Of a stretch of DNA of 64,000 nt, positions 1 to 64,000 are shown in pieces. The notes under the pieces were generated by a model, which saw only the letters and a program-made list of their open reading frames with translations, was not told where the DNA came from and ran no database searches. Position 1 is the stretch's first letter, and every line of letters starts with the position of its first letter. The DNA comes from Psychroflexus tropicus DSM 15496 (lineage in GTDB: Bacteria; Bacteroidota; Bacteroidia; Flavobacteriales; Flavobacteriaceae), in assembly GCF_000378765.1 (NCBI RefSeq), contig NZ_KB905343.1:541218-605217 (forward strand), read 5' to 3'. Both the position numbers and the translations under genes were made by a program.

Positions 1-1032
1 GGAACTTGTCCAAATTCGTCAGATGTTAGTGTCACGATCAACGCTTTAGATGATGCTTCATTCTCGTATGCTGAAAATGAATATAGTGTAGAAAGTGACG
101 ATCCAACTCCAACGATCACAGGATTATCGGGTGGAACCTTTACTTCAGCAGCTGGACTTGTTATAGATGCTTCATCTGGAATAATTGATGTGAGTGTTTC
201 TGCACCAGGAACCTACACTGTTTTTTATACTACCAATGGGGCTTGTTCAAACACAGCAAATTTTGAAATTACAATTCTAGACTGTACACTCTCAGCTTCA
301 GCAGTAGCTACGAATGTAACCTGTGCTAGTGATACTGATGGATCTATTGAATTAACAGTAACCGGAGGTACTTTACCTTATACATTTGCTTGGAACAATT
401 CTGCAACAACAGAAGATGTATCAGGTCTTCCCGTTGGAAACTACGAGGTTACTGTTACAGATGCTAGAAATTGTTCAGTTATAGTTTCTATAGAGGTCGA
501 GGCTGTAGATAATGTAGATCCAGTAATTTCTTGTCTTAGTGATCAAACCATCACCTTAACTTCTGGTGAGACCACCTATACAGTTCCTGACTTTGTCGGT
601 AATGGTGATGTTACAGCAACAGATAATTGTGATGGAAATGTTGCCAGTATTACTCAAAATCCAGCTCCAGGTTCGAGCCTGAGTCAGGGTGAATATGATT
701 TTACTTTCATAGCTACAGATCTTGCTGGTAATACAGATGAATGTACAGTTAAAATTACTGTAGAAGAGACTTTAGGACTAGATGACCTAAGCCTTAATAC
801 CCTGAGTATATATCCTAATCCGGTTGGAAATCTATTGTCCATCGAGCTTCCAGATTATGTGGAATTAGAAGATATGACCATTTATGATTTAACAGGTAAG
901 GAGGTGATGAACATAAATTTGAATCGTAATCAAAAGCAGATTGACGTTTCGAATTTACAATCAGCTCAGTATTTGGTTTCCATCAGGTCAAAAAATGGAG
1001 CTAAAGTCATCAGACGATTATTAAAGAAGTAA
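1..1032 (+). CDS. T9SS-exported adhesin with SprB-like repeat and HYR domain (5' end missing)
   Basis: The reading frame is open from the first base, so this is the C-terminal 343 residues of a larger protein. In visible numbering, about 97-167 is an SprB-type repeat (NVTC..DTDGSIELTVTGGTLPYTFAWN, GLPVGNYEVTVTDA), about 171-255 a HYR domain (DPVISC, TATDNCDG, FTATDLAGN-like, CTVKITV), and 263-343 a type A T9SS sorting domain (SIYPNPVGN, then a final IRRLLKK). Such proteins leave the cell by the T9SS and are anchored on the surface, where SprB relatives serve gliding or adhesion. It ends beside an integrase and may belong to the same integrated element, which is inference. The part upstream is not visible, so total size is unknown. 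Confidence 0.9.
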   Translation, partial: GTCPNSSDVSVTINALDDASFSYAENEYSVESDDPTPTITGLSGGTFTSAAGLVIDASSGIIDVSVSAPGTYTVFYTTNGACSNTANFEITILDCTLSASAVATNVTCASDTDGSIELTVTGGTLPYTFAWNNSATTEDVSGLPVGNYEVTVTDARNCSVIVSIEVEAVDNVDPVISCLSDQTITLTSGETTYTVPDFVGNGDVTATDNCDGNVASITQNPAPGSSLSQGEYDFTFIATDLAGNTDECTVKITVEETLGLDDLSLNTLSIYPNPVGNLLSIELPDYVELEDMTIYDLTGKEVMNINLNRNQKQIDVSNLQSAQYLVSIRSKNGAKVIRRLLKK

Positions 1033-1038
1033 AATACA

Positions 1039-1079
1039 AACTGTCCTTTTCTTGTAATTATAAGGAAAGGATAGTTTTT
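1039..1079 (+). terminator. Intrinsic terminator of the adhesin gene
   Basis: A hairpin (1039-1053 pairing with 1062-1075, two mismatches or G-U pairs) is followed by a short T run, 7 nt after the adhesin stop codon. It also sits right at the end of the convergent integrase gene and may serve both. Confidence 0.65.
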
Positions 1080-2307
1080 AATTTAGTTTGTTATTTTCTA
1101 ACTTCTCTTTCAATAGTTTCATGTCATCACTGATCTTACGATCTACAATTCTGGCATAATGCTGAGTTGTTCTAAGATCTTTATGGCCAAGCATTTTACT
1201 TACAGTTTCAATTGGGACACCGTTAGTTAAAGTGATTGTCGTAGCAAATGTATGACGGGCTAAGTGAGTGGTTAGTGGTTTGGTTATTCCACACAACGCT
1301 GCAATTTCTTTTAGAAAGGCATTTGATTTTTGATTACTGAGAACGGGAAGAATACAGTTTCCTTTTTCAACTTCTGGATGTGTCTTATAACGTTCAATTA
1401 TTTCTTCTGCAATTGGTAAAAGAGGTATACTACTAAGAGATTTTGTTTTAGTTCTTTTGATTCGTATCCATTTACCACCGTCAATTCCTGTAGTGATGTT
1501 GTTTGAACTTAATTTTTTAACATCGGAATAGGCTAGTCCGGTATAACAACTAAAAACAAACATATCTCTAACTAATTTCAACCTGTCAATATGAAGTTCT
1601 TTTTCAATCAACGTCTTTATTTCTTTTTCATTCAGGAATTCTCGCTCAACAGATTCAAATTGTACTTTGTAATTATAAAATGGATCTCTATCCATCCATT
1701 GATTAGCTAGTGCTATCCTGATAATTTTTTTAAAGTTGTTGACATATTTAAGTGCGGAATTATGATTACAAGCCTTTTTAGTTTTTAAGAAATATTCAAA
1801 TTTGGTGATGAATTGATGGTTAATGTCATTCATGACCCAATCATTTGATTTGAATTCTCCTTTGATGAACTGTTCTATATGATTATAACAGGTCCAATAA
1901 CGCTTAGCAGTGCTCTCTGAGATGCTCTTGCCCGAAAGCCGATCCATTTGTTGATTATGTTCTTTAAAGGCCTCTAAAGTCATTTTAGGCTTTTTTTTAT
2001 TTTCGCCCTTCAATATACTTACCATTACTTCAGCTGTTATCGGCTGGTCATCATCTGACAATATCTGGTGAATTTTATTAAGCTTATGCCGAATATTATT
2101 AATGTGAGTATTGATCTCTTTTGCAGTTTGGTTATTTCCCATAACCTTTTGCATTTTAGAATGCCAGAATTCCGGCTGTATTCTTCGGGAAATACTAAAT
2201 TCTTTTCTTTTACTGTCGACTGTAATGCGGAGATAAATAGGTGCAAGACCACGTTTATTTATCTTCTTATTTAGAAGGTGAAAGTGCGTGTAAAAATCGG
2301 TTTTCAT
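1078..2307 (-). CDS. Tyrosine recombinase/integrase (Bacteroidota phage-integrase family)
   Basis: A 409-residue site-specific recombinase. Residues 1-100 form an arm-type DNA-binding N-terminus, 110-205 a SAM-like core-binding domain, 222-395 the catalytic domain. Visible catalytic residues are H348xxR351 (THLARHTFA), H375 (LGHKDLRTT) and the nucleophile Y384 (TQHYARI). The position that usually holds the first catalytic Arg reads Ala259 (CYTGLAYSDV), a substitution class known from Bacteroides elements such as IntDOT. The gene lies 262 bp from the 3' end of ssrA, pointing away from it, the usual layout of elements that integrate into tmRNA genes. The element would extend leftwards out of the window. 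No excisionase or mobilisation gene is visible here. Confidence 0.92.
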   Translation of the reverse strand: MKTDFYTHFHLLNKKINKRGLAPIYLRITVDSKRKEFSISRRIQPEFWHSKMQKVMGNNQTAKEINTHINNIRHKLNKIHQILSDDDQPITAEVMVSILKGENKKKPKMTLEAFKEHNQQMDRLSGKSISESTAKRYWTCYNHIEQFIKGEFKSNDWVMNDINHQFITKFEYFLKTKKACNHNSALKYVNNFKKIIRIALANQWMDRDPFYNYKVQFESVEREFLNEKEIKTLIEKELHIDRLKLVRDMFVFSCYTGLAYSDVKKLSSNNITTGIDGGKWIRIKRTKTKSLSSIPLLPIAEEIIERYKTHPEVEKGNCILPVLSNQKSNAFLKEIAALCGITKPLTTHLARHTFATTITLTNGVPIETVSKMLGHKDLRTTQHYARIVDRKISDDMKLLKEKLENNKLN

Positions 2308-2324
2308 GAGAAATTAAAATTTTA

Positions 2325-2472
2325 GGTCTCGAATGGTCACCTAAACTACCTAAAAAGAAGATAAAAAATAAAATTTTAACCTTATGTAAAGAATTGAAAA
2401 ACAATGCCTTGAAGGCTTAGCGAGACCCCTTTTTATAGTTACACAATGGGTCACCGTATTGGTCTCGCTTAG
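2325..2472. repeat. Short direct and inverted repeats between integrase and ssrA (possible arm-type sites)
   Basis: GGTCTCG occurs at 2325-2331, inverted at 2421-2427 and again direct at 2461-2467; the last two extend to a near-perfect 12-bp inverted pair (GGTCTCGCT-A/T-AG). GGTCACC occurs at 2335-2341 and 2449-2455, each beside a GGTCTCG copy. No gene is seen in the 262-bp gap. Spaced repeats between an integrase and its attachment site are expected for arm-type integrase or directionality-factor binding; that role is inferred from position only. Confidence 0.45.
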
Positions 2473-2504
2473 GATCATATTATTTGATATTAAATGACAT
2501 TGGT

Positions 2505-2544
2505 AAAAACAAAAAACCCTGTAAATCATAGACTTACAGGGTTT
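2505..2544 (-). terminator. Intrinsic terminator of ssrA
   Basis: Stem 2514-2524 (AAACCCTGTAA) pairs perfectly with 2534-2544, followed on the minus strand by a T-rich run. It lies 26 nt beyond the mature tmRNA 3' end. Confidence 0.85.
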
Positions 2545-2569
2545 ATGTATGAGTTTGATACTCAAAAAG

Positions 2570-2968
2570 TGGAGTCGGGGAGACTCGAACTCCCGTCCAA
2601 ACAAGCAATTCAACAGCTTTCTACACGCTTAGTTTTCTCTTGGATTGTCGGGACAAGACTGGCTGAAAACCACCTACCTTGTCCTTATCCTCAATTAAGT
2701 TTCACTAACGCATCAAGGCCCTGCGCTAGCTATATTTACTTTACCGGTGCCTCTGTTGCAAACGCCGTAAATCAAGGCTTTTGCGAGACATCTTAGCTCC
2801 CAACCTTGTTGGGATTAAGCATATCCTACTGTGATTCAGATTATGCAGCCAAGGCGTAATTATCTTCGCCGTTTAAAAAAGTGTGAAATATGAGATTTAC
2901 GAGCTATATCCCAGCGCTCGGCGTGCTTACCATTCAATTGGTCTTGCTGTCAAAACCAAATCGACCCC
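2570..2968 (-). ncRNA. ssrA: Transfer-messenger RNA (tmRNA)
   Basis: Trans-translation RNA that rescues stalled ribosomes. The 5' end GGGGTCG (2968-2962) pairs with CGACTCC before the discriminator A at 2570 (one G-U pair), forming the tRNA-like acceptor stem; the T-arm GTTCGAGTC and the 5' segment TTTGGTTTTGACAG are typical. The tag reading frame at 2870-2841 encodes GEDNYALAA followed by TAA, close to tags known from Bacteroidota. CCA is not encoded. Pseudoknot-like stems fill the centre. Apparent open frames across this region on either strand are not genes. An integrase sits just beyond the 3' end, so the acceptor/T-arm end is a probable attachment site. Confidence 0.96.
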
Positions 2969-3169
2969 ATTTTTAAAAAGGAGTGAAGCAAAAATTTACT
3001 ATCACGTCAATGAACACTTAAAACCTATTGAATTATAGATTATTTTAGTGGATGCAAAGCTACTAAAAATACCAGGTAAACTATATGTTGTTTAAAATTT
3101 ATAATGAGATTAAGATTTTTTACTAGCTCTTGCTTATAAATTTATTATTTCATTCAATAAGTTGATATT

Positions 3170-3382
3170 ATGATAAAAGAAGGTACAAAAGTTCAATGGA
3201 ACTGGGGTCAAGGCAGCGCTGAAGGCACAGTAAAAGAGTCTTACACACATAAAGTTACTAAAACCATAAAAGGTTCAGAAATAACCCGCGATGGTAAGAA
3301 GAATAATAAAGCGCTTTTAATAGAACAGGAGGACGGAACCTTTGTTTTAAAAAGCGAGAGTGAAGTTGAGCGCTTAGATTGA
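3170..3382 (+). CDS. DUF2945 (HVA1/Tudor-like) small protein
   Basis: A 70-residue soluble protein. The start GTKVQWNWGQGSAEGTVKE, the middle ITRDGKKNNKALLIEQEDGT and the end VLKSESEVERL match the DUF2945 family, a single small beta-barrel annotated as a Tudor-like fold. The biochemical role in bacteria is not established. It stands alone between ssrA (divergent) and a dehydrogenase 100 bp downstream. No signal peptide or membrane segment is present. The 201 bp between ssrA and this gene hold no other recognisable feature. Confidence 0.8.
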   Translation: MIKEGTKVQWNWGQGSAEGTVKESYTHKVTKTIKGSEITRDGKKNNKALLIEQEDGTFVLKSESEVERLD

Positions 3383-3445
3383 TTTTTAATAGTTCCGATT
3401 TGTTGTGCACGTTCTTTTATCGTTCTATTTTAGTCGAAACTTTAA

Positions 3446-3472
3446 TAAGATAATTCTAACAGCGTTATCTTA
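3446..3472. promoter_or_regulatory. Perfect 8-bp inverted repeat upstream of the dehydrogenase gene
   Basis: TAAGATAA (3446-3453) and TTATCTTA (3465-3472) are exact inverted copies 11 nt apart, ending 11 nt before the ATG. It could be an operator or a leader hairpin; there is no T run, so a terminator is unlikely. Confidence 0.35.
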
Positions 3473-3483
3473 AAACCAAGTCT

Positions 3484-4689
3484 ATGACGATAGGAATTAT
3501 AAAAGAACGCAAAACACCACCAGATCGTAGAGTTGTGTTTTCGCCACAAAAAGCGGCAGAAGTCCAGATGCAATTCAAAGATTTAGAATTTGTAATTGAG
3601 CCTTCAGACATTCGAATATTCTCAGATCAGGCTTATAAAGAGGCGGGTTTACGACTTTCAAAAGACCTCTCCAGTTGCGATGTCTTGTTAGGAGTCAAAG
3701 AAGTGCCTATTGATGCTCTTTTACCCAATAAAGCTTATTTTTTCTTTTCGCATACCATCAAGAAACAACCCTATAACAGAGACTTACTTAAAGCAGTGTT
3801 AGAAAAGCGGATAGAACTTTATGATCATGAAGTCGTTACTGCTCCTCAGGGCAATCGCTTAATTGGCTTTGGTCGTTACGCTGGTTTAGTTGGAGCTTAC
3901 AATGGGTTTAGAACTTTAGGCTTAAGAGATCAATTATTCAATCTGCCTAAAGTTGAAGGTCTGGAGGACTTAAGTGCAGTTAAAGATCAGCTCGACCAAA
4001 TTAAAGTTCCACCTCTTAAGATTTGTCTTTCTGGACTTGGCAAAGTTGCCATGGGAGCTAAAGAGATTTTAGATTATCTAAAAATTAAGCAGGTTGGAGT
4101 AGAGGCCTTTCTAGAAACTGAATTTGAAGAGCCAGTTTATTGTAACATCGATGTGATGGACTATAACAAACGAATAGATGGAAAGCCAGGCAAAATCTCT
4201 GAATTCTTTTTGGATCCCACACCTTATAAATCTGATTTTATGCGATTTGCAAAGGTTACCAATTTCTTCATTGCCGGTCATTTCTACGGAGATGACGCTC
4301 CTTTTCTGTTTACCAGGGAAGATACTAAACATAAAGATTTTAAAATTGACCTTATCGCCGATATAAGCTGTGACATCGACGGTCCCGTAGCTTCTACTAT
4401 TCGCCCTTCTACCATCGCCGATCCTTTTTATGGTTACGATCCAAAAACCGAGTCTGAAGTTGCTTTTGATGCTGATGGAGCTATCACAGTGATGGCCGTA
4501 GATAATTTACCCTGTGAATTGCCCAAGGATGCAAGTGAGGGATTCGGTGACATGTTTGCAGAACACGTGATTCCTGCTTTTTTTAATAAGGATTTAGATG
4601 GAATTTTAGAACGTGCCAGAATGACAAAAGATGGTGAACTGACACCTAGATATAAATACTTACAGGACTTTGTTGATGGGAAAGAGTAG
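3484..4689 (+). CDS. Saccharopine dehydrogenase-like / alanine dehydrogenase-type NAD(P) oxidoreductase
   Basis: A 401-residue member of the AlaDH/PNT superfamily. The N-terminal substrate domain carries GIIKERKTPPDRRV and FFSHTIKKQPYN (residues 88-99), the latter typical of saccharopine dehydrogenases and lysine-ketoglutarate reductases; a Rossmann glycine motif (CLSGLGKVAMG) lies at 181-191. The C-terminal part contains DLIADISCDIDGPVAST. Members interconvert lysine plus 2-oxoglutarate and saccharopine, or act on related amino acids. The lysine route is inferred from family resemblance; alanine dehydrogenase is the alternative name often given. It is a single-gene unit, cytoplasmic, with an inverted repeat just before the ATG. 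Confidence 0.75.
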   Translation: MTIGIIKERKTPPDRRVVFSPQKAAEVQMQFKDLEFVIEPSDIRIFSDQAYKEAGLRLSKDLSSCDVLLGVKEVPIDALLPNKAYFFFSHTIKKQPYNRDLLKAVLEKRIELYDHEVVTAPQGNRLIGFGRYAGLVGAYNGFRTLGLRDQLFNLPKVEGLEDLSAVKDQLDQIKVPPLKICLSGLGKVAMGAKEILDYLKIKQVGVEAFLETEFEEPVYCNIDVMDYNKRIDGKPGKISEFFLDPTPYKSDFMRFAKVTNFFIAGHFYGDDAPFLFTREDTKHKDFKIDLIADISCDIDGPVASTIRPSTIADPFYGYDPKTESEVAFDADGAITVMAVDNLPCELPKDASEGFGDMFAEHVIPAFFNKDLDGILERARMTKDGELTPRYKYLQDFVDGKE

Positions 4690-4741
4690 TGTTGAATTTA
4701 GAATTTTTTGATTAGAGTCAAGAATCGAGATGATTTGATAC

Positions 4742-4959
4742 AAGACTACAGACTCTTTGACTCATGACTTATTACTCGACTACCCGATTACACGATAAAC
4801 GGAAAACGCTAAACTCTAATTCCCATCCAGGTCCAATCAATTGCTTAATTGATAAAATTAGATCTTAAATCTCAAGTCTAAACTCTTTAATCTAACATCA
4901 GAATCTGATGTCTAACATCTAAAATCTAAAATCTAAAGTCTAACATCAAAAATCTAGTA
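4742..4959. repeat. Heptanucleotide repeat tract
   Basis: From 4911 to 4959 seven heptamers run in register: TCTAACA, TCTAAAA (twice), TCTAAAG, TCTAACA, TCAAAAA, TCTAGTA; the last one overlaps the stop codon of the nitroreductase gene. A perfect 7-bp inverted repeat with one central base (4896-4910) and a further TCTAACA (4891) precede it. Further left, GACT/TACT recurs at 4744, 4751, 4759, 4766 and 4773, suggesting older, decayed heptads. The 264-bp gap between the two convergent genes contains no other recognisable feature. Confidence 0.7.
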
Positions 4960-5577
4960 TTCAATAATCGTCTCTTCCTGAGGGCGTCTTACTTTTTTAA
5001 AATCGGCAAACTTATCATCTTTTGCTCTATAGCCAATCGGTAGGACTAATGCTGAAGAAATCCCTTTGTCATTAAGCTTTAAAATATCATCGTAAGCTTT
5101 AGGATCAAACCCTTCCATGGGACAGGCATCAATTTTTTCTGAGGCACATACCGTAAGCAGATTGCCTAAGGCTAAATAAGCCTGGTTGATCGCCCAATTA
5201 TGGATATGCTGTTCTGACTTATTCCCAAAGTCCTTCAATAAGAATTCTTTAAAAGGCTTCACAGTTTCATCATTAACATCTCGTATTTCTTTCTGAAGTT
5301 CAAAATTGTGGTTGATGAATTCAGCATCAATTGTGTTTTCAATACAGATGATTAAAACATGAGAGGCACTTTTGACTTGAATTTGATTATAACTGTGTTT
5401 AAACAATCTATCTTTTATACTTTGTTCTTTTACAATTACTAATCTTAGGGGTTGTAATCCATAAGAAGTAGGAGTGAGATTGAAGGCTTTTTTTATAAGT
5501 TCAATCTTTGTGCTGTCAATTTTTCTTTCATCGTCAAACTTCTTAGTCGCATATCTCCATTCTAAAGCATTGATCAT
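4954..5577 (-). CDS. NAD(P)H-dependent nitroreductase family oxidoreductase
   Basis: An FMN-dependent nitroreductase-fold enzyme of 207 residues. NALEWRYATKKFD at the N-terminus, TPTSYGLQPLRLVIV, the segment NWAINQAYLALGNLLTVCASE and CPMEGFD match the NfsB-like subgroup that reduces quinones, nitro compounds or related acceptors; the natural substrate cannot be told. The longer frame begins at a TTG (5598) that overlaps a TAnnTTTG promoter box (5596-5603), so I chose the ATG at 5577. Monocistronic and cytoplasmic. Its 3' end runs into the heptanucleotide repeat tract. Confidence 0.88.
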   Translation of the reverse strand: MINALEWRYATKKFDDERKIDSTKIELIKKAFNLTPTSYGLQPLRLVIVKEQSIKDRLFKHSYNQIQVKSASHVLIICIENTIDAEFINHNFELQKEIRDVNDETVKPFKEFLLKDFGNKSEQHIHNWAINQAYLALGNLLTVCASEKIDACPMEGFDPKAYDDILKLNDKGISSALVLPIGYRAKDDKFADFKKVRRPQEETIIEY

Positions 5578-5595
5578 AATCCGATATTTTTTGGA

Positions 5596-5603
5596 CAAAT
5601 ATA
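5596..5603 (-). promoter_or_regulatory. Bacteroidota -7 promoter box (TATATTTG) of the nitroreductase gene
   Basis: TATATTTG on the minus strand fits TAnnTTTG and lies 19 bp from the ATG at 5577. No clear -33 TTG is seen. It decides the start codon choice. Confidence 0.5.
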
Positions 5604-5672
5604 TACTTAGTTGGGTAAAAGTGTTTAAGACTTAACTAAATTAACTCAACTTTTGTTAAAGGATAGTCCGAA

Positions 5673-5957
5673 TTATGCTGAAACAATAGATTCTATGGTA
5701 TGAGCCAGTTTAAAATCTTTATCAGTAACCCCGTCAGCATCATGGGTGGATAAACTTATTTCTAAGGTATTATACACATTAAACCAGTTGGGATGGTGTT
5801 GCTGAGCTTCTGCTTCAAAAGCAATTCTGGTCATCGCAGAAAAGGCGTCTTTAAAGTTTTCGAATTCTAGTGTGGTATGAATGGCATTTTCGTTATAGCT
5901 CCACCCTTCTAATTTCTCTAATTGACTTAAAATCTCTTTTTCTTCTAATGGTTTCAT
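5673..5957 (-). CDS. phhB: 4a-hydroxytetrahydrobiopterin dehydratase (pterin carbinolamine dehydratase)
   Basis: A 94-residue protein of usual family length. It dehydrates 4a-hydroxytetrahydrobiopterin to the quinonoid dihydropterin, regenerating the cofactor of aromatic amino acid hydroxylases. Characteristic segments are LEGWSYNENAI, FKDAFSAMTRIAFEAEAQQHHPNWFNVYN (paired active-site histidines) and LSTHDADGVTDKDFKLA. No hydroxylase gene is visible nearby. It follows the epimerase gene on the same strand after 52 bp, so they may share a transcript. Confidence 0.93.
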   Translation of the reverse strand: MKPLEEKEILSQLEKLEGWSYNENAIHTTLEFENFKDAFSAMTRIAFEAEAQQHHPNWFNVYNTLEISLSTHDADGVTDKDFKLAHTIESIVSA

Positions 5958-6009
5958 ATTGAAATATTTTTAATTGAATATACAATTCATCTTCATGAAA
6001 ACCTTAATC

Positions 6010-6894
6010 TTAAGATAGTTTTACAGAGTCTGCAACTACTTCTTCAATAGTGATTTGAAGGTTCTTTGGCAAAATATTTTCCTTTGGTATAACAGCTATA
6101 TAGCGGTCCTCATTAGAGTTATACACATTCTTAAAGATGGGCTGTTCTAGCTCTAAGCCTTTCAGTATATCGTAAATCAACTCTTTATGGTGAATCAGGT
6201 TTTGACTACCGAGATGATACACTCCATTTAATTCTCTATTGATGATATAATGAATTTGCTGAGCAAATTTATCTTGAGTAGTAGCATTGATAACTACATT
6301 AGGAAAGACTTCTATTGGTTCTTTTAATTCGTGTTGTAATTTCAATTCCTTAACCCTTGGAGAATTGTGTCCGTAAATCATGGGTAACCGAACGATGGTA
6401 TATAGTGGGTTTGGCAGTCTGAGCAATGCATTCTCTATTCTGATTTTAAATCTGCCATAAACACTTTCAGATAAGGTTTTATCATATTCGTAGGAAGGGT
6501 AATTGGTAAAGACATCGAAAACATTAGCGGAAGAAATGAAAATTAATTTCTTTTGAAATTTGATCAGATAAGCAATGATTTCAAAATGAACATGGGTTTG
6601 AGCTGTAAAATCTCCGCGAATGGCAGAAATAATAAGATCTGGAGCTAATTCATCGAGTAAAAGGCTCAATGTTTCTGTCTCGGCATTCCATTGAAACATA
6701 CGCTTATTACTTTCTAAAGTAGCATTGTCTCGAGCATAGGTGCCATAGACATCATAATATGGAGACAATTCTTTGATCAGAGCACTTCCAAGAAAGCCGC
6801 TTGCTCCTAAAATCAATATTTTTTTACTGTGTTTAATGTTTCTAGTATTTATTTTAAATAAAAATGAGCCATTTCTATGCCAGAAACGACTCAC
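6010..6894 (-). CDS. NAD-dependent epimerase/dehydratase family protein (RmlD-like sugar nucleotide reductase)
   Basis: An extended short-chain dehydrogenase. ILILGASGFLGSAL (from about residue 26 of the longest frame) is the nucleotide-binding loop, and YDKTLSESVYGRFK carries a YxxxK-like catalytic pair; VRLPMIYGHNSP and GVYHLGSQNLI fit the RmlD/epimerase family. The substrate is unknown. The start is uncertain: the longest frame begins with GTG at 6894, inside a hairpin that looks like the gcvT terminator (6866-6892), and no in-frame ATG precedes the fold. A TTG at 6816, just before ILGASG, would give 269 residues. Possibly cotranscribed with the pterin dehydratase. Confidence 0.78.
   Translation of the reverse strand: MSRFWHRNGSFLFKINTRNIKHSKKILILGASGFLGSALIKELSPYYDVYGTYARDNATLESNKRMFQWNAETETLSLLLDELAPDLIISAIRGDFTAQTHVHFEIIAYLIKFQKKLIFISSANVFDVFTNYPSYEYDKTLSESVYGRFKIRIENALLRLPNPLYTIVRLPMIYGHNSPRVKELKLQHELKEPIEVFPNVVINATTQDKFAQQIHYIINRELNGVYHLGSQNLIHHKELIYDILKGLELEQPIFKNVYNSNEDRYIAVIPKENILPKNLQITIEEVVADSVKLS
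6852..6892 (-). terminator. Probable intrinsic terminator of gcvT
   Basis: On the minus strand a 10-bp stem (6892-6883 with 6875-6866, two G-U pairs, 7-nt loop) is followed by ATTTTTATTT. It lies 23 nt after the gcvT stop and overlaps the N-terminal extension of the epimerase frame. Confidence 0.6.
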
Positions 6895-6914
6895 ATTATG
6901 AACTTATTATAATG

Positions 6915-7997
6915 TTAACCTTTATAAAATGGAGGTTTTACAATAACAGCTTTGATTTGTTTTTTCCTGATTTGTATTAAAATTTCATTTCCAAACTTGG
7001 CATATTCTGTTTTCACATATCCCATTCCTATTGCTTTTTTTAAACTCGGAGACATGGTTCCTGAAGTAACTTGTCCTATGCTATCGCCTTGCATATTCAA
7101 TAACTCATAACCCTGTCTTGGGATGCCTTTGTCAATCACTTCGAAAGCTATTAATTTTCTAGATGGACCTTCTTCCTTTTCTTTTTTTAGAGCCTCCGCA
7201 TTGACGAAGTCTTTGGTGAACTTAGTAATCCAACCCAACTTAGCTTCAATTGGAGAGGTAGTTTCATCGATATCATTTCCGTAGAGACACATGCCCATCT
7301 CTAAGCGTAATGTATCTCTTGCTGCTAATCCTATAGGTTGAATGCCAAAGTCTTTACCGGCTTCAAGGACTCGAGTCCATATTTGTTCGGCATCTGTATT
7401 TTTGAAATAAATTTCAAACCCACCACTACCAGTGTAGCCTGTCGCAGAAATAATGACATCTTTCGCACCAGCAAATTCTCCAACTTCAAAATGGTAAAAT
7501 TTAATTTGAGATAAGTCCAATGGCGATACGCTCTGCATGGCTTCTACCGCTTTTGGTCCTTGAATGGCCAATAAAGAATAGTCATCAGATCGATTTATTA
7601 ATTCAGCATCAAATGTATTATGAGAAGAGATCCACTCCCAGTCTTTGTCTATATTAGAGGCGTTGACCACCATCATGAATTTTTCTTCATTGAATTTGTA
7701 GATAATCAAATCATCCACAATTCCTCCTGTAGCATTAGGCATGCAGGTGTATTGTGCTTGTCTGTCAACTAGCTTAGACACATCATTGGAAGTAACAAAC
7801 TGCAGTAATTGAACAGCTTCTTTACCCTCTACAAAAAATTCTCCCATATGAGATACATCAAAGACTCCAAGATGCTTTCGTACGGTTTCATGTTCAATGT
7901 TGACACCAGAGTAGGAGACTGGCATCTCGTATCCTGCAAAAGGAACCATTTTGGCTCCAAGTTGGTGGTGAATAGGATTAAGTGCTGTGGATTTCAT
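6915..7997 (-). CDS. gcvT: Aminomethyltransferase (glycine cleavage system T protein)
   Basis: The 360-residue, tetrahydrofolate-dependent T protein transfers the methylene unit from the aminomethyl-lipoyl H protein to folate during glycine breakdown. Family marks are [68 protein letters not shown] and the C-terminal [19 protein letters not shown]. Length is normal and all domains are present. The other glycine cleavage genes (gcvH, gcvP) are not in the window. A TAAATTTG box (8017-8024) precedes it and a hairpin terminator follows. Confidence 0.96.
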
Positions 7998-8016
7998 AGG
8001 CTTATTTTTCAGTCTG

Positions 8017-8024
8017 CAAATTTA
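8017..8024 (-). promoter_or_regulatory. Bacteroidota -7 promoter box (TAAATTTG) of gcvT
   Basis: The minus strand reads TAAATTTG 20 bp before the gcvT ATG. No convincing -33 TTG was found, so this rests on the -7 match and position. Confidence 0.4.
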
Positions 8025-8172
8025 AGATTAAAATGAAGATTGAAACCCTATGCGAGGTTTATTTAGTTATAAAATTAAAACCGGAGGACAATTTTTTTCG
8101 TACGTAATAAAAATAATTTGTAGTATTAAATCTACTTTTATTAATTTAGTATAATATTTAACCAAAATAAAT

Positions 8173-8820
8173 TTGAAAAAAATAACCAAAATCATTCTAG
8201 CAGATGATCATGATGTGGTAAAACACGGAGTTGAAGCGATTTTGAGGCAATCTATTCTTTCTCCAGAAATCATCAAAGTGTCATCTACCAATGAGCTTAG
8301 AAATCAGCTTCTTGCTCATAAAAACGTTGATCTTGTTATTCTGGATATTAAAATGCCAGGAGGCAATACGGTAGATATTGTGAAAGATATCAAGGCAAAT
8401 TCTTCAAGCATTAAAATTTTGATGTACTCTGCTCACGAAGAACCACAGTACGCTATTAATTTTATAAGGAATGGTGCAGATGGTTATTTGAGTAAATCGC
8501 AGCCCCTACAAAAAATTGCTTTAGCGGTGAAGGTGTTAGAAAATAATAAACGCTTTATAGATGAAGATATCGAGGATGAGCTTTTAAATAAAAAGAATGG
8601 AAACGACATGTCCTTATCCAATCTGTTATCTCATCGAGAATTTCAAATTTTATCTTTGCTGGCCGATGGTAAGAGTAACCTTGATATTTCAGAAGAATTA
8701 AATCTTCAAAAATCTACGGTAAGTACTTACAAGAAACGTATCATGCAAAAACTGAATATCAATACTAACATCGGCTTAGTTGATGCTTATCGAACAGATT
8801 ATAACATCGCTGCGAATTAA
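8173..8820 (+). CDS. NarL/LuxR-family response regulator
   Basis: A 215-residue two-component regulator. REC domain 1-120: acidic pocket D11/D12, phospho-acceptor D58 (LVILDIKMPGG), conserved S86 (MYSAHEE) and K108. LuxR-type HTH about 150-205 (LSHREFQILSLLADGKSNLDISEELNLQKSTVSTYKKRI, in pieces). Translation appears to begin with TTG, because no ATG precedes the REC fold. Its 3' end overlaps by 4 bp with a convergent histidine kinase gene, a likely but unproven partner. Target genes are unknown. Confidence 0.9.
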   Translation: MKKITKIILADDHDVVKHGVEAILRQSILSPEIIKVSSTNELRNQLLAHKNVDLVILDIKMPGGNTVDIVKDIKANSSSIKILMYSAHEEPQYAINFIRNGADGYLSKSQPLQKIALAVKVLENNKRFIDEDIEDELLNKKNGNDMSLSNLLSHREFQILSLLADGKSNLDISEELNLQKSTVSTYKKRIMQKLNINTNIGLVDAYRTDYNIAAN

Positions 8821-9488
8821 TTCTTAATGAGATTTAATTTGATGCAGTTTTCCTTTTGTTTACGATTAAATTTAGCCTGTAGATATTGATAGGCCAATAT
8901 ATAAACCTCATTTTCTTTTTGTTTTTCTGATTTTTCCCGTAGCCTTTCATTAAAATCACTTGATAAAACCTCAAAGTTGAATTTAATTTCGACAACCTTG
9001 TCTTTGTTTTGCACTTGAATTGACACAGGTGTCAAGTTAATGGATTTGAGTAAAGAACAGGTGGAAGCGATTATATACTGATAAATAATTCCGTCACTCA
9101 GAGTGATGTCATTTTTAATACGTGTTTCGATATCTTTTTTAAAAACATCTTTAATCGATGAATCCAGAATACAGCTAAGCCTTGATTTTTCTGTATGCAA
9201 CTCTTCAATTACAGCTTTAGCGTTTTTAACTATTAAATGAGCTTCATGACTTAATTTGGAGGTGGATGATCCTAAGACTCTAGACGTTTCCCTTAAGTCT
9301 TCATTGTCATCAGAATCTATTTGAGATTCCAGAATTTCTGTTGAAAACTTAAGATAACTCAATGGAGAAGCTAAATCATGAGAGACTGAAGCCACTAAAG
9401 ACTTGTAGGCTTTTTTCAGCTGGTTGAGCTCCAGCAGAAGTTCTACCTTTTCTTCCAATGCTAAAACGTTATGATCTATAGATTTCAA
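8817..9488 (-). CDS. Histidine kinase-like protein without recognisable ATPase motifs
   Basis: A 223-residue soluble protein. Residues 5-32 form a coiled-coil lead, then a HisKA-type dimerisation helix with phospho-acceptor H37 (VASVSHDLASPLSYLKF). The remaining 150 residues sit where the HATPase_c domain should be, but I see no N, G1 (DxGxG), F or G2 motif; only a loose likeness (SDGIIYQYIIASTCSLLKSI, then VVEIKFNFEV) suggests a degenerate ATPase fold. There is no sensor domain and no membrane segment. The start ATG overlaps the stop of the S41 peptidase gene (ATGA), so the two are translationally coupled. It may be a phosphotransfer or scaffold protein for the response regulator it meets tail to tail; that is inference. 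Confidence 0.72.
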   Translation of the reverse strand: MKSIDHNVLALEEKVELLLELNQLKKAYKSLVASVSHDLASPLSYLKFSTEILESQIDSDDNEDLRETSRVLGSSTSKLSHEAHLIVKNAKAVIEELHTEKSRLSCILDSSIKDVFKKDIETRIKNDITLSDGIIYQYIIASTCSLLKSINLTPVSIQVQNKDKVVEIKFNFEVLSSDFNERLREKSEKQKENEVYILAYQYLQAKFNRKQKENCIKLNLIKN

Positions 9489-10915
9489 AATGATAGGGCT
9501 CCGTCCTCTAAATACATACGCTGGTAGGTAGGTGAATTCATTTGATTTTCACCTAAATGCTCTATGGTTCTCAGCCATTTTGATTCTTGAGAAGAAGAAG
9601 GCTGAAAACCCGGACTTATTTCTTGTAAAGCCCTGTTAAGTAAAGTTTCATTAGGATCACCAATTACACCCAAGTCACTAAAGTTTTCTTGCTGTTCTAT
9701 ATCTGGAGGTAGGCCGGCAAAAAAATCTGTAAATCCCACCTTATTCGCCGTTCTAAGTATGAGCGGCTGTATAGCATAGGTGTGCTCCAAACTTACATTA
9801 TCACGGAGAAAGTTTGGTGAATCATAAAGCGTTGCAGAACCTTCAAACTTACCTTCAGTAGTGGTTCCAATTTGGACAACATCAATATAGGGGTTCAAGG
9901 CATTAATTAGCAACTCACTTGCAGAAGCAGAAGCTCCCGAGGTTAGCACAAACACTCGAGATAAATTTAAGCTGTTAATGTTTTCTCCTGTTGAAATTTG
10001 ATTATCAAAAATAAGGTTTTCAGTTTCAAAATTATCATTGAAAAGTTGTTGAGCAAAAACTTCTCCTTGGAACTGGCCAGTAATCATGCTGGATAAATCC
10101 TTACAGGTCTCAATGCTCCCTCCAGAATTATACCTTAAGTCTAAAACTAATTCCGTTACACCCTGAGCCTTAAAATCTGCGAAAATTCCGTTCAATTCAG
10201 AATTAAAAGGAGTTCTGAAATTATTATACATCAAATAACCAACACTTTGGCCATCTGCATCTATCACTTTATGCTCAAAAATAGGATTCTCTGTGAGTTG
10301 GATTTTTGCAAGATTGACCTCTTCATCTAAATTCACTAATTCATTACCTTGAAATTCTGCCAGTCCAATTGTATAGGAATCAGGAGCCAGGAGTTGACCA
10401 AAATTGGTATCTGGTGTAAATTCAATACCATCTATACTTGTGAATATCATACCGCGTTCCAGGCCAGCACTTTCGGCTGGGGAACCAGGAATAACATACC
10501 TTACAAATCCAAAAACAGTAGTAGTGCCTGTAAATTGGACTAAACCAAAAGCCATACCATTAGAAAGTGAAATCCCATCCTGATTCAGTTCTAAAGTCAC
10601 ATAATCTGAAACAATAAAGCTAAAGCGATCCTGATCGGCTAAGAGTGAAAAAAAGAAATCCACCGGTGATTCTATACTTTCCAAAAAACTTCTGTACTCA
10701 TCACTACTTTCAAATCTGTCATTAGCCAAATCTGGAGCATCGCTTTTATAAACATAAAAGGTGTTCATTCCCTTCCAAATAAAGTCTTTTATATTGGTTT
10801 GATTGGCTAAGTCATTGATATTGTTAATATTATCATCTCTATCGTCCTGACAGGAAGAAAAACCTAAGGTGATGACTAGGCTAACTAGAAGTAATCTACT
10901 TACTTTCATATTCAA
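9485..10915 (-). CDS. S41 family peptidase (PDZ, C-terminal-processing type) lipoprotein
   Basis: A 476-residue envelope protease. The signal peptide ends in a lipobox (GFSSC, Cys22), so it is a lipoprotein. A PDZ-like domain spans about 115-200 (IPGSPAESAGLERGMIFTSIDG) and the tail-specific protease domain about 220-420, with LDLRYNSGGS, catalytic Ser329 (TSGASASASE) and Lys356 (TTTEGKFEGS). It cleaves exported proteins near their C-termini; its target is unknown. The downstream kinase-like gene overlaps its stop codon. Divergently, 98 bp away, lies the ECF sigma operon, so a link to envelope-stress signalling is possible but inferred. Confidence 0.9.
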   Translation of the reverse strand: MNMKVSRLLLVSLVITLGFSSCQDDRDDNINNINDLANQTNIKDFIWKGMNTFYVYKSDAPDLANDRFESSDEYRSFLESIESPVDFFFSLLADQDRFSFIVSDYVTLELNQDGISLSNGMAFGLVQFTGTTTVFGFVRYVIPGSPAESAGLERGMIFTSIDGIEFTPDTNFGQLLAPDSYTIGLAEFQGNELVNLDEEVNLAKIQLTENPIFEHKVIDADGQSVGYLMYNNFRTPFNSELNGIFADFKAQGVTELVLDLRYNSGGSIETCKDLSSMITGQFQGEVFAQQLFNDNFETENLIFDNQISTGENINSLNLSRVFVLTSGASASASELLINALNPYIDVVQIGTTTEGKFEGSATLYDSPNFLRDNVSLEHTYAIQPLILRTANKVGFTDFFAGLPPDIEQQENFSDLGVIGDPNETLLNRALQEISPGFQPSSSQESKWLRTIEHLGENQMNSPTYQRMYLEDGALSF

Positions 10916-10965
10916 TCTTAATTTGAGCTAAAAATAATCAAATTATAGATAGAAATATGTTTAGA

Positions 10966-10992
10966 TGTAACAAATCCTTTGTTGCATCGTCT
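10966..10992 (+). promoter_or_regulatory. Putative ECF-sigma-dependent autoregulatory promoter
   Basis: TGTAAC (10966-10971), a 16-bp spacer and CGTCT (10988-10992) match the common ECF layout of an AAC-containing -35 and a CGTC-containing -10, directly before an ECF sigma gene. I see no second copy of the combination elsewhere in the window. It implies that the sigma factor starts at 11014 and not at the upstream in-frame ATG, which lies inside the promoter. Confidence 0.6.
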
Positions 10993-11013
10993 TCAATGAA
11001 ACAGCACAAAAGA

Positions 11014-11523
11014 ATGGCTTCTGAATTTTATTCGACAGAAATTTTACCGCTACAAGATAAAATCTTTAGATTTTCTCGTCGTCTGTTATCTTCTGAAACA
11101 GCAGCCAAAGATGCAACACAAGATGTTCTTTTAAAACTTTGGAAATTGAGAGATCAACTTAATGAAGTTAAAAATATTGAAGCCTATGCCATGACGATGA
11201 CTAAAAATAAATGCTATGATGTTATAAAGTCTAAACATCATAAAACTTTAGAGCTAGTTCACAGTAATTATACTAACGAAAGTTCTTCTTTGTCTTCACA
11301 AATTGAAGCTAGAGACGAAGTTAGCCTGGTAGCTAAATTTATAGAAGCATTGCCTGAACAGCAACGGGCGGTCATACAGCTTAGGGATATAGAACAGTTC
11401 AGCAATAAAGAGATTGAAGATATTCTAGGAATGAATTCTACCTCGGTTAGAGTAGCATTATCTAGAGCAAGAAAAAAAATTATGAGTGAATTGAAAAAAA
11501 CGGCAGATTATGGAATACGATAA
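11014..11523 (+). CDS. ECF RNA polymerase sigma factor
   Basis: An extracytoplasmic-function sigma-70 factor of 169 residues from the chosen start. Region 2 (about 1-75) includes FSRRLLSSETAAKDATQDVLLKLWK and AYAMTMTKNKCYDVIK; region 4 (about 110-160) includes LPEQQRAVIQLRDIEQFSNKEIEDILGMN in pieces and SVRVALSRARKKI, the HTH that reads the -35 box. The frame is open from 10957, but an ECF-type promoter occupies 10966-10992, so I placed the start at MASEF (11014). It heads a four-gene operon; the next gene overlaps it by 14 bp and probably encodes its anti-sigma factor. Confidence 0.88.
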   Translation: MASEFYSTEILPLQDKIFRFSRRLLSSETAAKDATQDVLLKLWKLRDQLNEVKNIEAYAMTMTKNKCYDVIKSKHHKTLELVHSNYTNESSSLSSQIEARDEVSLVAKFIEALPEQQRAVIQLRDIEQFSNKEIEDILGMNSTSVRVALSRARKKIMSELKKTADYGIR

Positions 11524-11941
11524 CAAATACATTCGCCATTTATTGCAATTGTATGAAGAAGGCGAAAGCTCTCTGGAGCAGGAGAAAGAGTTGAAAGCCT
11601 ATTTCTCTTCCGGTCATTATGATGAGGCTTTTAAGGAGTACGCTCTATTGTTTCAATTTTTTGAAGCAGAATCGGGAACGCAACACCCTGGTGAGGTAGT
11701 GCTTCCAAAACAAAAGTCCAGATTTTCCTGGATGAATATAGCTGCCAGCATTTGTATTATTATCGGTGCGCTCTGGTTTTACCAATACCAAGTTGAACAA
11801 GAAAAATTAGCTGAAGCGAGAGTGGCTTTTGAAAAAACACAAAATGCACTTAATCTCATCTCTTTAAATATGAATAAGGGTCTAGAAAAATTGGAATATG
11901 TAGAAGTATTCAGCGAAAAGAAAAATGAAATATTGAAATAA
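11510..11941 (+). CDS. Putative membrane anti-sigma factor
   Basis: A 143-residue single-pass membrane protein. The first 70 residues are acidic and cytoplasmic (YIRHLLQLYEEGESSLEQEKEL), a membrane segment lies near 75-92 (NIAASICIIIGALWFYQY), and the remaining 50 residues form a predicted periplasmic helix rich in E and K. No zinc-binding anti-sigma (HxxxCxxC) motif is present. Assignment rests on the 14-bp overlap with the ECF sigma gene and on the same arrangement being common in Bacteroidota. It should tether the sigma factor until an envelope signal arrives. Confidence 0.68.
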   Translation: MEYDNKYIRHLLQLYEEGESSLEQEKELKAYFSSGHYDEAFKEYALLFQFFEAESGTQHPGEVVLPKQKSRFSWMNIAASICIIIGALWFYQYQVEQEKLAEARVAFEKTQNALNLISLNMNKGLEKLEYVEVFSEKKNEILK

Positions 11942-11952
11942 AAAGAAAAACT

Positions 11953-12486
11953 ATGAAAACAATTAAATTATTAGGTCTGATGATGACCATGGCTATTTTG
12001 AGCTCAAATGCTATAGCTCAGAACTTTTCTAAGTACGACGAATATCGTGAAGTCAACGCCTTTGTGATTAACAAAAGCATGTTTAAGCTGATGAGTAATC
12101 TCGATTTGGAAAGTGAAGATGAGGATGTGAAAGTAGTGATGGATATTGTCGAAAATCTTGATGATATCAAAATATATACTACAGAAAATATCAAGATTGG
12201 GAAAGAACTTCAAGCTGATTTTAATGCCTTAAAAGCTAAAAATAATTTAGAAGAATTAATGAGGGTTAAAAGCGATGGTAATGATGTCTATTTTTACATC
12301 AAGCCAGGCAAGTCAGACGATTTCGTGAAGCAGCTTCTCATGTTTGTGAGTTCTACTGAGAAAAATGATACTCAATCTGTGTTGATGATGATCAATGGAA
12401 ATATCGATCTCAAAAATATTTCGAAAATAACCAGCCAGATGAACATCCCTGGAGGAAAATCTCTAGAAAACCTTAAAAACCAATAA
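11953..12486 (+). CDS. DUF4252 periplasmic protein
   Basis: A 177-residue exported protein with a clear Sec signal peptide (MKTIKLLGLMMTMAILSSNAIAQ). The mature part matches the DUF4252 pattern (YREVNAFVINKSMFKLMSNL, VENLDDIKIYTTEN, SVLMMINGNIDLKNISKITSQMNI). Function is unknown in the family. It is the third gene of the ECF operon, 11 bp after the anti-sigma gene, and has a paralogue 2 bp downstream. As products of the operon they may sense or report the condition the sigma factor responds to; this is inference. Confidence 0.82.
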   Translation: MKTIKLLGLMMTMAILSSNAIAQNFSKYDEYREVNAFVINKSMFKLMSNLDLESEDEDVKVVMDIVENLDDIKIYTTENIKIGKELQADFNALKAKNNLEELMRVKSDGNDVYFYIKPGKSDDFVKQLLMFVSSTEKNDTQSVLMMINGNIDLKNISKITSQMNIPGGKSLENLKNQ

Positions 12487-12488
12487 TT

Positions 12489-13022
12489 ATGAAAAAGATA
12501 ATCCCCTTAATAATACTGGCTATTTTAACTTACTCTTGTAATTCTAACCCAAGTTTACAAGAATATATGGTAGAAAAGGAAAATTCTGAAGATTTTATTT
12601 CTGCAAGTATTCCTACCAATATCTTATTTCAAAACCTGGAAGGTATATCTGATGAAAAGTCAGAAAGCTTGAGAAAAATTGAAAAAATCAACATCTTAGC
12701 TTTAACGAGTAAAAAGGATAGTACTAAGTTAGAAACCGAACGTAGCGAACTGAGGTCCATCTTAAATAATGATACTTATGAATCTCTTATCAATTTTAAA
12801 GGTGGAGAAAGAGAAGCCAGATTTGCTTTCTCTGGTTCTGAAGATAAAATCGATGAACTCATTTTCTTTGGGTACGATTCTAATATGGGACTTATTCTTT
12901 TGAGAATGCGAGGTAATGAAGTAAACGTCAATGATATCTATAAGATTGCCCAATCGGCAGATCAATTTAACATGAGTGCTCTTCCGGGTCAATTTGGTGA
13001 CTTATTAGGTGATTTAGAATAA
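12489..13022 (+). CDS. DUF4252 lipoprotein
   Basis: A 177-residue paralogue of the preceding protein, but with a lipoprotein signal (LAILTYSC, Cys17) and so membrane-anchored. Shared features are the early FISASIPTNILFQNLEGI helix region, a central KIEKINILAL strand, and a closing GLILLRMRGNEVNVNDIYKIAQS resembling the INGNIDLKNISKI segment of its neighbour. Function unknown. It is the last gene of the ECF sigma operon; no terminator hairpin is evident in the 82 bp that follow. Confidence 0.8.
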   Translation: MKKIIPLIILAILTYSCNSNPSLQEYMVEKENSEDFISASIPTNILFQNLEGISDEKSESLRKIEKINILALTSKKDSTKLETERSELRSILNNDTYESLINFKGGEREARFAFSGSEDKIDELIFFGYDSNMGLILLRMRGNEVNVNDIYKIAQSADQFNMSALPGQFGDLLGDLE

Positions 13023-13104
13023 TAAGTTCATTTTGTCATTAAAATTATGTTAGAGTACCTTCAGCTTTGATTATTTTTAAGATATTCGTTAAAAACAATC
13101 TGAT

Positions 13105-13473
13105 ATGAGTACTGTATTGATAATATTAAAAATAATTATTGCGGTAGGTATCCTAAATGTATGGTTACTTCGATTTAACAAGAAAACAGAATGGAGGGGC
13201 GGAGGTGCTGGAAATATGAATGAAGAATTTGCAAAGTACGGTCTTCCCTTATGGTTTGTTCCAGTAGTTGGTTTTTTAAAGTTACTTTTTGCAGCCTTTT
13301 TAGTCATTAGTATTTTTAAGCCAGAATATAATTTAGCTTTTATTGGTGCCATTGGAATGGGTGTACTTATGATAGGAGCAATAGGAATGCACGTGAAAGT
13401 AGGGGATTCACCAAAACGCTCATTACCAGCCTTCTTAATGCTGGTCATGTCTGCTGTGATTGCTTTCGTTTAA
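13105..13473 (+). CDS. DoxX-like small membrane protein
   Basis: A 122-residue protein with four hydrophobic segments (about 3-22, 48-68, 75-92, 102-121). The loop FNKKTEWRGGGAGNMNEEFAKYGLP followed by PVVGFLKLLFAAFLV fits the DoxX-like family. Related proteins are linked to redox or membrane homeostasis, but no specific activity can be assigned. It ends in a 4-bp overlap with a convergent gene. A long frame on the opposite strand (13089-13448) lacks protein-like character and is taken as a shadow. Confidence 0.75.
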   Translation: MSTVLIILKIIIAVGILNVWLLRFNKKTEWRGGGAGNMNEEFAKYGLPLWFVPVVGFLKLLFAAFLVISIFKPEYNLAFIGAIGMGVLMIGAIGMHVKVGDSPKRSLPAFLMLVMSAVIAFV

Positions 13474-14162
13474 GGTTTTGTGACCAAATTTGATATTTCG
13501 ATAGGAATACCAAAGACGGTTTTTCTGGTCGATAATACTGCTCCAGAATCTGTCGATTTCCAATTGGTCCACTGAGCTTCTAAGCCACCTACAGGTATAA
13601 TAGAGACCCACATTTTAAACGATGTGGGTCTTTTGTTTTGATCTAGTTTCCATAAATAAGAATCACCCGGCGTACTGCCTCCAGAGGTGTAGGTTACCAG
13701 TAAACTCTTATCTCCATCTTGCCTAACTATTTTTCTCTCTACCTGATCTTCCATAATCTTATAAGGCGCTACGAGCCAAAAAGAGTCATTATTAAAATTT
13801 TTGATGCAACTCTTTATCAGTGCTTGTTCATCGCTATTTTTGGAGGAGATGACTTCGCTTTTAGAATAGTCCGATAAATCTAACTTGACTTCGTAATCAT
13901 CAGACTTTACAATCACATAGTCATCTGCTTTGTGCCATTCGTAAGAATGAATTCCTGCAAAAGTCCAACCTATATAAGACGTATTTTTATATGCTTCATA
14001 ATTCAACTCCTCAAGTATTTGTTCTGCAAGTCGATCTGCTTCGTTAGGGGAGGACCCTTTCGGCAGTTCCTCAGACATAAAAAATCCTGCAATTGTAAAA
14101 ATTAATAATAGACCAAGGAAACCAAGGCCTATCCACTTTAGTATTTTCAATAATTTCTTCAT
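13470..14162 (-). CDS. Membrane-anchored protein of unknown function
   Basis: I do not recognise this 230-residue protein. It has an N-terminal membrane anchor (WIGLGFLGLLLIFTIAGFF, about 11-29) followed by a soluble, probably periplasmic domain rich in aromatic residues: ADRLAEQILEELNYEAYKN, TYTSGGSTPGDSYLWKLD, and FKMWVSIIPVGGLEAQWTNWK. The start overlaps the AcpH stop by 4 bp, so the two are coupled. It could be a surface or periplasmic binding domain; nothing in the neighbourhood narrows this. Confidence 0.7.
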   Translation of the reverse strand: MKKLLKILKWIGLGFLGLLLIFTIAGFFMSEELPKGSSPNEADRLAEQILEELNYEAYKNTSYIGWTFAGIHSYEWHKADDYVIVKSDDYEVKLDLSDYSKSEVISSKNSDEQALIKSCIKNFNNDSFWLVAPYKIMEDQVERKIVRQDGDKSLLVTYTSGGSTPGDSYLWKLDQNKRPTSFKMWVSIIPVGGLEAQWTNWKSTDSGAVLSTRKTVFGIPIEISNLVTKP

Positions 14163-14755
14163 ACTATCTTATTTAGTTCTTTGATTTTAGATTGGCAAAA
14201 TGACTGAATGTCATCAAAAAAGAGACGAAATTCATCCTCAAACCTTTCTTGGTGCTGTAGATAAATATCAACCCCTATTTCAAGATGGGTGTCATGCTTA
14301 GTTTTACGATTCATTTGCATCAATATAGACTTCAAATCGTCCAGATTAGCATAGTTGAGGAGCCAATTATGTTCAATCATGTAAGGCACTACTTTACTTA
14401 TCTTATTAGGTAACAGAAGTAAATTAGCATCTAATAACTGATAAAATTCTTCAGCATAAACCGATAATTTAGTCTGGCAATAATTTTTCCAGTTTTTAGC
14501 TAAAATATGATCGTAAATCATGTCGATTACAACAGAATTATAATGTCCTATTTCAGAAAAAAAACGATGAGCTCCTCGGGATACCAATTTATGATGATCT
14601 GTATAATCATCTATTGCTCTATGTAGCAATATGCCTCTTTGAATTTCTGAAGGGTATGTTTTATAGGATTTTCCTTTAATTTCATCGGCCATAAAATTCC
14701 CCAATTTAAGAAGATCATCATCACCAGAAAGAAAAATGTGTGCTAAATAATTCAT
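14159..14755 (-). CDS. acpH: Acyl carrier protein phosphodiesterase (AcpH, DUF479)
   Basis: A 198-residue cytoplasmic metal-dependent hydrolase that removes the 4'-phosphopantetheine group from ACP. MNYLAHIFLSGDDDLLKLGNFMADE in pieces, RGILLHRAIDDYTDHH and VVIDMIYDHILAKNW carry the family's His/Asp metal ligands (HxxIDxxTDxH and DxxYDH patterns). Length agrees with E. coli AcpH (about 193). It is divergent from glmM and coupled to the unknown membrane protein downstream. Confidence 0.88.
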   Translation of the reverse strand: MNYLAHIFLSGDDDLLKLGNFMADEIKGKSYKTYPSEIQRGILLHRAIDDYTDHHKLVSRGAHRFFSEIGHYNSVVIDMIYDHILAKNWKNYCQTKLSVYAEEFYQLLDANLLLLPNKISKVVPYMIEHNWLLNYANLDDLKSILMQMNRKTKHDTHLEIGVDIYLQHQERFEDEFRLFFDDIQSFCQSKIKELNKIV

Positions 14756-14857
14756 TGCTCTAAATTAGATTATTAAGCAGTTTTAGCAAATTATTTATGA
14801 GTTAATTCTTTTGACTTGTATCTTTACAATCGAAAAATTTCATCAAAAAACTTAGTT

Positions 14858-16240
14858 ATGACACTTATTAAATCTATTTCAGGCATTAGAGGTACCATTG
14901 GAGGTAGCATAGGCGAAAATCTAACGCCCATAGATATAGTGAAATTTTCTGCAGCTTATGGGCAGTGGATAAAAACACAACGGAATAAAGAACATTATAA
15001 AGTCGTTATTGGAAGAGATGCTAGAATATCTGGAAAGATGGTTCAATCACTAGTGATGCAAACTTTATCCGGAATGGGAATACATGTTGTAGACTTAGAA
15101 CTATCCACCACACCAACGGTGGAAGTAGCAGTGACAATGGAACATGCCGATGGTGGAATTATACTTACTGCCAGTCATAATCCAAAACAATGGAATGCCC
15201 TAAAACTTTTGAATAAAGACGGTGAGTTTTTAAATGCTGAAGAAGGACAGCAAATATTAGAATTTGTGGACGAGGGCAAGGTTGAATTTGCAGAAGTAGA
15301 TCAGTTAGGGAAAATCAGTTACCACAATGCTTATATCGATCTACATATCGAAGAAGTCATGAAACTGAATCTGGTTGAAGTCGACCAGATTAAGGAAGCT
15401 AAAATTAAAGTAGTGGTAGATGCCGTCAATTCTACTGGAGGAATTTCTATACCACCCCTTTTGGAAATGCTAGGTGTAGAAGTCATCAAGCTCTATTGTG
15501 AGCCTAATGGAAAATTCCCTCACAATCCAGAGCCATTAGCCAAAAACTTATCGGAACTCTCTAAAAAAGTAGTAGAAGAAAATGCGGATTTTGGTATAGC
15601 TGTAGATCCAGATGTAGATCGATTGGCTTTAGTAGATGAAAAAGGGGAAATGTTTGGAGAAGAGTATACCCTGGTAAGTGTTGCCGATTATGTTTTGAGT
15701 CGAAGAAAAGGAGCTACTGTAAGTAACCTATCCTCTTCGAGAGCCTTACGCGATGTCACAGAAAAACATGGCTGTAAATATTACGCCAGTGCTGTAGGAG
15801 AAGTAAATGTGGTTGCCAAAATGAAGGAAGTGAATGCCGTTATTGGAGGAGAAGGAAATGGAGGTATCATATATCCAGAGCTCCATTACGGAAGAGATAG
15901 CCTGGTGGGAGTAGCATTGTTTTTAAGTTTATTAACCGAAAAACAAATCAAGGTTTCAGAATTGAGATCTACCTACACTTCCTACTTCATGGCTAAGGAA
16001 AAAATAGAATTGACTCCACAATTAGACGTTGATTTATTACTAGACCGTATGGCTGAAAAGTACCAAGGAGAAGAGGTTTCAACAATCGACGGGGTTAAGA
16101 TTGATTTTGCTGAAGAATGGGTTCATTTGAGAAAATCCAATACTGAGCCTATTGTTAGAATATACACCGAAGCTAAAAGCCAGAACAAAGCAGATGATCT
16201 CGCAAAGCGTTTCATTACAGAGCTTAAAGAAATGAGTTAG
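14858..16240 (+). CDS. glmM: Phosphoglucosamine mutase
   Basis: A 460-residue alpha-D-phosphohexomutase that converts glucosamine-6-phosphate to glucosamine-1-phosphate for UDP-GlcNAc. SISGIRGTIGG opens the protein, S106 in TASHNPKQWN is the phosphoserine, DPDVDRLA the metal loop, GEGNGG the sugar loop and RKSNTEPIVRIY the phosphate-binding C-terminus. In Bacteroidota this family is annotated GlmM or phosphomannomutase. The frame continues upstream to a TTG (14816), but the first ATG at 14858 aligns with MTLIKSISGIRG, the standard N-terminus. Single-gene unit with a hairpin after the stop. Confidence 0.92.
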   Translation: MTLIKSISGIRGTIGGSIGENLTPIDIVKFSAAYGQWIKTQRNKEHYKVVIGRDARISGKMVQSLVMQTLSGMGIHVVDLELSTTPTVEVAVTMEHADGGIILTASHNPKQWNALKLLNKDGEFLNAEEGQQILEFVDEGKVEFAEVDQLGKISYHNAYIDLHIEEVMKLNLVEVDQIKEAKIKVVVDAVNSTGGISIPPLLEMLGVEVIKLYCEPNGKFPHNPEPLAKNLSELSKKVVEENADFGIAVDPDVDRLALVDEKGEMFGEEYTLVSVADYVLSRRKGATVSNLSSSRALRDVTEKHGCKYYASAVGEVNVVAKMKEVNAVIGGEGNGGIIYPELHYGRDSLVGVALFLSLLTEKQIKVSELRSTYTSYFMAKEKIELTPQLDVDLLLDRMAEKYQGEEVSTIDGVKIDFAEEWVHLRKSNTEPIVRIYTEAKSQNKADDLAKRFITELKEMS

Positions 16241-16272
16241 ACTCACTACTTATTTCAATACAAAAAATTCAA

Positions 16273-16294
16273 CTCCTAGATGCTGTCTAGGGGT
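16273..16294. terminator. Bidirectional terminator between glmM and the acyltransferase gene
   Basis: CTCCTAGA (16273-16280) pairs with TCTAGGGG (16286-16293) around a 5-nt loop, followed by TTTT on the plus strand and, on the minus strand, by AGTTGAATTTTTT. The stop codon of the minus-strand gene lies in the stem. Confidence 0.6.
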
Positions 16295-17160
16295 TTTCTA
16301 TGTTTCCAGCGTTTATGCGTCCATAAATAGTATTCTGGAGCTTCACGAATCTGATTTTCAAGTCTCCTAAGAAAGTCTTCGGTGATTTGAAAGTTTTCGT
16401 ATTCTTTTGGTTCTCTGGTCATAATTTCAAATTCAGCAGTGTAATAGCCTCTTTTTACTTTCTTTATTTTACAGTAAGCAACGGCATAGTTTAATTTTTT
16501 GGCTAGAGTTTCAGCCCCAACAAATACAGGAACTTGATGACCCATAAATTCAGACCAATATTGATTCTTCTGCAATTTTGGGGACTGGTCGGCTATGAAT
16601 CCACTTAAGGAGATTTCCCCTTTAGCTCTGGAGCGCAGTAGTTTCGGTACAGTCTCTTTGGTGTGTATAAGTTCGGTTCCAAATTTTGCTCGAATATCTC
16701 TTACGAGCTTATCAAAGTATTTATTCTTAAGTTTTTTATAGACACCGAAACCTTTCGCATTAGTAAATAGCTGGATGACGTAAGTCCATTCCCAGCTGGC
16801 GTAGTGCCCAAGTATAACGATTGTACTTTGCTTGTCTGCCTCTATAGCATTAATGACTTCAGGGTTTAGGACCTGAAAACGCTTTTTAATATCTTGTTTT
16901 GAAATTGTTATAGACTTTAAAGACTCAAATAATATATCACAGAGGTGTTTGTAAAACTTGGATGCGATCCTCAGTTTCTCCTCATCGTTTTTATTCGGAA
17001 AGGCGAGGTTTAGGTTTTCCATCACAACTTTTTTACGATAGCCTAAAACTCTGTAGACGAGAACATAACAAATATCAGACAGGCCATAAATAACCCGAAA
17101 TGGTAATAGCGAAATGAGCCACATAAAAGGATAGAGGATGTAGAAAACGAGAGCCTGCAT
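16276..17160 (-). CDS. Lysophospholipid/lipid A acyltransferase family protein (LpxL/HtrB-like)
   Basis: A 294-residue inner-membrane acyltransferase. An N-terminal membrane helix (about 3-25) precedes the catalytic domain; the HX4E dyad is H119/E124 (ILGHYASWEWT), and FIADQSP plus FMGHQVPVFVGAETLAKK match the LpxL family. It adds a secondary acyl chain to lipid A or a similar lipid. It is divergent from the rhomboid gene, and the two promoters seem to overlap (17177-17194). Confidence 0.9.
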   Translation of the reverse strand: MQALVFYILYPFMWLISLLPFRVIYGLSDICYVLVYRVLGYRKKVVMENLNLAFPNKNDEEKLRIASKFYKHLCDILFESLKSITISKQDIKKRFQVLNPEVINAIEADKQSTIVILGHYASWEWTYVIQLFTNAKGFGVYKKLKNKYFDKLVRDIRAKFGTELIHTKETVPKLLRSRAKGEISLSGFIADQSPKLQKNQYWSEFMGHQVPVFVGAETLAKKLNYAVAYCKIKKVKRGYYTAEFEIMTREPKEYENFQITEDFLRRLENQIREAPEYYLWTHKRWKHRKPLDSI

Positions 17161-17176
17161 TTACCAAAAATTTCGC

Positions 17177-17194
17177 CAAAGATAGGTATATTTG
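17177..17194. promoter_or_regulatory. Back-to-back -7 boxes for the acyltransferase and rhomboid genes
   Basis: TATCTTTG on the minus strand (17184-17177) and TATATTTG on the plus strand (17187-17194) both fit TAnnTTTG and are 2 bp apart. They lie 16 bp before the acyltransferase ATG and 21 bp before the rhomboid ATG. Both promoters could not be occupied at once. Confidence 0.5.
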
Positions 17195-17215
17195 GCTTTT
17201 TGAGATAAGAAACTT

Positions 17216-17863
17216 ATGGGTGGACTAGATTTTGTTGTCATTGCGATTATAGCAGCTAATGTATTAATGTCGTTTAAAGGATTTAATGATTATGAATTCT
17301 TCAACAGGTATAAATTTGAAATTTCATCCATAAAGTCTGGGGATAAAATTAGAATTCTGAGTTCAGCATTTTTACATGTAGATACAACTCACTTATTTGT
17401 TAATATGCTGACTTTATATTTTTTTGCTTCCAGTGTAATCAGTTTTATCGGCACAGGTGGATTTTTGCTGGTATACTTCGGTAGCCTCGTTTTGGGTAAT
17501 TTACTTTCATTGCAATTTCATAAGGATGAATATAATTACACGGCAGTAGGTGCCAGTGGTGCAGTTGTAGGTGTGCTTTATGCTGCCATTTTACTGCAAC
17601 CAGACATGATGTTGGGCTTATTTTTTATCATACCTATTCCAGCTTATGTATTTGGTATAGGGTATTTGTTCTATTCGATTTGGGCCATGAAAGCCAGGCG
17701 GGATAACATTGGGCATGATGCCCATTTTGGTGGAGCAATGGGTGGTTATTTCATCACATTATTATTATCACCATGGGTGTTACAGCAACATTTACTTATG
17801 GTGATATTATTAGCCATCCCTATCGTTGTTCTTTTTGTATTACAGAAAATGGGAAAACTATAA
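17216..17863 (+). CDS. Rhomboid family intramembrane serine protease
   Basis: A 215-residue polytopic protein with about six membrane segments. The catalytic serine is S114 (VGASGAVVG), the histidine H170 (HDAHFGGAMGG), and FLHVDTTHLFVNM carries the conserved His/Asn pair of helix 2. Rhomboids cleave transmembrane substrates within the bilayer; the substrate is unknown. The start ATG lies about 21 bp after a TATATTTG box. The PASTA protein gene follows after 70 bp with its own promoter box. Confidence 0.93.
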   Translation: MGGLDFVVIAIIAANVLMSFKGFNDYEFFNRYKFEISSIKSGDKIRILSSAFLHVDTTHLFVNMLTLYFFASSVISFIGTGGFLLVYFGSLVLGNLLSLQFHKDEYNYTAVGASGAVVGVLYAAILLQPDMMLGLFFIIPIPAYVFGIGYLFYSIWAMKARRDNIGHDAHFGGAMGGYFITLLLSPWVLQQHLLMVILLAIPIVVLFVLQKMGKL

Positions 17864-17910
17864 TTTTATAGATAGTCTAACGTTAATTTTATTCTGGATC
17901 AATCATAGTC

Positions 17911-17918
17911 TATATTTG
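17911..17918 (+). promoter_or_regulatory. Bacteroidota -7 promoter box (TATATTTG) of the PASTA gene
   Basis: TATATTTG lies 15 bp before the ATG of the PASTA protein gene. No clear -33 element is visible. Confidence 0.45.
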
Positions 17919-17933
17919 CAATAATTTTTACTT

Positions 17934-18494
17934 ATGAAATTCTTCAAGTTTATATTTAGCAAAGTTTTTTTATTACAGCTCATATTGGCGATAATTATTG
18001 TTGTCGCTCTTGTATTTGGGGCTCTTAAATATTTAGAAGTTGCAACCAATCATAATGAAACGATTACTGTACCCGATTTGTCTAAATTTGAATTGGATAT
18101 CGTAGATAAAAAATTAGAAGAAATGAATTTAAGACGTGAAGTATTAGATTCAGCTAATTACAATCCTGACTTTCCTCCGTACTCCGTATTGGATCAAGTA
18201 CCAAAGCCTGGCAAACAAGTAAAGGAGAATCGAAAGATTTACCTAACGCTGAACCCTTCAGGTTACATTGATGTAGAGATTCCACAAGGCCTCATCAGGA
18301 AGACCAGGCGGCAGGTTGAACCCACATTAATCGCCTTAGGGTTCAAAATCGGAGATATCATAAGGAAACCAGATATCGCAAAAGGAGCGATTTTAGAATT
18401 GCGACACAAAGGTGAAACCATTGAGGCTGGAGATTTTCTACCAAAAACTAGCACCATAGATTTAGTCGTTGGAGACGGCAGTGGAAGCCTTTAG
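17934..18494 (+). CDS. PASTA domain-containing membrane protein
   Basis: A 186-residue protein with one N-terminal membrane helix (about 13-33) and two PASTA-type modules outside the membrane: ITVPDLSKFELDIVDKKL to KIYLTLNPSG and IEVPQGL-like IDVEIPQGLIRKTRRQVEPTL to IDLVVGDGSG (cited in pieces). PASTA modules bind peptidoglycan stem peptides or beta-lactams. There is no kinase or penicillin-binding domain attached. The RluD gene follows after 37 bp in the same direction, a pairing often seen in Bacteroidota genomes. Confidence 0.85.
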   Translation: MKFFKFIFSKVFLLQLILAIIIVVALVFGALKYLEVATNHNETITVPDLSKFELDIVDKKLEEMNLRREVLDSANYNPDFPPYSVLDQVPKPGKQVKENRKIYLTLNPSGYIDVEIPQGLIRKTRRQVEPTLIALGFKIGDIIRKPDIAKGAILELRHKGETIEAGDFLPKTSTIDLVVGDGSGSL

Positions 18495-18531
18495 TATTTA
18501 GAGCGCCACGACATACAAACAAAATACAAGC

Positions 18532-19569
18532 ATGCAAGCACAAGATAATCTAGATGCAAACGATGACTTATATGAGCATCATAGTTTTACTGCCACCAAA
18601 GGTCAGGAACCTTTACGCGTGGATAAATTTTTAATGAATTTTATTGAAAATGCTACACGTAATAAAGTTCAGCAAGCTGCAAAAGACGGTAACATTTATG
18701 TAAATGGAGTTGCAGTAAAACAAAACTATAAGGTGAAGGCCGGAGATGAAGTCAAGGTGCTTTTAGAATATCCTCCTTATGAGAATCTACTCACGCCAGA
18801 AGATATTCCTTTGGATATAGTGTATGAAGATGATACTTTATTGGTAGTAAATAAGCCCGCAGGAATGGTCGTTCATCCAGGGCATGGTAATTATTCGGGG
18901 ACGCTTATAAACGCACTCATTTTTCATTTCGACAGTTTGCCAAATAATAGCAGTGACAGACCTGGTCTGGTTCATAGGATTGATAAAGATACCAGTGGAC
19001 TGTTAGTGATTGCTAAAACTGAAACGGCGATGGCACACTTAACAAATCAGTTCTTTCATAAAACAAGTAAGAGGGAATACGTAGCTTTAGTATGGGGGAA
19101 TGTGAATGAGGATGAAGGCACTATCGAAGGAAACATAGGCAGAAATCCCAAAAACAGATTGCAAAACATCGTGTATTCTGGTGATGAAGCAGATCAGGGT
19201 AAGCCAGCTGTAACTCACTATAAGGTTTTAGAGCGTCTAGGGTACGTCACTTTAATCTCGTGTCAGCTGGAAACCGGTAGGACTCACCAAATCCGAGTTC
19301 ATCTCAAACATATCGGTCACACTCTATTTAATGATGAGCGCTATGGCGGCGATAAAATCCTTAAAGGAACGACATTTACCAAGTATAAGCAATTTGTAGA
19401 TAATTGTTTTAAAGTACTTCCACGCCAAGCTCTACACGCCAAAACCTTGGCATTTGAACATCCAACTACAAATGAATGGATGGAGTTTGACTCCAAAATT
19501 CCAGAGGATATGACACAGTGTATTGAGCGTTGGGAGAATTATGCAAAAAATAGTAAAGGCAATATTTAA
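18532..19569 (+). CDS. rluD: RluA-family 23S rRNA pseudouridine synthase (RluD-like)
   Basis: A 345-residue pseudouridine synthase. An N-terminal S4 RNA-binding domain (about 28-75, LRVDKFLMNF, GNIYVNGVAVKQNYKVKAGD) precedes the catalytic domain with D151 in HRIDKDTSGLL, and ETGRTHQIRVH is the RluA-family motif. RluD modifies helix 69 of 23S rRNA; exact target sites cannot be told from sequence by eye. Probably cotranscribed with the PASTA gene upstream. Confidence 0.9.
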   Translation: MQAQDNLDANDDLYEHHSFTATKGQEPLRVDKFLMNFIENATRNKVQQAAKDGNIYVNGVAVKQNYKVKAGDEVKVLLEYPPYENLLTPEDIPLDIVYEDDTLLVVNKPAGMVVHPGHGNYSGTLINALIFHFDSLPNNSSDRPGLVHRIDKDTSGLLVIAKTETAMAHLTNQFFHKTSKREYVALVWGNVNEDEGTIEGNIGRNPKNRLQNIVYSGDEADQGKPAVTHYKVLERLGYVTLISCQLETGRTHQIRVHLKHIGHTLFNDERYGGDKILKGTTFTKYKQFVDNCFKVLPRQALHAKTLAFEHPTTNEWMEFDSKIPEDMTQCIERWENYAKNSKGNI

Positions 19570-19654
19570 AATAAGTCTTTCTAATAGTACTATCTTAAAT
19601 AATTAGTTAAGCCGATACCTTAGGTTCTGAAATTCATTTATTTTTAAACAAAAA

Positions 19655-20416
19655 ATGAAATTTATAGTTTCCCCAGCTAAATCCTTAAATCAAGAGGATA
19701 AATTACCAACTGATAAAAATACGAAACCTATTTTTGAAGACTTAGCTGCTCAAATCAATAGAAAATTAGCCCGGTTTACCAAAGACGAAATCGCTGAATT
19801 GATGAGTATAAGCGATAAGCTTGCTGATCTAAATTATGGACGCTACCAAGATTTTGAAGAGCAGCATACCATAAAAAATTCAAGGCCTGCCATTTATATG
19901 TTTGATGGTGATGTGTATTCCGGTATCGATGCTTATAGTATTCCAACTGATAAAATTGATAAGCTACAGAAATCCTTGAGGATTTTATCAGGTATGTATG
20001 GCCTTTTAAGACCTTTAGATTTAATTCAGCCATACAGGCTAGAAATGGGAACAAAGTTACCGATTGAATCCAATGATGATCTATATGAGTTATGGAAAGA
20101 GAAAATCACTCATCAGCTCAATTCAGAATTAGAAAATGATGAAATGCTTATCAATTTAGCTAGTCAGGAGTATTTTAAAGCTGTTGACCAAGAAAAACTA
20201 GACGCTAAAATTATTTCGCCAGTATTTAAAGATTTTAAAAATGGAAAATTGAAAATCATCAGTTTTTACGCCAAAAAAGCAAGAGGTTCCATGGTGAGGT
20301 ATTTGTTGGATAAAGATATTGAAACCTTAGAGGGTTTGAAAGGTTTTGATTACGATAACTACCATTATTCTGAAGAACACACCAAAAGTGATGATGAACC
20401 CGTTTTTATAAGATAA
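19655..20416 (+). CDS. yaaA: Peroxide stress protein YaaA (DUF328/UPF0246)
   Basis: A 253-residue cytoplasmic protein. [12 protein letters not shown] at the start, [30 protein letters not shown], and [27 protein letters not shown] (in pieces) are diagnostic of YaaA, which limits free iron and DNA damage under hydrogen peroxide in E. coli. Length is normal. A small PH-domain membrane protein follows after 4 bp, so they are likely cotranscribed. Confidence 0.93.
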
Positions 20417-20420
20417 TTCT

Positions 20421-20876
20421 ATGAAATTTACCACAAGAAGAGATATTACATTTAAGCTAATATTTGCCGCAATATCTCTTCTGCTTTTTATTTTGATTGC
20501 AGAGAGTTTTCTCTTTAGAGAATTTTCAGAGAGTTATGTTCTTGTATTCGATTCTATAGTAGGTGTAATCTGGATGTTTATTATCTGGATCTATATAGAT
20601 ACCAGCTATTATATTTCAGATGAATACCTGGTTTACAGAAGTGGACCAATTTATGGTAAAATTTCATTAAAAACCATCAAGAAAATTATTGTGGATAAAA
20701 CTGCATGGTCTGGCAGTAAAAAAGTAGGATTAGCAAGACATGGACTTTTGATTGAATACGGACTAGAGAAGGAATTATATATATCCCCTAAAACCAATAC
20801 TACATTTGTTGATTATATAAAGACTAAAAATCCAAATATCAAAATAGAACAATATGAACGCTATATTGTAAAATGA
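20421..20876 (+). CDS. PH domain-containing membrane protein
   Basis: A 151-residue protein with two N-terminal membrane helices (about 10-30 and 37-57) and a bacterial PH-like domain after them (YYISDEYLVYRSGPIYGKISLKTIKKI in pieces, GLLIEYGLEKELYISPK, FVDYIKTKNPNIKI). It resembles the SunI/YvaZ-type PH family; function unknown. It begins 4 bp after yaaA and its 3' end overlaps the convergent DUF779 gene by 16 bp. Confidence 0.75.
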   Translation: MKFTTRRDITFKLIFAAISLLLFILIAESFLFREFSESYVLVFDSIVGVIWMFIIWIYIDTSYYISDEYLVYRSGPIYGKISLKTIKKIIVDKTAWSGSKKVGLARHGLLIEYGLEKELYISPKTNTTFVDYIKTKNPNIKIEQYERYIVK

Positions 20877-21220
20877 GCTTCCTCTTCTTTGCTGAGTAAT
20901 CTGGATTGAATGATAAACCGATAGCCTTCAGGAATCTCTAACGAAAAACTTGATCCTCTTCCTTCAGTAATATCTACTGTTAGGTGGGTGTGTTTCCAGT
21001 ATTCAAACTGAGCTTCATTCATATAAAAGTTTACTCCTCCAACTTCCCCCAATAAGACGTCAGAATCATCCAGATAAAAATCTTCTTTTGGTAGTAGCAT
21101 GGGAGAAGAACCATCACAACACCCACCGCTTTGGTGAAAGATGACTTCCCCATGTTTAGATTTCAATTCGTTTAAAACTTTTTCTGCTTTTTCGGTTATG
21201 TCTACACGTGTGTATTTCAT
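20861..21220 (-). CDS. DUF779 protein (aldehyde dehydrogenase-associated)
   Basis: A 119-residue soluble protein. FHQSGGCCDGSSPML with the Cys34-Cys35 pair, LLGEVGGVNFYMNEAQFEYW and a final GYRFIIQSRLL are the DUF779 signature. The family is regularly found next to AldB-type aldehyde dehydrogenases, as here (103 bp downstream of one, same strand); its role is unknown, though the Cys pair suggests metal or thiol chemistry. A hairpin with a T run lies between the two genes and may reduce its expression relative to the dehydrogenase. Confidence 0.88.
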   Translation of the reverse strand: MKYTRVDITEKAEKVLNELKSKHGEVIFHQSGGCCDGSSPMLLPKEDFYLDDSDVLLGEVGGVNFYMNEAQFEYWKHTHLTVDITEGRGSSFSLEIPEGYRFIIQSRLLSKEEEAHFTI

Positions 21221-21232
21221 TTAAAAGATTTA

Positions 21233-21300
21233 TTTAAAAAAGACACCTTTAAATTTGAACTAGTGCTGAAGTTTCAAAGCTCATGATTTTAAAGGTGTCT
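21233..21300 (-). terminator. Terminator or attenuator between the aldehyde dehydrogenase and DUF779 genes
   Basis: A perfect 13-bp inverted repeat (AGACACCTTTAAA at 21241-21253 against 21288-21300) with a 34-nt loop that contains a nested TTTGAA/TTCAAA pair; on the minus strand it is followed by TTTTTT. It can end most dehydrogenase transcripts. Confidence 0.6.
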
Positions 21301-21323
21301 GAGTTTATAATACTTGCATAATT

Positions 21324-22823
21324 TTAAAAGAATCCTAACTTATTCTTATCATAAGAAATCAGCATATTTTTAGATTGACGATAGTGATTGAGCATCATTA
21401 AATGATTCTCACGTCCAAATCCAGATTTTTTATAGCCACCAAAGGGGGCGTGTGCTGGATAATCATGATAGCAATTTACCCAAACTCGGCCAGCTTTTAT
21501 GGCTCTTGGAATTTGATACATCTGATGGGCATCTCTGGTCCAAACGCCAGCACCAAGACCATAAAGAGTGTCGTTTGCAATTTCTAAAGCTTCGGCTTCA
21601 TCTTTAAACTTACAGACTGCCAGCACAGGTCCAAAAATTTCTTCCTGAAAGACCCTCATTTTATTATGGCCTTCTAGAATAGTAGGTTGTACGTAAAATC
21701 CTTCAGCATATTCTCCACTAGCTTTAAAAGCTTCCCCACCACAGAGAACTTTAGCTCCTTCCTCTTTACCAATGTGCATGTAAGATAAGATTTTCTCATA
21801 TTGATCATTGGAGGCTTGGGCGCCTACCTGTGTATTCATATCAAAAGGATCTCCTTGAGTAATGGCTTTAGTTCGTTTAATGACCCTTTCCATGAACTTG
21901 TCATAGATGTCCTCCTGAACTAAAAGCCTCGAAGGGCAGGTACATACTTCTCCCTGATTGAAAGCGAAGAGTACAGCGCCTTCGATACATTTGTCTAAGA
22001 ATTCATCATCATGATCCATCACCGAGTTAAAGAATATATTAGGCGATTTACCACCAAGTTCCATGGTTACGGGATTTAAATTTTTGGAGGCATACTGCAT
22101 GATCAGCTGTCCTGTAGTGGTTTCACCTGTAAAGGCAACTTTATTTACTCTTGAGCTGGATGCTAAAGGTTTTCCTGCTTCTGGGCCAAAGCCATGAATA
22201 ACATTTAAGACTCCAGGCGGTAATAAATGACCAATTTTTTCCATTAAAAAAGTGGCAGAACTGGGAGTTTGTTCTGCTGGTTTTAGAACAATGCAATTTC
22301 CAGAGGCTAGGGCAGGGGCGACCTTCCAGGTAAGCATTAGCATGGGGAAATTCCATGGTATAATTTGAGCAACCACACCTAGTGGCTCATTGATAATTAA
22401 TGATAAAGTATTTTCATTTAGTTCTGTTGCACTGCCTTCTTCAGCTCTAATTGCTGATGCAAAATATCTAAAATGATCTATCGCCAGAGGAATATCTGCG
22501 TTTACAGTTTCCCTTATGGCTTTACCATTGTCGTAAGTGTCAATTGCAGCAAATTCATTTAAATTTTCTTCAATAACATCGGCTATTTTTTGAAGTATTG
22601 ATGCTCTATGGGCCGCTGAAGTACTGCCCCAGGATTCTTTAGCGGCATTAGCTGCCTCAATTGCCTTGTCAACATCTTCCTTTTGTGATCTTGGATATTT
22701 GGCGATTAACTGATTGTTGGTTGGCGAAGTATTTTCAAAATATTGTCCTCCAAGGGGTTCCACGAACTCTCCATTGATGTAATTTCCATACTTTTCTTTG
22801 AATTTCGGCTTTGAGTGATTCAT
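21324..22823 (-). CDS. NAD(P)-dependent aldehyde dehydrogenase (AldB-like)
   Basis: A 499-residue aldehyde dehydrogenase. The nucleotide-binding [12 protein letters not shown] segment, general base E255 ([11 protein letters not shown]), the catalytic Cys294 ([13 protein letters not shown]) and the C-terminal [14 protein letters not shown] are all present and length is normal. It oxidises aliphatic aldehydes to acids; the physiological aldehyde is unknown. Together with DUF779 downstream and a divergent AraC regulator with an AraC-N domain it forms a known type of aldehyde-response unit. Confidence 0.94.
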
Positions 22824-22862
22824 AATATACTATATTTAAAAATTAGAATTAGTTAAAATTAA

Positions 22863-22915
22863 AGGATAACTATTGATTAATATATAATAATTCTATTTTT
22901 AATTATCATTATCCT
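22863..22915. promoter_or_regulatory. Inverted repeat in the divergent promoter region (candidate AraC operator)
   Basis: AGGATAA (22863-22869 region) and TTATCCT (22909-22915) are inverted copies 40 bp apart in the 104-bp gap between the aldehyde dehydrogenase gene and its AraC-type regulator. AraC proteins bind paired half-sites, but the match is short and the region AT-rich. Confidence 0.3.
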
Positions 22916-22927
22916 ATTTATTTAAGA

Positions 22928-23848
22928 ATGACAGAACCTATAAGCTTACAACATCACAGGAACTTAAGGCGAATAGAAACCCTTGTAGAAAATAGAACCA
23001 TCTATTCTGCTGAATTTGCTGAGATGAATATTTATGAGACTCATCAAAAAGCCGAACGAGTGTATCTGGAGTTTGATATTCCTATCATTGCAAGCATGAT
23101 ATCAGGTCGAAAAGTCATGCACCTTGAAGATAAGGCCACCTTTGATTTTCTTCCTGGAGAATCTGTCGTACTTCCGTCCAAAAAGAAAATGATTATAGAT
23201 TTTCCTGAAGCTACGTTGGACTCACCAACCCAATGCATGGCCTTAGGTATAGATTCTCAAAAAATAGAAGAAACCATCGAAGTTTATCAAAATGCAACGG
23301 GTTTAGATGAGCAATTCGCTTTGAGTAATCAGCTTAACCTGTCTCCATTACACCTCAATAATAATTTAGACATTCAACAACTTGTCGATAAGCTTTTAAG
23401 AACTTTTACAAGTGGACACAAGTCCAAAGATGCGCTTTTGGATGTCATGATAAAGGAATTGATCCTACGGCTTCTTCAGACCAACGCCAGAGCTGCATTG
23501 ATCGATGAAACTAAATGTCTGTTTGATAATAATCGAATAGCTTTGGTGCTGAAATATATCCGCGAGCATTATAGAAATGACATCAGCGTTGATGATCTTG
23601 CTGACATCGCCTGTATGAGTTCATCTCATTTTTATAAAACCTTTAAAAATACATTAGGGGAAACACCTATGGAATATCTCAATAGTGAACGGTTGAAGCA
23701 GGCTAAGAAAATGATAAGAACGTCAACTTCTAAACTTTCAGAAATCGCGTATGCCTGCGGATTTAACAGTTCGAGTTATTTCAACACACAATTCAAAAAA
23801 CAGGAAGGGATGACTCCCAGTCAGTTCAGAAAAACGATACTAGATTAG
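22928..23848 (+). CDS. AraC family transcriptional regulator with AraC-N domain
   Basis: A 306-residue regulator. Residues about 15-195 match the AraC-N ligand domain (VYLEFDIPIIASMISGRKVMHL in pieces, LPGESVVLPSKKKM, CMALGID), and 205-306 hold the two HTH motifs (ISVDDLADIACMSSSHFYKTFK, LSEIAYACGFNSSSYFNTQFKK in pieces). The gene is divergent from the aldehyde dehydrogenase, so aldehyde-dependent activation of that gene is likely but inferred. A run of AT-rich sequence with an inverted repeat separates them. Confidence 0.9.
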   Translation: MTEPISLQHHRNLRRIETLVENRTIYSAEFAEMNIYETHQKAERVYLEFDIPIIASMISGRKVMHLEDKATFDFLPGESVVLPSKKKMIIDFPEATLDSPTQCMALGIDSQKIEETIEVYQNATGLDEQFALSNQLNLSPLHLNNNLDIQQLVDKLLRTFTSGHKSKDALLDVMIKELILRLLQTNARAALIDETKCLFDNNRIALVLKYIREHYRNDISVDDLADIACMSSSHFYKTFKNTLGETPMEYLNSERLKQAKKMIRTSTSKLSEIAYACGFNSSSYFNTQFKKQEGMTPSQFRKTILD

Positions 23849-23965
23849 AATACAAAAACTGATATTTGTCATATCTGTCTCATATTGAGCTTGTTTTGTA
23901 ACTTTTGTTTCTTATAGCATTCTGCAATACTTCTATTTTAGCTTCATAATTTAAAATTAAGAGTT

Positions 23966-25381
23966 ATGAAAGTTGAACAAATTTATACAGGATGTATTGC
24001 CCACGCTGCTTATTATATAGAGAGCAATGGAGAAGCTGCGATTTTTGACCCACTAAGAGAAGTACAGCCCTACATAGACAAAGCAACAGAAGATGATGCT
24101 AAAATTAAATATGTCTTTGAAACGCATTTTCATGCCGATTTTGTGAGTGGTCACCTAGACTTAGCAAAAAAGACAGGTGCTCAGATTGTCTATGGTCCTA
24201 CAGCAAAACCTAGTTTTGAGGCCGTTATAGCAAAAGATAATCAAGAATTTGAAGTTGGAGAGTATACCATCATAGCCATCCATACTCCAGGTCATACTAT
24301 GGAATCTACAACTTACCTGTTAGTTGATGAAAAAGGTAAACATCACGGGATCATTACCGGTGATACGCTATTTATAGGTGATGTTGGTCGACCAGATTTA
24401 GCACAGCACGTCATAGCCGACCTTACTGAAGAAAAACTAGCAGCTCACCTTTACGATTCATTACGCAACAAAATTATGCCTTTAGCAGATGATTTAATTG
24501 TGTATCCTAATCATGGAGCTGGCAGTGCCTGTGGCAAGATGATGAGTAAAGAAACAACCGATACACTTGGTAATCAAAAGCAAACTAATTATGCTTTAAG
24601 GCCGGATATGACCAAGGAAGAGTTCATCAAGGAACTACTAGATGGTCTTGCGCCTCCTCCGGGCTATTTCCCAAAAAATGTATTGATGAATATTCAAGGC
24701 TATGAAAGTATAGACGATATTATAGAACGTGGAGAACAACCTTTAAATCCCGATGCCTTTGAAGCTGCTGCTAATGAAACTATGGCTTTGGTTCTAGATA
24801 CGAGAGAAGCCAAAGATTTTCACAAGGCATTTATTCCTAACAGTATAAACATTGGATTGGATAATAATTTTGCTCAATGGGTAGGTGAGCTTATACCAGA
24901 TATCAAACAACAAATATTATTGGTGACAGACCCTGGAAAAGAGGAGGAAAGCATTATACGATTAGCTAGAGTCGGTTACGATCACGCCATAGGGTATTTA
25001 AATGGTGGAATGAAGGCCTGGATCGAGGAAGGTAAAGAAATAGACAGCATTAATAGGATGACTGTGAACGAACTCGAAAAAGAGCTGAAAACCAATTCAG
25101 TAAAGGTGTTTGATGTGAGAAAGAAAAGTGAATACCAGTCTCAGCATCTTAAAGGCGCTGAAAACACACCTCTAAATGAAATTAATAAACATCTCGCAGA
25201 ATTTCCAAAAGAGAAGTTTGTAATCCATTGTCAAGGAGGCTACAGAAGTATGATAGCGGCTTCAATTTTAAAACAAAGAGGAATAGATAATGTGGTTGAT
25301 GTGATAGGAGGTTTTGATGGTATTTTAGAAAACGAAGCTATTCTAAAAACAGATTATGTTTGCCCTTCAACGTTGCTCTAA
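23966..25381 (+). CDS. MBL-fold hydrolase with two rhodanese domains (persulfide dioxygenase-like)
   Basis: A 471-residue fusion. Residues 1-245 form a metallo-beta-lactamase domain of the ETHE1/persulfide dioxygenase type (H54xH56xD58 in THFHADFVSGH, HTPGHTMEST, TGDTLFIGDVGRPDL). Two rhodanese modules follow at about 255-355 and 370-460; only the second has the active Cys (C422, HCQGGYRSM), the first has Asp instead (VTDPGKE). Such enzymes oxidise glutathione or bacillithiol persulfide to sulfite and thiol. The neighbours are APS reductase and YtxJ, consistent with sulfur and thiol handling. Cytoplasmic. Confidence 0.9.
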   Translation: MKVEQIYTGCIAHAAYYIESNGEAAIFDPLREVQPYIDKATEDDAKIKYVFETHFHADFVSGHLDLAKKTGAQIVYGPTAKPSFEAVIAKDNQEFEVGEYTIIAIHTPGHTMESTTYLLVDEKGKHHGIITGDTLFIGDVGRPDLAQHVIADLTEEKLAAHLYDSLRNKIMPLADDLIVYPNHGAGSACGKMMSKETTDTLGNQKQTNYALRPDMTKEEFIKELLDGLAPPPGYFPKNVLMNIQGYESIDDIIERGEQPLNPDAFEAAANETMALVLDTREAKDFHKAFIPNSINIGLDNNFAQWVGELIPDIKQQILLVTDPGKEEESIIRLARVGYDHAIGYLNGGMKAWIEEGKEIDSINRMTVNELEKELKTNSVKVFDVRKKSEYQSQHLKGAENTPLNEINKHLAEFPKEKFVIHCQGGYRSMIAASILKQRGIDNVVDVIGGFDGILENEAILKTDYVCPSTLL

Positions 25382-25396
25382 ACATAACTTCTCAAT

Positions 25397-25424
25397 AAAA
25401 AAGCTCCTTTAAGGGGCTTTTTTT
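25397..25424. terminator. Bidirectional terminator between the persulfide dioxygenase-like gene and cysH
   Basis: AAGCTCCTT (25401-25409) pairs with AAGGGGCTT, one G-U, flanked by A and T runs that give a U tail in both directions. Confidence 0.8.
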
Positions 25425-26133
25425 ATAGGTGAAGACCACATTCAGTTTTAGGGTTGTTGTTCCATCTTCCACTTCTGTCATCACCAGGAACTGTGCAATG
25501 CTTACATCCAATGGAATGATATCCTTGACTTACTAAAGGATGGAAAGGGAGCTTATGTTTTTTTATAAAATCATCTCTTTCCTGTTTAGTGACATCCAAA
25601 AGAGGGTAAAACTTTAAAATCTCACCACGTTGTTCAAATATGTCTAATGAGCTTCTATGATCACTTTGCCATTCCATCAACCCTGAGACCCAAACGGTAT
25701 ACTTGTTTTTAATAACCTCTAGAGGTTTAACTTTGTTGATAGAGCAACAGAAATCTGGATTCTTGGTCCAGGTTTTATCTTTAGAAGTAAACTCGTGTTC
25801 GTGTGTTAATGCACTCACGGATTTCACATTCAAGTTGTAGGTTTCTGTAAGCTGCTGCTTATAACTCAGAGTTTCATCAAAGTGATAACCTGTATCTATA
25901 AAATAGATAATTTGGTCGGTATTCACTTCAGAAAAAAGCTTGAGCAAAAAAGCAGATGTCGCAGCAAATGAGCTTGTCACCATGATTTCTGCTTGGTCGA
26001 AATCCTCATAAAGAGTTTTTATGCGATCAATTAAACTTAATGATTTATATTTTTTATTTAAATCTTTTATTTCTTGATTGGAAATAATTCTCTTTTCTGC
26101 AATTTCGCTCATTCTAAGACTAGATGTTTTCAC
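25423..26133 (-). CDS. cysH: Phosphoadenylyl/adenylyl-sulfate reductase
   Basis: A 236-residue assimilatory reductase that makes sulfite from activated sulfate. The PP-loop-like MVTSSFAATSAFLLKL, DTGYHFDET and the C-terminal catalytic Cys232 (ECGLHL) are present. Two further Cys pairs, C129-C130 (DFCCSINK) and C210/C213 (GCKHC), are the ligands of a [4Fe-4S] cluster, which marks APS-using enzymes and not the cluster-free PAPS type. It is alone on this strand; other sulfate assimilation genes are not visible. Length is typical of bacterial APS reductases. Confidence 0.93.
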   Translation of the reverse strand: MKTSSLRMSEIAEKRIISNQEIKDLNKKYKSLSLIDRIKTLYEDFDQAEIMVTSSFAATSAFLLKLFSEVNTDQIIYFIDTGYHFDETLSYKQQLTETYNLNVKSVSALTHEHEFTSKDKTWTKNPDFCCSINKVKPLEVIKNKYTVWVSGLMEWQSDHRSSLDIFEQRGEILKFYPLLDVTKQERDDFIKKHKLPFHPLVSQGYHSIGCKHCTVPGDDRSGRWNNNPKTECGLHL

Positions 26134-26181
26134 ATCGCGAATATAAGTATCTGTTTGCTTTTAGGCTTAAGTTTGGATTGA

Positions 26182-26189
26182 TAACTTTG
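26182..26189 (+). promoter_or_regulatory. Bacteroidota -7 promoter box (TAACTTTG) of ytxJ
   Basis: TAACTTTG lies 30 bp before the ytxJ ATG and fits TAnnTTTG. A TTTG at 26154-26157 is 24 bp upstream, longer than the usual spacing. Confidence 0.4.
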
Positions 26190-26219
26190 ACTACCAATTT
26201 TGGAATTAAAAATTAAACT

Positions 26220-26630
26220 ATGGGATTATTTAGCAAGTTGTTTAATACTCAACCTTCTTTAGATGAAAATGATTCAGCTCAGTTTGCCGTGACCTGGAAG
26301 AAATTAGAAAATACATCTCAATTGGATGCTGTCGAAGAACTCTCTAAAGAAAAATTTGTGGCGATTTTCAAGCACTCTGTAACTTGTGGCATCAGTCATA
26401 TGGTTTGGCATCAATTTCAAAACGAAATTGACTTTAATAATGACCATATCGAAATGCTTTACTTAGATCTATTAGCCCATCGTGATGTGTCTAATGAAAT
26501 TGCCAGACGATTTCAGGTTCTTCATCAATCCCCACAATTAATTATTATAAAAGATGGAGAAGTAGTGCATCATGCTTCGCATTCAGCCATAAGAATTTCC
26601 AATATAAGAAAGCTTTTGGAGGAGCATTGA
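26220..26630 (+). CDS. ytxJ: Bacillithiol system redox-active protein YtxJ (monothiol bacilliredoxin-like)
   Basis: A 136-residue thioredoxin-fold protein. FKHSVTCGISHMVWHQF holds a single active-site Cys56, and YLDLLAHRDVSNEIARRFQVLHQSPQLIII (in pieces) with DGEVVHHASH matches the YtxJ (DUF2847) family, which reduces bacillithiol mixed disulfides in Firmicutes and is common in Bacteroidota. This suggests bacillithiol or a related thiol in this organism. It lies beside the persulfide dioxygenase and APS reductase genes. It is convergent with the T9SS protein gene, with 3 bp between stops. Confidence 0.88.
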   Translation: MGLFSKLFNTQPSLDENDSAQFAVTWKKLENTSQLDAVEELSKEKFVAIFKHSVTCGISHMVWHQFQNEIDFNNDHIEMLYLDLLAHRDVSNEIARRFQVLHQSPQLIIIKDGEVVHHASHSAIRISNIRKLLEEH

Positions 26631-26633
26631 TAT

Positions 26634-29600
26634 TTAATTGATCACTAACTTCTGAGTTGACATTTGTGCGTTATGATTCAATTTGACTAAATAAACACCA
26701 GACCTAAGACTTGCTGTATTTAATTTTACCTCTGTAGTGGAAATTCTATCTATAGGAACCTCCATTAGTCGACCAGTTAAACTGTAGACTTCTACATCAA
26801 GATTTTGTGCTAAACTATCATCATGCGTAAGGTATGTTGTACCTGCTGTTGAAGGGTTAGGATACAACTGAATGTTATACTTTAATTGATTATCTTCTGT
26901 GGCTAATGTTACCGGCTCGAACATTATTTCAAACCTATTGGAGGCTTTTGATTCTGAAATAGCTTGATTCACAGAAAACGAAATTCTGTTTTCATTAGCA
27001 TCAAGTTTATGAATTTGACCTGTATAGTTATCTATAAAAAATACATCATAGGCTTGTGTATTTTTTAAGTTGATAGACATCGTGTAATCCTGTGAGGTAT
27101 AATTACCAATCCAAAACTTAAGAGTTTCTTCTATTTCCGGGTATTTTCTTTTCTCAATTGCGAGATAATGTTCCGGATTGGAAACAATACTGAAAGATTC
27201 TTCATTATTCCAAACCTTGGTAGCGTCATTTTGATTTACATCATTTGAATAATGGTCACTAAATTTAAATCGAATGCCATCTACAACTTGATTATTTTCA
27301 TTTTTAATAAGCGTTACATCAACCTTTCCTAATTCATCAACATTTGATGCAGATTTATTGAGCTTAGTCCTATTTATTTTATGTTGTTCTTTAAATACCA
27401 ACTGAGGACGGTTCTGTTCACTTGCAGAATTCGCAGTTTCTATGAACACAGATTGGTTTGGCTGTATGTATCTAAAGTTTTCCGTATGGTTTGGACTGTT
27501 TCCTTGCATGGCAGGAATATATTCAACAGGATCAGCATCAAGATCTACAGTTACATAGCCACCTCTGGTTTGTAAAGAAGGAGACCAGGCATAATAAAAG
27601 TTTTGTTTTAGGTGAGCTGAACTTTCTTTAAGGGCTTTTTTCATATCAACCTGGGCTTGGTAGGGGTTCCCTATCAAAGTAAAACCATTTGGAGCTTTAT
27701 TAAGCTGATCTGAAACATCAACATCACCAATTTTCAATTCTCCAATGGTTCTTAAGGTCGTAGATCCTGTATAAGCCGAATTATTAGAATATATATTCGT
27801 ACTTCGATCACCTCTTACAAGTAAGCTATATCCTTTACCAGCTTCCAAATTGGTTTGATTGGTATTTGGTATTGCATTCCAACTGTTAGTATTAATATTC
27901 CAAGAAAATAAAGATGGATTTCCAGTAGGTGTCGCGTCAAATCCACCATTACCTTGTTTATTACCTGTAATGTGAGTTCCGTAACCTGGATTAGGGTTTT
28001 TGTTGTTATTGAAGTTATTGGATGTATTATTGACTCCTTCTTGCCAATTGTCTAGAATACTTGATTTGGAATTAACAGAGGAACTCAAGTATCTAAAGGC
28101 TCTGTTTGATTTTGATAAAAATTGTTCAACTCTTACGTTACCAATAATTCTTCCATTTTCCACTTCTGAAAGTATTGCTGTATGTGTAGAGTCTGATTTA
28201 AAAGTGATTAATCTATCATCACTTAAACTTCCATCATGGTGAGTAATAAGGTCGCCTTTGATGAGTTTGATCTCATCATAAATATATATTGCCCCTTCAT
28301 TTAGACTTACTCCTTTAGAATTATCTAAAATTAGTGACTCTACAGGGGTGGTTTTGGTTAAAGAAATGGATTGTGCTTGAGAACCCTTAAAGGAAATACT
28401 CCCTTTTTTTGAGCTTAATTCACCTTCAACTTTCAATTCTCCCTTCAATTCTATTACTTCTCGGTTAGTAAGTTTTGCACCCTCTTTAATTAAAATATCA
28501 AATACTCTAAATTTTTTATCAATTATCGGTTGATTTGGGGTTTTTGGAATCAGGATACTACTCTTGTTTTTGACCTTACTTGACCAATTCTTATCATTTG
28601 AGGCATCAGATGATACAGTCCCTAACCAGACAACAATCTCATTGTTATTACCGCACCTGGTCTCTGTAATTTCTCCAATTAAATTCCAACTATTTGGAAG
28701 ATCCTTTAGTTTTTTCACATAAATTGAGCTGGAGTTTTTCGCTGAAATGGTTCCTCCGTATCCTGATGCTTTATCTATCTCCAAACTGTTACAGCTAAAA
28801 TCTGTTATTAACTCTCCTCGTAGAGTAAGGTCTTTAAATTTTGCGAGACCAAAAAAAGTTATGGAACTACCAGCATTCATTGTAGTTTTTCCCTGAAATT
28901 CAAGACCTGCATTGGCTTCAAGGGAGCCTCCCCAAAAATTGACGTCACCATCAACAACAAGGCTTGCATTCACTTCTGTAAAGGCCTCTGAGTTATTACT
29001 TACATATCCTTTTTTAAAACTAAGTGAGCCAGACAGTACTGATGAGTTGTTGTTGATCAATTTTTTGTCAAAACTAGCCTCGCCAGCAAGAATTAATACA
29101 CCTCTATTGTCAAGATCTCCTCTAAAATTTGCCTCACCCAAAGATTCAAACGTCATCGCTGAGCTAATAGTTGTATAACCAGATTGATTTAATTCTAATC
29201 TAGATGAACTATCGTTGAAAAGATAGCCTGATCTAAAGTCACTGTAATTATTAATGAATAGTTCAGCAGTATTTAAATTATGTAATGACCCACCCTGAAA
29301 ACTAAATTTGGATTCTAGAGTTCCATAATTAAAGACTTCAGAATCTTCGTCGATAAGTAAGGACTGACCATAGTCAAATACACCGTAATTATAAATCGTT
29401 TTAGATCCTTCAAAATTTAGACCCCTCGACTCAAATTTCACTTCTTCACCTACGCAAAGCTGAATGTTATCGCCTAATTGATTCCAATTTAATTTGTAGG
29501 TAAATTTTCCTTTAAAACAAACAACTTTATCTCTGGATTCATCGAAGTTATTATAAGGAAAATTTTGATTTTTACTGGTGATAGTTACATCACATTCACA

Positions 29601-29684
29601 ATCGGATTCTAAAGACTGAGCAAACACATTAGCACTGCTAAATACTCCCAGAAACAGTATTAAAATGAATGAATAAATTCTCAT
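26634..29684 (-). CDS. Large T9SS-exported surface protein with a repetitive beta-rich N-terminus
   Basis: A 1016-residue secreted protein. From the chosen ATG (29684) it begins with a standard Sec signal (MRIYSFILILFLGVFSSANVFAQ). The N-terminal 350 residues look like an irregular beta-solenoid: repeated short units such as FNYGTLES, LINNNSSVLSGSLSFKKG and SLEANAGLEFQGK. A middle region has FRYLSSSV and GKGYSLLVRGDRS, seen in other Bacteroidota surface proteins; residues about 940-1016 are a type A sorting domain (IQLYPNPSTAG, SGVYLVKLN, QKLVIN). A TTG at 29714 extends the frame but overlaps a TAnnTTTG box. No enzyme motif was recognised; adhesion or structural role is only a guess. It stands alone. 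Confidence 0.85.
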   Translation of the reverse strand: MRIYSFILILFLGVFSSANVFAQSLESDCECDVTITSKNQNFPYNNFDESRDKVVCFKGKFTYKLNWNQLGDNIQLCVGEEVKFESRGLNFEGSKTIYNYGVFDYGQSLLIDEDSEVFNYGTLESKFSFQGGSLHNLNTAELFINNYSDFRSGYLFNDSSSRLELNQSGYTTISSAMTFESLGEANFRGDLDNRGVLILAGEASFDKKLINNNSSVLSGSLSFKKGYVSNNSEAFTEVNASLVVDGDVNFWGGSLEANAGLEFQGKTTMNAGSSITFFGLAKFKDLTLRGELITDFSCNSLEIDKASGYGGTISAKNSSSIYVKKLKDLPNSWNLIGEITETRCGNNNEIVVWLGTVSSDASNDKNWSSKVKNKSSILIPKTPNQPIIDKKFRVFDILIKEGAKLTNREVIELKGELKVEGELSSKKGSISFKGSQAQSISLTKTTPVESLILDNSKGVSLNEGAIYIYDEIKLIKGDLITHHDGSLSDDRLITFKSDSTHTAILSEVENGRIIGNVRVEQFLSKSNRAFRYLSSSVNSKSSILDNWQEGVNNTSNNFNNNKNPNPGYGTHITGNKQGNGGFDATPTGNPSLFSWNINTNSWNAIPNTNQTNLEAGKGYSLLVRGDRSTNIYSNNSAYTGSTTLRTIGELKIGDVDVSDQLNKAPNGFTLIGNPYQAQVDMKKALKESSAHLKQNFYYAWSPSLQTRGGYVTVDLDADPVEYIPAMQGNSPNHTENFRYIQPNQSVFIETANSASEQNRPQLVFKEQHKINRTKLNKSASNVDELGKVDVTLIKNENNQVVDGIRFKFSDHYSNDVNQNDATKVWNNEESFSIVSNPEHYLAIEKRKYPEIEETLKFWIGNYTSQDYTMSINLKNTQAYDVFFIDNYTGQIHKLDANENRISFSVNQAISESKASNRFEIMFEPVTLATEDNQLKYNIQLYPNPSTAGTTYLTHDDSLAQNLDVEVYSLTGRLMEVPIDRISTTEVKLNTASLRSGVYLVKLNHNAQMSTQKLVIN

Positions 29685-29699
29685 GTTTGAAATTTTTTG

Positions 29700-29707
29700 C
29701 AAAACTA
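29700..29707 (-). promoter_or_regulatory. Bacteroidota -7 promoter box (TAGTTTTG) of the large T9SS protein gene
   Basis: The minus strand reads TAGTTTTG 15 bp before the ATG at 29684. It lies inside the longer TTG-initiated frame and favours the shorter start. Confidence 0.45.
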
Positions 29708-30311
29708 TTTTCAAACATTGATTCCATATTAACCTATATTGCTAATACTTTTTTTTTAGTGCTGATTTTAATTAAATTTTTGCATTATTGAAGTCCTGTC
29801 GTTAATGGGCTTGTAGTATAATTTCTACTATAATATAAGCTTATATAGCCATTAGAATTGCCAAATACTTCAAAACAATCTAAAAAAGCAACTTTGATTA
29901 AAAGTGCTAAAAAAAATGCATAGTTTATTGATTTTATATTATCCTAAAAGTTGATCTTGATATTTACGCCCTTTTGTAATTATTTCAACTGTTTTGAAGA
30001 TTTTTAAATAGGATGAAATTGAATTGTTAGAAGACTTTTAGGATACTTTTCATTTCATTAAGTCGAGGAGAAAGAGTAACTACTGTCGTTGACAGTTTAT
30101 ATAGTATAGCTTTTCATGAACTAAAATAATTAGATAATATTTAATTCGAATTCATTGTCGGTTTTTATCAAACCGCTCCAATTTTTACGAGTCGCTCAAT
30201 AAGATTGGTTAAAGAAGCATATTAATCAGATTTTATATTCATAAATCACTCAGTCTAAAGCATCAGTATTACCTATTCTAAATTACTAATGGCAACTATA
30301 AAATTGAATTT
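29708..30311. other. AT-rich gene-free stretch upstream of the large T9SS protein gene
   Basis: About 600 bp with no ORF I would accept. It holds a perfect 14-bp palindrome (29833-29846, centred on AAGCTT) and a tight hairpin ACTGTC-GTT-GACAGT (30082-30096). The length is unusual for this compact region, so a small RNA, a long leader or decayed DNA are all possible; nothing in the sequence decides between them. Confidence 0.5.
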
Positions 30312-30350
30312 CTACAAATAAAAAAGCCGAATCTTTATGATTCGGCTTTG
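30312..30350 (-). terminator. Intrinsic terminator of the proteorhodopsin gene
   Basis: AAAGCCGAATC (30323-30333) and its exact inverse (30339-30349) form an 11-bp stem with a 5-nt loop, followed on the minus strand by TTTTTTATTTG. It is 21 nt after the stop codon. Confidence 0.9.
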
Positions 30351-30370
30351 TGAATATTATAGATTTAATA

Positions 30371-31102
30371 TTACTCAGAAGATTTTACAGCTAAAGAATA
30401 AATTACTAAACCAAATCCAATTTTGTTAATGGCATCACCAATGTTGTATACAACATCCATGAAAGAGGCATCAACTCCGAAGTCAAATCCAAATAATCCA
30501 CCTGGAGTACCTAAAATATAACCTATTGGATAGATAGCCCATCCTACAAGAACGAACCAACATAAGATGTTATGTGCTTTAAGGACTTGACCACCAGCAG
30601 ACTCTGCCAATTTTTTCGCTTCACCGAACCATATCATGTATACGATTACGAAATAAGCAATACCAGAAGCAAGACCCCACTGCCAAGAATACTCAGGTTG
30701 AACAGCTTCTCCAAAGTAACCTGTCACAAGCATCACAACAGACCAGAAAATTAATTTCCACATTAGACCAACTTTTGCACCAGCTACTCTTAAGATGAGG
30801 AAGAATTCAACACACATTAGAGGAACGGTTAAGACCCAGTCTACATATCTAAAGAAGGTAGGCGATTCTCCGAATGCATCCCAGTAATCTCTCATGTAGA
30901 AGTAGTGAACTGCTGCAATAAAGGTAATTAAACCTGATACTAAAACTGATGTTCTCCACTTTTTATCAAATTGACTTAATGATAAAAAGAAAAAGGCAGA
31001 TGCTGCCATCATGGCCATACTACCTACAAAAAAAGTAAAACCAACGTAGTCGTCATTTGCGAGCTTTGAAACGTCGGCCAATAAGTACATAAAAGTTCTC
31101 AT
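30371..31102 (-). CDS. Proteorhodopsin, green-light type proton pump
   Basis: A 243-residue, seven-helix microbial rhodopsin that uses retinal to pump protons outwards in light. K227 (DAINKIGFG) binds retinal. The DTE triad of proton pumps is present: acceptor D88, T92 and donor E99 (RYVDWVLTVPLMCVEF); H66 is the usual partner of the acceptor. The tuning position eight residues after D88 is M96, typical of green-absorbing flavobacterial forms. The divergent neighbour blh makes retinal. It has its own promoter box and a strong terminator, so it is monocistronic. No carotenoid pathway genes are in the window. Confidence 0.97.
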   Translation of the reverse strand: MRTFMYLLADVSKLANDDYVGFTFFVGSMAMMAASAFFFLSLSQFDKKWRTSVLVSGLITFIAAVHYFYMRDYWDAFGESPTFFRYVDWVLTVPLMCVEFFLILRVAGAKVGLMWKLIFWSVVMLVTGYFGEAVQPEYSWQWGLASGIAYFVIVYMIWFGEAKKLAESAGGQVLKAHNILCWFVLVGWAIYPIGYILGTPGGLFGFDFGVDASFMDVVYNIGDAINKIGFGLVIYSLAVKSSE

Positions 31103-31130
31103 AGCATTAAAATGTTTAAGTTTGTTTACC

Positions 31131-31138
31131 CAAATGTA
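31131..31138 (-). promoter_or_regulatory. Bacteroidota -7 promoter box (TACATTTG) of proteorhodopsin
   Basis: The minus strand reads TACATTTG 28 bp before the ATG. A -33 TTG at the expected spacing is not evident. Confidence 0.5.
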
Positions 31139-31184
31139 GGAATAAATTAAACATGAAATTTTACTTTTAAGATATTTTTTGATT

Positions 31185-31192
31185 TATTTTTG
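31185..31192 (+). promoter_or_regulatory. Bacteroidota -7 promoter box (TATTTTTG) of blh
   Basis: TATTTTTG ends only 6 bp before the blh ATG at 31199. If used, transcription would begin at or next to the start codon, giving a leaderless or near-leaderless mRNA. Confidence 0.45.
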
Positions 31193-31198
31193 TAGTAT

Positions 31199-32095
31199 AT
31201 GAAAGTTATTCGAGAAAATTTTTACAATTACATAATAGTGTTAAGTTTATTAGCCTTAGTTGCCTCAACAGCACTAAAGTCTGAAATTCTTCAAGTTATA
31301 GCCTTAATGGGCATATTTAGTTTTGGTATTTTACATGGATCTAACGATCTTTTTGTTCTTCAACACTTAAAGCAAAACAATCAACAAAATAATTTTTTAA
31401 AAGCTTTAATTTCATATTTGGGTGTTGTATTAGGCTTCGTCGCCATATTTTATTTTATTCCTTTAGTTGCGTTAATAGCATTTGTTAGCATAAGTGCTTA
31501 TCATTTTGGTGAACAACACTTTCATCATCAAATCAAAAAACAGAAGTCTACTTTAGCATCACTATTCTATTTTATGTATGGAATATTAGTCTTATTTCTT
31601 CTGTTTTGTCTAAACCTAGTTGAGGTGATTACGATTATAGAAGATATGACAGGTTATACCGTACCACAACCTGTTTTTATATATACTCTTTTAACGTCGT
31701 CTATCTTAACTCTAGGTTTATACATTCAATTATTGAGGGACAATTCATCGCTTAAGAAAAGTATAGTTTCAAATCTTTTATATCTGGTTTTGTTTTCTGC
31801 ATTGTTTTCAATTAGTAGCGTCATCTGGGGTTTTGCTACTTATTTTGTGCTTTGGCATAGTTTACCTTCTTTGAAAGATCAGGTTAATTCACTCTACGGT
31901 CAGTTTCACTGGGATAATTTTATAAAATATTTCAAAAGAGCTTTCCCTTATTGGTTAGCATCTATCATTGGTATGGCTTTGTTAGTGTACTTGTTTAAAG
32001 ATTCCAAAAACTTTTTGTCCTTACTTTTTGCTTTTATAGCGGCCATAACCTTTCCTCATGTCTTTGTGATGAGAAAATTATTTGATCGAAACTAA
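31199..32095 (+). CDS. blh: Beta-carotene 15,15'-dioxygenase, Brp/Blh family
   Basis: A 298-residue polytopic membrane enzyme with about eight hydrophobic segments that splits beta-carotene into two retinals, supplying the proteorhodopsin chromophore. Conserved histidines occur in FGILHGSNDLF, SAYHFGEQHFHHQ and LWHSLPSL, the family's iron-ligand candidates. Length is typical. It is divergent from proteorhodopsin across 96 bp with separate promoter boxes, and its stop overlaps the convergent B12 ABC ATPase gene by 4 bp. Confidence 0.94.
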   Translation: MKVIRENFYNYIIVLSLLALVASTALKSEILQVIALMGIFSFGILHGSNDLFVLQHLKQNNQQNNFLKALISYLGVVLGFVAIFYFIPLVALIAFVSISAYHFGEQHFHHQIKKQKSTLASLFYFMYGILVLFLLFCLNLVEVITIIEDMTGYTVPQPVFIYTLLTSSILTLGLYIQLLRDNSSLKKSIVSNLLYLVLFSALFSISSVIWGFATYFVLWHSLPSLKDQVNSLYGQFHWDNFIKYFKRAFPYWLASIIGMALLVYLFKDSKNFLSLLFAFIAAITFPHVFVMRKLFDRN

Positions 32096-32901
32096 TCTTT
32101 TTCCACCTTCATTCTGAAGGTTCTGGAGTCTTCATCGAAGGTGATATAATCCTCAGGGAAAAGCGTATTGAAAGCACCTTTGGAGACCAATTCTGATGGG
32201 GTTCCGCATTCTACCTTTTCGTGATTGATCAATATGATTTTATCACAGAGCTGCAGGGCTAAATTGATTTCATGTGAGGCAAAAAGTATACTCTTTGAGG
32301 AGTTTTTTATAATCGATTTAAGCAACTTAAGCACATAGACTTTATGAAACATGTCTAAATGAGTTGTAGGCTCATCCATCAAAATTAAAGGCGTATCCTG
32401 AGCCAGAGCTCTGGCAATAAGAACCTTTTGGAATTGACCATCACTTAAAGCATCGCAGATTTTATCCTTTTTCTGAAATAAATCCACCTGAACTAATGCA
32501 TTTTCAATAATTTTATGATCTTGGGTTGTTAAGTGGCCTAGCCAATTGGTGTAGGGGTGACGTCCCAAAGCTACCATTTCCAACACTGAAAGTTGTTTGG
32601 AAACCGGTTCATTGGTAAGAACCAAACTCAAAAGAGTTCCTAATTCTTTATGATCAATCTGAGACAGAGAGGTTTGATTGATGTTGATTTTACCCTTTAA
32701 AGTATTGAGCTGACCAGATAAGGATTTGAGTAAAGTTGATTTTCCTGAGCCATTTACTCCAATAATGGCAACAAGTTCTCCAGTCTGGACTTCAAAGTTG
32801 ATGTTCTTGGCAATACTATGCACTTTGTGTCTGTCCTTATAGCCTATTTCTAGTGAATTGGCAGAAACTAAAGTTGATTGTGATGATGATTGAGAAGACA
32901 T
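32092..32901 (-). CDS. btuD: Cobalamin/iron-siderophore-type ABC transporter ATP-binding protein (BtuD-like)
   Basis: A 269-residue ATPase of the FecE/BtuD group. Walker A IGVNGSGKSTLL (about 47-58), signature LSDGQFQKVLIARAL and Walker B LILMDEPTTHLD are intact; the H-loop is FASHEIN. It powers uptake by the BtuC-like permease encoded 1 bp upstream. B12 as the substrate follows from the divergent riboswitch-controlled receptor operon; heme or siderophore transport would look the same at this level. Confidence 0.86.
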   Translation of the reverse strand: MSSQSSSQSTLVSANSLEIGYKDRHKVHSIAKNINFEVQTGELVAIIGVNGSGKSTLLKSLSGQLNTLKGKININQTSLSQIDHKELGTLLSLVLTNEPVSKQLSVLEMVALGRHPYTNWLGHLTTQDHKIIENALVQVDLFQKKDKICDALSDGQFQKVLIARALAQDTPLILMDEPTTHLDMFHKVYVLKLLKSIIKNSSKSILFASHEINLALQLCDKIILINHEKVECGTPSELVSKGAFNTLFPEDYITFDEDSRTFRMKVEKD

Positions 32902-32902
32902 T

Positions 32903-33925
32903 TTAAAAGTTGAGTTTACGTTTTCTAAGCAATAACCAGATCACTACAGGTGCACCAAAAATAGAAGTAACCGCATTTATTGGAAGTGTATTTTCATTTC
33001 CAGGCAGTTGGGCTATAACATCGCAAGTCACCATCAGGATGGCACCTCCAATTATTACTGAAGGGAATAGGAGACGATGATCTTTACTCTGTAAAACCTG
33101 TCTTATGAGATGCGGAACGGCAAGGCCAACAAAAGCGATAGGACCAGCAAAAGCGGTAGCACTACCAGCCAATAAGGAAGTAGCTAGGATGATAAGCAAT
33201 CTATTTCGTTTTAAATTCACTCCCATACTCTTAGCATAATTTTCTCCCAGCAATAAGGCATTCAGGTTTTTCAAGCACATCACAGTAAAACAAATGCCGA
33301 TGAGCCAGCAGAGCGAAAAAATACCAACTTCCTCCCAGGATAAATTGCCTAAGCTGCCAAACGACCAAAACACGTAAAGCTGTAAATTTTCAGAACTGCT
33401 AAAGTAAGCCAAAACACTCACTACAGCAGAAGTTAGACTTGCCACCATTAAGCCGATGATAAGTAAAGTCATGGTATCTTTAACCCGTTGAGCGGTAGAA
33501 AGTACGACAAGCATCACCAATAAACTACCTGCGCTGGAGGCTAAAATAATGGCCCATTTAGAGAACATCATGTCCCCAATAAAACCACTCATGAGGCTTG
33601 CACCCATAATCAATATGGCAACTCCCAAACTTGCACCACTACTTAAACCTAAAACATAAGGACCTGCTAATGGATTTCTAAATAAAGTTTGCATTAAGAG
33701 ACCGCTAACTGCCAGGCCTGATCCCACAAGTACTGCAGTAAGTGTTTTTGGGAGTCTATAATTGAAAACAATGTATTCCCAGGTAGAATTTTGGACTTCT
33801 AAACCCAAAAGACTCTTGAAAATATCTTCAACAGGTATAGAAACCGAACCTAAGGACAGACTTGTAACTATACTTAAGAGTAACACGCAGACTAGTAGAA
33901 TATGATTTGTAATTGGTTTACTCAA
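32903..33925 (-). CDS. btuC: FecCD-family ABC permease (BtuC-like)
   Basis: A 340-residue inner-membrane permease with about ten helices. NYRLPKTLTAVLVGSGLAVSGLLMQTLFRNPLAGPYVLGLSSGAS (in pieces) and GPIAFVGLAVPHLIR are hallmarks of the FecCD/BtuC family. It works as a dimer with the BtuD-like ATPase and receives substrate from the lipoprotein encoded upstream, whose gene it overlaps by 8 bp. Substrate assigned by context. Confidence 0.88.
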   Translation of the reverse strand: MSKPITNHILLVCVLLLSIVTSLSLGSVSIPVEDIFKSLLGLEVQNSTWEYIVFNYRLPKTLTAVLVGSGLAVSGLLMQTLFRNPLAGPYVLGLSSGASLGVAILIMGASLMSGFIGDMMFSKWAIILASSAGSLLVMLVVLSTAQRVKDTMTLLIIGLMVASLTSAVVSVLAYFSSSENLQLYVFWSFGSLGNLSWEEVGIFSLCWLIGICFTVMCLKNLNALLLGENYAKSMGVNLKRNRLLIILATSLLAGSATAFAGPIAFVGLAVPHLIRQVLQSKDHRLLFPSVIIGGAILMVTCDVIAQLPGNENTLPINAVTSIFGAPVVIWLLLRKRKLNF

Positions 33926-35054
33926 GAGCTAAGGGCTTAAAAAATGTAAATCCTTCTTGCTGAAGCAATTCTGGATGAAAAATCTTGATCAAATCTTTCA
34001 GAATCAGATCTGGTCTATTGGGGCCAAGTTCATAAAACAAAACACCGCCGGTTTCACCAGTTGTGAGGCTCATGGTATAAATTTTTTGCTTCTGGAAGGC
34101 ATCAAATTCAGTGTAGTGCGCATTGCTGTCTTCCATTTGAGCGTAAGAGATAAATGATCCGGGAGAAATCCAGAAGTCAGCCTCCTTTGCATCCTGAAGC
34201 ACTTTTTCGAAAGAAAAAGCTGCGCTGCCCTTACCTTTGGTGTTTTTATAAATATAGTCGGCGTGGGCATCTTCAAATAATTGGGCTTGCCAGCTGCTGC
34301 CATAAGGTAAATACCAGCGGTCCTGATACATTGCTCCAGAAATGACACTTGGCTTGTGGTCTTGCTTTTTGGCAATAGCTTTGAGGCGAAGATAATCCTC
34401 TTCAACTTTTTTAAATGCTTTCTGAGCAGCCTCAAGTTCGCCTAAAAACGCACCAAAAAATTTGATCCATTCCGCTTTTCCAAGCACGTCTTTCTCCAGC
34501 CAGTCTCCGTTGTAAACTACAGGAATTCCTGATTTTTGAATTTGATTTAGAACCTTGTTTTGACCTTCAATGGCGAAACTAAAAACCACATCGGGATTTA
34601 CAGAAAGAAGAATTTCAGTATTTAGGCTTTCATTTGTTCCCAACTCTTTGAGTTTTCCCTGGTCGATCAATTGGCGAGCTTCTTTAGAGGATATATAGTC
34701 CAGATTAGGAAATCCGACAAGTGAATTTATTTTGTTCAAAGTAATTAATGAGGGGATATGTGTGGTGGACGTTGTGACCAGTTTTTTAATTGGCAACTCA
34801 ATGATTTCATCATAGGAGACTTCTTCAGGTATAGGTTCCTCTTTATTTAGAAGCAAATATTCTATTTCTTCTTGAGCGTCTTGCCAGGGTGAATGGACAA
34901 TGACTTTTGAAAATCCATCGTACTCCAAAATCGAAAATCCATCAGCATAGTCAATTGGAACTTGAGTGACATTCAATTTGTCTTCTGAAGTTGTTTCAGC
35001 TTTTTTACAAGATAAAAAACACAATAAGGAGAACACAGCAATCCAAAGTCTCAT
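33918..35054 (-). CDS. btuF: ABC transporter substrate-binding lipoprotein (BtuF-like)
   Basis: A 378-residue lipoprotein (CFLSCKK, lipid-bearing Cys16) of the helical-backbone binding protein class. IKKLVTTSTTHIPSL, LVGFPNLDYIS, NPDVVFSFAIEGQNKVLNQIQKSGIPVVY (in pieces), WIKFFGAFLGE and the C-terminal LGPNRPDLILKDLIKIFHPE match the BtuF/FhuD-type fold. It should deliver B12 to the BtuC/D complex. A promoter with TTG-N18-TACTTTTG precedes it. It has no riboswitch of its own. Confidence 0.85.
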   Translation of the reverse strand: MRLWIAVFSLLCFLSCKKAETTSEDKLNVTQVPIDYADGFSILEYDGFSKVIVHSPWQDAQEEIEYLLLNKEEPIPEEVSYDEIIELPIKKLVTTSTTHIPSLITLNKINSLVGFPNLDYISSKEARQLIDQGKLKELGTNESLNTEILLSVNPDVVFSFAIEGQNKVLNQIQKSGIPVVYNGDWLEKDVLGKAEWIKFFGAFLGELEAAQKAFKKVEEDYLRLKAIAKKQDHKPSVISGAMYQDRWYLPYGSSWQAQLFEDAHADYIYKNTKGKGSAAFSFEKVLQDAKEADFWISPGSFISYAQMEDSNAHYTEFDAFQKQKIYTMSLTTGETGGVLFYELGPNRPDLILKDLIKIFHPELLQQEGFTFFKPLALE

Positions 35055-35072
35055 AATAAGATCATTTTAAAA

Positions 35073-35101
35073 CAAAAGTAGGATTAATTATTTTGATGCA
35101 A
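35073..35101 (-). promoter_or_regulatory. Promoter of the btuF-btuC-btuD-like operon
   Basis: On the minus strand TTG (35101-35099), an 18-bp spacer and TACTTTTG (35080-35073) match the Bacteroidota -33/-7 pattern, 18 bp before the btuF-like ATG. Confidence 0.55.
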
Positions 35102-35166
35102 TGCCATCAAAATTTTAGAATATCAAAATAAAATTCAATTCAACAAGCCTTTCTTTAAGAAAATTC

Positions 35167-35174
35167 TATTTTTG
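35167..35174 (+). promoter_or_regulatory. Bacteroidota -7 promoter box (TATTTTTG) of the B12 receptor operon
   Basis: TATTTTTG ends 3 bp before the first base of the cobalamin riboswitch P1 stem, exactly where the promoter of a riboswitch transcript should lie. The -33 element is not obvious. Confidence 0.55.
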
Positions 35175-35177
35175 CAA

Positions 35178-35375
35178 TGCATTTTGGTTCTCAAAGGTCG
35201 TTTTAGCCTTTGAAGATTAAAAGGGAATATCGTGAAATTCGAAAGCTGTTCCCGCAACTGTAAGCTTAGTACGTCCTAGACGTATGCTTTATTCCTCAAC
35301 TTCAAAACCACTGTACGCTTTATGTGTATGGGAAGGTTGAATAAAGACGCGAGCCAGGAGACCTGCCTTAATGCA
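35178..35375 (+). promoter_or_regulatory. Cobalamin (adenosylcobalamin-type) riboswitch
   Basis: The leader carries the conserved cobalamin aptamer order: AAAGG...CCTTT hairpin, AAAAGGGAAT, GTGAAATTCG, GCTGTTCCCGCAACTGTAAG, a variable arm, CCACTG, GGGAAGGT and the B12 box GCGAGCCAGGAGACCTGCC. TGCATT (35178-35183) and AATGCA (35370-35375) close P1. It lies 43 bp before the TonB receptor start and should lower expression of the receptor operon when cobalamin is plentiful. Confidence 0.95.
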
Positions 35376-35418
35376 TAAATTTTAAACAAAGACTTTCGGG
35401 ATAAAAGTCTAGTGGTGT

Positions 35419-37254
35419 ATGAAGCTATTGATAAGATCATTTGGTTTGATGGCTATCTTTTGTTGTTCTATTCAAGCTCAACAGGATTCCATCCAAAAGC
35501 TAGATGAAGTTGTTTTAAAAAAAACAATCTTCAAAGATTCCTCCTACACCAAAACCTATTCGATCTTAAGTGACAGTTTAATCGAAAGAAATCAAGCCTC
35601 ATTAACCAATTTGCTCAATTTTAATTCTACGATCTACTTTAAGGAAAATGGTGCAGGCATGGTGTCATCGCCATCATTTAGAGGAACTACAGCATCCCAA
35701 ACTGCAGTGCTTTGGAACGGAATCAATATCAATTCTCAAACCACTGGACAAACCGATTTTAATACAGTTGTAACCAGAGGATTTGACCAAATCATCATAC
35801 AGCCTGGTGGAGGAGGAGTGGACGTAGGTAGTAATGCTATAGGAGGAACTATCGCCTTAGAGAACCGTATAGAATATAACACCGGTTTGCAAAATCAATT
35901 TTTACTTACGGGAGGAAGCTTCAATACCTATGGTTTAAACTATGATGGGCAATATTCCAACCAATCTTCATTCTTAGGCATACAGCTCTCTCATAACGCA
36001 TCAGACAATGATTACCCATTTTTAGAATCAGATCGGATCAATGAAAATGGACAATACCAAAATAGTAACTTGGGACTAAATGCAGGATTTAAACTTTCTT
36101 CTTATGATGAGCTGAGGGTGTACTTCAATGTATTTGATGGTAAACGTCATTTTTCGCTACCCACCCCCAATGCGTTGCCAACCAAATATTACGATTTTAA
36201 TACACGCAGTTTAGTAGAATGGATTAGTGATAAGGATGGTTTACAAAACAACATCAAAGCAGCTTATCTTACAGAAAATTATGAGTTTTATCCTAATATT
36301 GAACGGGATGTGTTTTCGTTTGGAGAAGTGCGCAGCTTTATTTTGAAACATAGCACTTTGTACGAGGTATCCAGCTCTATTTCGCTTATTGGTCGATTGA
36401 ATTACATTCGCAACGATGGAACTGGGTCTGATATCGAATCTGAAACCAGAAATCTTGGTTCTGCCGTAGTTGGTCTTAAACATCAACTGTCTGACGATGT
36501 GATTTACGAAGTCAACTTGAGACAAGAGCTTAACCAAGATTTTGAAAATCCGTTTCTTTATTCTTTCGGAATTCAAGCCTCACTCTCTGATTTTTATGCC
36601 ATTAAGGCCAATACTTCAAAGAGTTTCAGGATACCAACTTTCAATGATTTGTACTGGCAAGGTCTTGGGAATTCTGAGTTACTGCCAGAATTGTCTTACC
36701 AGGGCGAATTGTCTCATGTGTTTACTTGGAGCAAACAGCGGATCCAGTTGACGACCTACTACAACCAAGTAGAAAATTTGCTGAACTGGGTTCCAGATAT
36801 TTCTGGAATATGGCGTCCTCAAAATACAGACGAAGTAGAAATTTATGGTCTAGAAGTGCTTACTCACTTAGAAAAACAATGGGGAGATCATGAAATAACT
36901 TTCGATCAGACTTACGCTTACACAGTATCAGAAAATAAGGCAACTGGTAATCAGTTGATTTACGTACCTTATCATAAAGTGACAGCAGCACTATCTTATA
37001 ATCTTAGACGGTTTTCCGCATTTTACCAGCAATTGTATAACGGCCAGGTATTTACGACTACAGACAATGCCCAAGAACAAATACTTGGTGACTTTTCTGT
37101 TGCCAACATTGGTTTAGAATATGATTTAGGTAAAACTCAAAATTATGAGGTTGGAGTTCAGTTACTTAACCTTTGGAATGTAGCCTATCAAAGTGTCCAA
37201 AACCGACCTATGCCCGGACGAAACATTAATGCTTATGTCAATTTAACATTTTAA
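35419..37254 (+). CDS. btuB: TonB-dependent outer membrane cobalamin receptor (BtuB-like)
   Basis: A 611-residue outer-membrane transporter, on the short side for the family. After a signal peptide (to about residue 20) comes a TonB box-like LDEVVLKK, a plug domain (LTNLLNFNSTIYFKENG, FRGTTASQTAVLWNGI in pieces, GSNAIGGTIALEN) and a 22-strand-type barrel ending in INAYVNLTF with a terminal Phe. The cobalamin riboswitch directly upstream assigns the substrate. It is followed after 2 bp by the surface propeller genes and is divergent from the ABC importer. Confidence 0.93.
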   Translation: MKLLIRSFGLMAIFCCSIQAQQDSIQKLDEVVLKKTIFKDSSYTKTYSILSDSLIERNQASLTNLLNFNSTIYFKENGAGMVSSPSFRGTTASQTAVLWNGININSQTTGQTDFNTVVTRGFDQIIIQPGGGGVDVGSNAIGGTIALENRIEYNTGLQNQFLLTGGSFNTYGLNYDGQYSNQSSFLGIQLSHNASDNDYPFLESDRINENGQYQNSNLGLNAGFKLSSYDELRVYFNVFDGKRHFSLPTPNALPTKYYDFNTRSLVEWISDKDGLQNNIKAAYLTENYEFYPNIERDVFSFGEVRSFILKHSTLYEVSSSISLIGRLNYIRNDGTGSDIESETRNLGSAVVGLKHQLSDDVIYEVNLRQELNQDFENPFLYSFGIQASLSDFYAIKANTSKSFRIPTFNDLYWQGLGNSELLPELSYQGELSHVFTWSKQRIQLTTYYNQVENLLNWVPDISGIWRPQNTDEVEIYGLEVLTHLEKQWGDHEITFDQTYAYTVSENKATGNQLIYVPYHKVTAALSYNLRRFSAFYQQLYNGQVFTTTDNAQEQILGDFSVANIGLEYDLGKTQNYEVGVQLLNLWNVAYQSVQNRPMPGRNINAYVNLTF

Positions 37255-37256
37255 CG

Positions 37257-38330
37257 ATGAAGAATTTTAATTTAATAATTGTAGCTGCTCTTTCAATTTT
37301 ATTTTGCAGTTGTTCCAATGAAGATCCCACGCTTCAAAACGACACGCCTGTTCCAGAAGGCGATTTTACAGATGGCTTTTTTGTGCTCAATGAGGGTGGT
37401 TTTACATACAATAATGCTTCTGTATCTTTTGTGAATGATCAAGGTGAAGTGTTCAACAACATATTTTCTTCAACTAACAATAGAAATCTTGGAGATGTAG
37501 CCCAAAGCATGAGCTTTTATGATGAACTAGCGCTTGTAGTGCTTAATTATTCCAACACCATCGAAGTCGTAAATCGATACACCTTCGAGTCTGTGGCTTC
37601 TATCGAAGATCAAATACTTAATCCACGTTATGCGAGCATTGTTGGAGATAAAGCTTATATCACCAATTGGGGCGACCCTACTGATATTGAAGATGACTAC
37701 GTAGCCATTTTGGATTTAAATACGTTCACTATTCAAGAGAAAATTGAGGTCGTAGAAGGGCCAGAAAAAATCGTAGAAGCAGATGGTAAACTTTATGTTG
37801 CCCATAAAGGGGGGTGGGGTTATGGACATGAAATCTCTGTGATTGATCTTTCTACAAATACAGTACAATCCAAAATAGAAGTAAGCGATGTTCCTGATGG
37901 TATGTTGCATAGCGAAGGTTATTTGTATGTGTTAAGTTCTGGAAAGGCTAGTTGGACAGGGGAAGTTACGAAAGGAGGAATGTTTAAAATTAACACCAGC
38001 AACCTACAAATCGAGGAAGAGTTCGATTTTCCTGATGGAGATCACCCTAAGTTTTTGGTGGAATACGATAATTCTTTACACTATATCTTAGGGAGGGATA
38101 TATTTCGTGTGGAACCATCTAATTTCAATTTGCCCAATTCACCATTTATATCCACTGCCGATCAAGATATTTCGGTACTATATGGGTTCAATATTCATAA
38201 GGACACCGTTTATGTAGCAGATGCTAAAGATTATGTTTCCAATGGTGAAGTGCATCTCTACAATACTTCAGGAGAACATCTTACTAAATACGGCGTACGT
38301 CTTATACCTAACGGATTTTATTTCAATTGA
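37257..38330 (+). CDS. BtuG-like YncE/DUF5074 beta-propeller lipoprotein
   Basis: A 357-residue lipoprotein (FCSCSNEDP, Cys19) folding, by its repeated strand pattern, as a seven-bladed YncE-like propeller: DGFFVLNEGGFTYNNASVSF, NRYTFESVASI, PRYASIVGDKAYITNWGDP in pieces, DGKLYVAHKGGWGYGHEISVIDLSTN, VPDGMLHSEGYLYVLSSG, VYVADAKDYVSNGEV. In Bacteroides, BtuG propellers cap BtuB at the surface and bind B12 very tightly. The position 2 bp after the riboswitch-controlled receptor supports the same job here. Close paralogue of the next gene. Confidence 0.78.
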   Translation: MKNFNLIIVAALSILFCSCSNEDPTLQNDTPVPEGDFTDGFFVLNEGGFTYNNASVSFVNDQGEVFNNIFSSTNNRNLGDVAQSMSFYDELALVVLNYSNTIEVVNRYTFESVASIEDQILNPRYASIVGDKAYITNWGDPTDIEDDYVAILDLNTFTIQEKIEVVEGPEKIVEADGKLYVAHKGGWGYGHEISVIDLSTNTVQSKIEVSDVPDGMLHSEGYLYVLSSGKASWTGEVTKGGMFKINTSNLQIEEEFDFPDGDHPKFLVEYDNSLHYILGRDIFRVEPSNFNLPNSPFISTADQDISVLYGFNIHKDTVYVADAKDYVSNGEVHLYNTSGEHLTKYGVRLIPNGFYFN

Positions 38331-38360
38331 TTTTAATATAAACCTTAAACAATAATTACC

Positions 38361-39656
38361 ATGAAAAACAATTACTTAGGATTACTTTTAGTCATGTTGG
38401 CTTTGTTTCCATTCAAGAACATTGCGCAAACTTATAACGACGGCGTGTTCATTTTAAATGAAGGCAATTTTGGGGCTGGAAATGCTTCTGTATCATTCTT
38501 AAACGATAACGGCACACTATCAAATGGCATCTTTACCTCAGAAAATCCAGACTTACAGGTTGGTGATACTGCTCAAAGTATGGCTTTTAATGGAGAAGAG
38601 ATCTATATTGTTGCCAACGGCAGCAATAGAATTACCGTGGTAGATAGACTTACATTTGCAGAGATTGCCACTATTGAAACTGGTTTAAACAATCCACGTT
38701 ATGTCGCTTTCGACGAACAGTCGGCTTATGTTACTAACTGGGGTGATGGAACTGTCACGGACGATGATTTTGTAGCTGTTATCGATAGATCCACCTATCA
38801 AGTTACGGAAACTATTCCTATAACAGAAGGACCAGAGGAGATCTTGCGAAGTGGTAACAGTTTATTTGTAGCACACCAAGGGGGGTTCGGTTATGGAAAT
38901 ACCATCTCGGTGATAGATCTTTCTGATGCTAATAGTATTTCAGAAATCCAAACTGGCGACGTTCCTAATTCTCTCGAAATAGATGAGAATTTCCTATACG
39001 TATTATGCGGAGGTGTACCAGATTTTACTGGAAATCCAACTGCTGGAAAACTACAGAGATTCGATTTGAACGATTTTTCTAATGTAGTAGAATTCGATTT
39101 CGAAGTCTCTGATGGGCCTAACTTTTTAGAAGTTGAAAATGGGATAGCTTATTATGTCAATTCCAATTCTATATTTCGAGTTGAATTCAGCAGTGCATCG
39201 CTTCCTGAATCACCTTTTGTAGATACCTCTGGAAGTGGATTAGTGAATACGTATGGTATGGATTTTATTGATGATGTGTTTTATGTCGCAGATGCTAAAG
39301 ATTTTGTAGCTGATGGTGAAGTCTTCACTTTTGATGCCTCTGGTAATTTTCAAACCAGTTATGCGGTAGGTAAATTGCCAATTTCTGTGTATAGATTTAA
39401 TGCCGATAATCTGTCTATTGATGATAATCCAGCTTTGGTTAATCTTAGTTTGTATCCCAACCCTGCTCAAAATAGATTTTATTTAACCAATGCAGAAGAC
39501 GCAACAGTAACAATTTATGATATGAATGGACGTTTGGTAGGCGATTTTACGTATTCAAACTCTGGAATCGGCATTTCTCAGCTCAATGCTGGTATATATG
39601 TCGTCAATATTAAAAAAGATGCTGGGTTTGCCACTAAAAAATTAATTATCGACTAA
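38361..39656 (+). CDS. BtuG-like beta-propeller with T9SS sorting domain
   Basis: A 431-residue paralogue of the previous propeller (DGVFILNEGNFGAGNASVSFL, NNPRYVAFDEQSAYVTNWGDGT in pieces, LFVAHQGGFGYGNTISVIDLSD, VFYVADAKDFVADGEVF), but with a cleavable signal peptide (KNIAQ) in place of a lipobox and a C-terminal type A sorting domain at about 360-431 (SLYPNPAQNRF, NAGIYVVNI, KKLIID). It is thus predicted to leave by the T9SS and be attached or released at the surface. Co-transcription with the receptor under the riboswitch suggests B12 capture. The dual anchoring is unusual. Confidence 0.75.
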   Translation: MKNNYLGLLLVMLALFPFKNIAQTYNDGVFILNEGNFGAGNASVSFLNDNGTLSNGIFTSENPDLQVGDTAQSMAFNGEEIYIVANGSNRITVVDRLTFAEIATIETGLNNPRYVAFDEQSAYVTNWGDGTVTDDDFVAVIDRSTYQVTETIPITEGPEEILRSGNSLFVAHQGGFGYGNTISVIDLSDANSISEIQTGDVPNSLEIDENFLYVLCGGVPDFTGNPTAGKLQRFDLNDFSNVVEFDFEVSDGPNFLEVENGIAYYVNSNSIFRVEFSSASLPESPFVDTSGSGLVNTYGMDFIDDVFYVADAKDFVADGEVFTFDASGNFQTSYAVGKLPISVYRFNADNLSIDDNPALVNLSLYPNPAQNRFYLTNAEDATVTIYDMNGRLVGDFTYSNSGIGISQLNAGIYVVNIKKDAGFATKKLIID

Positions 39657-39658
39657 TC

Positions 39659-40642
39659 ATGAAATATTTAAACATCATTATAATCCTTTTATTCACTGCA
39701 AACCTTAAAGCCCAAAGCTATCCACCGCCAGCAGGACAGGAAGGTTCTACTGCAATACCTGCTGATAGTGATATTTTTCTGAGCTGGGCCACAGGTATCA
39801 ACTTGGAGAGAGGTTTTGTGGACATAAGTAATCCAGATTTTGAAGATCAAGGCAGTAATCGCGCAAGTTTTGGGGAAGCCGAAGATGCTTTAGGAACCCC
39901 TACCAACACACCAGTAAGTTTTGGCGATGCGGGTGTTGCAATACTCACGTTTGACACTCCTATAGCTAATGGCAGCGGGTTTGATTTTGCGGTGTTTGAA
40001 AATGCATTTAGTGATACTTTTCTGGAATTAGCCTTAGTTGAAGTCAGTTCTGATGGAGAGAATTATTTCCGTTTTCCAGCTCATAGTGAAACCCAAACCG
40101 AAACTCAAGTGGGTGGCTTTGGTGCAGTAGATGCCAGATTTATAAATAACCTGGCTGGAAAATATAGAGCACTTTTTGGTACGCCTTTCGATTTAAGCGA
40201 TTTGGATGAAGATCCATTACTGGACAAAAACAATATAACCCATGTGAAACTCATTGATGTGGTAGGAAGTATCGATCCAGAATTTGCAAGTTTTGATGCC
40301 TTCGGAAATGCGATAAATGATCCGTTTCCAACTCCTTTTTTTAGCGGTGGATTCGACTTGGACGCTATTGGTGTTATCAATCAGCAGACCTTAAGTCTTA
40401 GAGAAGAAGAACTTAATTCTATGACGATATATCCCAATCCTACGGCAGATTTTATTCAGATCAAAACTACCCAGCAAATCCAACGCATAGATGTGTACTC
40501 TAGAGCAGGTCGTTTGGTGAAGCAATTTGAAAATTCAGTCGATAAAGATCGATTCGATGTCTCAGATTTGCCTGTTGGCATGTATCTTATAAAAGTTTCC
40601 ACAGATAGAAAATCTTCGTTATTAAAATTGATCAAAACATAA
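39659..40642 (+). CDS. T9SS-exported protein of the B12 receptor operon, function unknown
   Basis: A 327-residue exported protein: signal peptide (TANLKAQS), a single 230-residue domain and a type A sorting domain at about 255-327 (MTIYPNPTADF, LPVGMYLIKVS, LLKLIKT). The domain has SFGEAEDALGTPTNTPVSFGDAG and FAVFENAFSDTFLELALVEVSSDG in pieces, GKYRALFGTPFDLSDL and THVKLIDVVGS, a pattern resembling beta-sandwich carbohydrate- or ligand-binding folds. It begins 2 bp after the second propeller and ends the operon. A third cobalamin-binding or receptor-assisting surface protein is the best guess from context; I do not know the family's function. Confidence 0.72.
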   Translation: MKYLNIIIILLFTANLKAQSYPPPAGQEGSTAIPADSDIFLSWATGINLERGFVDISNPDFEDQGSNRASFGEAEDALGTPTNTPVSFGDAGVAILTFDTPIANGSGFDFAVFENAFSDTFLELALVEVSSDGENYFRFPAHSETQTETQVGGFGAVDARFINNLAGKYRALFGTPFDLSDLDEDPLLDKNNITHVKLIDVVGSIDPEFASFDAFGNAINDPFPTPFFSGGFDLDAIGVINQQTLSLREEELNSMTIYPNPTADFIQIKTTQQIQRIDVYSRAGRLVKQFENSVDKDRFDVSDLPVGMYLIKVSTDRKSSLLKLIKT

Positions 40643-40663
40643 GGGCAGACCTTATTTCAATTC

Positions 40664-40703
40664 AAAAAGGCTTTAATAATAATTTATTAGAGCCTTTATT
40701 TTA
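40664..40703 (+). terminator. Intrinsic terminator of the B12 receptor operon
   Basis: AAAGGCTTTAATAA (40666-40679) pairs with TTATTAGAGCCTTT (40684-40697), one mismatch, followed by ATTTT; 22 nt after the last stop of the operon. Confidence 0.8.
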
Positions 40704-40765
40704 AAACCACTTTAAGTCGTTAACATAAAATTTGTAATTTCGACTTACAACTTTATCAGTATACT

Positions 40766-42055
40766 TTGCTTAAACGCTTAAAGACTATAATTCAAGAGTC
40801 ACCTTTATTAAAGGTTGGCTCTTTTAATTCTGTATCTGTAGTCATAAAAATGATCACGGGTTTAGGGGTTTCGAAATTAACGGCCTTGTACCTTGGTCCT
40901 CAAGGTATAGCCCTTATAGGTAATCTGAGAAATGGCTTAGATATTGTTCATAAGTTTTCTTCTGGGGGACTGGATAATGCCGTAGTGAAGTACACATCAG
41001 ATTATCGATCTAATCCTAAAATGCTTCAAGAATTCTTATCGACATTAATTTGGTTAGGTTTAGGAAGTTGTATTCTTAGCATTGCTGTCGTTTTAATGTT
41101 TTCAGAAACAATCAACGATGCCATTTTTGGTAACAGAGACTACGTTACTATCATACGGATTCTTGCGATACTTTTGCCTCTTCATGTGGTGAATATTTAT
41201 TTGATTTCTATACTGAAAGGCGTAGGAGCATTTCATAAAGTCATAAGGGTTAATATAGCATCTCATGTCCTAAACCTGATAGGGTTCGCTTTGCTCTTAA
41301 TGTATTTTGATTTAAGAGGCGCACTTCTAGCTATTATCATTGTGCCTTCAGCAATGCTTATTGTGACGCTTTATTATTTTCAAGACTATTTTGGAATCTT
41401 CCAGGTATTTTCTCTGGCATCATTTTCTAAATTAGTACTAAAGAATTTAAGCCAGTTTGCCTTCATGACTCTTATTTCTAGTATAACATTTCCGTTTGTC
41501 TTCATTGGATTAAGGAATTCTATTATTGAAAGTATAGGAGAGCAGGAGGCCGGTTACTGGGAATCTATGCTTAGGATTTCTTCTTATTATTTATTGTTTG
41601 TCTTGTCTTTATTGAACCTCTATATTTTACCTAAGCTAGCCGATGCCAAAACTCAGTTAGAATTCAAAGGGGTAGTGTTTTCCTTTTACAAACAGATTTT
41701 GCCATTTTACATCGTTGGATTAATTATAGTCTATGTCTTTAGAGATTGGATCATTAAATTGGTGTTTTCTGAAGCGTTTTTACCAGCCGCCGATTTATTT
41801 TTTTGGCAAATAATAGGTGATTTTTTTAGAGTCTTGGCTCTAGTAATGGTCTATCAATTTCACGCAAAAAAAATGATGTGGCATTATATTTTAACCGATT
41901 TGTTTTTAGCTCTTGGTTTATATTTCTCAGCCTTATATTTTATTTCTAAAGTTGGACTTCAGGGAGTCGTTATCGGGCATGCCGTAACCTATTTTTCCTA
42001 TTTCTTACTTATCTTATTTTTGTTTAGGAAACCTTTGATTTTGAAGCAGAGATGA
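40766..42055 (+). CDS. Polysaccharide/O-antigen flippase (Wzx-like, MOP superfamily)
   Basis: A 429-residue membrane protein with about 12 hydrophobic helices. GVSKLTALYLGPQGIALIGNLRNGLDIVHKFSSGGLDNAVVKYTS (in pieces) is characteristic of the O-antigen translocase group. It moves lipid-linked repeat units across the inner membrane. Translation seems to begin at TTG (40766), since no ATG lies before the first conserved segment. The GT2 gene downstream overlaps its stop by 4 bp, forming a surface polysaccharide unit. Confidence 0.88.
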   Translation: MLKRLKTIIQESPLLKVGSFNSVSVVIKMITGLGVSKLTALYLGPQGIALIGNLRNGLDIVHKFSSGGLDNAVVKYTSDYRSNPKMLQEFLSTLIWLGLGSCILSIAVVLMFSETINDAIFGNRDYVTIIRILAILLPLHVVNIYLISILKGVGAFHKVIRVNIASHVLNLIGFALLLMYFDLRGALLAIIIVPSAMLIVTLYYFQDYFGIFQVFSLASFSKLVLKNLSQFAFMTLISSITFPFVFIGLRNSIIESIGEQEAGYWESMLRISSYYLLFVLSLLNLYILPKLADAKTQLEFKGVVFSFYKQILPFYIVGLIIVYVFRDWIIKLVFSEAFLPAADLFFWQIIGDFFRVLALVMVYQFHAKKMMWHYILTDLFLALGLYFSALYFISKVGLQGVVIGHAVTYFSYFLLILFLFRKPLILKQR

Positions 42056-42873
42056 ATCCAAAGCCTAGTTTAGAAATTTTAATTGCTACGATGAATCGAA
42101 AAGACTTGTCTTTTGTTGATGCAATGTTTCCAGTACTGGACTTATCAAGGTATAGGCTTTTAATTATTAATCAAACAAGACTTGAGGAGGATTTAATTTC
42201 TAATGTAGAAGGTATTCGAGTGATAAATTCACGTGAATTTGGATTGAGTAAGAGTCGTAATTTAGGTATTGAAAATGCTTCAGGTGATATTTTGTTGATC
42301 GCAGACGATGATATTGAGTATTTACCAGATTTTGATAAAACTATTCTTGAAGCTTACCAGACCTACAATGAAGCTAGCTTAATTTCTTTTCAATTTCTGG
42401 CTGATAGACCAGAGTACATGAAGTGTTATCCCAAAAAAGATGGATATACTAAATCTAGAAAGCAAAGTCTTACCTCATTTGAAATATCGTTCTTAAGAGC
42501 TGATATTCAATCTAATAAAATTATAATGAATGAAAATTTTGGGCTGGGAGCAGTCTTTCCAAGTGCAGAAGAGCAAGTATTTAAGGACGATGTTTTAAAA
42601 AAGGGATTAAAAATTGCTTATGTGGCAAAACCTATAGTCAAGCATTTTGGAAAAACAACAGGTTATGATCAATCTGATGTCGATTTTATAAGGGCGATTA
42701 CAGCTCAAAAATTTTTGTCTTATGGAACATATAGTTACTTATGGTTATTTAAATTCGTTTTTTTCTTATATAGGCACAGATACATTTCTTTTTTTGAGCA
42801 AGTAAAAGCTTATCAAACTGGGATGAGAGCAATTTTGGAAATCAAAGAAATAAATAATGAAAGTAAACTATAG
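42052..42873 (+). CDS. Glycosyltransferase family 2 protein
   Basis: A 273-residue GT-A enzyme. LEILIATMNRKDLSF starts the fold, SREFGLSKSRNLGIENASGDILLIADDD (in pieces) carries the acceptor-region Arg and the D-D-D metal motif near residue 83, and GLGAVFPSAEEQVFKDDVLKKG follows. A C-terminal hydrophobic helix (LWLFKFVFFLY) and basic tail probably dock it to the membrane. The sugar and acceptor are unknown. It overlaps the flippase gene, and its C-terminus resembles the small ORF that overlaps its end. Confidence 0.87.
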   Translation: MNPKPSLEILIATMNRKDLSFVDAMFPVLDLSRYRLLIINQTRLEEDLISNVEGIRVINSREFGLSKSRNLGIENASGDILLIADDDIEYLPDFDKTILEAYQTYNEASLISFQFLADRPEYMKCYPKKDGYTKSRKQSLTSFEISFLRADIQSNKIIMNENFGLGAVFPSAEEQVFKDDVLKKGLKIAYVAKPIVKHFGKTTGYDQSDVDFIRAITAQKFLSYGTYSYLWLFKFVFFLYRHRYISFFEQVKAYQTGMRAILEIKEINNESKL

Positions 42874-43036
42874 TCAGATAATATTCTGGATTGCACCAGT
42901 ACTTATTAGTACACTTTTTGAATATTTATTTTTCATGTACAGGAAGAGCTATGTATCATTTTTTCAACAAGGAGAGGCTTTTAAATTCGGATTAGAGGGC
43001 ATTAAAAAAATTCAAAACATCGAAGATGAAAAGTGA
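42857..43036 (+). CDS. Small membrane ORF resembling the C-terminus of the adjacent glycosyltransferase
   Basis: A 59-codon ORF that fills the gap between the GT2 gene (17-nt overlap) and the sulfatase-fold gene (11-nt overlap). It starts MKVNYSQIIFWIAPVLIS and has one membrane helix. Residues after the helix, FMYRKSYVSFFQQGEAFKFGL, match FLYRHRYISFFEQVKAYQTGM of the upstream glycosyltransferase at many positions, and the lengths to the stop are similar. So it is either the remnant of a tandem GT2 duplicate that lost its catalytic part, or a short membrane protein kept for a purpose. The upstream catalytic part is absent. Confidence 0.55.
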   Translation: MKVNYSQIIFWIAPVLISTLFEYLFFMYRKSYVSFFQQGEAFKFGLEGIKKIQNIEDEK

Positions 43037-44615
43037 TCTTAAAGTCTTACTTATATGGTTTTTTCCGGTCATCACTTGTTTTGTCTTTGAACTTAGTTTT
43101 GCAGAGTTTAGAGGCTATTCAGTTAAGAATTTAATCGAAAATTCATTCATAATTGGTGTCGTAATACTTTCCCTGTCATTTATTAGGAATGAAGACATAA
43201 GGCGGTTATTGCTAAAACTATTTTACCTAGTCTTAGTGATTTCTTTTTGTATTGAAAGCATCTACTTTTACGTATTTGACACTTACTTTTCAACTTCTGC
43301 CATATTCATTTTTTTGGAAACCAACCTAGATGAAGTAATGGAGTTTTCCCAAAACTATTTCGACTTTAATATTGCCTTACTATTGCTCATCAATTTTATT
43401 TTTGGCATATGGTTCTTATTTAGAAAACCCTCTAGTTTAAATTTGAATTATTTAAAATATAGCCGATACTTGAAACTTATAGCTATTCTTACTTTTTCAG
43501 CTACACTTTATGGAACAGGTTATTATTTTTCGAATTTTCAATACCAGTTCATAAAAGGTGTTATAGAATACAGAAGTGAAATTGATAAATATGAATCCAG
43601 TGGCATAACCAATCCTGAAGGAGACTTTGAAGATGTAAAGTTTAAAGGTGATGAAACTCCCCATACCTTTATCCTTGTAATAGGGGAGTCGACCACCAGA
43701 CATCACATGGGAATATATGACTTTCACAGATCTACAACTCCTAAGTTGTCAAACCTAAAAAGTGATCTGCTAATTTATCAAGATGTTATCAGTCCTCACT
43801 CACACACCATAGAATCCCTTCAGGAGGCTTTAACCCTGAATAATTTCAAGAGCCAGACCGAATCTACGATCATCCAATTGTTCAATCAGGCTGGATTTAA
43901 GACTTATTGGTTTTCAAATCAAAATCCCATCGGTATTTATGATACATTACTCTCTAAAATAGCTAAAGCCTCAGATGAAGTGCAATTCACCAACATGGCT
44001 AATTATGGGTCAACAACACCTTTTGATGAAGTATTGCTGCCTCTTTTGGATGATGCTATTGCAGATCAAGAGCAAAATACTTTAGTGGTACTGCATCTAC
44101 TTGCTACCCACGGCCGATACCAATTGAGGTACCCAGAACAGTTTGAAGTTTTTACAGGGACGACTCAATCTCCTTTCAGAAGCGAATCCAATGATGTACA
44201 TATCAACACCTATCACAATTCTATTGTTTATGTTGACCATATTCTGAAGCAGGTGATTAGTAAAGTAGAAGCTAAAAAGAATAAAAGTTATGTTCTGTAT
44301 TTTTCAGATCATGGAGAAGAGGTGTTTTTAGATAAAGATTTTTTTGGTCATAACGACCTCGAACAACCAACGAGGTCTATGTTTGATATTCCATTTATCC
44401 TTTGGCGTTCAGATCATTTTAAAAACCAATATGCATTGGATTATGAGCCAAATCGACCTTACAGTATTCAAGATTTAATACATTCTGTTTCAGACTTATC
44501 TCAAATTAAGTTCAAAAGACAAGACTTGAGTAAAAGTATTTTTTCAGATCAATTTAAGCCTTTTAAGCGAATTATTTCTGGAGAAAAGAATTATGACACC
44601 TATTTTAAAAAATAG
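43026..44615 (+). CDS. Phosphoethanolamine transferase-like (EptA/CptA) sulfatase-fold protein
   Basis: A 529-residue inner-membrane protein with five N-terminal helices (about 9-170) and a periplasmic sulfatase-fold domain. FILVIGESTTRHHMGIYDFHRSTTPKL (in pieces) holds the Thr nucleophile, LLATHGRYQLRYP and YVLYFSDHGEEVF the metal ligands, and FGHNDLEQPTRSMFDIPFILW the closing motif. Relatives add phosphoethanolamine to lipid A or core sugars. It ends a plus-strand polysaccharide unit with the flippase and GT2 genes and faces a convergent GT2 gene 21 bp away. Confidence 0.87.
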   Translation: MKSDLKVLLIWFFPVITCFVFELSFAEFRGYSVKNLIENSFIIGVVILSLSFIRNEDIRRLLLKLFYLVLVISFCIESIYFYVFDTYFSTSAIFIFLETNLDEVMEFSQNYFDFNIALLLLINFIFGIWFLFRKPSSLNLNYLKYSRYLKLIAILTFSATLYGTGYYFSNFQYQFIKGVIEYRSEIDKYESSGITNPEGDFEDVKFKGDETPHTFILVIGESTTRHHMGIYDFHRSTTPKLSNLKSDLLIYQDVISPHSHTIESLQEALTLNNFKSQTESTIIQLFNQAGFKTYWFSNQNPIGIYDTLLSKIAKASDEVQFTNMANYGSTTPFDEVLLPLLDDAIADQEQNTLVVLHLLATHGRYQLRYPEQFEVFTGTTQSPFRSESNDVHINTYHNSIVYVDHILKQVISKVEAKKNKSYVLYFSDHGEEVFLDKDFFGHNDLEQPTRSMFDIPFILWRSDHFKNQYALDYEPNRPYSIQDLIHSVSDLSQIKFKRQDLSKSIFSDQFKPFKRIISGEKNYDTYFKK

Positions 44616-44636
44616 CAGTATTCACTTTTATTTTAC

Positions 44637-45569
44637 TCATCGATGTGCACTCTGGTAGATATCCTGCTTAATCAAAAAGGTCTGAACGCTCTTAAGGATA
44701 CGTAACATAGTACCAGGTAACTTAAGTAAAAACCTTTGTTTTGAATTTAAGTTTTTTAGATCGATGTCCTTACGAATCGACTTCCATTCTGGTATTCGAT
44801 TCATTTTGTAGAGTATTGTCAATGCAAATCGATTGCTATCTAAAAAAGTTTTTAAGGACGATATTTCTTTTTCCTCTCTTATATACTTTTTGAATATTTT
44901 AATGCGATCTGAAATTGATTTAGATTTGGCTAGATTGTTTTCAGATTGCGTAATATAGCGAGCAGTAACCTCAGGATTGAAAGCTATTATTGAAGATAAT
45001 CCCAATCTTATCATTAGATCCGTATCTTGTCCCGATTTAATTTGTTCATCAAAGCCTCCCACATCATTAAAAATTTTCTTTGTAAATCCAAGAGCTGAGG
45101 TCCAGCCGAGGGCATCGATTTGACTGGCTTCAAAATAATCTTGAATATATTGAGCTTTAAATGGCTCATTTAAGGAATAAGATGGCTGCTTAAGATGTGT
45201 GTTATTAAGCAATACTTCATAATTATTACAAATCACATTTGCTTCTGGAAACTTTAGAATAGTGTTATTTAGCTCTTCCAAATGATCAGGGTACCAATAG
45301 TCATCGGCATCTAGTAAGGCGATCCATTCGTACTGAGCTTTTTCTACTCCCAAATTTCTTGCAGCAGAGGCGCCTTTATTGTTTTGATGAATTAGCCGAA
45401 GTCTTGAATCTTTGATGTTTTCGATTATTTGTTCACTGCCATCTGTACTGCCATCGTTTACAACAATCACTTCAAAATTTTGATAGGATTGATTTAAAAC
45501 GCTTTCTAAACAGTCTTTAATAAAATTGACCTTGTTGTACAAGGGGATGATAACAGAGAAGAAGGTCAT
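44637..45569 (-). CDS. Glycosyltransferase family 2 protein
   Basis: A 310-residue GT-A glycosyltransferase. FFSVIIPLYNKVNFIKDCLESVLNQSYQNFEVIVVNDGSTDGS (in pieces) with the first Asp, GASAARNLGVEKAQYEWIALLDADDYW with the DxD motif near residue 90, and GGFDEQIKSGQDTDLMIRLGL with the catalytic-base region are all intact. The donor is unknown. It overlaps the upstream GT2 gene by 4 bp, so the two are coupled and likely act on the same surface glycan. Confidence 0.9.
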   Translation of the reverse strand: MTFFSVIIPLYNKVNFIKDCLESVLNQSYQNFEVIVVNDGSTDGSEQIIENIKDSRLRLIHQNNKGASAARNLGVEKAQYEWIALLDADDYWYPDHLEELNNTILKFPEANVICNNYEVLLNNTHLKQPSYSLNEPFKAQYIQDYFEASQIDALGWTSALGFTKKIFNDVGGFDEQIKSGQDTDLMIRLGLSSIIAFNPEVTARYITQSENNLAKSKSISDRIKIFKKYIREEKEISSLKTFLDSNRFALTILYKMNRIPEWKSIRKDIDLKNLNSKQRFLLKLPGTMLRILKSVQTFLIKQDIYQSAHR

Positions 45570-46456
45570 TTTTTTGAAGTGTATTTAGCGAAATAATAAA
45601 GCTTATATATATCAAACCAAAACATCCTAGGCTGTTTTGAAAGTAAATGATTTTTGATGATATTTTTAAAGGGAGCAAAAGAAGCTAAAAACAGTTGTAA
45701 ACTTATGTTCGATTTCATTTTATAATACAATCGTGTTAACGGAGTTGATTGATTTGAAACTTTATTCTTTTGTATCAGCTGCCTTAAGTTTTTTAATGCG
45801 AGTTCAGTTTTTTCTATGAAAACTTTAGAAGTTTCAAGCCCTTTATGAATCACTGGATTATCTATCTGGCAAACCATCAGTCGCTTTTTTTTAAGCTCTT
45901 CAGAGAAGATGAGATCTTCATAACCGTAAGAGGTTAATTCTGGATCAAAAATCGGAAAACTGAAAGCTGACTTCCTGAGTAGCAGATTCGAAACTAACAC
46001 ATGATATTGTAACTCTTTCTTTCTAATTTTTATAGATTTCGCCTCTTTTTGGTGACCGTAAATCCATCTCAAACGTTTTGATTCTTCTGGAAGATTATCA
46101 TCATAGGTCAATCCTCCATAAACCACATCACAGCCCTCGTCAATACTTTGCTTATAATTCCTAATAAAATCGGTTCTTAAAGGAATAACATCATTATCTA
46201 AACATAAAACGTAGTCAAATTTGGCTGCATCAATAAGTTTATTCAGATTATTTGATCGTCCTAAATTAGATGTGTTTTTCCAATAAGAGACGGTCTCAAA
46301 ATGTTTCAGTTTTTGTTCATTTACATTCTTTCCGCTAGGATCATCGTCTGAGATTAAAATCTCGTAATTAAGATCTAACTGTTGACATTGTTGATCTATT
46401 TCAGATACAATCTCAATAACCGAATCGTTATATGTTCTAATGAGCACCGATAGCAT
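45566..46456 (-). CDS. Glycosyltransferase family 2 protein
   Basis: A 296-residue GT-A enzyme from the ATG at 46456. LSVLIRTYNDSVIEIVSEI, ISDDDPSGKN, LGRSNNLNKLIDAAKFDYVLCLDNDVIPL (DND metal motif) and TSYGYEDLIFSEELKKKRL are typical. The frame extends nine codons upstream, but the ATG at 46456 lies one base after the peptidase stop (TAAGATG), a natural coupling. Sugar specificity unknown; a C-terminal hydrophobic segment may attach it to the membrane. Confidence 0.87.
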   Translation of the reverse strand: MLSVLIRTYNDSVIEIVSEIDQQCQQLDLNYEILISDDDPSGKNVNEQKLKHFETVSYWKNTSNLGRSNNLNKLIDAAKFDYVLCLDNDVIPLRTDFIRNYKQSIDEGCDVVYGGLTYDDNLPEESKRLRWIYGHQKEAKSIKIRKKELQYHVLVSNLLLRKSAFSFPIFDPELTSYGYEDLIFSEELKKKRLMVCQIDNPVIHKGLETSKVFIEKTELALKNLRQLIQKNKVSNQSTPLTRLYYKMKSNISLQLFLASFAPFKNIIKNHLLSKQPRMFWFDIYKLYYFAKYTSKK

Positions 46457-46457
46457 C

Positions 46458-48596
46458 TTATTCTTTTGGAACTGGAAAACCACGATCTCTCATGAGAGCA
46501 TCTATCTCGGCGTCTCTACCTCTAAACAACCTGTAAGCTTCTGCAGGGTCCATGGCATTTCTTGGAGCAAATAAAAAGTCTACTAATTTTTGAGATAGAG
46601 CTTCATCGTAAAAACCTCCTTCTGCTTGAGCAAAAGCTTCTGCAGCATCAGAAGTGAGTACATCGGCCCAAAGATACCCATAGTAACCAGTGGCATAGCC
46701 TTCGCCAGAGAACACATGTCCAAAATGAGGTGAGCGATGGCGCATGACCAACTCTTTTGGCATTCCTAGTTCATCTAAAGTTTCCTTTTCAAAAGTTTTT
46801 GGATCTATCTTTTCAGGGTTGGTGGTGTGGTACTTCATATCCATTATCGCAGAAGCTAAAAACTCAGTAGTAGCGAATCCCTGATTAAATTTGGATGCTT
46901 TTTTAATTTTGGTGATAAGTTTCTCAGGCATAGGTTTTCCCGTATCGTGATGTTTCAGAAATTTAGAAATCACCTCATCGGTATAAATCCAGCGCTCTAA
47001 AAGTTGAGATTGAAATTCTGTATAATCCCTAACTCCTCCGTTTAAAGTGGGATACTTCACGTCTGCACTTAAGAAATGTAAAGCGTGACCAAATTCGTGG
47101 AAGAAGGTTTCGGCATCATCCCAGGACACCAGAACCGGCTCCCCTTTAGCTGCTTTTACAAAATTAGAATTGTTGGAAGCTAAAACATTGGTTTCTCCAT
47201 CGAAGCTGGTGTAAGATCTATAAGTAGTCGCCCAGGCTCCAGAGCGCTTGCCTTTTCTGGCGTAAGGATCCAGATAGAATAAACCAATATGCTCGCCATT
47301 GGTTGTGCTGGTCACTTCGTAAACCTTAACGTCTTCATGAAATACAGGAACGCTGCCATCTGTTATCTCCTCAAAATTAAAATCAAATAATCGACCAGCT
47401 ACATAAAATATAGCCTCTGTCAGATTATCGAGCACGAGGTAATTCTTCACTTCTTCAGAATCCAGGTTGTATTTTTCCTGCCTTACTTTTTCAGCATAGT
47501 ACCTGTAATCCCAAGCTTGGATTTCAATTCCATTGTTCTCTCGATCTGCAATAGCTTGCATATCTTCAACTTCTTCCTCCACCCGAGCTACTGCAGAAGG
47601 CCATACTGCCATCAAAAGATTCATGGCGTTTTCTGGATTTTTGGCCATTCTGTCTTGTAATCTCCATTCGGCATAATTGTCATATCCTAACAGTTCTACC
47701 CGTTCATCTCTAAGTTTTAAAATCTCTTTTATGATTTGGTTATTATCGTATTTATCGCCATTATCTCCTCTGGAATAGTAGTTCTTCCATACTTTTTCTC
47801 TTAAGGCCCTTTCATCAGAATAGGTAAGAAAGGGATCCATAGAAGACCTTGTATTAACGATGGCATACTGGTCTGGTTTTCCCTGCCGTTCCGCTTCTTT
47901 TTGGGCCGATTTAATAAACGATTCAGGTAAACCACTCAATTGATCGGCGTTGAGAAAAGTGACATAATTTTCTTCATCATGAAGTACATTATTAGAAAAG
48001 TTGGTATACAGCTTGGCAAGTTCCTTATTGATTTCCGCATAGCGTTCTTTTCCAGCTTTGTCTAAATTAGCCCCGTTCATTTCAAATGACTTGTATACCA
48101 AATCTACAACTCTTTGCTGTTGCGGCTCCAAGGGGTTATTCTTACTCTGTTCATAAACAGATTTAATTCTATTGAATAACTTTTCGTTTTGACGAATTTT
48201 AGATTGATAGTCCGATAATTTAGGGGATAGCTTTTGCTGAATAGCTCTAAATTCCTCTGATGACTTGTTACTACTCCAAATGCCATAGTAAGTATACACT
48301 CTATCAACCAATTTTCCTGAGCGTTCCATAGCTACGATTGTATTTTCAAAATTAGCAGCATCCTTATTTTCCGCTATCTTTTCAATTTCTTCGAGGTGTT
48401 TAGCCATTGCATAGTCCATTGCCGGTTCTAAATCCTCTAGTTTCATGCTTTCAAACCCTGGTACGCCTTCATAAGGCCCATCCCATTCCTGAAGCAAAGT
48501 ATTTTCTGTCATTTGTTTGTCTTTAGTCTTGTCTTTTTTGGAACATCCTGTGCTTATGAGTAAGCTGAGGATTAATAGAGTAATAATTGATTTCAT
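46458..48596 (-). CDS. dcp: M3 family metallopeptidase (peptidyl-dipeptidase Dcp-like) lipoprotein
   Basis: A 712-residue zinc peptidase. From the ATG at 48596 it begins with a lipoprotein signal (LISTGCSKK, Cys18); a TTG at 48617 only lengthens the frame. The zinc site is HEFGH (FFHEFGHALHFL, H500/E501/H504) and GYLWADVLTSDAAEAF and PRNAMDPAEAYRLFRGRD belong to the M3/thimet family C-terminus. It removes dipeptides from peptide C-termini, here in the periplasm or outer membrane. The GT2 pair follows directly, probably by chance. Confidence 0.93.
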   Translation of the reverse strand: MKSIITLLILSLLISTGCSKKDKTKDKQMTENTLLQEWDGPYEGVPGFESMKLEDLEPAMDYAMAKHLEEIEKIAENKDAANFENTIVAMERSGKLVDRVYTYYGIWSSNKSSEEFRAIQQKLSPKLSDYQSKIRQNEKLFNRIKSVYEQSKNNPLEPQQQRVVDLVYKSFEMNGANLDKAGKERYAEINKELAKLYTNFSNNVLHDEENYVTFLNADQLSGLPESFIKSAQKEAERQGKPDQYAIVNTRSSMDPFLTYSDERALREKVWKNYYSRGDNGDKYDNNQIIKEILKLRDERVELLGYDNYAEWRLQDRMAKNPENAMNLLMAVWPSAVARVEEEVEDMQAIADRENNGIEIQAWDYRYYAEKVRQEKYNLDSEEVKNYLVLDNLTEAIFYVAGRLFDFNFEEITDGSVPVFHEDVKVYEVTSTTNGEHIGLFYLDPYARKGKRSGAWATTYRSYTSFDGETNVLASNNSNFVKAAKGEPVLVSWDDAETFFHEFGHALHFLSADVKYPTLNGGVRDYTEFQSQLLERWIYTDEVISKFLKHHDTGKPMPEKLITKIKKASKFNQGFATTEFLASAIMDMKYHTTNPEKIDPKTFEKETLDELGMPKELVMRHRSPHFGHVFSGEGYATGYYGYLWADVLTSDAAEAFAQAEGGFYDEALSQKLVDFLFAPRNAMDPAEAYRLFRGRDAEIDALMRDRGFPVPKE

Positions 48597-48644
48597 TCGA
48601 AAAGGTTTAGTAATCAATAAAATAAGTTGAATTAAAAATCTTAA

Positions 48645-49337
48645 TTATGGTGTTTGTTGTTGTTTTTGAACCACTTCAAATAGTCTTTGACCATCGCATT
48701 TTAAGGTTTTTGAGGGATACTTCAAGAGTAAAGCATAATCGTGAGTAGCCATCAAGATGGTATTTCCATTGGCATTGATTTCCTGTAAAACCTGCATCAC
48801 TTCTACAGAAGTTTGAGGGTCAAGATTACCAGTAGGTTCATCTGCAAGAATCAATTCAGGATCGTTAAGCAGAGCTCTGGCAATTGCAATTCTTTGCTGT
48901 TCTCCCCCAGAAAGTTGATAGGGAAACTTAAAACTCTTGGTTTTCATTCCTACTTTATCTAAGACTTCATCGATTTTTTGCTCCATCTTAGACTTGTCTT
49001 TCCAGCCTGTTGCCTTTAAAACAAAGATCAAGTTTTCTTTTACATTCCTGTCATTAAGTAATTTGAAGTCTTGAAATACAACCCCCAGCTTTCGTCTTAA
49101 AAAAGGAATATCTTTTTCTTTTAAATTTTTTAATTCTACTCCTACAATCTGTCCAAAGCCACTTTTAAGAGGTAAGTCGCCATAGAGGGTTTTCATAAAG
49201 CTACTTTTTCCTGTCCCTGTTTTACCTATGAGGTAAACAAATTCTCCCCTTTTAATTTCGATATTAACATCGGAAAGAATGAGGGTTTCTCTTTGGAAAA
49301 TACTGGCATTACTAAGTTCTAAAATGGTTTCAGACAT
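48645..49337 (-). CDS. ftsE: Cell division ATP-binding protein FtsE
   Basis: A 230-residue ABC ATPase. Walker A is [10 protein letters not shown], the Q-loop [10 protein letters not shown], signature [15 protein letters not shown] and Walker [29 protein letters not shown] is characteristic of FtsE, which with FtsX activates peptidoglycan hydrolases at the septum. No ftsX is adjacent, as is frequent in Bacteroidota where the two are separated. It could be cotranscribed with the M3 peptidase 48 bp downstream. Confidence 0.9.
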
Positions 49338-49455
49338 GAGATAATTTACAAATTTTTAATGTCATAAATATAGGATTATTTACTTGAGCTTTAAAAATCA
49401 ATTTTTGAATACTTATAATTAAAAGAAAGCTTCGACGTTGTATATCTATATCTTT

Positions 49456-49463
49456 TATCTTTG
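49456..49463 (+). promoter_or_regulatory. Bacteroidota -7 promoter box (TATCTTTG) of the TPR gene
   Basis: TATCTTTG lies 24 bp before the TPR ATG. A TTG at 49438-49440 is 15 bp upstream, shorter than the usual spacer. Confidence 0.4.
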
Positions 49464-49487
49464 ATTTTTTCTTAAAAACGTATACCA

Positions 49488-52400
49488 ATGCCAAAAATTT
49501 TCTTCGTTACCTTTTTAATGATTTCTTTATGCATTAATGCTCAGCAGACTCAAAATTCAGTAGATGTTTTGGGTAAGTATCAGGAGGCACTACATCTTTA
49601 TGATCAAAATCAGTTTGAAGCCGCAAGTACAGCCCTAAGAAGAATTTACTCTGACATCGATAGTGATCAGCTAAAGTCCAACGTTGATTACTATATAGCA
49701 ACCTGTGCTATCAAACTCAATGAGCCGAATGCAGATGAAATGATGGAAGATTTTATAGCTGAAAATCCAACAAGCCTTAAAACAAATAAAGCCTATTTGG
49801 AAGTAGGTAATTATTATTTTAGTAAAAGAGATTTTTCTAAAGCCAATCAATGGTTTGCAAAAGTCAATACATCTTCTTTATCCAGAAATGAACTAAAAAC
49901 CTATCAGTTCAATTTTGGTTATACCAACTTTAGAACCAAAAATTATGAAAAAGCTCAACAACTTTTTGATAATGTAAGAAATGATAAAGAATACGGAGCA
50001 CAGGCCAAATATTATATTGGTTTTATCGCTTATGAAGAGAATGAATACACTTCCGCGTCAGAATTATTTGATGAGGCTAGGAGTGAAGGGGTGAAGGGAA
50101 ATAACATCTCATATTTTCAAAGTGACATGAACTTCAAATTAGGAAACTTTGAAAAAGCTATTGAACTAGGATTGGAGCAGCTTCCAAAATCCAACGCAAG
50201 AGAGCGATCTCAGCTCAACAAGATTATCGGCGAAAGCTATTTTAATCTAAAAGATTACAATAAGGCCATCGAATATTTAAAGGATTATCGTGGAGAAAGA
50301 GGAAAATGGAATAACACAGATTATTATCAACTTGGTTATGCTTACTACGAAACCGGAAATTATGAAGCAGCCATAGACGAATTTTCGAAAATTATCGATG
50401 GACAAGATTTTGTAGCTCAAAATGCTTACTACCACCTGGCTAAAGCCTATTTACGAACAGATAGAAAAACTCAGGCGCTTAATGCATTCAAGAATGTTAC
50501 TGAAATGGAATTTGATGAGGATTTAAAAAAGGATGCCTTTCTTAATTATGCTAAGTTGAGTTATGAAATAGGGAATGCCTATCAACCTGCTCCTGAAGTC
50601 CTTCAAACCTATCTGACCACTTACCCAAATTCTAAAGAAAGCAAGCAAATTGAAGATTTATTGATAGACTCTTACCTCACCTCAAAAAACTACGAAAAAG
50701 CCATATCCATGCTTGAGGGTAGTAGAGATTATGAAAACAAACTAGCGTTTCAGAAAGTTACCTATTATTATGGAATTGAGTTGTTTAAAGATAATCAGCT
50801 AAAAGAAGCTAAAGCCTACTTTAATCAATCTTTATCTGAACGACTGGACGCAGAATTTACCGCTAAAGCGACATATTGGAAAGCAGAGGTAGATTATGCT
50901 TTAGGAAACTACAGTGAAGCACTAGTTGGATATAAAGAGTTTAAAGGAATGTCTATTGCTAAACAGTTACCAGAGTACTATTCCATAAACTATAATATTG
51001 CTTACGCTTATTTTAAAACTAAAAATTACAGACTTTCCGTTTCATTTTTTGAAGATTTTATACGGGTCGAACGTCCTTCTCAAAGACTTCACGATGCCTA
51101 CGTAAGGTTAGGTGATGCCCAATTTGCGATGGGGCAGTACTGGCCTGCCATGGAAGCTTATAATAGTGCTATTGCTATGAAAAACTATAAGAGTGATTAT
51201 GCTTTTTTTCAAAAGGCTTATAGTTATGGTTTTGTAGATAGAAACAAACAGAAAATTGAAAATTTAAATCTATTTGTAGACACTTATCCAAATTCGATTT
51301 ATAAAGATGATGCCTTATTTGAATTAGGAAATACCTATGTTGCAGAGAACAAAGACCAACAGGCCATTGCAGCTTATCAAACTATTCTTTCTAATTATAA
51401 AAAGAGCCTGTTTTATCCCAAAGCCCTTTCTAAACAAGCGTTGATTTATTATAACCAGGGACAAAACAACGAAGCCTTATCTAAGTTTAAACGCTTGGTT
51501 AAAGAATTTCCAAACTCACAGGAGGCGCTTCAGGCTGTTCAAACAGTTCGATTAATTTATATTGATATGGGTGAAATTGATCAGTATGCGAGTTGGGTAA
51601 ACACTCTAGACTTTGTAGAAGTTGCAGATTCTGATATTGAAGAGGCTACTTATGAAGCAGCAGAGAACAAGTTTCTAGAGAATGATACCCAGAAAGCGAT
51701 AAGTGGATTTAAGGCTTATCTGGATAAATTTCCGAATGGAAGAAATAGCTTAAAGTCCAACTTTTATCTGGCAAAGCTGCTTTACAATGATGGTCAGCAA
51801 CAAGAAGCGCTTCCTTACTATGAAGCTGTTATCAATAGAAGATCCAATGAGTACACAGAAGAGTCTCTGAGGCGAGTTTCTCAATACCACTTATCCAACA
51901 AAAATTATTCTAAAGCCATCGAAAGCTTGTCTCGTCTAGAATCAGAATCCAGTTTTTCTCAAAATGTGCTTTTTGCACAATCCAATTTGATGAAGTCTTA
52001 TTTTGAACTAGAAAATTATGACAGAGCGCTCATTTATGCTGAATTAATTTTGAGTAAAAATATAGAAGACGAAGAGATTCTTAGTGATGCAAAGGTCTTT
52101 ATAGCACGATCATCCTTAAAAGTTGGAGATGAAAAGCGTGCAAAAACAGCGTACGAAGAAGTGTCACAAATGGCAACCGGAAGGCTTAAGGCTGAAGCCT
52201 TATACTATGAGGCGTATTTTAAACATCAATCTGGAAATTATCAAGCTTCTACAGAAGTTATACAGGACCTTACTAAGAATTATGCGAGATATAAAGAATT
52301 TGGAGTAAAAGGTCTGCTATTAATGGCTGAAAACTTCTTTGCTTTAGGAGATAACTATAATGCTACCTACATTTTAGAAAATATCATCAACAACTTTGAG

Positions 52401-52499
52401 GATTACCCAGAAACTATTTCAGAAGCAGAAAACTTACTTAAAACTGTAAAAGAAAAAGCATCAGAAACTAATTCTTCTGTGGAAGTCAATCGAAACTAA
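49488..52499 (+). CDS. Large periplasmic tetratricopeptide repeat protein
   Basis: A 1003-residue protein with a signal peptide (MPKIFFVTFLMISLCINAQQ) and some two dozen TPR-like helical pairs along its whole length, for example YYFSKRDFSKANQWFAKV, YQLGYAYYETGNYEAAIDEFSKI and ALFELGNTYVAENKDQQAIAAYQTIL in pieces. Related giant TPR proteins are conserved in Bacteroidota and are thought to scaffold envelope complexes; no catalytic motif is seen. It is monocistronic, with a perfect palindromic terminator after its stop that also serves rpoD. Confidence 0.88.
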   Translation: MPKIFFVTFLMISLCINAQQTQNSVDVLGKYQEALHLYDQNQFEAASTALRRIYSDIDSDQLKSNVDYYIATCAIKLNEPNADEMMEDFIAENPTSLKTNKAYLEVGNYYFSKRDFSKANQWFAKVNTSSLSRNELKTYQFNFGYTNFRTKNYEKAQQLFDNVRNDKEYGAQAKYYIGFIAYEENEYTSASELFDEARSEGVKGNNISYFQSDMNFKLGNFEKAIELGLEQLPKSNARERSQLNKIIGESYFNLKDYNKAIEYLKDYRGERGKWNNTDYYQLGYAYYETGNYEAAIDEFSKIIDGQDFVAQNAYYHLAKAYLRTDRKTQALNAFKNVTEMEFDEDLKKDAFLNYAKLSYEIGNAYQPAPEVLQTYLTTYPNSKESKQIEDLLIDSYLTSKNYEKAISMLEGSRDYENKLAFQKVTYYYGIELFKDNQLKEAKAYFNQSLSERLDAEFTAKATYWKAEVDYALGNYSEALVGYKEFKGMSIAKQLPEYYSINYNIAYAYFKTKNYRLSVSFFEDFIRVERPSQRLHDAYVRLGDAQFAMGQYWPAMEAYNSAIAMKNYKSDYAFFQKAYSYGFVDRNKQKIENLNLFVDTYPNSIYKDDALFELGNTYVAENKDQQAIAAYQTILSNYKKSLFYPKALSKQALIYYNQGQNNEALSKFKRLVKEFPNSQEALQAVQTVRLIYIDMGEIDQYASWVNTLDFVEVADSDIEEATYEAAENKFLENDTQKAISGFKAYLDKFPNGRNSLKSNFYLAKLLYNDGQQQEALPYYEAVINRRSNEYTEESLRRVSQYHLSNKNYSKAIESLSRLESESSFSQNVLFAQSNLMKSYFELENYDRALIYAELILSKNIEDEEILSDAKVFIARSSLKVGDEKRAKTAYEEVSQMATGRLKAEALYYEAYFKHQSGNYQASTEVIQDLTKNYARYKEFGVKGLLLMAENFFALGDNYNATYILENIINNFEDYPETISEAENLLKTVKEKASETNSSVEVNRN

Positions 52500-52500
52500 C

Positions 52501-52558
52501 ATTCCTAATTATAATAAAAAAGCCCTCAATTGAGGGCTTTTTTATTATAATTAGGAAT
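52501..52558. terminator. 58-bp perfect palindrome acting as bidirectional terminator
   Basis: Bases 52501-52529 and 52530-52558 are exact reverse complements with no loop. The GC core GCCCTC/GAGGGC is flanked by A6 and T6, so each strand carries a stem followed by TTTTTT. It separates the convergent TPR and rpoD genes, 1 and 6 bp from their stops. Confidence 0.92.
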
Positions 52559-52564
52559 ACAGAC

Positions 52565-53428
52565 TTAGCCTAAATAGGTCTTTAGTATTGTACTTCTGGA
52601 AGTATGTTTTAACCGTCTTACGCCTTTCTCTTTGATTTGACGAACGCGTTCCCTGGTTAGACCGAAGGTTTCTCCGATCTCCTCGAGGGTCATAGGTTGT
52701 TGATTTCCTAAACCAAAGTAAAGTCTAATGACATCAGCTTCTCTACTGGTTAAGGTTTCTAACGCTCTTTCAATTTCTGTCTGCAGGGATTCATGCAATA
52801 ACTCGTTCTCAGGACTAGGAGATTCTCCAAATTTTAAGACATCATAAAGGCTAGAATCTTCTCCCTCAATCAAAGGGGCATCCATGGATAGATGACGGCC
52901 TGCATTTTTTAAAGATTCTTTGACATCGTTGACGGTCATTTCTAATTCTTTGGCAATTTCATCCGGACTTGGTGGTCTCTGATGTCTTTGTTCCAGAATA
53001 GCGAAGGTCTTATTGATTTTGTTGATAGAACCGATTTTATTCAAGGGTAACCTTACTACTCTCGACTGTTCTGCTAGAGCAGATAAAATGGATTGTCTAA
53101 TCCACCATACAGCATAAGAAATGAATTTGAAACCTCTGGTCTCATCAAAACGTTTTGCAGCTTTTATAAGTCCTAAATTACCTTCATTAATCAAATCGGG
53201 TAGGGTAAGGCCTTGGTTTTGATATTGTTTAGATACCGAAACCACAAACCTCAAATTGGCTTTGGTTAGTTTCTCTAATGCTCTATCGTCTCCTGCTTTA
53301 ATTCTTTGTGCTAATTCGACTTCTTCTTCTGCAGTAATTAAGTCTACTTTTCCAATTTCCTGAAGATACTTGTCTAGCGATGCAGTTTCCCTGTTGGTAA
53401 CCTGCTTTGTGATTTTAAGTTGTCTCAT
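52565..53428 (-). CDS. rpoD: Primary RNA polymerase sigma factor RpoD/SigA
   Basis: A 287-residue housekeeping sigma factor. Region 1.2 ([20 protein letters not shown]), 2.1-2.4 ([63 protein letters not shown], in pieces), region 3 and the 4.2 HTH ([30 protein letters not shown]) are complete. Region 1.1 is missing, as is normal for Bacteroidota, whose RpoD reads TTG-N19-TAnnTTTG promoters. Several such boxes are seen in this window. Monocistronic. Confidence 0.97.
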
Positions 53429-53532
53429 TTAGATATGTGGTGGATTATCTGTTTATCTACATATCATTTTACGATCGAAAGTTCAGAAATGTTACAAGAC
53501 GAGGTGTAAATTATTTAGTGATAGATGGTCTA

Positions 53533-53575
53533 AGCATAAAAAAACGCCTGCTTATTCTTGATAAGCAGGCGTTTA
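53533..53575 (-). terminator. Intrinsic terminator of the proline operon
   Basis: A perfect 13-bp stem (53543-53555 with 53561-53573, loop TCTTG) followed on the minus strand by T6. It lies 24 nt after the proA stop. Confidence 0.92.
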
Positions 53576-53596
53576 GTCAATTAAAAAATTTATAAA

Positions 53597-54793
53597 TTAT
53601 TGCCTGATGTGGCCATCGCCCCAAACATAATATTTATTGGTAACCAATTGCTTTAGTCCTAGTGGACCTCTATGGTGAAGCTTATCTGTAGAGATAGCAA
53701 GCTCGGCACCCACACCCATCTGTCCACCATCGGTGAAACGAGATGAGGCATTTTGATAGACAGCAGCACTGTCTATTTGTTGCATAAAGTCTAAAGCCTT
53801 ATTATCATCTTTAGTGATAATAACAGAGGAGTGACCACCAGAATAGGTATTTATCTTTTCCACGGCTTCATCGAAAGAATCTACTGATGAGATGACAATT
53901 TTAAGAGCTAAAAACTCTTCATACCAAGTATCCTCCGTAGGTAATGTGGGAAGATCTAAAACATTTTCAACCTTTCCATCGACTAAAATTTCAACTTCAT
54001 ATTCTTTTAGGGTGTCAGCAAGATCCTTAACTTTAGAATCGAAGTCAGCAATATTAGAGTCGATTAAGACTTTATCTAAAGCATTACATCCAGAAATCTT
54101 ATCAGTTTTAGCATTGATGATAACCTTTTTGGCTACATCCCAATCTGCGTCTGGTGCAACGTAGAGAAAATTATTTCCTCTTCCACTTACTAAAACTGCA
54201 CCTTTTGCTGTTCGCTTTACAAAATCAATCAGCTTGTCACCACCTCTTGGAACGACCAGATCTATTTTTTCTGGAGGGTTGCTTAAAAACTCTTGAGTTT
54301 GTTCCCGGTTGAGATGCAATAAATTGATCCAGTCTTTGGATAACCCATTTTCTTCCAAAGCCTGATGCCAGCATTCTTCTAGAATAACATTACTGTGATT
54401 AGCTTCTTTACCACCCTTTAAAAAGATTTTATTGTTGGCTTTAAAGGCTAAAACCGCAGCTTCTATTGTCACATCTGGCCTAGATTCGTAAATGATAAGT
54501 ATCGTTCCAAATGGATCGGTTTTATTTACAATCTTAAGACCAGTATCCAGCGTTCGTTCTGAAATAGTATTACCTACTGGGTCTTCTTGTTCTTTTACCT
54601 CTTTGATGGCTTGAATCATTCCATCAACCTTTTTTTGGTCGACAACCAGTCGATCATACAAAGCCTGATCATTTCTATTGAATGATTCTAGATCCTTTTT
54701 GTTTTCTTCAATGATTTCATTTCTTCTCTTATCGATGATATTCATCATAGATTGAAGAACATTATTTTTTTTATCTGTATTAAGTAATTTCAT
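53597..54793 (-). CDS. proA: Gamma-glutamyl phosphate reductase
   Basis: A 398-residue member of the aldehyde dehydrogenase superfamily; NADPH-dependent reduction of glutamyl-5-phosphate to the semialdehyde, second step of proline synthesis. IIYESRPDVTIEAAVLAFKANN, LKGGKEANHSN, DLVVPRGGDKLIDFVK, active Cys in KISGCNALDKVLID, and QNASSRFTDGGQMGVGAELAISTDKLHHRGP are typical. It is the last gene of the proC-proB-proA operon, 11 bp after proB, and has a strong terminator. Confidence 0.96.
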   Translation of the reverse strand: MKLLNTDKKNNVLQSMMNIIDKRRNEIIEENKKDLESFNRNDQALYDRLVVDQKKVDGMIQAIKEVKEQEDPVGNTISERTLDTGLKIVNKTDPFGTILIIYESRPDVTIEAAVLAFKANNKIFLKGGKEANHSNVILEECWHQALEENGLSKDWINLLHLNREQTQEFLSNPPEKIDLVVPRGGDKLIDFVKRTAKGAVLVSGRGNNFLYVAPDADWDVAKKVIINAKTDKISGCNALDKVLIDSNIADFDSKVKDLADTLKEYEVEILVDGKVENVLDLPTLPTEDTWYEEFLALKIVISSVDSFDEAVEKINTYSGGHSSVIITKDDNKALDFMQQIDSAAVYQNASSRFTDGGQMGVGAELAISTDKLHHRGPLGLKQLVTNKYYVWGDGHIRQ

Positions 54794-54804
54794 GAATTAA
54801 AATT

Positions 54805-55599
54805 TTAAACTGTAAATTTTGTTCCTACTTCTTTTCCTTCTAAAATATCGAGAATGATATTTTCTTCTTTACCATTAGCAATATATGTGGGTATATTTTT
54901 GCTAGCGGTCATTTTAGCAATCTTTAGCTTGGATTCCATACCTCCACGGCCTTCACCTTCGCCTTTCTCATTTTCTTGCACGTATTTTTCAACATTGTCA
55001 TGTACTCTTACGTGTCTAAGCAATTCTGATCCTTCATGGTCTGGGTGGCCAGTATAAAGTCCTTCAATATCTGTAAGCATGATTAGCATATCGGCACCTA
55101 CGAGTTCAGATACCAGACTTGCTAACTCATCATTATCAGAGAACATAGACATGGATAGAGAAACAGCATCATCTTCATTGGCGATAGGTATAATACCCTC
55201 TGTCAATAGACCTTCATAGCAATTGATCATATTTTCTCTGTATTTCCCAGGAGCAAAGTCTCTTTTTGTAGCCAAAACCTGTCCACATCGCATGCCAAAA
55301 TCATGAAACATGGTATAATAATGCCTCATCATTCTAGGTTGTCCTACAGAAGAATAAACCTGACGTCGGGTCGACGCATCTTCAGAAGTACAACTTCCTA
55401 AGACTTCTTTACCAGCGATCGCAGAACCTGATGATACTAATATGGTAATGATATCTCTTTCATAGAGATAAGCAATTTGTCTCACAAGGTTTTTTAGTAT
55501 GGGTCCAACAATTCTATTATTGGTGTTGGTCATTACATTGGTTCCTACTTTTACAACTATACGTTTAGCGTGCATATCTTCTGAATTTAAATTATTCAT
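54805..55599 (-). CDS. proB: Glutamate 5-kinase
   Basis: A 264-residue amino acid kinase that phosphorylates glutamate, the first step of proline synthesis. RIVVKVGTNVMT, ILVSSGSAIAGKEVLG, IPIANEDDAVS, SDNDELASLVSELVGADMLIMLTDIEGLY and GRGGMESKLKIAKMTAS are diagnostic. The C-terminal PUA domain of many homologues is absent, so this is the short form. The start overlaps the proC stop by 8 bp. Confidence 0.94.
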   Translation of the reverse strand: MNNLNSEDMHAKRIVVKVGTNVMTNTNNRIVGPILKNLVRQIAYLYERDIITILVSSGSAIAGKEVLGSCTSEDASTRRQVYSSVGQPRMMRHYYTMFHDFGMRCGQVLATKRDFAPGKYRENMINCYEGLLTEGIIPIANEDDAVSLSMSMFSDNDELASLVSELVGADMLIMLTDIEGLYTGHPDHEGSELLRHVRVHDNVEKYVQENEKGEGEGRGGMESKLKIAKMTASKNIPTYIANGKEENIILDILEGKEVGTKFTV

Positions 55600-56395
55600 C
55601 CCCTAATTCTACTGCTCGGTTAAATGCTGCATAAGCAGCATCTTGGATAAGCTGTTTTACATTGTTATCATCCATTGAGTCTAAGGCTGCTCTTGTTGTT
55701 CCTCCTTTAGAGGCCACCCTGTCCATCCATTTTTCTGGAGTTAAGTCAGATTCATTAAACAAAGATACCGCTCCTTCAAAGGTATTGCTCACAAGCACTT
55801 TGGAGTCGTTATCTGAGAATCCCATCTTCTTGGCTGCTTCAAGCATAGAAGCCATAAAATAAAATATGTAAGCTGGCCCACTTCCGGAAATACCTGTAGA
55901 TTTATTGATGAAATCTTCATCTTTCACCCTAATGGATTGCCCGGTTGTATCTAGGAGATTACGGATCATTAAAAGCTCTACTCTGGACACCTCTTTAGAT
56001 TCAGTGTAAGAAGTTACACCTTTACCGACTTTAGCGGGTAAATTAGGCATAGTTCTCACTACTTTTTTAATGTCCAAACCCTGCTGTATATTTTCAATAG
56101 TAACCCCAGCCATCAAAGACACTATTATTTGCTGATCATTAAGCATAGGCTTCATTCTAGCAAACAAGTCATCACTGTGATAAGGTTTTACTGCTATAAA
56201 GATAACATCAGCGTCTGCTACGCAATCTTCCAGATTATAGAAGGTATCATAATATGATACTTCATCAAGCTTTTTCAATAAGTCTGAGGATACATCATGT
56301 ATCATTAAGTTTTTTCGGTTAAGTAAAGGGGATTTTGCCATTCCTTCAGAGTAGGTTAACCCCATGTTACCTGCTCCAATCACTAATACTTTCAT
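55592..56395 (-). CDS. proC: Pyrroline-5-carboxylate reductase
   Basis: A 267-residue enzyme for the last step of proline synthesis. The Rossmann motif VIGAGNMGLTYSEG lies at the N-terminus, AVKPYHSDDLF and VSLMAGVTIENIQ in the first domain, VRTMPNLPAKVGKGVTSY and the catalytic SGISGSGPAYIFYFMASM (in pieces) plus VASKGGTTRAALDSM in the dimer domain. It is first in the proline operon, so all three biosynthetic steps are encoded together. Confidence 0.95.
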   Translation of the reverse strand: MKVLVIGAGNMGLTYSEGMAKSPLLNRKNLMIHDVSSDLLKKLDEVSYYDTFYNLEDCVADADVIFIAVKPYHSDDLFARMKPMLNDQQIIVSLMAGVTIENIQQGLDIKKVVRTMPNLPAKVGKGVTSYTESKEVSRVELLMIRNLLDTTGQSIRVKDEDFINKSTGISGSGPAYIFYFMASMLEAAKKMGFSDNDSKVLVSNTFEGAVSLFNESDLTPEKWMDRVASKGGTTRAALDSMDDNNVKQLIQDAAYAAFNRAVELGDE

Positions 56396-56541
56396 TTTAT
56401 TTTTTTAAAGATTAATAAAAATGATTTTTAACATCTGTGCAATCTTCATGCACATTTGCCAATTTAATATTTTTATTATTTGATTTGAGTTATTAAGGCT
56501 TATTTTAGATAAATACTAACCTTACAGAGCTATTTTACTTA

Positions 56542-56569
56542 ATATTTTCATAATCCTTTATGAAAATAT
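56542..56569. repeat. Perfect 11-bp inverted repeat upstream of the proline operon
   Basis: ATATTTTCATA (56542-56552) and its exact inverse (56559-56569) flank six bases, in the 251-bp gap between the pnp terminator and proC. It could be an operator for the proline operon or a remnant hairpin; the rest of the gap shows nothing recognisable. Confidence 0.4.
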
Positions 56570-56591
56570 GTCATGTTGTAAAACTGTCAGT

Positions 56592-56628
56592 ACAAAAAAA
56601 ACGGTTTAGAATTTCTAAACCGTTTTTA
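56592..56628 (-). terminator. Intrinsic terminator of pnp
   Basis: AAAACGGTTTAGAA pairs with TTCTAAACCGTTTT (stem core 56601-56610 with 56614-56623) and is followed on the minus strand by a T run. It lies about 20 nt after the pnp stop. Confidence 0.88.
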
Positions 56629-56646
56629 ATAGATTTAATAAAAAGA

Positions 56647-58800
56647 CTATGATTTATTTTCATCATCTTTTCTAGGTCCTTTTTCAGGTTTTGGAAGCAA
56701 TGCTTTTCTAGAAACCTTAGGTTTTTTGGTTCTAGGATCTACTCCAAAATATTTTACATCCAACACGTCTCCTAGTTTAACTACATCAGCAACGTTTTCG
56801 GTACGTTCCCATGCTAGTTCGGAGATGTGAAGTAATACCTCATTTCCTGGTGCTTCGTTATATTCTACAACAGCTCCAAAATCAAGCACTTTTACAACGG
56901 TGACCTCGTAAACGCTTCCTTTTTCAGGCTTGAAGGTCACAGAGTCGATTTTAGCAAGAACTTTATCAATTCCATCTTGATCTGTACCAAGTATTTCTAC
57001 TATGCCTTCTTCAGTATCCGGATCTTCGTTGATGACGATTTCTGTTCCTGTAGATTTTTGTAATTCTTGAATTACTTTTCCACCAGGTCCAATAAGGGCT
57101 CCAATGAAATCATTTGGAATTCTACGCGTGATGATTTTAGGCGCATGAGCTTTAACAGTTTCATTTGGAGCAGGAATGGTTTCTGTCAATTTATTCAAAA
57201 TATGAAGTCTTCCATCTCTAGCTTGTTTAAGAGCTTTAACCAAAATTTCATAAGGTAAGCCTTTCACTTTAATATCCATCTGGCAGGCTGTGATCCCATC
57301 AGCGGTACCTGTAACTTTAAAGTCCATGTCTCCTAAATGATCTTCATCTCCTAAGATATCAGACAATACAGCGTGACGCTCTCCGTCAGTAATTAATCCC
57401 ATGGCAATACCTGAGACAGGCTTTGTCATCTTAACACCAGCATCCATCATGGCCATGGTTCCTGCACACACTGTAGCCATAGAAGAAGAACCATTTGATT
57501 CTAAAACTTCAGAAACTACACGTACTGTATAGGGATTGCTTTCTGGAATCATGCCTTTAAGCGCACGCTGAGCTAAATTACCGTGACCAATCTCTCTTCG
57601 TGAAGTTCCTCTAATTGGATAAGCCTCCCCTGTACAGAAAGGAGGGAAGTTATAGTGAAGGTAGAAGGTTTCTTCTCCCTGGTGAGTAGGCATGTCAATG
57701 GTATTAGCTTCTCTGGATGTTCCAAGAGTTACAGTCGCTAAAGCTTGTGTTTCTCCTCTGGTAAATATAGCAGACCCGTGAACAGAAGGTAAGTAGTCTA
57801 CTTCACACCAAATTGGTCTAATTTCGTCGGTTTTTCTTCCATCAAGTCGAATTCCTTCCGATAGTGTTAATTCTCTTACTGCATCCTTTTCTACTTTATT
57901 AAAATAAGTTTTGATGAGCTTTTCATTTTCCTCTAGTTCTTCCTCAGAAAATAAGGCCATGACTTCGTCTTTCACTGCAGAAAATGCTTCACCACGCTCT
58001 CTTTTGCTATGACCACCTTTGGCGATTTCATAGATTTTATCATAAGCTGCCTCACGAACCTTATTTTCTATCTCTTCGTTTTGTTCAGCAGAAGGATATT
58101 CTCGCACTGGTTTTTTGCCGAAGGCTTCAGCAAGTTTTATTTGAGCTTCAATTTGTTTTTTGATGTGTTCATGAGCGAATTTGATGGCTTCAGCCATTTC
58201 TTCTTCAGAAATCTCATTCATTTCACCTTCTACCATCATCACAGAGTCTGAAGAGGCACCAATAATCATGTCGATGTCTGAGTCTTTAAGTTGACTGCGA
58301 CTAGGGTTGATGACAAACTCTCCGTTAACTCTACCAACTCTGGCCTCAGAGATAGCAGTTTCAAAAGGAATATCTGATAATTGAATCGCTGTAGAAGCAG
58401 CAAGACCTGCCAAAGCATCTGGCATCACTTCGTCGTCGTGAGACATCAGCTGAATCATAACCTGTGTTTCGGTCTTGTAATCTGAAGGAAAAAGAGGACG
58501 TAATACTCTGTCTACTATTCTCATGGTAAGCACTTCACCATCGCTTGGACGTGCCTCTCTTTTGAAAAAGCCACCGGGATATCTACCTGCAGCTGCAAAT
58601 TTTTCTCTGTAGTCTACCGTTAATGGAAAAAAATCCATTGTGCTCTCCTTGTAAGAAGAAACTACTGTACAAAGCAACATGGCGTTGCCCATTTGAACAA
58701 CAACAGAGCCGTGTGCCTGCTTTGCTAATTTACCGGTCTCTAGTTTGATTTCTCTACCGTCACCGAGATCGATAACTTCGCTAAATGTTTTTGGAATCAT
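56647..58800 (-). CDS. pnp: Polyribonucleotide nucleotidyltransferase (PNPase)
   Basis: A 717-residue phosphorolytic 3'-5' exoribonuclease. Two RNase PH domains (about 10-230 and 310-545; [39 protein letters not shown] and [23 protein letters not shown] in pieces), a KH domain near 560-620 ([25 protein letters not shown]) and a C-terminal S1 domain ([42 protein letters not shown]) are complete. rpsO lies just upstream, the widely conserved order. A terminator between them points to separate transcripts. Confidence 0.97.
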
Positions 58801-58894
58801 AATAATGATGTTAAGGTTATACGTTTTTCTTAAGTGTTGTTGTGTTGTTGTTTAGAAAAAATGTAAAACCAATGGAAGTCGTTCCAAGGAACGC

Positions 58895-58929
58895 TTTTAA
58901 ATTAAAAAAGGGGCAAAGTGCCCCTTTAA
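58895..58929 (-). terminator. Intrinsic terminator of rpsO
   Basis: AAAGGGGCA (58907-58915) pairs with TGCCCCTTT (58919-58927) around a 3-nt loop, followed on the minus strand by TTTAATTTAAAA. It begins 4 nt after the rpsO stop codon. Confidence 0.85.
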
Positions 58930-58932
58930 TTT

Positions 58933-59202
58933 TTATTTTCTTAATCCTAATTCTTTAACGATGGCTCTGTATCTCATGATGTCTTTTTTCATGAGGTAGT
59001 CGAGAAGATTTCTTCTTTTACCAACTAGTTTAACCAAAGATCTTTCAGAATTAAAATCTTTTCTGTTTGTTTTTAAGTGTTGAGAAATGTGCTCAATTCT
59101 CTGAGTCATCAAAGCGATCTGGCCTTCTGCAGAACCAGAATCTTTCTCGTTCTTACCGTGTTTAGCAAATAATTTGCCTTTTTCTTCTAATGTTAAGTAC
59201 AT
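58933..59202 (-). CDS. rpsO: 30S ribosomal protein S15
   Basis: An 89-residue ribosomal protein of standard length that binds the central domain of 16S rRNA early in 30S assembly. KHGKNEKDSGSAEGQIALMTQRIEHISQHLKTN and SERSLVKLVGKRRNLLDYLMKKD (in pieces) are highly conserved. It sits directly upstream of pnp. A full TTG-N19-TACTTTTG promoter precedes it and a terminator follows. Confidence 0.98.
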   Translation of the reverse strand: MYLTLEEKGKLFAKHGKNEKDSGSAEGQIALMTQRIEHISQHLKTNRKDFNSERSLVKLVGKRRNLLDYLMKKDIMRYRAIVKELGLRK

Positions 59203-59256
59203 GCCAATATTATTTCAATAATTTTTATGCTAGAATAGATTTTCTATTCAATCCTG

Positions 59257-59286
59257 CAAAAGTAATCTTTTAAATGGAGATAGCAA
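59257..59286 (-). promoter_or_regulatory. Housekeeping promoter of rpsO (TTG-N19-TACTTTTG)
   Basis: On the minus strand TTG (59286-59284), exactly 19 bp, then TACTTTTG (59264-59257): a full match to the Bacteroidota RpoD consensus, giving a leader of roughly 50 nt before the rpsO ATG. Confidence 0.7.
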
Positions 59287-59301
59287 CCTCTTCTAAAAAA
59301 A

Positions 59302-60162
59302 TTATGCTCTTACTGGCTGATTTAGAATAAGGTCTATGTAAAGATTGATTTTATGTTTTAATTCTTTACGGTGGGAAATAAAGTCTAAGAAACCATGCTC
59401 TTTAAGAAATTCAGACGATTGAAAACCTTCTGGAAGGTCTTTTCCAGTAGTGTCTTTAACAACTCTTGGTCCTGCAAATCCAATTAATGCTCCTGGCTCT
59501 GATATATTAATATCTCCTAGCATAGCAAAAGATGCAGTAGTACCACCTGTTGTAGGGTCTGTACACAAGGAGATATAAGGTAATTTTGCTTTTGCTAACT
59601 GGGTAAGTTTAATTGAGGTTTTGGCCAATTGCATCAAAGATAAGGCCGCTTCCATCATTCTGGCACCTCCAGACTTGGATATGATGATCAAAGGACATTT
59701 ATGAGCAATAGCATGATCTATAGCTCTAGCAATTTTTTCACCTACCACAGAACCCATAGAACCTCCTATAAATTTAAAATCCATGGCAGCGATAACTACA
59801 TTTTTCCCTTTAGATTTTCCCACTGCCGTTCTTATGGCATCGTTGAGTTGTGTTTTTTGCTGTACTTCTTTGAGTCTATCTTTATATTTTTTGGTATCCT
59901 CAAATTTTAAAGGATCTTTCGATTTGAGTTTACTGTCCAATTCTTCAAAGTCACCATTATCGAATAAGATGTCAAAATATTCTGTACTCCCTATTCTAAC
60001 ATGGTAATCATCTTCGGGACTGACGTAATAATTTTTAGCCAGTTGCTCTGCATCTATAATTTTACCGGTAGGTGATTTGTACCATAATCCTTTAGGTACA
60101 TCTTTTTTTTCTTCGGTTGGGGTTTGAATCCCTTTTTTCTTTCTCTTAAACCAAGCTGCCAT
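59302..60162 (-). CDS. accD: Acetyl-CoA carboxylase carboxyltransferase subunit beta (zinc-finger residues lost)
   Basis: A 286-residue crotonase-fold subunit that with AccA makes malonyl-CoA. [24 protein letters not shown] in pieces, [23 protein letters not shown] and [23 protein letters not shown] are intact. In most bacteria the N-terminus carries a CPxC...CPxC zinc finger; here those four positions read Ser30, Gly33, Ser48 and Asp51 ([17 protein letters not shown]), so zinc cannot bind in the usual way. It follows fbaA by 18 bp and probably shares its transcript. Confidence 0.95.
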
Positions 60163-60180
60163 ATACGCTGTATTGCTTAA

Positions 60181-61248
60181 TTATAATGTATTAATATTAT
60201 TTAGATCCTTAAAGGCCTGCTCGAGTCTAACCATAAAAGTCGCTTCTCCTTCTCTTAGCCATTTTCTAGGATCGTAGTATTTTTTATTAGGAACATCATC
60301 TCCTTCAGGATTACCTATTTGTGTAGAGACATAATCCGCTTTATCTTTTAAATAGTCTCTAATACCCTCTGTAAAGGCATATTGTAAGTCGGTATCAATA
60401 TTCATTTTGATAACTCCATATCCAATAGCTTCTTGAATTTCCTCAACTGTAGAACCGCTACCGCCATGGAAAACAAAATCGATATGATTATGCTCTACTT
60501 TGTAGTGTTTGGTTACATACTCCTGAGAATTTTTAAGAATTTTTGGAGTTAATTTCACGTTTCCTGGTTTGTAGACCCCATGAACATTTCCAAAAGCAGC
60601 CGCTATAGTGAATTGGTCTGACACTTTGCTCAATTCTTCATAAGCATAGGCGACTTCCTCTGGTTGCGTATATAATTTTGATGAATCAATATCTGTATTA
60701 TCTACCCCATCTTCTTCACCTCCGGTAACTCCAAGCTCAATTTCTAAAGTCATCCCCATTTTCTTCATTCGCTCCAGGTAGGATTTACATATTTCTATAT
60801 TCTCTTCTAAAGGCTCTTCAGATAGATCGATCATGTGCGAACTATATAGCGGTTTACCATGAACTTCAAAGAATTTTTCTCCTTCGTCAAGTAAGCCATC
60901 GATCCAAGGCAACAATTTCTTAGCACAGTGGTCGGTGTGAAGAATCACAGTTGCGCCATAAGCTTCTGCTAAATCATGAACGTGTTTAGCTCCGGTAGCA
61001 GCTCCTTTGATGGCTGCCTGTTGGTTTTCATTGGACAAGCCTTTTCCAGCATTGAATTGGGCTCCACCATTCGAAAATTGAATGATTACTGGGGAATTAA
61101 GTTTCGCTGCGGTCTCTAGGACAGCATTTATAGTATTGGAGCCGACAACATTCACAGCTGGAAGTGCATATTTGTTCTGCTTAGCATGATCAAATATAGC
61201 CTGCACTTCCTTTCCGGTTGCAACTCCTGGTTTTATATTATGGCTCAT
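60181..61248 (-). CDS. fbaA: Class II fructose-bisphosphate aldolase
   Basis: A 355-residue zinc-dependent aldolase that cleaves fructose-1,6-bisphosphate in glycolysis and runs in reverse in gluconeogenesis. ILHTDHCAKKLLPW carries the Asp/His active site, ELGVTGGEEDGVDN, AAFGNVHGVYKPGNV and VFHGGSGSTVEEI provide metal and phosphate ligands, GVIKMNIDTDLQYAF follows. Length fits the FbaA (class IIA) subgroup. Upstream of accD in a likely two-gene operon. Confidence 0.97.
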   Translation of the reverse strand: MSHNIKPGVATGKEVQAIFDHAKQNKYALPAVNVVGSNTINAVLETAAKLNSPVIIQFSNGGAQFNAGKGLSNENQQAAIKGAATGAKHVHDLAEAYGATVILHTDHCAKKLLPWIDGLLDEGEKFFEVHGKPLYSSHMIDLSEEPLEENIEICKSYLERMKKMGMTLEIELGVTGGEEDGVDNTDIDSSKLYTQPEEVAYAYEELSKVSDQFTIAAAFGNVHGVYKPGNVKLTPKILKNSQEYVTKHYKVEHNHIDFVFHGGSGSTVEEIQEAIGYGVIKMNIDTDLQYAFTEGIRDYLKDKADYVSTQIGNPEGDDVPNKKYYDPRKWLREGEATFMVRLEQAFKDLNNINTL

Positions 61249-61299
61249 AGTGACTTTTTTTAATTAAAATGAATCGTAAAATTAAGAAATATAAATCTA

Positions 61300-63855
61300 T
61301 TAGAATGGGTAATTGATTCCGAAGTTAAAAACGGCATTACTGAAGTTGTAATCTTTAAACCACTTTGAACCTTCACTTCCGGGATTATAAGTTTTAAACC
61401 CTAGGTCCATCCTTATAACAAAAAACTCGATGTCGTAACGAAATCCAAATCCTGAAGCTATAGAGAGTTCACTCAAATCCTTAAGACCATCAAACCTAGC
61501 TGCAGGATCCTCTACGTTGTCAAAGATGTTCCAAATATTACCTGCATCTATGAATAGAGCACTGTTAAGATTTCCAAACAGGTTGAATCTATATTCTGCA
61601 TTAAAAGAAAGCTTAAAATTAGCTTCGTTGAAGTCATTCACCCCGTTTGTTGATCCAGGTCCAAGATCATAGGGTCTCCACCCTCTATTATCATTGGGTC
61701 CACCGCCAAAAAAACTGCGAGGGAAAGGTATAGAGTTGGCATTTCCAAATGGAATAGCAATGCCGCCATAAGCTCTGGCAGCAACCACTTGCTGACTGCC
61801 TAAGTCCCAATGTTTGATATAGTTTAATTCTGGTTTGATATACTGGGAAAATTGAACTCCAAACAATCTATAATTGCCGGCCTGTGTTTCTTCCAGGCCG
61901 AGTGGCCTGGATAGAAGTGAAAGTAGACTACCGGCCCATTCTATCTTGGCTCTAAATTGAGAAAAATCATTATCCAGTAAATTAGTTCTTGAGCTATAAT
62001 CAAATGTAAAGTTTGAAGCTACAATCAGATTATTTTCAGTTAGTCTTTCCCTACGTTCAATAAGAGAATTGGCTATTAACTCATCTTCAGAATTCAAATT
62101 AATTTCTTGATTATTTATTTGATTAATAAACCCTTGTGTGCCCTCTGGAATAATTAAATTCAATTCCCCTTGTTCATTTTCTGCAAGAAAGTTGGGGTTG
62201 ACCTGATTTATGTTATTTCTTGAAATTTGATTTAATTCTGAATAGGAGTTTCTAAAAACATTGAAAAAGTTGGCTGCGTTTAAATTATTGACAAACTGAA
62301 CATTCATCAAGTCAAACTGATAAGAAGTTCTGTCTTTAGGTTTCCAGCGATAGCCAAAGGTCGCATTTAGATTTCTCCTATCCAGTCCTATATTTTGCTG
62401 GGTGCTAAAACCCACACTCGCTGTGGTAAAGGGTGACATTGTATTTTTAATCAGTTGCTTAGTATTAAGCGGAAAAATAATTCTTGGAAAATTCAATCTT
62501 AAATCTGCTCCATACTCTAAGATATCCAGGAACTGGTCTTCAGAGTTACCTAAGTCTCTAGAAGCTCCAAAATTCCCTCTTCCAGAGAGCTCTAAAGTTT
62601 CAGCTCCTCTAAAAATATTTCTAGCCAATAAGGACGTATTAAATCCAATACCAAACTGTTGAATATTACTTTGGCTGACGTCTACACTAAAATTAGTGGA
62701 AAATCTTTCTTTAGGAGTCAATAATACATTTGCTATTAATCCCGTGCCTGTGGAGTCTCTAGGATCTTCCTGATACAAAATATTAGGATATTTAAATATT
62801 CTGGTTTCCGATATCCTATTGTTGGTTCTAGCTCTGTCTATGTCTCGGTACACGCTATCTTTTTTGATAAAGATGAAATCAGATAGAACCTTTGGGTTTA
62901 ACTTTAAATTTCCAAATGAGTAGATGGTAGTATTCTTGTAAACTACAGAGTCTAAAACTTTAGTCGTTTTGCCGTCATAATCTGAAAACACATTCACGCC
63001 ACTTATTCTATGAACTTTAAACGGAACTGATGCTGTAGTGTCTCTCACTTCGATAAGTCGATCTGTAATATTAAGGTCTAAATTTATTTTATAATCATTA
63101 TCAAGAGTATCTGCGTAGTAGGAAATGTATTCTTTCTCAAAATGATACAGCCCGTGATTTCTGAAATAATTGGTAATAAAATCCCTGTCTGCATTAAATT
63201 CTTCTGTATTGTAGGGCTTGCCAATTTTTACCTGATTATTTTTTTTAATGATTTGGTATAAAGAATCAGCAGCTTTAGATTCAATGTTTTCTGAAAGACT
63301 ATCAATGATGTATTGCTTTCCAGGGGTTATTTTGTAATCTATGTCTATAGTTTTTGCAATACTGTCGCTAGTTGTATCGTAGGAGGCTTCCGCATTAAAC
63401 CACCCATGATTCCAATACCAAGACTCTAGTTTTTCTAATGAATTTTCTGTCCTGCTTTTATCAAATAGGCTGGGTTCTTCCCCTGTTTTTTTAATTGTGT
63501 TGTTGAGCCCAATCCAAGATTTTTTTAGTTTGATGACCTGGCGTTTGGAAAGCAACGAAACCAGTCTGTCTGGGCGTTTATCTTTTTTTTTCACCCAGTT
63601 GATAAATCGTCTTTCAGGGTTGAGCTGGGCAAGATTGTAAATTTGAAGCTTTAGAGGATAGCCCAAAATTTTTGTATTGGTTTCCTGAGCAAGTTGCCTG
63701 TAAAGTTCTCTGTTTTTTACAACACTATCTTGACTGAATATAGTTTGATTGGTGATTAAGAGCTGATCATCCTTCAATTTTCTAGTGACATCACATGAGA
63801 AAAACAGTTGAATAAATAAAAGAATAAATAGTAGCTTTGTGAGTCCGTTATTCAA
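61300..63855 (-). CDS. tamL: BamA/TamA-family outer membrane assembly lipoprotein (TamL-like)
   Basis: An 851-residue outer-membrane protein. It starts with a lipoprotein signal (IQLFFSCDVTRKL, Cys21), then POTRA-like domains up to about residue 400 (LESWYWNHGWFNAEASYDT, DYKITPGKQYIID, FITNYFRNHGLYHFEKEYI in pieces) and a 16-strand Omp85 barrel (FFGGGPNDNRGWRPYDLGPG matches the conserved loop-6 segment; FRYDIEFFVIRMDLGFKTY and a final INYPF). The lipidated form is the Bacteroidota variant TamL, partner of TamB in moving envelope components. Divergent from the RNA methyltransferase gene. Confidence 0.92.
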   Translation of the reverse strand: MNNGLTKLLFILLFIQLFFSCDVTRKLKDDQLLITNQTIFSQDSVVKNRELYRQLAQETNTKILGYPLKLQIYNLAQLNPERRFINWVKKKDKRPDRLVSLLSKRQVIKLKKSWIGLNNTIKKTGEEPSLFDKSRTENSLEKLESWYWNHGWFNAEASYDTTSDSIAKTIDIDYKITPGKQYIIDSLSENIESKAADSLYQIIKKNNQVKIGKPYNTEEFNADRDFITNYFRNHGLYHFEKEYISYYADTLDNDYKINLDLNITDRLIEVRDTTASVPFKVHRISGVNVFSDYDGKTTKVLDSVVYKNTTIYSFGNLKLNPKVLSDFIFIKKDSVYRDIDRARTNNRISETRIFKYPNILYQEDPRDSTGTGLIANVLLTPKERFSTNFSVDVSQSNIQQFGIGFNTSLLARNIFRGAETLELSGRGNFGASRDLGNSEDQFLDILEYGADLRLNFPRIIFPLNTKQLIKNTMSPFTTASVGFSTQQNIGLDRRNLNATFGYRWKPKDRTSYQFDLMNVQFVNNLNAANFFNVFRNSYSELNQISRNNINQVNPNFLAENEQGELNLIIPEGTQGFINQINNQEINLNSEDELIANSLIERRERLTENNLIVASNFTFDYSSRTNLLDNDFSQFRAKIEWAGSLLSLLSRPLGLEETQAGNYRLFGVQFSQYIKPELNYIKHWDLGSQQVVAARAYGGIAIPFGNANSIPFPRSFFGGGPNDNRGWRPYDLGPGSTNGVNDFNEANFKLSFNAEYRFNLFGNLNSALFIDAGNIWNIFDNVEDPAARFDGLKDLSELSIASGFGFRYDIEFFVIRMDLGFKTYNPGSEGSKWFKDYNFSNAVFNFGINYPF

Positions 63856-63884
63856 TGTCGCAATAGTTTCTAAAATAAATATAA

Positions 63885-64000
63885 ATGCTCAGCAAAAATC
63901 AAATTAAGCTTATCAAAAGCTTGAACAAAAAGAAACATCGTTTAGAGCATGGTCTCTTTGTTACTGAGGGTGTAAAAGTAATCAAAGAATTTTTAAATAG
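63885..64000 (+). CDS. TrmH/SpoU-family RNA methyltransferase (3' end beyond window)
   Basis: The first 38 codons of a gene cut by the window edge. MLSKNQIKLIKSLNKKKHR and LFVTEGVKVIKEFL match the N-terminal substrate-binding part of SpoU-type 2'-O-methyltransferases (KxR...FVEGxKxVxE pattern). The SAM-binding knot domain is not yet reached. It is divergent from tamL with 29 bp between start codons, an arrangement common in Bacteroidota. Confidence 0.82.
   Translation, partial: MLSKNQIKLIKSLNKKKHRLEHGLFVTEGVKVIKEFLN

Follow-up and report, generated by a model that had tools for sequence, protein, structure and literature searches.

In fusion genes born by deletion, the start of one open reading frame (ORF) becomes attached to the end of another through a structural change, according to the part of the preprint by Kaul et al. 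used here (PMC12803068). For gene pairs of Escherichia coli and Haloferax, the sections of PMC10666635 drawn on here indicate that gaps of about 20–38 nt nearly abolish translational coupling and that the upstream gene's final 15 nt are enough for it, a distance rule that derives from these organisms and not from Bacteroidota. Homology-facilitated illegitimate recombination, in the excerpt of PMC3240628 considered, attaches a donor fragment through homology at one end and an illegitimate join at the other and produces an offset junction.

The locus described here lies within a window of 64,000 nucleotides (the whole stretch of DNA that was analysed) from the 3.0-Mb genome of Psychroflexus tropicus DSM 15496, designated G000 in comparisons. 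A flippase-like gene (FLIP), a glycosyltransferase gene (GT2), a 59-codon ORF, and a gene for a sulfatase-fold protein (SULF) form an overlapping row on the + strand, GT2 and SULF being read as genes of the sugar coat. Like the deletion-born fusions in the cited part of PMC12803068, the ORF is a new frame made of existing coding material and has no known function. Unlike those fusions, as far as the same text describes them, it combines the start of the downstream gene with the end of the upstream one, it lies between its parents and overlaps both, and both parents are intact, with no parent sequence lost. With the translationally coupled overlapping pairs covered by the cited portions of PMC10666635 and PMC6728339, the row shares its tight geometry, with successive overlaps of 4, 17, and 11 nt, but its middle member is a newborn chimera and its coupling is a prediction. 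The process outlined in the excerpt of PMC3240628 is only a candidate route to the ORF. Among the papers listed in the open-licence literature searched, none dealt with fusion genes that arose when an overlapping junction in bacteria was copied, and no paper combined Psychroflexus and phosphoethanolamine transferase. We consider it fairly probable that the ORF arose as a fusion gene when the GT2/SULF junction was duplicated, with a predicted bridging role in the coupling of SULF to GT2.

Gene row and predicted small protein

The coordinates of all features are collected in Table 1. The FLIP product scored 198 bits with the WzxE model and 23.8 bits with MatE, both under their cut-offs. For SULF, the best NCBIfam model was CptA PRK10649 (330.6 bits, under the curated cut-off of 404), and the nearest solved structure by sequence was EptC 5zzu. 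A structural model of GT2 based on five sequences had a pLDDT of 69, with C-terminal helices at 210–241 and 249–271, and was too weak to serve as a basis for conclusions.

Table 1. Features of the FLIP-GT2-ORF-SULF locus (positions in the window)
Feature	Coordinates	Strand	Remarks
FLIP, flippase-like gene	40766..42055	+	4-nt overlap with GT2 start; TTG start as listed, putative
GT2 glycosyltransferase, intact upstream parent	42052..42873	+	PF00535 38.2 bits, cut-off 23.3
Small chimeric ORF, 59 aa; SULF start fused in frame to GT2 end	42857..43036	+	
SULF, sulfatase-fold, CptA-like phosphoethanolamine transferase, intact downstream parent	43026..44615	+	PF00884 152 bits, cut-off 25
GT2 end/ORF start overlap	42857..42873	+	17 nt
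ORF end/SULF start overlap	43026..43036	+	11 nt; GT2 and SULF overlap with this geometry in six relatives
SULF-start-derived part of the ORF, first membrane helix	42857..42922	+	Lag-169 match 34/66; SULF identity in relatives
GT2-end-derived part of the ORF, 39 residues and stop	42917..43036	+	Score 102 against own GT2; GT2 ends of relatives
169-bp junction unit, left copy, with GT2 end and SULF-like start	42748..42916	+	Limits uncertain by several bases
169-bp junction unit, right copy, with GT2-like end and SULF start	42917..43085	+	Limits uncertain by several bases
Probable crossover site TTTGAATAT	42917..42925	+	SULF and GT2 sequences resemble one another here

The ORF opens with ATG. It overlaps both neighbours, as the sequence-only reading had it, and stop and start codons overlap at both of its borders, a feature of translationally coupled genes. 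The 19-residue hydropathy of its product peaks at 1.99 at residues 8–26, a value compatible with one membrane helix, and a single-sequence structure model consisted of one helix spanning residues 5–58 (pLDDT 93). No Pfam or NCBIfam match was obtained for this protein. A known small protein family was rejected as an explanation on these grounds and on the absence of any whole-length homologue outside G000 among 27 genomes of the genus and 397 of the family.

Structured RNA at the locus was likewise dismissed, as a search of Rfam at gathering thresholds gave three RNAs in the window and none within FLIP-GT2-ORF-SULF. A cobalamin riboswitch (95.7 bits, 35168–35384, + strand) lies upstream of the genes that precede the row, while a tmRNA gene (2567–2968, − strand) and an S15-Flavobacteria ribosomal leader (59200–59264, − strand) are found elsewhere in the window. 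By eye, the translations of the neighbouring genes at 37257–38330 and 38361–39656 (+ strand) resemble tandem paralogues. Two GT2-type glycosyltransferase genes on the − strand (44637–45569 and 45566–46483), with a mutual 4-nt overlap, are convergent with SULF.

Chimeric composition of the ORF

Residues 20–58 of the ORF aligned without gaps to residues 232–270 of GT2 with a BLOSUM62 score of 102, and none of 2,000 shuffled sequences scored as high (best 54), so that the earlier claim of a copied GT2 C-terminus was confirmed, the copy comprising the last 39–40 residues. GT2, used as a query in a search of 60 relatives, also recovered the ORF in its own genome (E 1.6e-5, 41% over residues 231–271). 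The tail (residues 19/20–58) similarly resembled GT2 ends of other genomes, at 51% in G021, 48% in G025, 41% in G024, and 35% in G007, all values for G021, G025, G024, G012, G004, and G007 falling within 35%–51%.

The head of the ORF has another source. Its residues 1–29 matched the start of SULF in the same genome weakly (score 47, equalled or exceeded in 23 of 2,000 shuffles) and matched the SULF starts of relatives at 55% (G024), 45% (G025), and 52% (G007); for G021, identity over residues 1–38 was 34%. In a search of 27 genus genomes, paired adjacent matches to a GT2 end and a SULF start were found in four relatives (G021, G025, G024, and G007), and the GT2 end alone was matched in five further genomes. 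Taken from these comparisons, the ORF is a chimera with a SULF-type head and a GT2-type tail, and this origin is well shown. Chance similarity to the neighbours was ruled out by the shuffle scores and by the self-match at lag 169 described below. Among 18 small ORFs present in 35 gaps of 60–600 nt in the window and 23 loci (four of which duplicate stretches present under another id), only the 59-codon ORF resembled the end or start of a neighbour.

The sequence-only reading had also placed the origin of the hydrophobic helix in the GT2 end. Although the similarity of the tails is real, the best 19-residue hydropathy is 1.16 within the C-terminal 60 residues of GT2 and 2.21 within the N-terminal 40 residues of SULF, and the predicted helix of the ORF, peaking at residues 8–26, derives mostly from the SULF start and not from GT2.

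The 169-bp repeat and a probable crossover site

At a lag of 169 bases, the DNA of 42748–42922 matched itself at 98 of 175 positions, the next best among 839 other lags giving 72. The match extended over both sides of the ORF start, with 64 of 109 positions before it (42748–42856) and 34 of 66 after it (42857–42922), neither value being equalled at any of the 839 other lags, and it was at background on either flank (32/108 and 21/78). Since the length of the self-match approximates its own lag, a two-copy tandem unit is indicated, and since the match is confined to about one period across the junction, what was duplicated is the GT2/SULF junction rather than a second GT2 gene. The period of 169 equals 1 modulo 3, which is the frame offset of SULF relative to GT2 (+1); therefore, the copy of the SULF start continues in frame into that of the GT2 end. 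Where the two meet, the ORF contains TTTGAATAT, which is also found in SULF of G021, while TTTAAATAT occupies the corresponding place in GT2 of G025, and this short stretch is the probable site of crossover. Because the start comes from the downstream gene and the end from the upstream gene, a duplication or an unequal exchange is needed, and a single deletion in a two-gene row would be insufficient.

These bounds bear on the earlier proposal that the ORF is all that is left of a complete second GT2 gene, reduced to its membrane-docking end. The tail similarity behind this proposal is genuine, and a full tandem GT2-SULF copy followed by deletion would yield an identical product. However, about the first third of the ORF goes back to the SULF start, a part that a stump of GT2 would not account for by itself, the bounds of the repeat fit the junction, and none of the 23 stretches examined contained two GT2-SULF pairs in tandem. 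The SULF-derived N-terminal part rules out the stump as the sole account, and we regard the descent from a whole second GT2 as very improbable.

Distribution and the ancestral junction

A whole-length match to the ORF was obtained in one of the 27 genus genomes, G000 itself; the other 26 lacked the ORF. Among 397 family genomes, the matches were partial only, G000 excepted. Those in G266 and G105 contained internal stops.

In 18 other genomes, GT2 is directly followed by SULF without the ORF; these are 15 genomes (14 from the genus plus G032, which belongs to another) together with G026, G018, and G005. Of the 15, 14 have a candidate SULF ATG that overlaps the GT2 end, between −3 and −49 counted from where the GT2 stop codon ends. 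The exception is G002, in which SULF has no overlapping ATG and could start with TTG at −3 or ATG at +3. The overlap of GT2 and SULF is 11 nt in G021, G025, G007, G024, G012, and G004, exactly as between the ORF and SULF, and both borders of the ORF are copies of the native GT2/SULF border. The overlap of GT2 with the ORF is 17 nt because GT2 reads on for two codons compared with G021 (AGT AAA CTA TAG at the GT2 end in the window and AGT TAA TTA TAG in G021). SULF precedes GT2 in G003, G022, and G019 and is missing in G034; hence, the two genes are not always coupled in this order.

The SULF region varies between genomes. In the loci L062 and L063 (G021 and G025), SULF and the following ~400–500 bp are very different, while the flanks are ~90%–97% alike, as if a block had been exchanged. 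In G012, G001, and G015, a quite different type of SULF occupies the same place.

Duplication or exchange between diverged alleles

Unequal exchange between diverged alleles is a serious alternative to simple tandem duplication. On this basis, the ORF could be a neutral scar, left when a donor GT2 tail with SULF recombined unequally with the host junction; the two halves would have diverged beforehand, and the ORF would be young, open by inheritance, and inert. Comparison of G021 with G025 is in line with such events, with 91%–98% identity in FLIP, 88%–91% in most of GT2, 75%–79% in the last 300 bp of GT2, 54%–73% in SULF, and 51%–55% just past it, rising to 85%–97% from about 500 bp beyond. 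Between G024 and G012, identity is 79%–86% over the final 300 bp of GT2, drops to 47%–67% in SULF, and stays low well past this gene. Moreover, the placements of G021 and G025 conflict between the SULF and GT2 trees. From these sequence patterns, SULF looks like a gene swapped within the genus, with the left border at or near the GT2/SULF junction. On the other hand, the discordance of SULF is explained equally well by a swap in G021, the SULF branch of G000 is long, and a donor was not found among the genomes searched: in a search of family genomes with SULF, 40 of 149 genomes were matched, the best match outside the genus was 41%, and none represented a closer donor. An rpoB tree of 17 genomes was compatible with G000 branching either with or apart from G021/G025 (AU p 0.15).

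The trees of the two halves of the ORF rest on 39 (GT2-like) and 24 (SULF-like) codons, too few to separate duplication from exchange. The GT2-like half leaned towards G021/G025 and away from its own GT2 (RELL 0.92 for three placements versus 0.05), but parentage by the own GT2 was not rejected at 0.05 (KH p 0.08, AU p 0.097). For the SULF-like half, identity was 29% to the own SULF and 58% to SULF of G024, and again own parentage was not rejected (AU p 0.44). The protein branch of the GT2-like half, 1.31 compared with a median of 0.15, would be odd for a GT2 end that had recently been working.

The choice between duplication and exchange affects how the intact frame is read. The earlier argument that an intact frame and tight overlaps speak against decay was correct in that both are present, but both pieces were already open frames. 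A fusion of pieces from two diverged alleles could be recent despite its intact frame, and the openness of the frame would then reflect inheritance and not be a sign of use. We see the inert scar as a tentative possibility that deserves some weight.

Predicted bridging role

Under the favoured duplication of the junction, the ancestor would have carried GT2 and SULF overlapping by ~11 nt, and a 169-bp stretch comprising ~40 codons from the end of GT2 and ~20 from the beginning of SULF would have become a tandem pair, the copies being joined at a short resemblance of SULF and GT2. The new ORF would thereby have received a SULF-type start overlapping the GT2 stop and a GT2-type stop overlapping the SULF start, the parents staying whole. 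Ribosomes finishing GT2 would restart on the ORF, terminate at its stop, and restart on SULF. By spanning an otherwise 152-nt gap between the GT2 stop and the SULF start, the ORF would keep SULF coupled to GT2; it is this gap, set against the short distances of coupling, that points to a bridge. The peptide itself would be a one-helix membrane micro-protein of which no activity is required. Translation of the ORF and coupling of SULF through it are thus predicted from the gene layout, and the frame, if kept, would be kept mainly as a bridge.

In Flavobacterium johnsoniae, A at −3, −6, −12, and −13 favours initiation, according to the part of PMC6847099 used here. At the ORF start, three of these positions (−3, −12, and −13) are A and −6 is T, and the same three A residues occur at the SULF starts of G021, G025, G020, and G012, four of the nine relatives listed. 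The own start of SULF has A at −3 and −12, and it might initiate alone, without the bridge.

An internal promoter for SULF was also considered and rejected. The pattern TANNTTTG, which we take to represent the Bacteroidota −7 element, had no match on the + strand between 42023 and 43093, its frequency in the window being near chance (95 found, 85 expected).

Possible selection on the peptide

The 59-aa peptide could instead be a functional small membrane protein with a conserved sequence that gained or kept a role after the fusion, such as that of a membrane dock for GT2 or SULF. Its hydropathy maximum and the modelled helix suit a single membrane helix. In the codon model for the GT2-like half, the omega of the ORF branch was 0.05–0.08, and omega = 1 was worse by 3.5–6.9 log units over six placements, although the constraint measured in this way mixes the periods before and after the fusion. 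For the SULF-like half, omega = 1 was worse by 1.1–4.5 log units over eight placements, which is not always clear. Over its 39 codons, the GT2-like half differed from G021 at 16 first, 5 second, and 27 third positions, and simulated neutral drift at 0.9–1.3 changes per codon left the frame free of stops in only 4.5%–11% of runs. Selection on residues of the GT2-like half would be more than a pure bridge requires and would therefore count against a role as a bridge only.

Several observations oppose a functional peptide. The ORF is confined to one of 27 genus genomes, its product lacks a Pfam or NCBIfam match, and its branch lengths are near saturation in the free codon model. The low omega may come down from a donor GT2 end; neutral drift of the GT2-like half is rejected by the codon statistics, yet this signal may be inherited if the junction arose by exchange of alleles. 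At sites invariant elsewhere, the ORF changed 11 of 65 (7/26, 2/31, and 2/8 by codon position), without a clear excess at third positions (p = 0.61 for first and second versus third, p = 0.047 for second versus the rest). On balance, a conserved function of the peptide itself appears rather unlikely.

The bridge and the peptide may also be connected in time. Junction copying would give an in-frame coupled gene in about one-third of cases by frame alone, the need to translate the downstream gene would hold the frame open and allow a protein function to evolve, and the ORF would have lasted until its sequence came under selection. We put this succession forward with considerable reserve.

Biological meaning

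The ORF is a single event in one genome, and it represents a gene-birth case of modest scale with a clear origin. It provides a concrete route of gene birth in bacteria, in which the duplication of an overlapping junction gives rise to a fusion born with start, stop, and coupling signals. Before a short ORF that resembles the tail of an upstream gene is classed as a remnant, it should be checked against the start of the gene that follows. Copying of junctions could account for some of the lineage-specific small ORFs wedged in operons, and the ORF raises the question of whether a new frame may be preserved by the need for coupling rather than by the function of its peptide.
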